Part shown: positions 1 through 32,274 of the stretch, one piece after another
How the letters are laid out: each line of letters opens with the position of its first letter
Numbering within the stretch: position 1 is the first letter of the stretch
NCBI GenBank assembly: GCA_937139365.1
Contig: CAKZPT010000115.1
Coordinates: 1 to 32,274 of the forward strand
Reading direction: 5' to 3'
DNA length: 32,274 nt
Source: an uncultured bacterium
Lineage (GTDB): Bacteria > Verrucomicrobiota > Kiritimatiellia > PWTM01
Program-made: the position numbers and the translations under genes
Notes under the pieces: model-generated
Seen by the model: only the letters and a program-made list of their open reading frames with translations
Databases searched by the model: none
Told to the model about the DNA's origin: nothing

Positions 1-60
1 CACTGCCACCTTCGCCTTGAACTCCTCCGAATCTCGCGGTCGCTTCCTCTTCCGGTCCAT
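1..60 (-). CDS. IS3-family transposase OrfA, N-terminus only
   Basis: Twenty codons run off the left edge on the minus strand. The ATG is at 60, and a purine-rich GGGAGAGG ribosome-binding site lies about 5 bases upstream. The peptide starts MDRKRKRPRDSEEFKAKVAV. A basic start followed by a (S/P)xEFKAKVA block is the usual opening of the helix-turn-helix OrfA of IS3-family elements, which binds the transposon ends. Only the first helix is in the window, so the subgroup and the state of the downstream OrfB cannot be judged. Confidence 0.75.
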   Translation of the reverse strand, partial: MDRKRKRPRDSEEFKAKVAV

Positions 61-144
61 CGAACCTCTCCCGTTTTTCTAGACTCTTCACTGCGCCAAA
101 ATCTTGGCTTCGCCACCTGTCCCAAAAAACGGGGGAAAATTCCC
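1..144 (-). mobile_element. End of an IS3-type insertion sequence
   Basis: This stretch is the 5' end of the element: the OrfA start plus about 80 bases of leader and terminal sequence. The outer boundary is inferred, because similarity between the flanking DNA and the right-edge DUF3800 copy begins at base 145. The junction has a palindrome, GGGGGAA (131-137) and TTCCCCC (140-146), which blurs the exact end. The other end of the element and any target-site duplication lie outside the window. Confidence 0.6.
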
Positions 145-547
145 CCGGCCACAACATGGCGGATTGTTGGATCCAGATTCTTCACGCCTCTTAAGAGAAT
201 CGGATCGGGGATGCTTCATTTCACGGCAAGCCGGCGTTGCGCGGGTAGGAATCTGCCAAGATCCTTTTCACGGCCATTGGGCTGTCGAATGGCTAAATTC
301 CGGCTCGAGAACGGGCTCGGGAACCTGAGCCCGTCGATGGATCAAACCCGTCGCGTTGAGCTGACATTTCGGATGGGCTTGCAAGGGGCCTGCCACTACT
401 TCCACGACGAAAACAGCTCGATAAGGCCGGCTTGGCGTATTCGGAACCCTTTCGACTGCTCGCATTGACGGCGATCAGTGGATGTTCGCCCCGTTGCGTA
501 AAAAGACCATCAGCAACCTGTCGTCGCACCCAGAGCTGCCGATGTAA
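145..547 (+). pseudogene. DUF3800 gene fragment, truncated by IS and internally deleted
   Basis: This is a broken second copy of the gene at 31147-32103. Base 145 lines up with 31385, and the TAA at 545-547 lines up with the TAA at 32101-32103. The 5' third is missing, with the insertion sequence in its place. The alignment offset changes from 31245 near base 410 to 31556 near base 435, so about 311 bases (roughly 104 codons) are missing in between. A small indel near 190-240 shifts the frame further. Segments such as MDQTRRVELTFRMGLQGACH and the C-terminal SSHPELP are nearly identical to the intact copy. No intact product is expected. Confidence 0.85.
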
Positions 548-561
548 CATGTGAACGGCCA

Positions 562-589
562 CGGCTGGCTTCATATGAAGTTCGAGCCG
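562..589. repeat. Conserved stem-loop downstream of DUF3800 copy A
   Basis: A 12-base perfect palindrome, CTTCATATGAAG (569-580), sits inside a second pair of arms, CGGCT (562-566) and AGCCG (585-589). The same structure occurs at 32118-32145 after the intact DUF3800 gene. There is no T-run, so it is not a textbook intrinsic terminator. It may be a transcript 3' end structure or a protein-binding site. Confidence 0.6.
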
Positions 590-639
590 AAACAAGCGGA
601 CATGCCGACAAGCGGCCACGCCACTTGAGGGGAAGAGAA

Positions 640-708
640 GACGCGCGCGACCCCGAATGCGAAGACCAGAGGACGGGCGGAACGAACCGGGCGGCGTCAG
701 CCGCCGCG
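640..708 (+). repeat. Dispersed hairpin (REP-like) repeat, copy 1
   Basis: This is the most diverged of three related ~70-base copies (the others are 22861-22931 on the minus strand and 32199-32266). The shared core is GACGGGCGGAACGAACC, followed by a hairpin with GGCGGC (690-695) and GCCGCC (700-705). The loop here is GTCA, while the other two copies have GAGA. The stem is kept while the loop changed, which suggests selection on the structure. Confidence 0.65.
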
Positions 709-872
709 ACGGTGCCCACCGGCGCGGCCCAGCGCCGTCCTTGCCAAGCCCGGCATCCGGCCGGGTGCGGAGTCTGTAGCAAGGCCGTCGTCGTGTCGGG
801 CGGGACTTGGTTGGCTCTGGCCCCAGCGCGCCGTTCGAGCGAGGTTCCAGAGACACCGCCACGACCGGGGCG
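709..872. other. Intergenic stretch with no gene seen
   Basis: Together with the two repeats before it, this completes a gene-free region from 548 to the tRNA-Ser. Open frames cross it on both strands, but their proteins are low-complexity Arg/Pro/Ala sequence with no recognisable family and no good ribosome-binding site. I see no promoter or terminator I would defend. Confidence 0.5.
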
Positions 873-962
873 TGGCGGAGGGGGAGGGATTCGAACCCCC
901 GGTGGGCTTACGCCCACGCCTGATTTCAAGTCAGGTGCATTCGACCGCTCTGCCACCCCTCC
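873..962 (-). tRNA. tRNA-Ser (anticodon TGA)
   Basis: Read on the minus strand, the acceptor stem GGAGGGG pairs with CCCCTCC, followed by a G discriminator (876) and an encoded CCA (873-875). The anticodon stem-loop CTGACTTGAAATCAG places TGA at the anticodon. A long variable arm, GTGGGCGTAAGCCCAC, is diagnostic of a class II tRNA. The T-loop is TTCGAAT. The gene lies 25 bases after the stop of the TIM-barrel gene on the same strand. Confidence 0.97.
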
Positions 963-987
963 GTGCCGGATCGGCCGTGGCCGGGCG

Positions 988-1866
988 TCACAGGGCCGAC
1001 AACTTCCACTGTTCCCGAAGGTGCTCAAACGCCTTCGGGATTTCCACCATCGGGTCGGTCCCCTTCCGGATCCCGCATTCGAGGCTGCACCAGCCCTGAT
1101 ACCCCACCTTGCGCAGCCCCCGCATCCCCTCGACGAAGCTGTGCTCCTCCTGCGCCGGGAGGATCCGGGATTTGCCGGTGGCCACATGGACGTGGTGCAG
1201 CCAGGGCCCGCCGGTCACGATCGCCGCGGCCTGGTCCGCCTCCTCGCGGGACATGTGGTAGAAATCGGCCATCAGCGCGATGCCGGGCGAGTTGACCTTC
1301 CGGCAAATCTCCGCCGCCTGCTCGACCCGGTTCAGGTAAAACGTCTCGCCCTTGTTCAACGGCTCCAACAACACCCGCGTGCGGCATCGGGCAGCGTGCT
1401 CGCCCAGCGGGGGAAGAATGTCGAGGAGGATCTTGTCGAGCTCGGCGGGGGGCAGCTCGCTCTCCTTGTGAAAGCACGGCACGAAGATCACGCCCTGCGC
1501 GCCGAGTTCACCGGCGGTCTCCAGCGCGGCCCGCAAGTCCTCGATCCCCTTTTTGCGGCGGTCGGGATCGGTGGAGACCAAGTCGCCCTTGTGTGAGCCC
1601 CAGCAGAGCGCGCTGACCTTGACCTCCGTGCCGGAGAGCGCCTCGCGGATCTCCGCCAGCCTCGACCACGGGTTGCCGTGCGGCTCAAGACCTGTTCCGC
1701 CCCACGCCGCCAGGTTGGCCACCTTCTCCTTCAGGTTGGCGCCGGGCAGCCGGCTTTCCTGACTGCCCAGCCTGAGCACCGCCTCCCTGGGCGCCTGGGC
1801 CCGGACAGAGGACAGGACGGCGCCGGCCGTCGCGGCCGCACCGGTGAGGAACTGCCTGCGTTTCAT
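988..1866 (-). CDS. Tat-exported sugar phosphate isomerase/epimerase-like TIM-barrel protein
   Basis: The 292-residue protein begins MKRRQFLTGAAATAG, a clear twin-arginine signal with an Ala-rich h-region and a likely cut near residue 25 (VRAQA). The rest fits the xylose-isomerase-like TIM barrel family (hydroxypyruvate isomerase and AP endonuclease 2 relatives). Likely metal ligands appear in order in LLEPLNKGE, MADFYHMSREE, HHVHVA and SLECG. I chose the ATG at 1866 because GGAG lies 7 bases upstream and the Tat motif starts there; a second ATG two codons earlier (1872) sits too close to that site. The gene follows the glycosyltransferase by 73 bases on the same strand and is probably co-transcribed. 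The substrate is unknown; such exported proteins often act in periplasmic sugar metabolism. Confidence 0.85.
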   Translation of the reverse strand: MKRRQFLTGAAATAGAVLSSVRAQAPREAVLRLGSQESRLPGANLKEKVANLAAWGGTGLEPHGNPWSRLAEIREALSGTEVKVSALCWGSHKGDLVSTDPDRRKKGIEDLRAALETAGELGAQGVIFVPCFHKESELPPAELDKILLDILPPLGEHAARCRTRVLLEPLNKGETFYLNRVEQAAEICRKVNSPGIALMADFYHMSREEADQAAAIVTGGPWLHHVHVATGKSRILPAQEEHSFVEGMRGLRKVGYQGWCSLECGIRKGTDPMVEIPKAFEHLREQWKLSAL

Positions 1867-1939
1867 CGTCATGCTCCGTGCTTGCGCCGGATCAGCATCC
1901 GGCATTTTGCCCCGCGCCGCAAGCCGGGACCGGGGCCGC

Positions 1940-3034
1940 TCAGGCACCCAGGTGGTCCAGGATTCTCCGCGCCGCCCGCTCCCCGCCGTCGGATGCGATC
2001 GGCTCCCGGGGCGAGGAGAGCTCCAGCGCCTCCGCGATGGCCCCATGCAGGCGGCCGGCGTAGAGATCTTCGGCGGAAATTTCCACCGCCCAGCCGTGCC
2101 GACGCAGCCCCGCCACCAACACCTCGGCCTCGGGCCAGTCGCGGCGGTGGACATAGACGACAGGTTTCTGGTGGACGATCGCCTCGGAGACGATGCCGAA
2201 CCCCGGCTTGGTGACGACCACGTCGCAGGAGGCAAGGGTGTCCACGAAGGGAAACCGACGGCGGTCCACGGCGTGAAAGCGAGGCGCCTCCCACGCCAGC
2301 GGGCGAACGGTGAACCACTCGAATCCCGGCCGTCCGGCGGCGCGCGCAAGGGCCTCCGGAGTCCAATCGAGCGCGCTGAAACACAGCAGTCCCCAGACGG
2401 CCGACGGATCGGCCCCATGTTCCCGAGCCAGTTCCTCGCGCCGGGCCCGCCCGGCGCGCGCGACCAGCGGGACGTCCTCGATGCGCGGAAACGCGGACAT
2501 CGGCTCGTGAAACGGCAGCCGTAACAGGAGATCGGCCGCGGCATACCCCTCTCGAAAGGCCTCCGCGACGCGGTGCCATCGCTGGTCGGCTGGCGCAAAG
2601 GCCTCGTAGATCCAGTTCCAGGAAAAATTCCCGACCGCCAGCGCAGGCACGCCCGCCCGTCGGGCCGCCTCGAGCGGGATGGCGGGGATGTCGCACAGCA
2701 CCGCACCCGCGCCCTGCGCGGCGAGCCATCGGGCCTCCGACTCCACGGCGACCGGCCACCGCTCGAGGAGACCGAGCGCAGCCGCGAGGCTGGCGGCGAC
2801 GTCGGCGCGCACGGAATCGCGCTGCACCATGCCCGTGTCGAACGCGTCGGCCCGGATCTCGATGTCGCCAACGGGCAGACGGGAACGCAGGAACTCCTCT
2901 GGATGGCGGGCGACGATCACCGCCCTCAGGCCGGGCCGCCGCCGCATCACGGCGTGCAAAATATCGCACACCCGCGCGGCATGGCCGTTGCCGTGCGGAG
3001 TGAGGTAGACCGCCAGCGTCGCCCGGTCTGGCAT
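1940..3034 (-). CDS. GT-B fold glycosyltransferase, GT28/MurG-like
   Basis: The 364-residue protein opens with YLTPHGNGHAAR, the Gly-rich N-terminal loop with a GxGH motif seen in MurG-like and UDP-glycosyltransferase-like GT-B enzymes. Near residues 275-300 it has DVVVTKPGFGIVSEAIVHQK, the donor-binding segment of the C-terminal Rossmann domain; the same block is found in GT28-type enzymes and in the N-terminal part of plant arabinokinases. No membrane segment is seen, so a cytoplasmic or membrane-edge enzyme using a nucleotide sugar is expected. I took ATG 3034 because AGGA lies 7 bases upstream; ATG 3052 would add six residues. It is the first gene of a pair with the TIM-barrel gene. Donor and acceptor cannot be told. 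Confidence 0.8.
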   Translation of the reverse strand: MPDRATLAVYLTPHGNGHAARVCDILHAVMRRRPGLRAVIVARHPEEFLRSRLPVGDIEIRADAFDTGMVQRDSVRADVAASLAAALGLLERWPVAVESEARWLAAQGAGAVLCDIPAIPLEAARRAGVPALAVGNFSWNWIYEAFAPADQRWHRVAEAFREGYAAADLLLRLPFHEPMSAFPRIEDVPLVARAGRARREELAREHGADPSAVWGLLCFSALDWTPEALARAAGRPGFEWFTVRPLAWEAPRFHAVDRRRFPFVDTLASCDVVVTKPGFGIVSEAIVHQKPVVYVHRRDWPEAEVLVAGLRRHGWAVEISAEDLYAGRLHGAIAEALELSSPREPIASDGGERAARRILDHLGA

Positions 3035-3279
3035 GGCGCGTCCTGATAGCATTTGCCAGCCCAAAACGCCAGAGCGGGGGCGATTTTGCCGCGATGCCCG
3101 GCGGGCGGGACCGACATTTTCCGGACGGCACGCGCCAGAACGACCCTCACCCCCGGCCGTACCGTGACGTGCGCCGATACCCCATCGCCGATGCGAAGGG
3201 GACCGCCTGCCCGCGTGGCGGTTCGGCGTTGACAGCGCACCGGCCACCGGCACATCCTGCCGGCCCGGAACCAAAAAGC

Positions 3280-5400
3280 ATGAAAACGCACGTCCGGATC
3301 CCGATGGCGTTTGCCCTGTGCGCCGGTGTTTTGAACGCGGCGGCATGGTCCGGATTCGATGTTCGGCACGACGATCTTCGGCTGGCGGTGGGCGAGGTCG
3401 CGTCCGTCGCGGACCCGGCTCGCCCCGTCCGGTCACCATCGCCGTCAGCAACGGCCGGCCAACCGCCTGGATAGGCATGCTTCGGATCGAGGATCTCGTG
3501 GACGACTGGCGGACGGCCGACAGAGGCCGCGTCTCCTTGGGGCTGCCGACTGGCGGCGTCGCCTCCCTCACGATCTCGATCTTCAGCGGGCCGTTTGTGT
3601 TCGACGCCTTGTACCCCGTTCATGCGCGGCTCTATCCCGAGGGTGCTCGCGAGGCCGAGCTGCGCGCCGTGCGCATCTTCGAAGTCCGTTGCCCGCCGTC
3701 CTCGCCCCCGCCGACGCCAGCGGTGCTCCGGCTGCCGGCCGATCGGCTGCGGTGCCTCTGAATCGACCGGCCCGCCGCCATCGGCTGGGCGCTCGACGGC
3801 AGGAACGGCGAAATCGTCCGGTCTGGGACGGCCCGGGGAAGCGATCCCGCCTTTCGTCCGCCGGAACTACCGGCTTATCGCGGCCGAGGCGCGGCCGACG
3901 CTCAGCTTCGTGGACGTGTTCGCCTCTCAGCCCTGTTGTGCGACTGGTTCGACCACGAAGGCCGCCATCATCCCGCCGTCGAGATGCAGCGCCATTGGGG
4001 CGCGGTCTTCGATGACATCCGTTCGGCGCTCGACGGCTCGCCGACCACCTCCGAGGCGGGGCACGATCACCTCGTCGGCCACCTGGAGGGCGCTGACTGC
4101 CAGTGGCTGTGCCTGACGTCGGCGCGAGGCCAGCCGTTCACGATTTTCGCCCCGTGCGGCGCCTGGGCGCGGGTGCCGTGGATGGACGCACTTTGGCATG
4201 ACCGTTTCGTCCTCTACGGGGCCGGCTACTCGAGCCGCTTCGAGGGAGGCCGCGGCCGGCGGCACGGCATCAACGGCGATGAGTACCTCGCCGCCGAGGT
4301 TCTGGCGGCCCATCCCCCGATGACCGGCGCCGCCTCGTGGGGCGCGGCGGCGGTCCGCAAGTACTGGCTGCTATCGGACTGGGCGGCGGCGTTGGCCCAA
4401 CGGAGGATCGTCGGCCACGAGTTCGCCGGCGGCCGGATCGACCGCCAGATCGTCCGCTGGGACGACGGCGCCGCCGCGTGGGTCAACCAGGGTTCCAACG
4501 ATTGGACGGCGGCCGGCTCGGTGCTTCCAAGGTTTGGATGGAAGGCTGTGGCAGCCGGCCGGACACGGCGGCGGTCGAGCGGGCGGGCGGCGGCATTGTG
4601 GGATGGGAGGTCTCGCCGGCGACGCCTTACGTGTTCGCCCGCACCTGGCCGCTGGAGAGGCCCATCCGGCGGCTCCCGATCGAGCCGAAACTGGAGAACG
4701 TCCGCGTCGAGGGGCGGCACCTGCTCTACGATCTGCGGTGGGACTGCGCGGCGAAGCCGGGGGCGAGGCTGCCGGTGTTCATCCATTTCGTACACGAGCA
4801 ACCGGGCGGAGGCTTCGGCGCGATCGCTGGACAGGACGATTTCCGTCCCGACCCGCCGACCGAAGCGTGGCAGGGTGTCGTTCGGCACTCGCGCCGGTTC
4901 CGGATGCCGGACGAGTGGCAGGGGCGGTACCGGGTGCTGGTCGGCCTGTTCGACCGGCGGGGTCGCCGCTTCCTGATGGGCAGCGACGACGGCGAACAGC
5001 GCATCTGGGTCGGGACGCTTTCGGTCGCCCGCGATGCCGGCGGGGGCCTGACCGTTGCCGTGGAGCCGCCGCGGCCCGCGATCCCCGATCCGGATTGGCA
5101 TCAACCCTCCGGAGACGCTGATGGACGTCGGCTGGGCCCCCACCGACGGCGGCTTCCGCGCCGAGCCATCGGCGGACGGATGGCGGATCGTCCCGCTGCC
5201 CGACGGCCTGTCGTTCAGGATCCGCCTGCGGGCGGCGGCGCTCGCCCTTGGGCCGGCGCCGATCGTGCTGGCCGAAGGGATGGGTGGAAGGCGGACGCTC
5301 GTGCGCTCGGAGATCGTCGATGGGAAGCTTCGTTTCGGACACGAAGAGCCCTGGGTCGCCTATTTCGTCGGACGACCGAAGAGCAGGTCCTCGGCGCGGA
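3280..5400 (+). pseudogene. Frameshifted secreted glycosidase-like gene (DUF5696-like)
   Basis: A plausible start at 3280 gives a signal peptide (MKTHVRIPMAFALCAGVL). The coherent protein text then moves between frames: near 3425, into another frame by about 3845, back near 3930, again near 4560 and near 5090. There is also a TGA at 3759-3761. The readable parts include LSFVDVFAS, the long stretch around HDRFVLYGAGYSSRF and RRHGINGDEYLA (about 4200-4295), IDRQIVRWDDG (about 4437-4470), and C-terminal beta-rich segments up to about 5370. This pattern resembles large secreted glycoside-hydrolase-like proteins annotated DUF5696 or compared with GH101; that assignment is from memory and weak. Neighbouring genes are intact, which argues against general base-calling errors. 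It ends just short of the convergent EboD-like gene. Confidence 0.7.
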
Positions 5401-5429
5401 ATCGGCCGGACGGAAGCGGGCCGGTCGGC

Positions 5430-6635
5430 TCAGCGCCCGCGCGGGCCGAACCGCGACCGCAGGAGGTCGAAGCACGCCTCAAATTCCGACGGCTCCACCG
5501 CGCCGACCTCTCGCCGCGCGCCGATGCGCTCGGGGAAGGTCAGGCACAGATCGCCGCCGAGGTGTTCGCGGAACGTCTCCAGGCCGCGTAGGATCTCCCG
5601 GCTGCCGTCCGCCGCGCGCCGGTCGAACTCAGGGTGCCAGAGCGCGAACCCTGCGCCGCGCAGCGCATCGAGAATCCGTTCGGCGTCGCGGGGGATCAGC
5701 CAGCCCTGGCGTTCGGCGTAGAGCGAATCGACGGCAATGCCCGCGGCCACGGCGGCGCCGTGGCCGACGCGCCAACCGCTCATCGCCTCCAGTTGATGGG
5801 CGGCCCAGTGACCGAAGTCCAGCGGACGGGCGGCGCCGGTTTCGAACGGGTCGCCGCCCGTCCGGATGTGGTCGAGGTGCAGCTCGGCGCACCGCCGAAT
5901 CAGCCGCTCCATCACGGCCTCGTCGCGCGCGGGGATGGCCTCGGCCCGCGCCTCCAGCCATGCGAAGAATTCGGCGTCCTTGAGGATGGCGACTTTGAAG
6001 GCCTCCGCCGCGCCTGCGATCCATTCGCCGTCGGGCAGCGTTCGCAGCAACTCGAAGTCGTTGAGCACCGCGTGCGGCGGGGCGAAAGTGCCGGCCGTGT
6101 TCTTGCCGCCGTCGGTGTTGATGCCGGTCTTGACCCCCACGCCGGCGTCGTTCTGGGCCAGCACCGTCGTCGGCACCCGGATCGTGCGCAGCCCGCGGTG
6201 GATGAGCGAGGCGCAAAAGCCGACCGCGTCCAGCACCGCCCCGCCGCCGACGATCACGACGTAGGAATGGCGGCAAAGGCCGCCGCGGGCGATGTGGTGC
6301 ATTAGGTCACGGATCACGCCGAGGTCGTTCTTGATCCGCTCCCCGCCCGGCACGATTCGCGGCGGCCCCGCCAGCCGCAGGTGTTCCGCATGTGCCTCCG
6401 CGTACCGCTCGATGTCCGTCGGCAGCTTCGGCCATGCGTCCGCCACCCCCCGATCCACGAAGGCGAGCGCCCGGTGCTGGCGGTCCGATTCCAGCCGCCG
6501 GACCTGGTCGATCAACGCCGGGTTGTCCGCTCGGAACACCCCCCGCGTGAAGACCACGGGATAGTGAAACGAGACCGTGAGACGCTGGTGGACCGCCTCC
6601 GTCCGCTCCGATTCGTGCGTGCGCGCCGTGTTCAT
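5430..6635 (-). CDS. 3-dehydroquinate synthase-like protein, EboD type
   Basis: The 401-residue protein belongs to the dehydroquinate synthase/iron-alcohol dehydrogenase superfamily. It has the NAD-binding loop VVIVGGGAVLDAVGF, the segments VPTTVLAQNDAGVGVKTGIN and AAEAFKVAILKD, and the metal-ligand histidines in DFGHWAAHQLE and RVGHGAAVAAG. The N-terminal extension with SFHYPVVFTRGVF, and the phosphodiesterase-like gene 56 bases upstream, match EboD of ebo clusters better than shikimate-pathway AroB. Known ebo clusters are linked to export or handling of secondary-metabolite precursors; the EboD reaction is not established. Start at 6635 has an AAGG-rich site just upstream. AroB remains possible but less likely given the fusion-like N-terminus and context. 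Confidence 0.85.
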   Translation of the reverse strand: MNTARTHESERTEAVHQRLTVSFHYPVVFTRGVFRADNPALIDQVRRLESDRQHRALAFVDRGVADAWPKLPTDIERYAEAHAEHLRLAGPPRIVPGGERIKNDLGVIRDLMHHIARGGLCRHSYVVIVGGGAVLDAVGFCASLIHRGLRTIRVPTTVLAQNDAGVGVKTGINTDGGKNTAGTFAPPHAVLNDFELLRTLPDGEWIAGAAEAFKVAILKDAEFFAWLEARAEAIPARDEAVMERLIRRCAELHLDHIRTGGDPFETGAARPLDFGHWAAHQLEAMSGWRVGHGAAVAAGIAVDSLYAERQGWLIPRDAERILDALRGAGFALWHPEFDRRAADGSREILRGLETFREHLGGDLCLTFPERIGARREVGAVEPSEFEACFDLLRSRFGPRGR

Positions 6636-6691
6636 CCTTACCTTCTTCCGCGCCGACTGGAGGGTTGGACGGTCGGTGGCCCGCGTGGCCC

Positions 6692-8011
6692 TCACGGCGT
6701 CGCCAACCCGGCGCCGCCGAGCGATTCCGCCACTGCCCGAGCCAGGTCGAGCAAATGTCGCGGGGCGCGCGCCAAGGCGACGGTCGAGGCCCAGGCCACC
6801 GGCCTGGATGGGCCGGCGCGGCCGTGGGTACCGCGGATGCGCTCCGGCTCGGTGCAGATCCGCCACGGCCGGCGGCCGCGGAGCAGTTCGCACGGGTCGT
6901 ATCCCGGCTTCGAGTGGATGTCCACGTGCGTGGCGAAATCCGGCGCCTCGCGGGGGGCATCCCACCACGGGTAGGCGAACCACCGACCCTCGGCCGCCAC
7001 CAGGATCAGGTCCGGCCCCAGCGGCTCGTCGCAGCCGACATCCCGCTGCGCCTCGGCGTCGAGGACCAGCCCCACGCCGTCCATTCGTTCGAACAGCCGG
7101 CGCGCCGCCCGTGTCGCGGCCTCGTCCCGCGTGTACACCAAGCCGATCTCGTGGTCGGCCAACGCCACCGCCCGGCTGTCGAAGTAGTCCGGGTACAGGC
7201 GGCCGCGGACGGTCCGGACGCGGAACAGTCCCTCGCGGCGGAGAGCGTGGAGGGGAAACACCGGCGGGGCGGTCACCGGCGCGATCGCGTAGTCGCCGAA
7301 GACGACGAGGTCGCCATCGGCGGCCGTCGCCGCGTCGCGGATGCGGCTGAGCAGATCGAGCGCCTCCTGGAGCGCCTGGCGCGCCTGCGGGCAGGCGGGG
7401 CCGTGCCGCTGCAGGTCGTAGTCGAGATGGGGAAGGTACGCCAGCAACAGGTCCGGCGCGCGGTCCTCGTCGGCCATCAACGCCTCCACCGACTCCGCGA
7501 TCCACCGGCTGGAGGCCAGGGAGGCGGCGGGGCCCCAGTAGGCCTCGAACGGGAACGGGCGGCCGAGTTCCGCCCGCAGCCAGGCGTAAAGGTCGTCGGG
7601 GACGCATTGGCAGTCCGGCCACATCCCGCCGTGGTGCAGGTGGATCGGCCGAGGCGACAGTAGCATGTCCGCCTCCTCGCCGAGGCTCTGTTGCCAAAAG
7701 AGCATCGCCACGCGCCGGCCCGCCGTCCGGAACCGCGACCAGATTCGCCGGCCGAACACCAACGCCGACGATTGCTCCCAGAAGAACGGCCGCGCCAGCC
7801 GCCGGGCGTAGAACCCGTTGGCCACCACGCCGTGGAAGCACGGATGAGCCGCCGTCCGAAACGACGCCTGCACCGGACAGGTGAGCGCCGGAAAAGTCGT
7901 CTCCATCGGCTGGAACGTCCAGCCGAAACGCTCCACCAGGTCGGGGGCGGACCTGACCAGGTCCCATCCCAGACCTGCTACGTCCACGATCACCAGGGGG
8001 CGGTCCGTCAC
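6692..8011 (-). CDS. Alkaline phosphatase/nucleotide pyrophosphatase-like protein, EboF type
   Basis: The 439-residue protein starts VTDRPLVIVDVAGLGWDLV and continues with TTFPALTCPVQASFRTAAHPCFHGVVANG. This is the hallmark of the alkaline phosphatase/phosphodiesterase superfamily: an N-terminal metal Asp, the Thr nucleophile in a TFPALT context, and Gly/His turns. Further metal ligands are likely in YLPHLDYDLQRHG and VVFGDYAI, and near HVDIHSKPG. I chose GTG at 8011 because GAGGG lies 5 bases upstream and homology begins there; the in-frame extension upstream is Arg-rich and unlikely to be translated. It lies 56 bases before the EboD-like gene on the same strand, the order expected of part of an ebo cluster. 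The substrate is unknown. Confidence 0.82.
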   Translation of the reverse strand: MTDRPLVIVDVAGLGWDLVRSAPDLVERFGWTFQPMETTFPALTCPVQASFRTAAHPCFHGVVANGFYARRLARPFFWEQSSALVFGRRIWSRFRTAGRRVAMLFWQQSLGEEADMLLSPRPIHLHHGGMWPDCQCVPDDLYAWLRAELGRPFPFEAYWGPAASLASSRWIAESVEALMADEDRAPDLLLAYLPHLDYDLQRHGPACPQARQALQEALDLLSRIRDAATAADGDLVVFGDYAIAPVTAPPVFPLHALRREGLFRVRTVRGRLYPDYFDSRAVALADHEIGLVYTRDEAATRAARRLFERMDGVGLVLDAEAQRDVGCDEPLGPDLILVAAEGRWFAYPWWDAPREAPDFATHVDIHSKPGYDPCELLRGRRPWRICTEPERIRGTHGRAGPSRPVAWASTVALARAPRHLLDLARAVAESLGGAGLATP

Positions 8012-8186
8012 GATCCCTCGCCAGAAATCCGTCGCCAAGTCTACACGAGATTGAGGCCCAGCGCATTCGCGGCGGAAGGGCCGACGGCCAGCAGAATCGA
8101 CGGGCGAGGCTTCGCCGCTCTGGTCGGAACCCCGTCCCTCCGGACGCCGCCTCCTGCCCCTTCCCAGCCGGGGCGGATACGTTTGC

Positions 8187-8202
8187 GGCGCCCGATGGCG
8201 CC
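8187..8202. other. GC hairpin between two minus-strand operons
   Basis: GGCGCC (8187-8192) and GGCGCC (8197-8202) form a six-pair stem with loop CGAT, in the 258-base gap between the NYN gene and the EboF-like gene. There is no T-run on either side. It could mark the 3' end of the cutA-CNNM-NYN transcript, but this is weak. Confidence 0.3.
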
Positions 8203-8269
8203 CCAAGCGCCGCTGTTTCGCAAAAAGAGCTGGCGGTGGCCGCGGCAGACGGCGTGCCGCCGCGGTCGG

Positions 8270-8740
8270 TCATCCTGTCCGAGGCGGGAAGGCGTCGCCG
8301 AGGTTCGGGCCGAAACGACGCGGCGGAGACGCCGGCCGCTGGGTGGGGTAGGGCGCTCGGTCGAGTCGCTCCAGAAAATCGCCGCTCGACATCGTGGCCG
8401 CGCCGGCTGCCTCGATCGAATGCCGCATCGCGAGATCGGAGGTGACCACCAAAATCTCCGCGGGGCGGTCCGCCGCGCCCACGGCCTGCTCGATCCAGAT
8501 GTCCGCGCCCAGCGAGGGGTCGGGGTAGACGATGTCGACGCCGTAGAGGCCAGCCTCCTCCGGAGGGACGGATGAACGGCCGTCGAAGACGACGGTGACG
8601 CGCAGACCCGGCGCGGCCAGTCGTTCGATGCGTCGGATCAGACGGTGCCGCGCGCCGCGCCAGTCTCCGCCGCCGGCGCCGCCGGCGCGGTGGAGGAGGT
8701 TGTACCCGTCCACAACGATCCAGCGGATACCGGGGATCAT
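8270..8740 (-). CDS. NYN-domain (YacP-like) predicted RNase
   Basis: The 156-residue protein begins MIPGIRWIVVDGYNLLHR, with the conserved first Asp of the NYN/PIN fold in VDGYN. Further acidic positions occur in VVFDGRSS, in GADIWIEQAV and in VVTSDLAMR, matching the YacP/DUF901 pattern. These proteins are predicted or shown to be RNA endonucleases, and some act on the ribosome (Rae1). The start overlaps the stop of the upstream CNNM/CBS gene by four bases (ATGA at 8740-8737), which fixes it and implies translational coupling. It is the last gene of a four-gene minus-strand operon starting with cutA. The C-terminus is Pro/Arg rich and probably disordered. Confidence 0.85.
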   Translation of the reverse strand: MIPGIRWIVVDGYNLLHRAGGAGGGDWRGARHRLIRRIERLAAPGLRVTVVFDGRSSVPPEEAGLYGVDIVYPDPSLGADIWIEQAVGAADRPAEILVVTSDLAMRHSIEAAGAATMSSGDFLERLDRAPYPTQRPASPPRRFGPNLGDAFPPRTG

Positions 8741-9726
8741 TTGGCGCGCGGGGCGGCGGGGCCGGGCGGGCCGACGACGACGGCCAGCACGTCCTCGAGG
8801 GTGACGATTCCGACGACCTCTCCGGCGGAGCTCACGACGAGCATCAGCGGTTGCCGGGCGACGCGCATTCTCGGCATGACGTGGTCGGCCAGGTCGTAAT
8901 CCGAGACCAGTTGGGGCGAACGGGCGTAGGCGTCCACCGTCTGGGCCTCCGCGCCCTCGTCGGCGAGCACGTCGTAGATGTTCACGATGCCGACGAAGGC
9001 GTCGCGCGCCGGGTCGCGGACGGGAAACCGGGAGTGGCCCGTGGTTCGCGCCAGGTCGAGCAGGGCCGGCACCGGCGTGCCGGCGTCGACGGCGACGACG
9101 CGATCCCGCGGGACCATGATGTCGCGGCACCGGATCCCGCCGATGCTCATCACGCCGGTGATCATCCGAACCTCGGCCGGCGAGAGGATGCCGGCGCGGG
9201 CGCCCTCGTTGGCCAGGTGGACGAACTCTTCCCGCGTCAGCAGCGGCGGAGCGGCGTCGGCGTCATCGGCGCGCAGGAATGGGCGCGTCAGGATGCCCAA
9301 CAGGGCGTGCAGGGGTTGAAACAGGCGGGAGGCGAGCCAGAGCGCCCGCGCGAACGGCAGGGTGCGGTATGCGGGAAACGCCTGGAACCAGGCCTTGGGA
9401 AGGTACTCGCCGAAGACCAGCAGAACGAGGGTCGTTACGGTGGCGGCCACGGCCTCGGCAGCGGGCAGCCGGAGATGAAGCGCGAGGCTCGACGCGGCGA
9501 CCGTCATCACCACGTGACAGAGGTTGGTCCCGATCAGCGTCGTCCCGAGAAGGCGGTCGGGTTCGCGGAGAAAATCCTCCACAAACCGGGCGCCGGGGAC
9601 GCGGTGTTGAACGAGGTGGCGCAACCGGAGCCGGTTGACCGCGACGACGCCCGTCTCCAACCCCGCGAAGAAGGCGCTGCCCGCGAGGCACGCCACGATC
9701 AGCGCGATGGATACTCCGGGGCTCAT
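8737..9726 (-). CDS. CNNM/DUF21 and CBS-domain transporter-like protein, short form
   Basis: The 329-residue protein has an N-terminal CNNM (DUF21) membrane domain with hydrophobic segments at about 5-25, 60-80 and 90-110, including the conserved GTTLIGTNLCHV and FGEYLPKA motifs. A pair of CBS domains follows (about 190-320), with MVPRDRVVAVD and GIVTLEDVLAVV. It ends right after the second CBS domain and lacks the CorC_HlyC domain that its neighbour has. The family is linked to magnesium or sodium transport and is regulated by adenine nucleotides through CBS. Its ATG at 9726 overlaps the stop of the upstream paralogue by four bases, and its own stop overlaps the NYN start. The tandem pair may form a heterodimer, which is inference. 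Confidence 0.9.
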   Translation of the reverse strand: MSPGVSIALIVACLAGSAFFAGLETGVVAVNRLRLRHLVQHRVPGARFVEDFLREPDRLLGTTLIGTNLCHVVMTVAASSLALHLRLPAAEAVAATVTTLVLLVFGEYLPKAWFQAFPAYRTLPFARALWLASRLFQPLHALLGILTRPFLRADDADAAPPLLTREEFVHLANEGARAGILSPAEVRMITGVMSIGGIRCRDIMVPRDRVVAVDAGTPVPALLDLARTTGHSRFPVRDPARDAFVGIVNIYDVLADEGAEAQTVDAYARSPQLVSDYDLADHVMPRMRVARQPLMLVVSSAGEVVGIVTLEDVLAVVVGPPGPAAPRAK

Positions 9727-10958
9727 GCGGGATCGGTTCCCGTCAACCGTTCGATATGAGCGAGCGTCGCCCGATGGCGCTCGACCTTCCGGACGGTGAC
9801 CCGCACCCCCTGCGCCTCGACGATCTCGTTGGGCCGGGGGATGTGGCCCGCGTGGGCCGCCAGCCAGCCGGCCAGACGGTCGGCGCCCTCGGCGGACAGC
9901 TCCAGACCGAGTTTGCGGTTGAGGTCTCCCAGGCTGAACGAGGCGTCCACCAGCCAGCGGTTGGGGCCCGCCTCCTGGAAGATCGGCCGAGGGCGGCTCA
10001 TCTCCTGGTAGATCTCGCCCGTGATGCGCTCGATGATGTCGCCCCGCGTGATCATGCCCGAGGTGCCGCCGAACTCGTCCACGACCAGCGCCACCCGCCG
10101 GCCCTCCGCCTGGAACTGCGCGAGCAGCCGGTTCAGGCGGATGTTCTCGGGCACGAAGAACGGCGGGATCGTCGCCGCGGCAATCGAGTGGGCGGGGTCG
10201 AGCAGGTACCGGCGCACGTCCAGGAACCCCTCGACGTTGTCCAGCGAATCCCGATAGAGCGGCAGGAAGTGGCGTCGGCTGGCCCGCGCGACCCGCACCT
10301 GCGACGCCGGGTCGTCGGCCAGATCGATCCCCTTGAGGTCCACGCGCGGGGTCATCGCGTCGGCGGCGACCATGGATTCAAGGCTGATGATGGCCTTGAT
10401 CAGCGAGAGCTCCTCGGCGTCGATGATGCCGGTCTCCCCTCCGATCTCGACGACGCTGCGAAATTCCTCCCCGCTCAATCCGCCGCCGCGGGGTCTCAAC
10501 ACCGGCTCGAACGCCGCGGTGATGCGTTCAAGCAGCCGCCGCAGCGGCGCCGCCAGCGCGGTGGCGCCCCGCATCGCGCGCACGTACGCCGGCGCGAGGA
10601 CCGGCCCGAACCGCAGCGCCAGCCGCTTCGGGCCGAACTCGCCGAAGACCAGCAAAAGGCCGGTCATGACCAGAATCGAAGCCGTTTCGGCGGCGTCGGG
10701 CCGGACACGGCGCATGATCCGGTAGAAGACGGCGGCCGCCGCGATGTTGACGAGGGTGTTGAGGATTAGCACGGTCGAGAGCAGGCGAGTCGGCCGGGAC
10801 GTCAGCTCCCGCAGGGCGGCATCGATGCGGGGATAGGACCGCGCCACCCGCCGCAGCCGGATCGCGTCAAGCGAAAAGAAGAGCGTTTCGGCCGACGAGC
10901 AGAAGGCGGAGCCCGCCAGCAGCGCTACGAGCGCCGCCACCTCGGCCAGGGGCGTCAT
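9723..10958 (-). CDS. CNNM/DUF21, CBS and CorC_HlyC-domain protein, full-length form
   Basis: The 411-residue protein starts MTPLAEVAALVALLAGSAF and has the CNNM membrane domain (residues about 1-185, with FGEFGPKRLALRFG). Two CBS domains follow, recognisable from MTPRVDLKGIDL and VVDEFGGTSGMITRGDIIERI. A C-terminal CorC_HlyC domain (about 330-400, with WLVDASFSLGDLNRKL) completes the CorC/HlyC layout. I set the start at ATG 10958, where the first membrane helix begins; a GTG at 11045 would add 29 Arg/Pro-rich residues that do not resemble the family. Upstream cutA ends 67 bases away on the same strand. The likely role is divalent-cation transport or its regulation, in keeping with cutA next door. 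Confidence 0.9.
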   Translation of the reverse strand: MTPLAEVAALVALLAGSAFCSSAETLFFSLDAIRLRRVARSYPRIDAALRELTSRPTRLLSTVLILNTLVNIAAAAVFYRIMRRVRPDAAETASILVMTGLLLVFGEFGPKRLALRFGPVLAPAYVRAMRGATALAAPLRRLLERITAAFEPVLRPRGGGLSGEEFRSVVEIGGETGIIDAEELSLIKAIISLESMVAADAMTPRVDLKGIDLADDPASQVRVARASRRHFLPLYRDSLDNVEGFLDVRRYLLDPAHSIAAATIPPFFVPENIRLNRLLAQFQAEGRRVALVVDEFGGTSGMITRGDIIERITGEIYQEMSRPRPIFQEAGPNRWLVDASFSLGDLNRKLGLELSAEGADRLAGWLAAHAGHIPRPNEIVEAQGVRVTVRKVERHRATLAHIERLTGTDPA

Positions 10959-11025
10959 GGGCGGCCGTCCGCACGCGGCGTCGCGCGCCGGCCCGCGCTG
11001 TCCACGCGGTCTGGAGCAGAAACCA

Positions 11026-11379
11026 TCACTGAAAACGCCGCCCACGCCGCCGGCCCGGGGCGGGCTCGGACACGGAGTCGGCGATCCACTCGAGGAACGG
11101 CCGGAAGCCGTCTTGGATCTCCACCGCGATCACACATGGACACTCGTACGGATGAAGTTCCACCACCGCCCGGCGCAGCGCCGGCCATTGCGCCCGAGTC
11201 GTCTTAAAGATCATGACGGCCTCGCGCGACGTCTCGATCCTTCCCTGCCAGCGGTAGACCGACGCGCAGCGCGGCCAGATGTTCGCGCACGCGGCCAGCC
11301 GCGCCTCGATGACGCGGCGCGCAATCCGGCGCGCCGCCGCGGCGTTGGGGGCTGTGCAATAGACCCATAGGGGCTTCAT
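11026..11379 (-). CDS. cutA: Divalent-cation tolerance protein CutA
   Basis: The 117-residue protein has the length and all the landmarks of CutA1, a trimeric ferredoxin-like protein: WVYCTAPNAAAARRIARRVIEARLAACANIWP, then a YRWQGRIE turn, then MIFKTT, and the strongly conserved ELHPYECPCVIAVEI. It ends near a LEWIADSV helix. CutA binds copper and other divalent metals and was named for copper tolerance; its true role is still debated. Start at 11379 has GAGGGG about 1-6 bases upstream. It is the first gene of the minus-strand operon with two CNNM/CBS genes and an NYN gene, so a metal-homeostasis theme is likely. Confidence 0.95.
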   Translation of the reverse strand: MKPLWVYCTAPNAAAARRIARRVIEARLAACANIWPRCASVYRWQGRIETSREAVMIFKTTRAQWPALRRAVVELHPYECPCVIAVEIQDGFRPFLEWIADSVSEPAPGRRRGRRFQ

Positions 11380-11521
11380 GCCCCTCAAGACTACCGCCAA
11401 TTTTCCCGCGGTCGAGCCGCCGGGGAGGGGCCGGGACCGGCGCCGCCCACGCCGGTGCCTTCTCGCAAGAGAACACCGCATCCCGTTGTGTTTTCTTCCC
11501 TTGGCAATGTAGAGTCGAGAA

Positions 11522-12061
11522 ATGAAGGCGTTGCGTCTCGACGTGCCGATCGCCCGCTTGCTGGCACCCTGTGCGGCGGCATGTGCAATCGTAGGTTGCG
11601 GATCGCCGGCGGCGCACATAAAGCCGGCGGGGGTGGGGCCGCTGGGCGAATCGCCGATAAGGGGTCCGCTGCGGGTGGAGTTGTGGTCCGATAGCACCAG
11701 CGTCCGGCGGGGCGAACCGTTGCGGATTTGCGGACGGGCCGTCAATGTCTCAACCGAGCCGGTGACACTCCCTGAACGGCCGATCCTCCTGCTTTCCTGG
11801 ACGTATCCCGGGGGGCTGCGGGACAACACGATACGCCCCGTTCCGGAGTCCCAGTTCTTTCAGCCGGCCGAGGTCGTGACGCTGCCGCCGGGCGGGAACC
11901 TTTTCTTCGAGACGACGGTGGCGACGCGGTATTTCTGGCGTGGCGGCGTCGTGGTCTTCCGGGGCATTTTGCACGTGCCCCGCAATCAGAATCCGGCCAT
12001 TCCGGGGATGCCGGCCGGCCGGTTTGCCTCCAACGCGATCGGCGTGCTGGTCGCGGAATGA
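11522..12061 (+). CDS. Predicted lipoprotein of unknown function
   Basis: The 179-residue protein has a lipoprotein signal: a short basic start (MKALRLDVPIAR), a hydrophobic stretch and a lipobox ending at Cys26 (AIVGC), followed by GSPAAH. The mature part looks beta-rich and has a Pro/Gly-rich middle. It carries RVELWSDSTSVRRGEPLRI and FETTVATRYFWRGGVVVFRG, which suggest an immunoglobulin-like sandwich, but I do not recognise a family. It would be anchored in the periplasm by a lipid on Cys26. It is transcribed away from cutA with a 142-base gap and stands alone ahead of the SPFH pair. The ribosome-binding site is weak. Confidence 0.75.
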   Translation: MKALRLDVPIARLLAPCAAACAIVGCGSPAAHIKPAGVGPLGESPIRGPLRVELWSDSTSVRRGEPLRICGRAVNVSTEPVTLPERPILLLSWTYPGGLRDNTIRPVPESQFFQPAEVVTLPPGGNLFFETTVATRYFWRGGVVVFRGILHVPRNQNPAIPGMPAGRFASNAIGVLVAE

Positions 12062-12182
12062 GTCTTCCTAACGGCCGCCGGGCGGCTGCGCCGCCACCGG
12101 AATCGCCGCGGCTGGTTGACCGCGTTGTGCCTCCGGCGCCCCGGGTGTATGGTCGGCGTCGGTCCCAACAGGAGCATCGCCC

Positions 12183-13790
12183 ATGAACACCGAAGACGTT
12201 TCCCCGCCGCCGCTGCCGTCACAGCGCCGGCCGGGTGGCGGCGCCCGGCCCACGGTCAGTTGGGCGCGGATGCCGTGGGGCGGCCTTCTGATCCTCGTCG
12301 CCGTCGTCGCGCTGCCGGCGTGGTTCTGGTTCTTCTGGCGGATCGAGCCGAAGCCGGGGCAGGTCGCGGTGCTGATCCGCAAGACCGGGAAAGTCCTGCC
12401 CTCGGGTGAAATCCTGGCCCTGGAGCCGGGCCAGAGGGGCATCCAGCTCGACGTGCTGGCCGAAGGCCGGCACTTCCGAAATCCGTGGACTTGGTCGTGG
12501 GAATATCATCCCGTGGTCACCATCCCCGCCGGCCGGCTAGGAGTGCAGGTGCGGCTCTACGGGCAAGAGCCCGAGCCGGGCCGGATCCTCGCCGGGCCCG
12601 GCGAAAAGGGCATCCTACCGGCGATCCTCTCCCCCGGGACCTACCGGCTCAACCCCTACGCCATCGACGTACAGCCGTTCGACGCGGTCTCGATCCGGCC
12701 GGGCCACGTGGGGGTGCTCGTGTCGCTGGTGGGGGACGACCCGCTGGACGGGACAGGACCGAGAAACCACCGCAACACGTTTCTCGTCGAGGAGGACTCC
12801 AAGGGGGTGCTGGCCCGCGTGCTCGACCCGGGCACGCACTACCTCAACCCGTTCATGTGGAGCGTGACGGAGGTCAGTCTGCAAAGCCAGCGGTTCGAGC
12901 TGAGCGGCGAGGACGCCATCACGTTCCTGACCTCCGACGGCTTCATCGTCGAAGTGGAGGGCACGCTCGAGTTCGCCATCCGCCGGGAGCAGGCGGCCCT
13001 CCTGACGCACCGGATCGGCGACATGGAGGACGTGATCAAAAAGATCATCCTGCCGCGGGCCCGGGGCTTCAGCCGGATCGAGGGCAGCAAGCAGCCGGCG
13101 ACCAGCTTCATCATGGGCGAGACGCGGCAGCGGTTTCAGGACACGCTGGAGACCCACCTGCGGGAGAAGTGCGAGGAGTGGGGCGTCGCGGTGAAATCGG
13201 TCCTGATCCGCAACATCAAGGTGCCCGACGAGATCGCCCGCGTCATCCGGGAACGCGAGATCGCCGTGCAGGAGGCGCGCAAGTTCGAGCAGCAGATCGA
13301 ACAGGCGCGGTCGAAGGCGGAGCTGACCCGCCAGGAGATGCTGGCGCTCCAGAACAAGGCTCGGGTCGAGGCCGACACGGCGCGGATCAAGGCGGTCATC
13401 GAAGCGCGGCAGGCCCAGTCGGTCAGCATCACCAACGCGACGCGCAGCCTCGACGTGGCCCGAATCGAGCTGGACGCGGCCGGGTTCCGCGCGAAGGCGG
13501 TTTTGGCGGAGGCGACGGGGCGGGCGGAGGTGGTGCGGATGGAAAACGACGCTCGCGCCACCGTGATGCGCAGCCAGGTCGAGGCGTTCGGCGGCGGCAT
13601 GAACTACGCGCGCTACGTGTTCCTTCAGCAGGTGGCGCCCGGAATCGAAAACATCCTGACAACGGACGGCCAGGAGGGGTTCGGTCGGCTCTTGCAGACG
13701 CTGCTGCCGGCGACCGCGCCGCCGGGCGGACCGCCGGAGGCGGCGGCGCCCCGCGGCGATACGCCGGCGTCCGGGGAGGCGCGCCGATGA
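12183..13790 (+). CDS. SPFH/band-7 (flotillin-like) membrane protein 1
   Basis: The 535-residue protein has a Pro-rich cytoplasmic start, one membrane helix (about 33-52, LLILVAVVALPAWFWFFW), and then repeated beta modules with G(Q/E)xG and LxPGxYxLNP motifs. A band-7/SPFH domain lies at about 235-360, followed by an Ala/Glu/Arg-rich coiled coil to about 490. SPFH proteins oligomerise into membrane rings that organise lipid domains or control proteases. Start ATG 12183 has AGGAG 8 bases upstream (12169-12174 region). Its stop overlaps the start of the second SPFH gene by four bases, so the two are probably made together and may form a mixed complex, like HflK/HflC; that comparison is inference. 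Confidence 0.88.
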   Translation: MNTEDVSPPPLPSQRRPGGGARPTVSWARMPWGGLLILVAVVALPAWFWFFWRIEPKPGQVAVLIRKTGKVLPSGEILALEPGQRGIQLDVLAEGRHFRNPWTWSWEYHPVVTIPAGRLGVQVRLYGQEPEPGRILAGPGEKGILPAILSPGTYRLNPYAIDVQPFDAVSIRPGHVGVLVSLVGDDPLDGTGPRNHRNTFLVEEDSKGVLARVLDPGTHYLNPFMWSVTEVSLQSQRFELSGEDAITFLTSDGFIVEVEGTLEFAIRREQAALLTHRIGDMEDVIKKIILPRARGFSRIEGSKQPATSFIMGETRQRFQDTLETHLREKCEEWGVAVKSVLIRNIKVPDEIARVIREREIAVQEARKFEQQIEQARSKAELTRQEMLALQNKARVEADTARIKAVIEARQAQSVSITNATRSLDVARIELDAAGFRAKAVLAEATGRAEVVRMENDARATVMRSQVEAFGGGMNYARYVFLQQVAPGIENILTTDGQEGFGRLLQTLLPATAPPGGPPEAAAPRGDTPASGEARR

Positions 13791-15547
13791 AGGCGATGCG
13801 TCGCGGAATCGCCGGCCTGGCCGTCGTGGCGGCGGCGCTGTGGGCCGCGTGGATGTGGTTCTTCTGCCGGTTGTACGTGGGGCCGGACGAAATGGCCGTG
13901 ATCACCACCAAGACCGGTGCCCCGCTGCCGCCCGGCCAGATCCTGGCCCAAAAAGGCCAGCGGGGCATCCAGGAGGACGTGCTGGGCGAGGGGCGGTACT
14001 TCCTCAACCCGTTCTTGCACGACTGGAGGATCGTTCCGGTGGTCATGATCCCGATCGGCAAGGTCGGCGTGGTGACCGCGAAAGTCGGAGCGGACCTTCC
14101 GCAGGGCGAATTCCTCGCCGATCCTGGGCAAAAGGGCGTTTGGAAACGGGTGCTCGGCCCGGGCAAATACCGTCTGAATCCATACGGATATCATATCGAG
14201 ATCGTGGACGCGAAAAGCATCCCGATCGGCTACGTCGGCGTGGTCACCGCCCTGTCCGGCGAGCCGGCGCCCGCCGGCGACTTTGCGGGGCCTGGGCAAA
14301 AGGGTGTCCGCCGCGAGATCCTGCAGCCCGGCCTGTACTATGTGAACCCGAAACGCTTCAAGATCGACGTGCTGGAGGTCGGCCTCAACCAGGTCTCGCT
14401 GCTGGGCCGGCAGGGCGGGGAGGTGCTGACCAAACGACTCAGCGTGATGGCGGACGAGCAGCAACGGGCCAACACCGCGAACCAGCTCGCCCAGAGCCTC
14501 CTGCGTCAGCAACAGGAGGACCGGGAGAGTTATGCCGAGAAGTCGAGCATCCTCGGCTTCCGCGGGTGGGCGCCGTTGGGACGTGCCGCGCGCACCGCGG
14601 GGCAGGAGGCGGCGAAACGCCCGCCGCTGCCGGACGCCCCCGCGGAATCCGCCGCGGCCTTTGTGCTGAACCAGTTCGTCAGCTTTCCCTCCTACGACGG
14701 GTTCGAGGTCAGCCTCGACATGACCGTGGAGTTCGAGCTGTTGCCCGAACGGATTGCCGGCATCTTCCGCACCTACGGCGACCTGCCAGCGGTCGTGGAG
14801 AAGGCCCTGATGCCGCAGATCCTCTCCGTCTCGCGGCTGAAGGGGTCGGCCTACAAGGTCACCGACTTCATCCTCGGCGAGGGCCGGGAAAAGTTCCAGG
14901 CGGACCTGACCGATGCGTTGAAGCGGGTCATGGGCGAGCGCGAGATCGTGATTCACAACGCCCTCATCCGCCACGTGGACGTGCCGGCCGACATCCTGAC
15001 CCCGATCCGCGAGGCGAGCATCGCGGTCGAGCAGGACAAGACCAACAAGACGCGCCAGGGGACCGCGAAGAAACAGGCGGAGCTGAACACCGAGATGAGC
15101 CTCATCGAGCAACGCGGCGAGCAGGTGCGTCAGGAAACGTTGAAGCTGGTCGGCGAAATCCGCGCGGCCCAGGAGCTGGAGGTGGCGACGATCGCGGCGG
15201 AGACGCAGAAGACGGTCGCGGAGATCCAAAGCCGCACGGCCGAGTACAACGCCCGGCGCGTGAGGGTCGAGGGCGAAGCCGCCGCGCAGGCGGTGCGGCT
15301 TGTCGAGGGCGAGCGGGCGCGGGGATACCAACTGAAGGCGGCTGCCTTTGGCGATCCGGAGGCCTTTGCGCTCTGGGAGTTCGCCAGCCGGCTGAGGCCC
15401 GATCTGCGCATCCGCGTGATCCACGCCGGCCCGGGCACCCTATGGACGGACCTGCAGCGGGCTACGATGGGCGACCTCGGCGGGGCCCGGATCCTCGGCG
15501 TGCCGGCGCCCGCCCCTGCACACGGCGCCGGCGTCCCCGCGCCGTAG
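13787..15547 (+). CDS. SPFH/band-7 (flotillin-like) membrane protein 2
   Basis: The 586-residue protein has an N-terminal membrane helix (about 7-27, GIAGLAVVAAALWAAWMWFF). Three tandem beta modules follow, with GQ(R/K)G and a (Y/F)xxNP motif (about 45-205). A Gln-rich charged segment comes next (about 220-280; QQ-rich near 235-245), then an SPFH domain (about 290-420) and a coiled coil (about 420-520). The C-terminus is Ala/Pro-rich. It is a paralogue of the upstream gene with an insertion between the modules and the SPFH domain. The ATGA overlap at 13787-13790 sets the start. It converges on alaS with only six bases between stop codons, so the two transcripts must overlap at their 3' ends. 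Confidence 0.88.
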   Translation: MKAMRRGIAGLAVVAAALWAAWMWFFCRLYVGPDEMAVITTKTGAPLPPGQILAQKGQRGIQEDVLGEGRYFLNPFLHDWRIVPVVMIPIGKVGVVTAKVGADLPQGEFLADPGQKGVWKRVLGPGKYRLNPYGYHIEIVDAKSIPIGYVGVVTALSGEPAPAGDFAGPGQKGVRREILQPGLYYVNPKRFKIDVLEVGLNQVSLLGRQGGEVLTKRLSVMADEQQRANTANQLAQSLLRQQQEDRESYAEKSSILGFRGWAPLGRAARTAGQEAAKRPPLPDAPAESAAAFVLNQFVSFPSYDGFEVSLDMTVEFELLPERIAGIFRTYGDLPAVVEKALMPQILSVSRLKGSAYKVTDFILGEGREKFQADLTDALKRVMGEREIVIHNALIRHVDVPADILTPIREASIAVEQDKTNKTRQGTAKKQAELNTEMSLIEQRGEQVRQETLKLVGEIRAAQELEVATIAAETQKTVAEIQSRTAEYNARRVRVEGEAAAQAVRLVEGERARGYQLKAAAFGDPEAFALWEFASRLRPDLRIRVIHAGPGTLWTDLQRATMGDLGGARILGVPAPAPAHGAGVPAP

Positions 15548-15553
15548 AGGTAG

Positions 15554-18196
15554 TCAGGCCGCTCCGAGTTGTCGCGCCAGCTCCGGCGCGGCGGCGGCGA
15601 TGGCCGCCTCCGCGCGGTCGGCGTGCCGGCCCCCCGCCTGCGCGCGATGTGGGCGTCCGCCGCCGCCTCCGCCGGCCAGCTTCGCGATCGCTCCCGCCAG
15701 CCGGCCTGCGTGCGCTCCGCGGACGACGACGTCGTCGCTAACGGCCACCGCGAAGGCCGCCTTGCCCTCGTGCGTTGCCCCCAGCGCCACCACCCCCGAC
15801 CCCATTCGCGCCAACAGGCCATCCGCCGCCCGTTGCAACGCCTCGGGCGCGGCCGCCCCGACAAAACCGGCCACCAGCGGCACTCCGGCCACCGTCGCGC
15901 GACGGGCCAGCAGCGCCTCGCATGCGCCGCTGAGGGCGGATGCCTCGAGCTCTCGAAGCCTCCGCTGAAGGCCCCGGACCTCCTCCGCCAGCGCCGCGAC
16001 GCGCGTCGGCAGATCCGCGGGCGCCGCGCTCAGGCTCCGGCCCAGCTCCTCCAGCAGGCGGCGATCCTCCCGGCCGGCCGCCCACGCCGCGCGGCCGCAG
16101 AGGGCTTCGATGCGGCGGACGCCGGCGGCCACGGAACTCTCCGAAACGATTCGGAAGGCGCCGATCTGGCCGGTCGAACGGGCGTGGGTGCCCCCGCAGA
16201 GTTCTCGAGACACGCCCTCGATGTCCACCACCCGGACGATGTCGCCGTATTTCTCGTCGAACACCGCGACGATCCCGGACCCCGGCACGTCCTTCAGCGG
16301 CATCGTGTAGGTCGAGACGGGGCGGTCGTCCATGATCCACAGGTTGACCTGCTCCTCGATCTCCGCGAGGACGTCGCGGGCCACGGCCTCAAACCAGTGG
16401 AAGTCGAATCGGAAGCGGTCTGGGCCGACCCACGAGCCCGCCTGCTTGATCTGGTCGCTGAGCCGGCCCCGCAGCGCCGCATTGAGAAGGTGGGTGCCGG
16501 TGTGATGCCGCACGATGGCCGCCCGGCGTTCGCCGTCCACCGTGGCGGTCACGGTGTCGCCCTCCGCCACGCGGCCGCGGACGACCCGGCCGACGTGCAG
16601 CAGAATGCCATCCGCGGGTTTGCGGGTGTCGGCAACGAAGAATTCGGCGCCCTCGCGCACCAGCGAGCCGGTGTCGCCGACCTGTCCTCCGGCCTCGCCA
16701 TAGAACGGCGTGGCGTCGAGCAGCACCTCGCCCTCCTCGCCCGCATCGAGGGCGGCGACGCGGTCCCGACCGCGACGGAACAGGGCGAGGATCCGGGCGG
16801 GGGCGGTGAGCGTGTCGTAGCCCACGAACTGGCAGCGCAGGCCGGTGGCAGTCAGGGACGCCACGCGGTCAGCGCTGGCATCGGCGGCATCCCTGCGGGC
16901 GGCCCGGGCGCGGTCGCGCTGCTCCGCCATCCGCCGTTCGAATTCGGCCTCGTCCAGCGTCAGGCCTCGCTCGGCGGCCATCAGCCGGGTCAGGTCGAGC
17001 GGGAACCCGTAGGTGTCGTAAAGGCGGAACGCCTCCCCGCCGGGAAACACGCGGTCGCCCGCGCGAAGGGCGATGCCAGCGGCCTCGTCGAAGAGGGCCA
17101 GGCCGCGGTCGAGCGTCGCGGCGAATCCCTCCTCCTCGGCCCGCAGGGCGCGGGCGATCCGGTCGCGGCCGGCCGGCAGCTCCGGGAACGCGTCCCCCAT
17201 CGAGGCCTCGAGCGGGGGAAGAAGGTCGGCCAGAAACGGCTCGCGCAGCCCGAGCTTGCGGCCGTAGCGAACGGCCCGGCGCAGCAGACGGCGCAGGACG
17301 TAGCCGCGGCCCTCGTTGGACGGCAGGACGCCGTCGGCGATCGCGAACGCCAGGGCCCGCACGTGGTCGGCGATCACCCGCATGGCCACGGCGTCCTCGC
17401 CCTCGTAGGGCCGGCCGGTCCGCTCCCGCACAAGGCCGATCAGCGGGGCGAAGATGTCCGTGTCGTAGTTGGAGGCGACCCCCTGCAGCACCGACGCGAT
17501 CCGCTCGAATCCCATCCCCGTGTCCACATGTTTCTGGGGCAACTCCTCGAGACGGCCGTCGGCCGTGCGGTTGTATTGGATGAACACGAGGTTCCAGATC
17601 TCGATCACGTCGGCCCGGCCGGCGTTGATCCAATCCGGCGGGCAGCCGTCGGGCGAGCGGTCGAAGTGAATCTCGGAACAGGGTCCGCACGGGCCGGTGT
17701 CGCCCATCTCCCAGAAGTTGTCCTTCTCGCCGAACCGCAGAATGTGGTCGGCCGGAATGTCGGTGACCTCCCGCCAGAGGTTCTCGGCCTCGTCGTCGTC
17801 GCGAAACACGGTGGCCCAAAGCCGCTCGCGCGGTAGCCTCCAGACCCGGGTCAGCAGCTCCCAGGCCCAGGCGATGGCTTCCCGCTTGTAGTAATCGCCG
17901 AACGACCAGTTCCCCAGCATTTCGAAAAAGGTGTGGTGGTAGGTGTCCCGCCCGACCTCCTCCAGGTCGTTGTGCTTGCCGCTGACCCGGATGCACTTCT
18001 GGGTGTTCGCGACCCTGCGAAAGGTCGGGGCGCGGGCCCCGAGGAAGATGTCCTTGAACTGGTTCATGCCCGCGTTGGCGAACAGCAACGTGGGATCGGA
18101 GGGCAGGACGACCGGCGAACTGGGCACGATCTCGTGGCCCTTCGAGCGGAAGAACTCGAGGAACGACCGGCGGATCTCGCGCGATGTCATCGTCAT
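15554..18196 (-). CDS. alaS: Alanine--tRNA ligase
   Basis: The 880-residue protein matches the usual length of bacterial AlaRS. The class II catalytic core is seen from FFRSKGHEIVPSSPVV and FANAGMNQFKDIFLG through NTQKCIRVSGKHNDLEEVG to FGEKDNFWEMGDTGPCGPCSE. The editing domain has HTGTH (His565, His569) and CGGTH (Cys667, His671), the zinc-binding ligands that remove mischarged serine or glycine. A C-terminal coiled coil and C-Ala domain follow (about 720-880). I chose ATG 18196 because GGGAG lies 6 bases upstream; ATG 18190 is two codons in. It lies after tRNA-Tyr on the same strand with a 267-base gap. Nothing unusual is seen. Confidence 0.98.
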   Translation of the reverse strand: MTMTSREIRRSFLEFFRSKGHEIVPSSPVVLPSDPTLLFANAGMNQFKDIFLGARAPTFRRVANTQKCIRVSGKHNDLEEVGRDTYHHTFFEMLGNWSFGDYYKREAIAWAWELLTRVWRLPRERLWATVFRDDDEAENLWREVTDIPADHILRFGEKDNFWEMGDTGPCGPCSEIHFDRSPDGCPPDWINAGRADVIEIWNLVFIQYNRTADGRLEELPQKHVDTGMGFERIASVLQGVASNYDTDIFAPLIGLVRERTGRPYEGEDAVAMRVIADHVRALAFAIADGVLPSNEGRGYVLRRLLRRAVRYGRKLGLREPFLADLLPPLEASMGDAFPELPAGRDRIARALRAEEEGFAATLDRGLALFDEAAGIALRAGDRVFPGGEAFRLYDTYGFPLDLTRLMAAERGLTLDEAEFERRMAEQRDRARAARRDAADASADRVASLTATGLRCQFVGYDTLTAPARILALFRRGRDRVAALDAGEEGEVLLDATPFYGEAGGQVGDTGSLVREGAEFFVADTRKPADGILLHVGRVVRGRVAEGDTVTATVDGERRAAIVRHHTGTHLLNAALRGRLSDQIKQAGSWVGPDRFRFDFHWFEAVARDVLAEIEEQVNLWIMDDRPVSTYTMPLKDVPGSGIVAVFDEKYGDIVRVVDIEGVSRELCGGTHARSTGQIGAFRIVSESSVAAGVRRIEALCGRAAWAAGREDRRLLEELGRSLSAAPADLPTRVAALAEEVRGLQRRLRELEASALSGACEALLARRATVAGVPLVAGFVGAAAPEALQRAADGLLARMGSGVVALGATHEGKAAFAVAVSDDVVVRGAHAGRLAGAIAKLAGGGGGGRPHRAQAGGRHADRAEAAIAAAAPELARQLGAA

Positions 18197-18433
18197 GGAA
18201 CGCTCCCGGCCTGCGCCGAACGGGCGGCGATGGTACACCAGTCGCCGGCCCGGCGCACGCCCCGCGCGGCACCTCGGCCGACGGCCGAAAGTGCGTCGCG
18301 GGCGAGGAGCCGCCGGCACGCCCGGCCGCCGGAGGCCGTGCTCTCGTGCGGACTGCTGGAACGCTCCGCCGCGGGACGGCGGGCATCGCCGCGTCGCCCT
18401 TCCGCGGGGAACGACGCTGGGGGTCACCGGATG

Positions 18434-18449
18434 CGGTCCGAGCGGACCG
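18434..18449 (-). terminator. GC hairpin downstream of tRNA-Tyr
   Basis: CGGTCC (18434-18439) and GGACCG (18444-18449) form a six-pair stem around GAGC, 14 bases past the 3' end of tRNA-Tyr on the minus strand. No T-run follows. It could be a transcript end or a 3' processing structure for the glgB-tRNA transcript. Confidence 0.35.
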
Positions 18450-18463
18450 GTTGGTCAGGCGAA

Positions 18464-18550
18464 TGGTGGTGGGGGAAGGATTCGAACCTTCGAAGACATA
18501 GAGTCGGCAGATTTACAGTCTGCTCCGTTTGGCCGCTTCGGTACCCCACC
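18464..18550 (-). tRNA. tRNA-Tyr (anticodon GTA)
   Basis: On the minus strand, acceptor GGTGGGG pairs with CCCCACC, followed by an A discriminator (18467) and an encoded CCA (18464-18466). The anticodon loop CTGTAAA in CAGACTGTAAATCTG gives GTA. A long variable arm follows, as expected for bacterial tRNA-Tyr. The T-loop is TTCGAAT. It starts 13 bases after the glgB stop on the same strand, so it may be cut from a glgB read-through transcript. Confidence 0.97.
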
Positions 18551-18563
18551 GTCGCGCGCCGGT

Positions 18564-20828
18564 CTATTGTAGCGGCCCGGCAGCACTTGTCGAATCCGCC
18601 GCGGGGGGCGTTTCCGGCGCCGGCGAAACCTCCAGGGCGGGCGGCGGCTTGAACCAGACAGCCGCCAGCGGCGGCAGGGTGATCGAAAGGGACCATGGCC
18701 GGTCGTTCCAGGGCCGGGCCTCGGCGACGACCTCCCCCGCGTTGCCGCAGTTGCTGCCGCCGTACATCGCCGCGTCGGTGTTCAGGATCTCCCCGTACAC
18801 GCCGCCCCGCGGCACGCCGAGGCGGTATTCGTGCCGCGGCACGGGGGTGAAATTGAACGCCGCGACCAGAAAATCCTCAGAAGACTTCGCCACCCGGAGG
18901 AACGAGAGCGTGGATTGCTCTGAGTCGTGAAGATCGATCCACTGGAAGCCCTCCGGATACGTGTCGGCCTCGTGCAAGGCCGGCTCGGCGCGGACCAGCC
19001 GGTTGAGGTCGCGCACGAGGTTGCGCACCCCGGCGTGGGCCTCGTAGTCCAGCAGAGCCCAGTCGAGTTCGGCATGGCAGTTCCATTCGCCCCACTGACC
19101 GAACTCGCCGCCCATGAACAGCAGCTTCTTGCCCGGATGCGCGGCCATGTAGGCCAGCAGCAGCCGCAGGTTCGCGAATTTCCGCCAGAGGTCGCCGGGC
19201 ATCTTGTCCAACAGCGACCGCTTGCCATGGACGACTTCGTCGTGGGACAGGGGCAGGATGAAGTTCTCCGAAAAGGCGTACACCATCGAAAAGGTAAGGC
19301 TGTTGTGGTGGTATTTGCGGTGCACCGGGTCCTTGCCGAAATACTCGAGCGTGTCGTGCATCCACCCCATGTTCCACTTGAAGTCGAAGCCGAGGCCGCC
19401 GAGGTAGACGGGTCGGGAGACCATCGGCCAGGCGGTGGATTCCTCGGCGAACGTCAGGAACCCCGCGTGTTCGGCGTGGACGACCTCGTTGAACCGGCGC
19501 AGGAAATCGATCGCCTCTAAGTTCTCCCGCCCGCCAAAACGGTTGGGGATCCATTCCCCCGGCGGGCGGGAGTAGTCGAGGTAGAGCATGCTGGCCACCG
19601 CGTCGACCCGCAGGCCGTCGACGTGGTAGGCGTCCGCCCACCACATGGCGCTGGACAGCAGGAACGAGCGGACCTCATGGCGGCCGTAGTTGAAGATCAG
19701 GGTGCCCCAGTCCCGGTGCTCGCCCAGCCGGGGGTCGGCGTGCTCATAAAGGTGGGTGCCGTCGAAGCGCGCCAGCCCGTGCCCGTCCTTTGGGAAGTGG
19801 GCCGGCGTCCAGTCCACGATCACGCCGAGGCCGGCCCGGTGGCAGCGGTCCACGAATTCGGCGAAGTCGTCCGGGGTGCCGAATCGCGAGGTCGGCGCGA
19901 AATAGCCGGTGGTCTGGTAGCCCCACGAGGCGTCGAACGGGTGTTCGGCCGCCGGCAGGAGCTCCAGGTGGGTGAACCCGAGGTCGAGCGCGTAGGGGAT
20001 CAGCTCGTCGGCCAGTTCGAGGTAGGTCGGCAGCCCGTCGCCCGGCCCCTTGCGGCGGCGCCATGAGCCGAGGTGGACTTCGTACACCTGGATCGGCGCT
20101 TCGTGCCAGCGAATCGCGCCGCGCTGTTCCATCCAGACCGAGTCGTTCCAGACGTGCCGGCCGCAGGGCCAGACCACCGAGGCCGACCGCGGCCGCACCT
20201 CGGCGGCGAAGGCAAAGGGGTCGGCCTTCTGCTCGATCCGGCCGTCGGCGCCGAGGACCTCGAATTTGTACAGGGCGCCCGCCTCGACGCCGGGGATGAA
20301 CAGCTCCCAGACGCCACCGAGGCCCCGACGGTGCATGGGATGGCGGCGGCCGTCCCATTGATTGAACGAGCCGACGACGCTGACCCGCCGGGCGTTGGGG
20401 GCCCAGACGGCGAAGTGGCAACCCGGCACGCCCTCCGCCACGCGCAGGTGCGCACCCATCTTTTGGTAAGCGCGGTAGTTTGTCCCCTCGTGGAACAGGT
20501 GAAGGTCGAAGTCGCCCAGCCACGGCGGAAATCGCCACGGATCCTCGAGGACCGCGACGTCGCCGCGAGAGTCGGTGGCGCGCAGGCGGTAGCGGAAGGG
20601 ACGCGATGCGGTGCCGTGCCATTCGAAGATGCCGGCGGGGTGGATGCGCCGCATCGAATGCACGGCGCCGGTCTCCAGGTCCAGCAGGTCCGCGGCGGCG
20701 GCGTGGGGGAGCCACGCGCGGGCGATGGCGCGGCCGTTCTCGACGAACAAACCGAGAAGATCGGCCGGCGTCGCATGAATGCCTCGCGCCAACGCGTCGA
20801 GGGCTTCGGGAGTGGCCTTCATGCTCAT
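18564..20828 (-). CDS. glgB: 1,4-alpha-glucan (glycogen) branching enzyme
   Basis: The 754-residue protein is a full-length GH13 branching enzyme. It has an N-terminal beta domain (about 1-115) typical of the longer GlgB form, a CBM48 domain (about 120-225, with [18 protein letters not shown]), and the GH13 barrel. The nucleophile is Asp409 in GLRVDAVAS, the acid/base is Glu462 in TFAEEST, and [12 protein letters not shown] is the transition-state motif. It makes alpha-1,6 branches in glycogen. No other glycogen gene is nearby. ATG 20828 was taken as start; ATG 20822 is two codons in and neither has a strong ribosome-binding site. The C-terminal Pro/Ala tail after residue 730 is probably disordered. 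Confidence 0.97.
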
Positions 20829-20967
20829 CGTCAACTCATCCCGCAGCCATCCTATCCGGCGGCTCCCACGCTTCGCAAACGGCGTCGGGAGGGAGGGCTG
20901 GAATTCGGCCGAGCCGCGACGCGTTTTCGGCAAGGGCAATCGGCGACGGGGATCGGTGTTTTTTTGC

Positions 20968-20995
20968 TTGACGGTGTGCGGCCTTCTGTTAAATC
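20968..20995 (+). promoter_or_regulatory. Possible promoter for the PEP-CTERM gene
   Basis: TTGACG (20968-20973) matches a -35 box well. The best -10 candidates, TTAAAT or TAAATC (20989-20995), lie 15-16 bases further on and match poorly. This is in the 214-base divergent gap between glgB and the PEP-CTERM gene, preceded by a T-run. I offer it with low confidence. Confidence 0.3.
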
Positions 20996-21042
20996 CCGGC
21001 AGGCTTGTAGGCTGACTGGTGGGATACAATAGAGGCCTGGCG

Positions 21043-21117
21043 ATGAAGGTTGTGCGGTGGGCGTGGGCGGCCGCGTTCCTGATCGCGGCGGGGTGGATCG
21101 ATGCGCGGGCACAGTAG
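21043..21117 (+). other. Signal-peptide leader cut off by an in-frame TAG
   Basis: ATG 21043 opens 24 codons that read as a secretion signal: [18 protein letters not shown], then a cleavage-like ARAQ, then TAG at 21115-21117. The frame is the same as that of the following PEP-CTERM coding region, and the codons after TAG (RLEAGD) lead straight into its first conserved block. This looks like the missing N-terminus of that protein, separated by one nonsense codon. Confidence 0.75.
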
Positions 21118-21135
21118 CGGCTGGAGGCCGGCGAC

Positions 21136-22362
21136 TTGATGTTTGTGCAGCTTTCGTCGGACGACGCAGACACGTTTGCGTTTCTCTTCACGAAAGACAT
21201 CGAAGCGGGCACGCATGTCGTGTTCACGGATAACGCGTGGGACCAGCATGGATACTGGCGGACCAACGCTTCTATACCCGGGGCCATGACCGAGGACGCG
21301 TTCGTCTGGACCGCGCCGAGCAACATCTCGGCGGGCGTCATCGTGACGAACAATTCGCACAACCTCGCCCTCGCTGCCAGCGGCGAGAATCTGTTCGCCT
21401 TTCAGGGCTCCTGGGTCAGTCCGAACTTCGTATCCGGCGCCTCATGGGATAATACGATGACGTGGCGGACCTCGGGAGCGGCGACCGCCAACGACTCGTA
21501 TCTTCCGCCCGGCCTGAGCGCCGGCGTGTCGGCGTTCGCGCGCGGGATCGCGGGCGACAACACGGGCAACACGGCGTTCGTCACCAACGGCACCACGGCC
21601 GTGCTCCGCGATGCCATCTACGGAACGCCCGGGAACTGGTCAACCCATGGCACAGCTCACGTGCCGCCGACGCCGGGGCCGTACACCTTCACAGATGCTG
21701 TAGCCGCGCCGAAGCAAACCAACACGATCGCGATGTACACGTTCGGCCTCGCTGCCGCCTCGTACACGGAGACGGCGATCAAAATCGACGGGCTCTACGG
21801 CGCGCAAGCCACCTTCGGGATCTTTACCAACGTCCAGGTTCGGCCGGGCGGCGCCCTCGTGTTGGATCCGGATGGCAAGGATGGTTTCAACGGGCAAGGC
21901 TACGCGACCGAGAATACGTCCACGGCATTTCGGGACAGCACAGCCTTGGATTTCGCCGCGGACGCGGCCTTCGAGGTGACGCTGACGCTCGGGCCGGGCT
22001 ATTCGTACAATCTCGAAAACGTTTCGTTCTTTGCTCAGCGGAATGCCAACGGCCCGCAGTCGGTCGGCTTCTTTTACAGCACCGACAGCGGGGCGTCGTG
22101 GAACCAGGTCGGAACAACGTTGGCGCTGGGCACGACGTTCTTGACGCCGTTCAACTTTGTGGACGGAGCGAACATGATCGACGGGTGGACGGGGACGGTG
22201 CAGCTTCGGATCTACGCATGGAACGCGGCGGCGAGCGGAAGCCAGCAGATCCGCATTGACGAGTTGTACATTGAGGGAGCGGTCATCCCGGAGCCGGGGA
22301 CTGCGTCGCTGGCGGTGCTCGCAGCGGCGCTCTTCGCGCTGCGCCGGCGGTGGATTTGCTGA
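21136..22362 (+). CDS. PEP-CTERM sorting-signal protein, leader detached by a stop codon
   Basis: The 408-residue reading frame ends with VIPEPG, then a hydrophobic helix ([14 protein letters not shown]) and RRR, the classic PEP-CTERM exosortase signal that directs surface or exopolysaccharide-linked export. The N-terminal half has [32 protein letters not shown] and [15 protein letters not shown], a beta-rich block common in secreted bacterial proteins that often contain FTDNGW-like motifs. The second half has another beta domain. As an open frame from 21136 it lacks the signal peptide needed for export, because TAG 21115-21117 separates it from the leader at 21043. It may therefore be non-functional, rescued by read-through, or a sequence error. 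Confidence 0.8.
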
Positions 22363-22588
22363 ACGGTCGCCCGACGCCGTCCCGCCGCTGCCGGCACCCG
22401 CAAAGGGGCGCGAGCCGCCGGGGGGGGGCCCCTGCGGCCACGGCATCCGGTGGAGAAGGGGAGGATGGGGTGGCGGTGTCCTTCTTGAACCTTGTGCGAA
22501 CCGCCGTACTGGGGCCAGAGTAAACCCAATCCCGCCCGACAAGGCAACGCCGGTACCTCGCGACGCTGACGTGCCGCTCGGAACATAC

Positions 22589-22625
22589 GCAAGAACCGCG
22601 CCGCCGGAGGCGTCACGGTTCTTGC
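22589..22625. terminator. Hairpin with 10-base perfect arms
   Basis: GCAAGAACCG (22589-22598) and CGGTTCTTGC (22616-22625) are perfect inverted arms around a 17-base GC-rich loop, which itself contains CGCC and GGCG. It lies 226 bases after the PEP-CTERM stop. It may be a terminator-like structure for that transcript or the end of a small repeat. No clear T-run follows (only CTTCCC). Confidence 0.4.
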
Positions 22626-22860
22626 TTCCCCCGGCTCGTCGCTGTCGCTCCTCGCCCCCACGTACGGCGCGACACGCGCCGTGCTTCTACTCCTCGTCGC
22701 TGGACGCGGCTCGGAGCAAGGTGCCGCACTGGGCCGCGTGCCTGCGCTTCCGCCGCCTGCGTGGGCGCGGTCGCCGGTCGGCCCTTCTGAACGCCTGCCG
22801 CGCCGTAGCGTCGCGGGGGCGGGTCGGGCCGAGGCCGGCTGCCCCGGTCGCCGCTGACGC

Positions 22861-22931
22861 GACGACGGCGGCTCTCGCCGCCCGGTTCGTTCCGCCCGTC
22901 TTCTCGTCTTCGTTTTCGTGGGCGCGCGCGA
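22861..22931 (-). repeat. Dispersed hairpin (REP-like) repeat, copy 2, inverted
   Basis: Read on the minus strand, this matches 32199-32266 almost base for base over about 68 positions: GCGCGCGCC, GAAAACGAAGACGAGAAGAC, GGGCGGAACGAACC, then the hairpin GGCGGC/GCCGCC (22867-22872 and 22877-22882) with loop GAGA on the repeat strand. It lies upstream of the defence operon in the opposite orientation to the copy downstream of it. Confidence 0.75.
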
Positions 22932-23024
22932 AGAGGAAGAGGCTGCGGATTGACGGGCTCCACTCACCAACCCCCTATGCCGCCTGCGGCGGCAGCAGCC
23001 AGCCAGGAAAGAGCGCTGTCGCGT

Positions 23025-23072
23025 TTTTCCAACGTTTGGAAAAGTGCCTTCGACAGTCTTCCAACGTCTGGA
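23025..23072. promoter_or_regulatory. Two adjacent TTCCA-type palindromes
   Basis: TTTTCCAA (23025-23032), CGT, TTGGAAAA (23036-23043) is a perfect 8-base-arm palindrome. A second, shorter one, TTCCA (23059-23063) and TGGAA (23068-23072) with ACGTC between, follows 15 bases later. Both centre on an ACGT-like core. Paired palindromes of this kind look like a regulator site or a short genome-wide repeat. From memory, similar TTCCAA/TTGGAA palindromes recur in Kiritimatiellota and related genomes; I cannot verify that here. Confidence 0.5.
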
Positions 23073-23551
23073 AATCCCCTCGGAATGCGCTCTAATCCCG
23101 CCGCTTGAGGCGTCGGAATTCGTCGGTTTCTACCCCGGCCATGTTTCAAGTGCCGTTTCCGCCGGGCTCCGTAAACTCCACCCGTCGAAAGCCGTCACTT
23201 CAAACACGGCCCCCCAACGCCGCCGGGCAATTCGCCCCGAGTGTGCACGTACGGTGCAAACGTCGCGGCCATTTGCCTTTTCGGCGGCAAGAGCCTGCCG
23301 GGCGCTCTTCTCGTTCTCGCGCCCGTCACCGCTCCGACGCGCACGGGCTCTCCGTCGCTGGGTCGGGCCGCTGGCCCTCCGCGGTGTCCGGCTTCGCCGG
23401 GTTCGCTCCGCGCGCACCCGTCACGCCACGGCGAAGACGCCGTGCAATGCCGGTTACTGTGCGCTCCGTTCACGGGATGCGGTAACAACGTGTTCTCAAT
23501 CGCCGGAGCGGAACTGGGGCGCTTGAGAACTTGGTTCGGTTTCAATTTTGT

Positions 23552-23617
23552 CCGGTCCTGACCGGTTTCCGCACGCTTGCGTGGACACGCTTTGCTACGG
23601 TATCAAGCGTTTATGAT
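23552..23617 (+). promoter_or_regulatory. Candidate operator/promoter region of the defence operon
   Basis: A 14-base palindrome, CCGGTCCTGACCGG (23552-23565), is followed by three copies of the half-site ACGCTT: at 23573-23578, at 23587-23592, and inverted as AAGCGT at 23605-23610. TATGAT (23612-23617) is a fair -10 box directly after the last half-site. No good -35 hexamer sits at the right distance, so an activator or a weak, repressed promoter is possible. The first gene of the operon encodes a small HTH protein that could bind these sites. Confidence 0.4.
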
Positions 23618-23621
23618 CCAT

Positions 23622-23641
23622 GCGCCGGGCGATCCCGGCGC
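23622..23641 (+). other. Perfect GC hairpin in the leader of the defence operon
   Basis: GCGCCGGG (23622-23629), loop CGAT, CCCGGCGC (23634-23641) form an eight-pair perfect stem that ends 22 bases before the chosen HTH start codon. In RNA it would be very stable and lies just ahead of the ribosome-binding region, so it could limit translation of the first gene or protect the transcript. As DNA it could also be a dimer-binding site. Confidence 0.5.
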
Positions 23642-23663
23642 GGAGTGACAAACGGAAATGACG

Positions 23664-23855
23664 ATGCAACAAGAGCGTTGGCTGTCGGTGGACGAGATCG
23701 CCGCACATCTCGGAGTGAACCCGGACACGGTTTACAAGTGGATAGAACGGAAGAAGCTTCCTGCCCACAAAGTTGGCCGACTATGGAAGTTCAAAGCGAC
23801 TGAGGTGGACGAGTGGGTGAGAGAAGGCAAAGCAGCGGAGACGCAAAGCGGATGA
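23664..23855 (+). CDS. Small excisionase/MerR-type helix-turn-helix protein
   Basis: The 63-residue protein is almost entirely a winged-helix HTH of the HTH_17/excisionase type: WLSVDEIAAHLGVNPDTVYKWIE is the HTH, then the wing PAHKVGRLWKFK, then the closing helix VDEWVREG. These proteins bind DNA, often as the first gene of defence or mobile operons. ATG 23664 was chosen because GGA lies 7 bases upstream and the HTH begins six residues in; ATG 23658 adds two residues but abuts that site. Its stop overlaps the helicase start (ATGA at 23852), so the two are translationally coupled. Likely role: operon autoregulation through the palindromes upstream, or DNA recognition for the system. Both are inference. 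Confidence 0.88.
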   Translation: MQQERWLSVDEIAAHLGVNPDTVYKWIERKKLPAHKVGRLWKFKATEVDEWVREGKAAETQSG

Positions 23856-26800
23856 CAAATGGTTCCCATACAAGACCGCCTTCGTTGGACCTCACGTTCA
23901 TTACGAACGAGGCGGGCCAGTCGCTGCGCGATCGTTTTGCCACGCTGCTCCACAAAGGCACGCGCTTCTTCGACTGCCTTGTCGGTTACTTCTTCATCAG
24001 CGGTTTCTACAGAATTTACCCGTCCTTGGAGAACGTCGCGAAGATTCGGATTCTCGTAGGACTTCAGACCGACCGAACCGCGTACGACCTGCTCCAGCGG
24101 GCCAAAGAACAGGGAGAACTCGATCTTCAGTCGCACGCGACCTGCAAGGAGCAAGTTGCCAAGGACGTGCTCGACGAGTTGGAGAAAGCTGCTGACAGCG
24201 TTGAGGTGGAAAGCGGTGTTCACAAGTTCGTTGAGTGGATTCGGTCGGGCAAGCTGGAGATCAAGGCCCACCCGAGCGAGAACCTTCACGCCAAGGTCTA
24301 CATCATGACCTTCTCGGAGGGCGACCGGGACAAAGGGCGGGTCATCACCGGTTCAAGCAACCTCACTCAAGCCGGACTTCAGGACAATCTTGAGTTCAAT
24401 GTCGAGTTGAAGAATCCCGCCGACTACGACTTCGCCATCGCCAAGTTCAACGAACTGTGGGCAACGGCCGTAGACGTATCGCAGCCGTACGAAGACACGA
24501 TCGTAAACAAATCCCCCTTCGCCAGCTTCACGCCCTACGAACTGTATCTGAAATTCCTCTACGAGTACTTCAGGAACGAACTGAACCGCCCCTCAGAACT
24601 TGAGGACATGTATGTCCCCGTGGGATTCAAGAAGCTGAAGTATCAGGAAGAGGCGGTTTTGAACGCGCGCAAGGTGCTGGAGGAGTATGGCGGCGTGTTC
24701 CTTTCCGATGTCGTAGGGCTCGGGAAGACCTACATCGCAGCCCTGCTGGCCCAGCAACTGGACGGGCGGCATCTCGTTATCGCGCCGCCGCATCTGCTCA
24801 ACAAAGAAAAGCGCGGTTCTTGGCCGAATGTGTTCAGCGATTTTCAAGTCCGGCAGACGGATTTTGAGTCCATCGGCAAGCTGGAACACCTCCTTGGGCG
24901 CGACATTTCGAAATACAAAAATGTTTTCATCGATGAGTCCCATCGCTTCCGCACGGAAACGACCCAAAGCTATGAAATGCTCGCCCAAATCTGCCGAGGC
25001 AAGAGGGTCATCCTTGTTTCCGCCACACCATTGAACAACACGCCGTTGGATATTCTCAGCCAAGTCAAACTGTTCCAGGCGGGCAAAGCCAGCAACATAC
25101 CGACCCTCCGCAATCTCGAAGCATTCTTCGCGGGCCTTCAAGCCAAGCTGAAGGGGCTGGATCGGCAGACCGACCGCGAACTCTATTTCCGCACGGTTGA
25201 AGCGAACGCCAAGGAGATCCGCGAGAGGGTCCTAAAGTTCCTGATGGTGCGGCGCACCCGAACCGAGATCGAAAAATACTACGGCGAGGACATGAAACAG
25301 CAGGGCTTGAAGTTTCCCGAGGTCGAGGACCCGATTCCGCTGTTCTACAAGTTCAGCAAGCAGGAGAACGAAATCTTCAACGAGACGTTGAAGCTGCTTA
25401 CCTCCGACTTCACCTACGCCCGATATGCGCCGCTGCTCTACTACGAAGGCAAAATGGATGAGCGCGAACGGCAAGGCCAACGAAACCTCGCCAAGTTCAT
25501 GAAAATCCTGATGGTCAAGCGCCTCGAAAGCAGTTTCCACGCGTTTCGGCTGACCCTGGACCGGTTCGCGCATTCGTATGACCGCGTCATCGCGGAGTTC
25601 AAGAAGGGCAACGTGTACATCAGCAAGAAGCACATCGGGAAAATCTTCGATCTTCTCGAACAGGACGATCAGGAAGGGATTGAGAACCTTCTGGAGCAGG
25701 ACAAGGCCGTGCGGCTGGCCGCGAAGGATTTCTCGGCAGAATTCATCGAACACCTCGAGGCAGACTACCGCACCTTGCACCGAATCAAGGAGATGTGGGC
25801 CGACATCAGGCGCGATCCCAAATGGATGGCCTTCCGGGAAGTCCTGAAATCCGAGCCGCACCTGAAGAAGGGCAAACTCGTTATCTTCACCGAGTCGCAG
25901 GAGACCGCCGGATACCTGGCCGATCGCATCCGCGCCGAAGTGGACGAGAAGACGCTCATGTTCTGCGGCAATTCGGGCGAGTCACAGCTCCAGGACGTCA
26001 TCGACAACTTCGATGCCAATGCCGTCAAGCCGTCCGATGCCTACCGGATACTCGTCAGCACGGAAGTTCTTTCCGAGGGCGTCAACCTGCACCGGTCAAA
26101 CGTGGTCATCAACTACGACATCCCTTGGAATCCAACGCGCCTGATTCAGCGCGTCGGACGCGTCAATCGCGTGGATAGCAATTTCGGCGCCATCTACACC
26201 TACAACTTCTTTCCCACGGAAGAGGGCAACGACGCCATCAAACTGCGCGAGTCCGCGGAAGCCAAGATTCACGCATTCATCGAGATGCTGGGGGCGGACG
26301 CCCGCCTGTTGACCGAGGGCGAGGAAGTCAAATCGCACGACCTTTTCGCCAAGCTCACCAGCAAGAAGATCATTACCGGCGAGGACGAAGACGAAGAAAG
26401 CGAACTCGAATACCTCACGGAAATCCGCACCGTGCGCGACAAACAACCCGAGCTTTTCGCCCGGATCAAACGACTTCCGAAGAAGGCCCGGTCCACGCGC
26501 ACCGTGCCGGCCGCGCAGGACGCCGTGGCGCCGCACTTCCCTTCGTTGCTGACCTACTTCCGGCAGGGCCGTCTGGACAAGTTCTACCTAGCTGCCCAAG
26601 ACACGTCTTCTCCGGTTGAACTCGACTTTCTGACTGCCGCAAAACTTATGAAGCCGTCAGACCCCGCCGAGAAACGTCAACCCATCCCGCCCGACTTCTA
26701 CACCCTGTTGGATCGAAACAAGGAAGCCTTCGCCGCTGCTAGCAGCCTCGAGAAGGACGACGCCGTTCCCCGCCGCAAGGGCGGAGCCAACGACACCTAC

Positions 26801-27103
26801 ATCCTGAAACGCCTCAAAGCGAAGGAAATCCAGCAGTACCCCGGCTTCACGGATGAGGACGAGGAATACATCCGCAACGTAATCCAGCTTCTGAGAGACG
26901 GTTCCCTTCCCAAGCCGACGACCAAGAAGGTCGCCGAAGCGCTCAAGCGCGAGGTCGAGCCGCTGAAAGTGCTCGGAATCCTGCGCCGGGACATTTCGCC
27001 ATATTTCTTTCAGGCAACCCGCGCCCAGCAAATGCGCCATTTTATGATGCCGCGAGAGGTGATCTTGTCGTCATGGATCGTTTCAGGAGAACGTAATGCC
27101 TAA
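23852..27103 (+). CDS. PLD-nuclease domain fused to SF2 (SNF2-like) helicase
   Basis: The 1083-residue protein has an N-terminal phospholipase D-like domain: FFDCLVGYFFISGFYRIYP at about 39, His146-x-Lys148, then GSSNLT at 167-172. The usual Asp five residues after Lys148 is Thr, as also seems usual in helicase-linked PLD domains. One HxK half-site means it would need to dimerise. The SF2 motor follows: YQEEAV (Q motif), DVVGLGKT (286-293), DESH (361-364), SATPLNN (390-396), and the C-terminal lobe with VIFTESQETA, STEVLSEGVNL and QRVGRVNR (766-773). Most likely it translocates on DNA and cuts or remodels it. ATG 23852 overlaps the HTH stop; an upstream ATG (23813) would lie inside the HTH gene. 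It overlaps the next gene by eight bases. Confidence 0.92.
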   Translation: MTNGSHTRPPSLDLTFITNEAGQSLRDRFATLLHKGTRFFDCLVGYFFISGFYRIYPSLENVAKIRILVGLQTDRTAYDLLQRAKEQGELDLQSHATCKEQVAKDVLDELEKAADSVEVESGVHKFVEWIRSGKLEIKAHPSENLHAKVYIMTFSEGDRDKGRVITGSSNLTQAGLQDNLEFNVELKNPADYDFAIAKFNELWATAVDVSQPYEDTIVNKSPFASFTPYELYLKFLYEYFRNELNRPSELEDMYVPVGFKKLKYQEEAVLNARKVLEEYGGVFLSDVVGLGKTYIAALLAQQLDGRHLVIAPPHLLNKEKRGSWPNVFSDFQVRQTDFESIGKLEHLLGRDISKYKNVFIDESHRFRTETTQSYEMLAQICRGKRVILVSATPLNNTPLDILSQVKLFQAGKASNIPTLRNLEAFFAGLQAKLKGLDRQTDRELYFRTVEANAKEIRERVLKFLMVRRTRTEIEKYYGEDMKQQGLKFPEVEDPIPLFYKFSKQENEIFNETLKLLTSDFTYARYAPLLYYEGKMDERERQGQRNLAKFMKILMVKRLESSFHAFRLTLDRFAHSYDRVIAEFKKGNVYISKKHIGKIFDLLEQDDQEGIENLLEQDKAVRLAAKDFSAEFIEHLEADYRTLHRIKEMWADIRRDPKWMAFREVLKSEPHLKKGKLVIFTESQETAGYLADRIRAEVDEKTLMFCGNSGESQLQDVIDNFDANAVKPSDAYRILVSTEVLSEGVNLHRSNVVINYDIPWNPTRLIQRVGRVNRVDSNFGAIYTYNFFPTEEGNDAIKLRESAEAKIHAFIEMLGADARLLTEGEEVKSHDLFAKLTSKKIITGEDEDEESELEYLTEIRTVRDKQPELFARIKRLPKKARSTRTVPAAQDAVAPHFPSLLTYFRQGRLDKFYLAAQDTSSPVELDFLTAAKLMKPSDPAEKRQPIPPDFYTLLDRNKEAFAAASSLEKDDAVPRRKGGANDTYILKRLKAKEIQQYPGFTDEDEEYIRNVIQLLRDGSLPKPTTKKVAEALKREVEPLKVLGILRRDISPYFFQATRAQQMRHFMMPREVILSSWIVSGERNA

Positions 27104-27860
27104 ACTTCGGCCCAGCGGCGGCTACCGCGATACGGCCAGCTTCCAGACGGCGACGATCGTCTACGACGCGACCTACTGGTTCTGTGAGAAGTTCCTCGAC
27201 CCGCATTCGCGCACGGTGGACCAGATGGTGCAGGCCGCCCGATCCGGCCGCCAGAACATCGCGGAGGCCAGCCGCGCCGCCGCCACCTCCTCGCAAACCG
27301 AACTGCGCCTGCTCAACGTCGCGCGCGCCAGCCTGGAGGAACTCCTGCTCGATCTTGAGGATTTCCTCCGCCACCGGCACTTGCCGCAATGGGCGCCCGA
27401 CGCGCCGGAGGCCTTGGCCGTGCGGCAAGTCCCGCAGCGCTTCCGGCAGAACCGGTCGGATCAGTCGGATCGGTCGGATCTGACCGATCTGACGGATCGA
27501 CAGCGCTGGGCGCTCTACGCGCCTTGGCTGGAACACGCCGACCCCGCCGTGCGGGCCAATGCCCTCATCTGCCTCATCCACCAGGCGAATTTCCTGCTCG
27601 ATCAGCAGATCGCCGCGCTGGAGCGGGCCTTCATCGAAGGCGGCGGCTATAGCGAACAACTCGCCGCCGCCCGGCTCGCCGAGCGGCAACGCCGCAAACA
27701 TGATCCGTCGGATCCGTCGGATCCGTCCGATCGCATCCCCAACTGCCCCAACTGCGGCAAACCCATGGTCCTGCGCACGGCGAAAGCGGGCAAGAATGCG
27801 GGCCGGCAGTTCTGGGGCTGCACCGGCTACCCGGATTGCAAGGGAACCGTGCCCGTATGA
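27096..27860 (+). CDS. Four-helix-bundle protein with topoisomerase-type zinc finger
   Basis: The 254-residue protein begins with a helical region (about 10-95: TATIVYDATYWFCEKFL, then QMVQAARSGRQNIAEASRA) that matches the 23S-IVS/four-helix-bundle family, here of the longer 'suffix' type. The second half has another helical part (about 135-200). A topoisomerase I-type C4 zinc ribbon closes it: Cys217, Cys220, Cys242, Cys248 in CPNCGKP and FWGCTGYPDCKG. Two Asp-x-Ser micro-repeats (27453-27497, 27702-27732) form the linkers between these parts. The zinc ribbon suggests single-strand DNA binding. Position between helicase and methylase, with overlaps of 8 and 4 bases, suggests it is an adaptor of the complex; its role is unknown. 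Confidence 0.85.
   Translation: MPKLRPSGGYRDTASFQTATIVYDATYWFCEKFLDPHSRTVDQMVQAARSGRQNIAEASRAAATSSQTELRLLNVARASLEELLLDLEDFLRHRHLPQWAPDAPEALAVRQVPQRFRQNRSDQSDRSDLTDLTDRQRWALYAPWLEHADPAVRANALICLIHQANFLLDQQIAALERAFIEGGGYSEQLAAARLAERQRRKHDPSDPSDPSDRIPNCPNCGKPMVLRTAKAGKNAGRQFWGCTGYPDCKGTVPV
27453..27497 (+). repeat. Nine-base micro-repeat, five units, in the 4HB gene
   Basis: The units are CGGTCGGAT, CAGTCGGAT, CGGTCGGAT, CTGACCGAT and CTGACGGAT. They read SDQSDRSDLTDLTDR between the two helical parts of the protein. Most junctions create GATC. The same unit type occurs at four other places in this operon and not clearly elsewhere in the window. Confidence 0.85.
27702..27732 (+). repeat. Nine-base micro-repeat, three units, before the zinc finger
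   Basis: Units are GATCCGTCG, GATCCGTCG and GATCCGTCC, then GATC once more. They are read DPSDPSDPSDR, just ahead of the first zinc-ribbon cysteines. Every unit contains GATC. Confidence 0.85.
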
Positions 27861-30800
27861 ACAAGCAACAAGCTGCCCAACTCATCAAGGACACCTTCAC
27901 CCGGCCCTTCGACCGGGACCGCTTCCGCCGGTTCGCCATCAACCTGCTGAACCGCATGGACGAGTCCAAGAAGACCTCCATGCAGGTGCCGGACGCCTTT
28001 GCCGCGCACGTGAAAAGCTGTCAACGGCTGGCCACGTATACCGATCCCACCGGCGAGTTGATGGACGTTCTCGTCGTTCACCTGACCGAGGATTGGAAGA
28101 TCGATCGCACCCGCACCGCCCTGCGCGATTTCGTGGCCCACAAACTCAAGCGTGGCGAACATTACAAGGAAGCGGGCCTGGTCGCGTTTGTGTCGCCGGA
28201 CGCCGCACGCTGGCGGCTCTCCTATGTCCGGATGCAGTACGAGTCCGTCCGCGACCCGAAAACCGGACTCATCAAGCCCGAAGAAAAAGTCACCCCCGCC
28301 CGCCGCTTTTCCTACCTCGTCGGCGAAGGCGAAAGCTGCCACACCGCGCAGACCCGGTTTCTCGACCTTCTCCAGGACACCGCCACTGATCCCACGCTCG
28401 CGCAGATCGAGGAAGCCTTCAGCGTCGAGGCCGTCACCAAGGAATTCTTCGGCGAGTACGCGGAGCTTGTCGGTGCCATCAACGCCGCCCTTGAAAAGAT
28501 GGTCGCCAAGGACAAGACGCTCCGCGACGAGTTCACCGCGAAGGGCGTCAACACCGTGGACTTCGCCAAGAAACTCCTCGGGCAGATTGTCTTTCTCTAT
28601 TTCCTCCAGAAAAAAGGCTGGCTCGGTGTCGAGAAAGGGAAGGACTGGGGCACCGGCCCGCGCGACTTCCTCCGGCGGCTCGTGGATCAGGCGGATCGGT
28701 CGGACCAGTCGAATCTTTTCAACGATGTTTTCGAGCCCCTTTTCTACGACACCCTCGCCACGGACCGGGGCCACGAGGCGTGGTGCAGCCGCTTCAACTG
28801 CCGCATCCCGTTTCTGAACGGCGGTCTGTTCGAGCCGCTGAACGGCTACGACTGGGAGAAAACCGACATCCTCATCCCGAACCGGCTATTCACGAACAAC
28901 GAGGTTGTTGAAGAAGGCGTCACCGGGACCGGCGTCCTCGACGTGTTCGACCGCTACAACTTCACCGTCAACGAGGCCGAACCGCTGGAAAAAGAGGTCG
29001 CCATTGACCCGGAAATGCTCGGAAAGGTTTTCGAGAATCTGATCGAGGAAAACCGGCGCAAAGGGCTGGGCGCGTTTTACACCCCGCGCGAGATCGTCCA
29101 CTACATGTGCCAGGAAAGCTTGATCAACTACCTGGAAACAGCCGTCACCACCGTTCCTCGCGCCGACATCGAAACCTTCGTCCGCCTCGGCGAGCAGATT
29201 TCGCACTACGAGGCGGTGGACGCGAAATATGCCGTCAAGATGCCCAAGAGCATCATCGCCCATGCGAAGGCGCTGGACGATGCGCTCAAGACGATCACCG
29301 TCTGCGATCCCGCGGTCGGCTCCGGCGCATTCCCGGTCGGCATGATGACCGAAATCGTCCGCTGCCGCATGGCCCTGAACCCCTTCTTCGATGCCTCCAA
29401 TCCGTCGGATCAGTCGGCCCGCACCCCCTATCACTTCAAGCGCCACGCCATTCAGAACTCCCTCTACGGCGTGGACATTGACTCCAGCGCCGTCGAAATC
29501 GCCAAGCTCCGGCTTTGGCTCTCTTTGGTTGTGGACGAGGAGGACGTGAAGCAGATCAAGCCGCTCCCGAACCTCGATTACAAGATCGTGTGCGGCAACT
29601 CGTTGCTGGGGGTTGAGAAGGACCTCTTCAACCAGGAAGCCTTCAACCGGCTCGAAAAGCTGAAATCCCTCTTCTTCGATCAGTCAGATCAGTCTGAAAA
29701 GGCCGCCCTGCGCCGCCAGATCAACGAAATCATCCGCCAACTCACCCGCGACCGCGAGACCTTCGACTTCGAGATTTTCTTCTCCGAGGTCTTCCACCAA
29801 AAAGGCGGCTTCGATGTCGTCATCGCCAATCCGCCGTATGTCTCGGTTAAGAAGTTCGCGAGAACCGCGCAGCAGATGGAATGGAAGCGCCGGTTCAAGA
29901 CTTTTGCCGCGCGGGGCGACATTTACTGTTTCTTTTACGAGCGCGGGTTGGGGCTCCTCCGCGACGATGGCGTCTTGACGTTCATCAGTTCCAACAAGTT
30001 CCAGCGTGCAGGATATGGCATGGGCTTGCGCCAGTTGCTGGCATCCCAACGAATTCGCGCGTTGGTGGATTTTTGTGAACTGCCTGTCTTCGCCGCCGCC
30101 ACCGATCCCATGATCGTTGTGGTCAACAAAGGCGCTCCCGCCAAGAACCACGAAATACCCGTGGTGGTCATCAAGGATGAGGCGGAATTTGAAACCCTTC
30201 ATCAGTCCCTTGCGACGCGGGGCAACCTCTACAAGCCTGAACAACTCAAGGCTGACGGTTGGTCGCTCGAAGGCGGTGATGGCCTTGCCCTCGTGGACAA
30301 GCTGCGCTCAAAAGGAACGCCGCTCGGGCAGTACGTGAATGGCCGCTTCTACCGGGGTATATTGACCGGCCTGAACGAGGCCTTTGTAATCGACCGCGCC
30401 ACGCGCGACCGGTTGATTCGCGAGGACCGCAAATCGGCCGAACTCATCAAGCCGTGGATCCGGGGGCGGGACATTCATCGGTGGACGCACGAGTACCATG
30501 ACCTATACGTGATCCTTGTCCGGTATGAATTCCACACGGAGCTCAAACACTATCCCGCCATCCTTCGCCACCTGTCTCAGTTCTCCAAGGAACTTAAGGC
30601 ACGTGGGCAGTGCCAAACATCCCGGGATGGAGCGGCGGAGGGTCAGCATCATTGGCTGGAATTGGATAATAACCCCTCGCAATCCTACCTCGATGCCTTT
30701 ACAGAGCCGAAAATTGTTATCGCCGATATCGGCAAACTCCTGAAGGCGGCATGGTCTGAAGGGGGGCACGTCATTGGGAACACAGGCTACATTCTCCCTG

Positions 30801-30871
30801 GCGCGGAAAGAGCGCTACTCGCCGTCTTGCTGAGTTCCGTTGTTGACTGGTATGCCCGCATGACTTTTTAG
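27857..30871 (+). CDS. Eco57I-type N6-adenine DNA methyltransferase, cut by a TAG
   Basis: The 1004-residue frame starts MNKQQAAQLIKDTFTRPFD, the opening of large Eco57I/PglX-like methylases. Motif I DPAVGSGAF is at 484-492, and the catalytic NPPY is at 658-661, so it should methylate adenine N6. A TaqI-like target-recognition region follows (about 800-1000, with KPWIRGRDIHRW). I see no clear PD-(D/E)xK nuclease in the N-terminal 300 residues. ATG 27857 overlaps the previous stop (ATGA). TAG at 30869-30871 ends it after VVDWYARMTF, but the same frame then reads ALGDPWKGGRMRFINRNLV and the family's usual IPIP ending, so the full gene is 27857-31147 (1096 residues plus TAG). Loss of the tail could damage target recognition. 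Confidence 0.9.
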   Translation: MNKQQAAQLIKDTFTRPFDRDRFRRFAINLLNRMDESKKTSMQVPDAFAAHVKSCQRLATYTDPTGELMDVLVVHLTEDWKIDRTRTALRDFVAHKLKRGEHYKEAGLVAFVSPDAARWRLSYVRMQYESVRDPKTGLIKPEEKVTPARRFSYLVGEGESCHTAQTRFLDLLQDTATDPTLAQIEEAFSVEAVTKEFFGEYAELVGAINAALEKMVAKDKTLRDEFTAKGVNTVDFAKKLLGQIVFLYFLQKKGWLGVEKGKDWGTGPRDFLRRLVDQADRSDQSNLFNDVFEPLFYDTLATDRGHEAWCSRFNCRIPFLNGGLFEPLNGYDWEKTDILIPNRLFTNNEVVEEGVTGTGVLDVFDRYNFTVNEAEPLEKEVAIDPEMLGKVFENLIEENRRKGLGAFYTPREIVHYMCQESLINYLETAVTTVPRADIETFVRLGEQISHYEAVDAKYAVKMPKSIIAHAKALDDALKTITVCDPAVGSGAFPVGMMTEIVRCRMALNPFFDASNPSDQSARTPYHFKRHAIQNSLYGVDIDSSAVEIAKLRLWLSLVVDEEDVKQIKPLPNLDYKIVCGNSLLGVEKDLFNQEAFNRLEKLKSLFFDQSDQSEKAALRRQINEIIRQLTRDRETFDFEIFFSEVFHQKGGFDVVIANPPYVSVKKFARTAQQMEWKRRFKTFAARGDIYCFFYERGLGLLRDDGVLTFISSNKFQRAGYGMGLRQLLASQRIRALVDFCELPVFAAATDPMIVVVNKGAPAKNHEIPVVVIKDEAEFETLHQSLATRGNLYKPEQLKADGWSLEGGDGLALVDKLRSKGTPLGQYVNGRFYRGILTGLNEAFVIDRATRDRLIREDRKSAELIKPWIRGRDIHRWTHEYHDLYVILVRYEFHTELKHYPAILRHLSQFSKELKARGQCQTSRDGAAEGQHHWLELDNNPSQSYLDAFTEPKIVIADIGKLLKAAWSEGGHVIGNTGYILPGAERALLAVLLSSVVDWYARMTF
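28685..28711 (+). repeat. Nine-base micro-repeat, three units, in the methylase gene
   Basis: Units are GATCAGGCG, GATCGGTCG and GACCAGTCG, read DQADRSDQS. The insertion lies in the segment after RRLV and before NLFNDVF, in the same codon phase as the other copies. Confidence 0.75.
29399..29416 (+). repeat. Nine-base micro-repeat, two units, in the methylase gene
   Basis: Units AATCCGTCG and GATCAGTCG are read NPSDQS in a loop of the methyltransferase domain, after FFDAS and before ARTPYHFK. The codon phase is that of the other copies. Confidence 0.65.
29678..29695 (+). repeat. Nine-base micro-repeat, two units, in the methylase gene
   Basis: Units GATCAGTCA and GATCAGTCT are read DQSDQS, between LKSLFF and EKAALRRQ. 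Again the same phase; the copy is slightly diverged. Confidence 0.65.
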
Positions 30872-30901
30872 GCGCTTGGCGATCCGTGGAAGGGCGGCCG
30901 G

Positions 30902-31147
30902 ATGCGGTTCATAAACAGGAATCTCGTGACGATCCCCATCCCTTCTGCCTCCCCTGCCGACAAGGCCCGGCTGACGAAGCTGGCGGAGCGAGCGGCGAAG
31001 CAGGCCGAGGCGGAGGATGCGGCCGGACTGCGGGCGACGGAGCGGGAGATTGACGAGATCGTCTATCGCCTGTTCGACCTGACCCCGGACGAGATCGCGT
31101 ACATCGAGGATGTCGCTCGCCAGCGTCCGGGCAGCAGCGGGCAGTGA
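30902..31147 (+). CDS. Detached C-terminal tail of the methyltransferase
   Basis: The 81-residue reading frame from ATG 30902 is in the same frame as the upstream methyltransferase and separated only by TAG 30869-30871 plus ten sense codons. It starts MRFINRNLVTIPIPSAS, the closing motif of Eco57I/TaqI-type target-recognition domains, and continues with a charged helical tail (KLAERAAKQAEAEDAAG, then REIDEIVYRLFDLTPDEIAYIE) usual at the end of this family. On its own it is not a known functional protein. Its TGA overlaps the DUF3800 ATG (TGATG), which shows the operon was built with the full-length gene. Confidence 0.8.
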   Translation: MRFINRNLVTIPIPSASPADKARLTKLAERAAKQAEAEDAAGLRATEREIDEIVYRLFDLTPDEIAYIEDVARQRPGSSGQ

Positions 31148-32103
31148 TGAGGATTCGGAGTCCGATGACGGAACCTGATCTTTTCGGATACACCCAGCCT
31201 CCGGCCGAGCCGACCGAATACATCGTCTATCACGATGAATCCAAGGAGCCAGGATTCTGGCATATCTTCCTTTTTGTTCCCGAGGCAAGCCGCGGTGAAT
31301 TGATCGCGGCGCTTGAGGAGGCATGGCGGAACAGCGGGTACCATGGCCAACACCGCCACTACAGCGACCTTCGGAGCAGCTCCACCGGCCACAGCATGGC
31401 GGATTGTTGGCTTCAGATTCTTCATGCCTCTTTTCAGAAGAAGATCGGCTCAGGCATGCTGCCTTTTAGGACAGGCCAAGATCGCGCGCGTAGGAACCCA
31501 CCAAGAACCTTTTCACGTCCATTGGGGTGTCGGATGGCGGTTTTCCGAATCGAGAACGGGCTCAAGGACCTGAGCCCCTCGATGGATCAAACCCGTCGCG
31601 TTGAGCTGACCTTTCGGATGGGCTTGCAAGGGGCCTGCCATTACTTCCACGACGAAAACAACCCGATGGTGCTCCGCCATATTTACATCGACCGCGAGAG
31701 GCAGTATCAACGTCCGCTCGATAAAGAATGGATTCTGGAAAAGCTCCGGAAGAGGTTTCGAGACTACTGCCGGCTTCCCCGCGAATGCGGCATTGAAGGA
31801 GAAGCGGTAAGCGCCGAAGACCGGATCATTCTCGATGCCGCCGACATCTTGCTTGGGGTCATAAGGAATTTCTACATAACGCCCGATCTGTCCGCCCTGA
31901 ATCCACGCAGGGCTGAACATTGCCGAATGATTCAGCCACTGGTGGACGACATCGGAAAAGGACAGAAGCGCATGATCAACAGTCGGCTCGGCGTATTCGG
32001 AACCCTTTCGACTGCTCGCATTGAGGGCGATCAATGGATTTTCGCCCCGTTGCATAAAGAGACCGACAGTAACTTGTCGTCGCACCCAGAGCTGCCGCTG
32101 TAA
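31147..32103 (+). CDS. DUF3800-domain protein, last gene of the defence operon
   Basis: The 318-residue protein has the DUF3800 landmarks: YIVYHDES near the start, HYSDLRS, a later strand ending IYIDRER, and LDAADILLGVIRNFY toward the C-terminus. These acidic positions fit a predicted RNase H-like fold; activity is not established for most members. ATG 31147 overlaps the methylase-tail stop (TGATG), so I took it. ATG 31168 is also plausible because GGAG lies just upstream. A broken second copy lies at 145-547. The middle part (about residues 95-125) is Arg-rich and could hide a compensated frameshift, since the other frame there is also similar between the two copies. A nuclease role is inference. 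Confidence 0.85.
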   Translation: MRIRSPMTEPDLFGYTQPPAEPTEYIVYHDESKEPGFWHIFLFVPEASRGELIAALEEAWRNSGYHGQHRHYSDLRSSSTGHSMADCWLQILHASFQKKIGSGMLPFRTGQDRARRNPPRTFSRPLGCRMAVFRIENGLKDLSPSMDQTRRVELTFRMGLQGACHYFHDENNPMVLRHIYIDRERQYQRPLDKEWILEKLRKRFRDYCRLPRECGIEGEAVSAEDRIILDAADILLGVIRNFYITPDLSALNPRRAEHCRMIQPLVDDIGKGQKRMINSRLGVFGTLSTARIEGDQWIFAPLHKETDSNLSSHPELPL

Positions 32104-32117
32104 TATGTGGACTGTCA

Positions 32118-32145
32118 CGGCTGGCTTCATATGAAGTTCGAGCCG
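32118..32145. repeat. Conserved stem-loop downstream of DUF3800 copy B
   Basis: The arms CGGCT (32118-32122) and AGCCG (32141-32145) enclose the palindrome CTTCATATGAAG (32125-32136). It is identical in layout to 562-589. It lies 14 bases after the last stop of the operon, so it could end or protect the transcript; there is no T-run. Confidence 0.6.
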
Positions 32146-32198
32146 AAACAAGCGGAAATGCCGATAAGCAGCCACGGCACGTGAGGGGAAGAGAAGAC

Positions 32199-32266
32199 GC
32201 GCGCGCCCCCGAAAACGAAGACGAGAAGACGGGCGGAACGAACCGAGCGGCGAGAGCCGCCGTCGT
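32199..32266 (+). repeat. Dispersed hairpin (REP-like) repeat, copy 3
   Basis: This copy shares GCGCGCGCC, GAAAACGAAGACGAGAAGAC and GGGCGGAACGAACC with copy 2 (minus strand 22861-22931). Its hairpin is GCGGC (32247-32251), loop GAGA, GCCGC (32256-32260). It lies 95 bases after the DUF3800 stop. Together with copy 2 it flanks the operon as an inverted repeat. Confidence 0.75.
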
Positions 32267-32274
32267 CGCCTGAG

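Follow-up and report, generated by a model that had tools for sequence, protein, structure and literature searches.

A likely promoter–operator with 10-bp direct repeats ahead of a phage-defence operon headed by a small HTH_17 gene

The region around positions 23552–23641 of the window (the whole stretch of 32,274 nucleotides that was analysed) is likely to be the promoter–operator of a phage-defence operon under the control of its own first gene, whose 65-residue HTH_17 product would act through direct repeats with a 10-bp period. Four observations computed directly from sequence bear on this reading: the 10-bp periodicity itself, its link to the HTH gene, a promoter conserved among close relatives, and the variety of the operons that lie downstream of homologous HTH genes.

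The G + C content drops at this stretch from about 64–74 per cent to about 55–65 per cent. Directly downstream is an operon-like run of four genes, which encode the HTH_17 protein, a helicase, a four-helix/zinc-ribbon protein, and a type IIG enzyme. The features of the control region and the operon are as follows:

23549–23566, + strand: direct repeat of 10-bp period, TGTCCGGTcc followed by TGACCGGT, matching in 7/8 positions at lag 10 and proposed as the core operator for the HTH protein
23552–23565: palindrome CCGGTCCTGACCGG
23573–23578, + strand: ACGCTT, first copy, inside CACGCTTGCGTG (23572–23583); putative -35 position, 17 bp from the -10 in aligned upstream regions and T[GT]GC[CT][CT] in 7/8 relatives
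23582–23587, + strand: TGGACA box in the promoter spacer, possibly a degenerate unit of the repeat array
23587–23592: ACGCTT, second copy
23593–23601, + strand: putative extended -10, TGC-TACGGT, with GCTA kept in nine aligned promoters
23605–23610: AAGCGT, the complement of ACGCTT
23612–23617: TATGAT
23622–23641, + strand: 8-pair hairpin GCGCCGGG-CGAT-CCCGGCGC in the predicted 5' leader
23658–23855, + strand: 65-residue MAD1-like HTH_17 protein with a winged HTH model, proposed autoregulator
23852–27103, + strand: PLD and SNF2-type helicase, with a start ATG that overlaps the stop codon of the HTH gene
27096–27860, + strand: four-helix-bundle suffix protein with a zinc ribbon (TIGR04258, Zn_ribbon_Top1)
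27836–30871, + strand: type IIG restriction enzyme–methyltransferase (PADLOC REase_MTase_IIG, 852 bits)

The type IIG gene ends at an in-frame TAG (30869–30871); no further stop closes the frame until 31147, and the 81 residues encoded after the TAG match the C-terminal end of type IIG models. A nonsense change, an assembly error, or readthrough could each account for this. It is followed by a 319-residue ORF (31144–32103) with no match in Pfam, NCBIfam, or PADLOC. Nine-base tandem repeats GATCNGTCN, which code for SD-rich runs, occur within the four-helix-suffix gene as well as the type IIG gene (27459–27498, 27702–27732, 28685–28711, and 29678–29695; 9 pattern matches versus 0.1 expected).

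The HTH protein matches HTH_17/excisionase-type models (PF12728, 66.6 bits, cut-off 27; TIGR01764, 66.4 bits, cut-off 28.8). HTH_17 is the best of the eight Pfam families listed for it, none of which is of the cI type. Its closest named protein model is NF047737, for MAD1 of the methylation-associated defence system (MADS), yet the score of 76.3 bits lies just under the cut-off of 80; the BldC model NF033787 scored 20.2 bits against a cut-off of 77. No other MADS gene was detected in the six ORFs scanned, save for a weak match of MAD2 to the type IIG protein (22.6 bits versus a cut-off of 720). A single-sequence AlphaFold2 model of the HTH protein (pLDDT of 80.7) is a winged HTH that resembles BldC (6ama) and Xis (4j2n). 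Foldseek placed RacA, Pukovnik Xis, and BldC at the top ranks, none with an E-value under 0.001, and VIA-align gave Z-scores of 8.3 for pSK1 Par, 7.8 for RacA, 6.6 for BldC, and 6.4 for Xis, in a set of rows that includes many unrelated winged HTH proteins. The fold class predicted from the model is clearly that of MerR/BldC/Xis-type winged HTH proteins; the nearest relative within it is less clear.

A 10-bp repeat period is a signature of this HTH family and is linked to the HTH gene. In the lag spectrum of direct repeats in HTH upstream regions, lag 10 stands out (z of 13–14), followed by lag 20 (z of 3.4–4.9), and the other lags are near zero, with the exception of lag 11 in one of three settings (z of 2.6). 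A repeat of at least 7/8 at exactly 10 bp is present in 15 of 46 non-redundant HTH upstream regions (shuffle mean of 1.43 and maximum of 6 in 300 sets) and in 9 of 17 regions of a separate plasmid set (shuffle mean of 0.65, maximum of 3), which leaves 31/46 and 8/17 homologues, respectively, below this threshold. For comparison, upstream regions of other ORFs in the same loci reach it at lag 10 in 19 of 400 cases (Fisher's test versus 15/46, P-value = 7e-8); these controls exceed shuffles at some lags (33 at lag 12 and 27 at lag 15). Where the HTH gene is lacking, the upstream regions of orthologous helicase genes reach it in 7 of 80 cases at lag 10, and in 4–11 at lags 8–13. Inverted repeats of at least 7/8, counted in 63 regions with spacers of 0–12, were within the range of 60 shuffles, with counts at spacers 4 and 7 as high as the highest shuffle. 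In assembling these sets, the starts of HTH genes were taken from tblastn alignments, and HTH records scoring below 55 bits were discarded, as was one of 61 regions with too little upstream sequence, and 14/60 genome and 6/23 plasmid regions were removed as similar to another; one similar pair (L385/L206) spans the two sets.

When the sequence upstream of the window's HTH gene is shuffled, a repeat like that at 23549–23566 turns up in 3.1 per cent of cases; taken alone, the repeat of the window is not extreme. Of the nine TGGACA-bearing promoters, that of the window alone passes the 7/8 threshold at lag 10. Some repeat units in the family have AAACC/CCGGT-like cores, with three copies in Desulforapulum and Piscinibacter plasmids, and a locus whose HTH protein is 80 per cent identical (L197) carries TGTTGGATCC-TGTCGGATTC-TGGCGGGTTT ahead of TGC-TATATT. 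When close relatives are compared by eye, [C/T]GG units appear to recur every 9 to 11 bases, by way of TGGACA, as far as the TGC of the -10, and two other genomes (G013 and G055) may retain degenerate left units.

A promoter scan found no consensus sigma-70 promoter, and a sigma-54 promoter was rejected on a GG-N9-GC spacing misfit in comparison with the sigma-54 consensus spacing. By its spacing, the promoter common to the relatives reads as a weak -35, a 17-bp spacer with TGGACA, and an extended -10. TGGACA lies ahead of GCTA at -72 to -85 in 9 of 61 HTH upstream regions, whose proteins are 60–100 per cent identical. In 16 genomes, partly chosen for carrying the module, TGGACA-N5-TGCTA-N3-T had 12 matches versus 1 for the reversed control: nine at HTH genes, one of them a remnant, and three, all in one genome (G050), before other genes. 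Ten genomes on this partly chosen list have a match, and in nine of them the module is single-copy and located at the HTH gene or its remnant. The shorter TTGGACA-N6-GCTA alone had 11 matches versus 29 for its control in 16 genomes. Across 276 genomes that were not chosen in this way, a longer promoter pattern had 16 matches versus 13 for the reversed control, of which 8 are at HTH genes or a remnant, 2 are in G050, and 6 are of the kind expected by chance. Given the match counts at HTH genes and the G050 exceptions, the module goes together with the HTH gene in the genomes considered, yet not exclusively. The G050 modules (L358, L365, and L366) combine TGGACA with an extended -10, and G050 is outside the set of genomes with an HTH match at an E-value of 1e-12. 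In another genome (G088, locus L231), the conserved promoter is intact and only a C-terminal remnant of the HTH gene is left, followed by the next gene, and in G076 the HTH gene runs off its contig. The promoter pattern was also present in 107 stretches of viral contigs, 80 of which were made into loci.

Upstream of the promoter, at 23492–23530, there is an imperfect long hairpin with a conserved loop region and variable stem letters. Copies of it (L157, L159, L161, and L165) precede the HTH gene in three other genomes; in G029 the hairpin occurs away from the HTH gene. The sequence that flanks the hairpin upstream is found again in G043 and, in two copies, in G080, and the hairpin looks like a dispersed structured repeat. 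A candidate further copy of the leader elsewhere in the genome (C34) was rejected, as the region reads as coding and the similarity looks like chance.

The first-pass annotation had noted an operator-like layout here, made up of the palindrome, three ACGCTT-type half-sites, a TATGAT box, and the hairpin, and had compared the HTH protein to the controller (C) proteins of restriction systems. All of these elements are present in the sequence, and the analysis adds the 10-bp direct repeat and two overlapping short palindromes (23572–23583 and 23579–23590). In 2000 dinucleotide shuffles of the 90 bases, a hexamer occurring three times on either strand was found in 11.2 per cent, an inverted repeat with 6-bp arms and a spacer of up to 2 in 8.4 per cent, and one with 8-bp arms and a spacer of up to 8 in 1.2 per cent. 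Therefore, the hairpin is the sole individually unusual element among those named. When HTH upstream regions were aligned, the ACGCTT sites were not conserved, the result that the annotation itself had set as its refutation: of 60 regions, 56 have none, three have one copy, and the window has three. TATGAT is absent from the upstream regions of relatives, and the left arm of the palindrome is not kept in them. We rejected the half-sites, the TATGAT box, and the palindrome as an inverted repeat; CCGGTCCTGACCGG, which falls inside the repeat at 23549–23566, is better read as part of the 10-bp direct repeat. C proteins have an inverted-repeat operator. Although they are likewise small HTH proteins encoded before restriction genes, the protein here belongs to HTH_17, with the predicted MerR/BldC/Xis-type fold, and its family has no clear excess of inverted repeats; it is not a classical C protein, and the analogy extends to the supposed role alone. 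Passages of PMC12255303 liken C proteins to the HTH of lambda cI. The earlier proposal thus pointed to the right place and to a plausible role, control of the operon by the small HTH protein through sites at the promoter, which the HTH-linked 10-bp repeats support at the level of the family; most of the sites that it named, and the protein family that it used as an analogy, were wrong.

Several close relatives have a hairpin at the position of the leader hairpin, and in G076 and G020 the bases of its stem differ. Individually, 3 of 11 leaders are below a P-value of 0.05 (those of G013, G055, and G127 are not among them), and the combined P-value without the window is 0.013, calculated on related, non-independent sequences. 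Pair counts were not taken from the MAFFT alignment because longer-looped hairpins are misplaced there. The whole HTH set has no hairpin excess (mean z of -0.34 versus -0.12; P-value = 0.09), and no Rfam match was found up to an E-value of 1 in 22900–23900. Conservation of the putative hairpin among close relatives is thus modestly supported, whereas the hairpin as a family-wide feature is not.

The HTH family heads varied defence operons, which include BREX, DISARM, type I restriction, helicase–methylase, and Mrr systems. Relatives of the HTH protein were found in 41 of 288 genomes of the class (E-value up to 1e-12) and in 39 of 387 genomes of the phylum (E-value up to 1e-15). Relatives of the helicase are common, but few follow an HTH_17 gene. 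Of 82 distinct loci with 350 bases or more of upstream sequence, only 5 have one (7 of 84 before the window copies L001 and L003 were removed): the window, L023 (presumably contig C41 of G127, which has the same length), L007 (which has a stop inside the HTH gene), and L041 and L043 (with distant HTH genes). Elsewhere in the class, the genes found after the HTH gene include:

G077: SNF2 helicase, DUF4391, and an N4/N6 methylase
G013: another PLD-SNF2 helicase
G055: N6-methylase
G020: AAA_21 ATPase
G043: HsdM and a YhcG nuclease
G017: Mrr

On plasmids, restriction, BREX, DISARM, or helicase with DUF1156/DUF4391 genes lie within 4 kb downstream of the HTH gene in 19 of 21 annotated loci, one of the 19 being split by IS1; the other two annotated loci gave no clear picture. 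These loci come from 23 analysed matches out of 57 (two lack annotation; the remaining 34 are mostly apparent same-organism, same-score repeats). Plasmid hosts in which the HTH gene precedes defence genes belong to Actinomycetota, Pseudomonadota, Thermodesulfobacteriota, Chloroflexota, and Bacillota, and the 10-bp repeat of the Chloroflexota plasmid is below the threshold. The MAD1 cut-off was reached by 3 of 10 homologues scanned, and these head DISARM, type I restriction–modification, or helicase with DUF4391 operons.

Proteins of similar architecture offer a model for how the HTH protein may act. BldC binds direct repeats head-to-tail at sites of 9 bp, as described in passages of PMC5859096, and RdfS is assigned to the HTH_17 group in passages of PMC11963761, where Xis-type proteins are said to bind as head-to-tail oligomers. 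Like the HTH protein, BldC, RdfS, and Pukovnik Xis consist of a single small winged-HTH domain and have direct-repeat sites, which in the case of the HTH protein are putative. Direct repeats in the controlled promoter, as in BldC, are found here both as the lag-10 excess of the family and as the repeat of the window, with units of 10 bp instead of 9. BldC is a developmental regulator and RdfS and Xis act in excision, whereas the HTH gene heads a defence operon. Among regulators of defence genes, passages of PMC12255303 describe RptR, a repressor of type I restriction islands, as a very small first-gene regulator with repeats at its own promoter. RptR and the HTH protein are alike in these respects, but RptR is a four-helix dimer with 6-bp TAGCTA palindromes within 9-bp repeats (PMC12255303), and there is no TAGCTA in 23541–23660. 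BrxR/CapW proteins co-localize with many kinds of defence systems and repress their own promoter, according to passages of PMC9122601; they are WYL-domain dimers with 11-bp inverted repeats, in contrast to the single HTH_17 domain and direct repeats here.

Taken together, the fold class, the direct-repeat binding of BldC, the place of RdfS in the HTH_17 group, and the 10-bp repeats support a model in which HTH subunits line up head-to-tail along the promoter. Binding, its head-to-tail mode, the extension of the array, the sign of regulation, and any inducer are inferred. Transcription would start from the weak -35 and extended -10 (23573–23601), and the HTH protein would bind as a head-to-tail oligomer, with about one subunit per helical turn, at 23549–23566, just before the -35. 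The array probably goes on into the promoter, with degenerate [C/T]GG units every 9 to 11 bp. The likeliest effect would be autorepression that keeps the helicase/type IIG operon low, because the array reaches right up to the core promoter and may extend into it; repression is also favoured because the comparable first-gene regulators RptR and BrxR repress (passages of PMC12255303 and PMC9122601). Lying upstream as they do, the repeats could also serve an activator, and the protein may instead activate, or activate at low dose and repress at high dose. The same kind of protein with 10-bp repeats would then be a shared regulator before unrelated defence operons.

Several other readings can be set against autoregulation through direct repeats. 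The TGGACA box and extended -10 might constitute a promoter class for another factor or sigma subunit, with the HTH protein inactive here, as could be argued from the three modules before non-HTH genes in G050 and from the G088 module that persists with only the C-terminal part of the HTH frame. However, the near-equal counts of the longer pattern and its control suggest that most non-HTH matches are chance, half of its 16 matches are at HTH genes or a remnant, nearly all genomes with a match on the partly chosen list have the module once and there, and a promoter class leaves the 10-bp repeats of the wider family unexplained; we consider this reading rather unlikely. Control at the RNA level, with translation or mRNA stability governed by the leader hairpin beside the ribosome-binding region and the repeats in the DNA incidental, would fit the rarity of the hairpin in shuffles and its position and stem changes in close relatives, but is improbable in view of the few significant leaders, the absence of an excess in the whole set, and the lack of an Rfam match.

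The matches to excisionase models, the shared fold class of RdfS and Pukovnik Xis, and the many plasmid copies raise the further possibility that the HTH protein is a recombination directionality factor and the repeats are recombination sites. In the annotated plasmid loci examined, though, the genes after the HTH gene are for defence and not for an integrase (an integrase or recombinase lies upstream in a few), and the repeats sit just before the start of the HTH gene, which makes this role quite improbable. An inverted array of ACGCTT half-sites bound by a C-protein-like dimer, as originally proposed, has in its favour the three exact sites in the window; with those sites not conserved, a protein of the wrong family, and no clear inverted-repeat excess, we give it hardly any credence.

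The control of defence operons is still poorly understood, and the described regulators that we found (C proteins, BrxR/CapW, RptR, and CapK/CapS) belong to other families. A literature search, in which subscription journals were little covered, found nothing on 10-bp repeats of MAD1-like regulators. What emerges as new is a tiny autoregulator of defence operons with 10-bp direct-repeat operators. We lean slightly toward a broader view, in which MAD1-like HTH_17 proteins are one widespread regulator family that forms Xis/BldC-like filaments on 10-bp direct repeats at unrelated defence promoters, and in which gene and operator are exchanged as a regulatory cassette between BREX, DISARM, type I, IIG restriction, and other systems. 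If this is true, a single 65-residue family stands ahead of defence genes in Verrucomicrobia-type metagenome-assembled genomes and in plasmids of several phyla, and its readable 10-bp-repeat operator would allow the control of many unrelated systems to be predicted from sequence.
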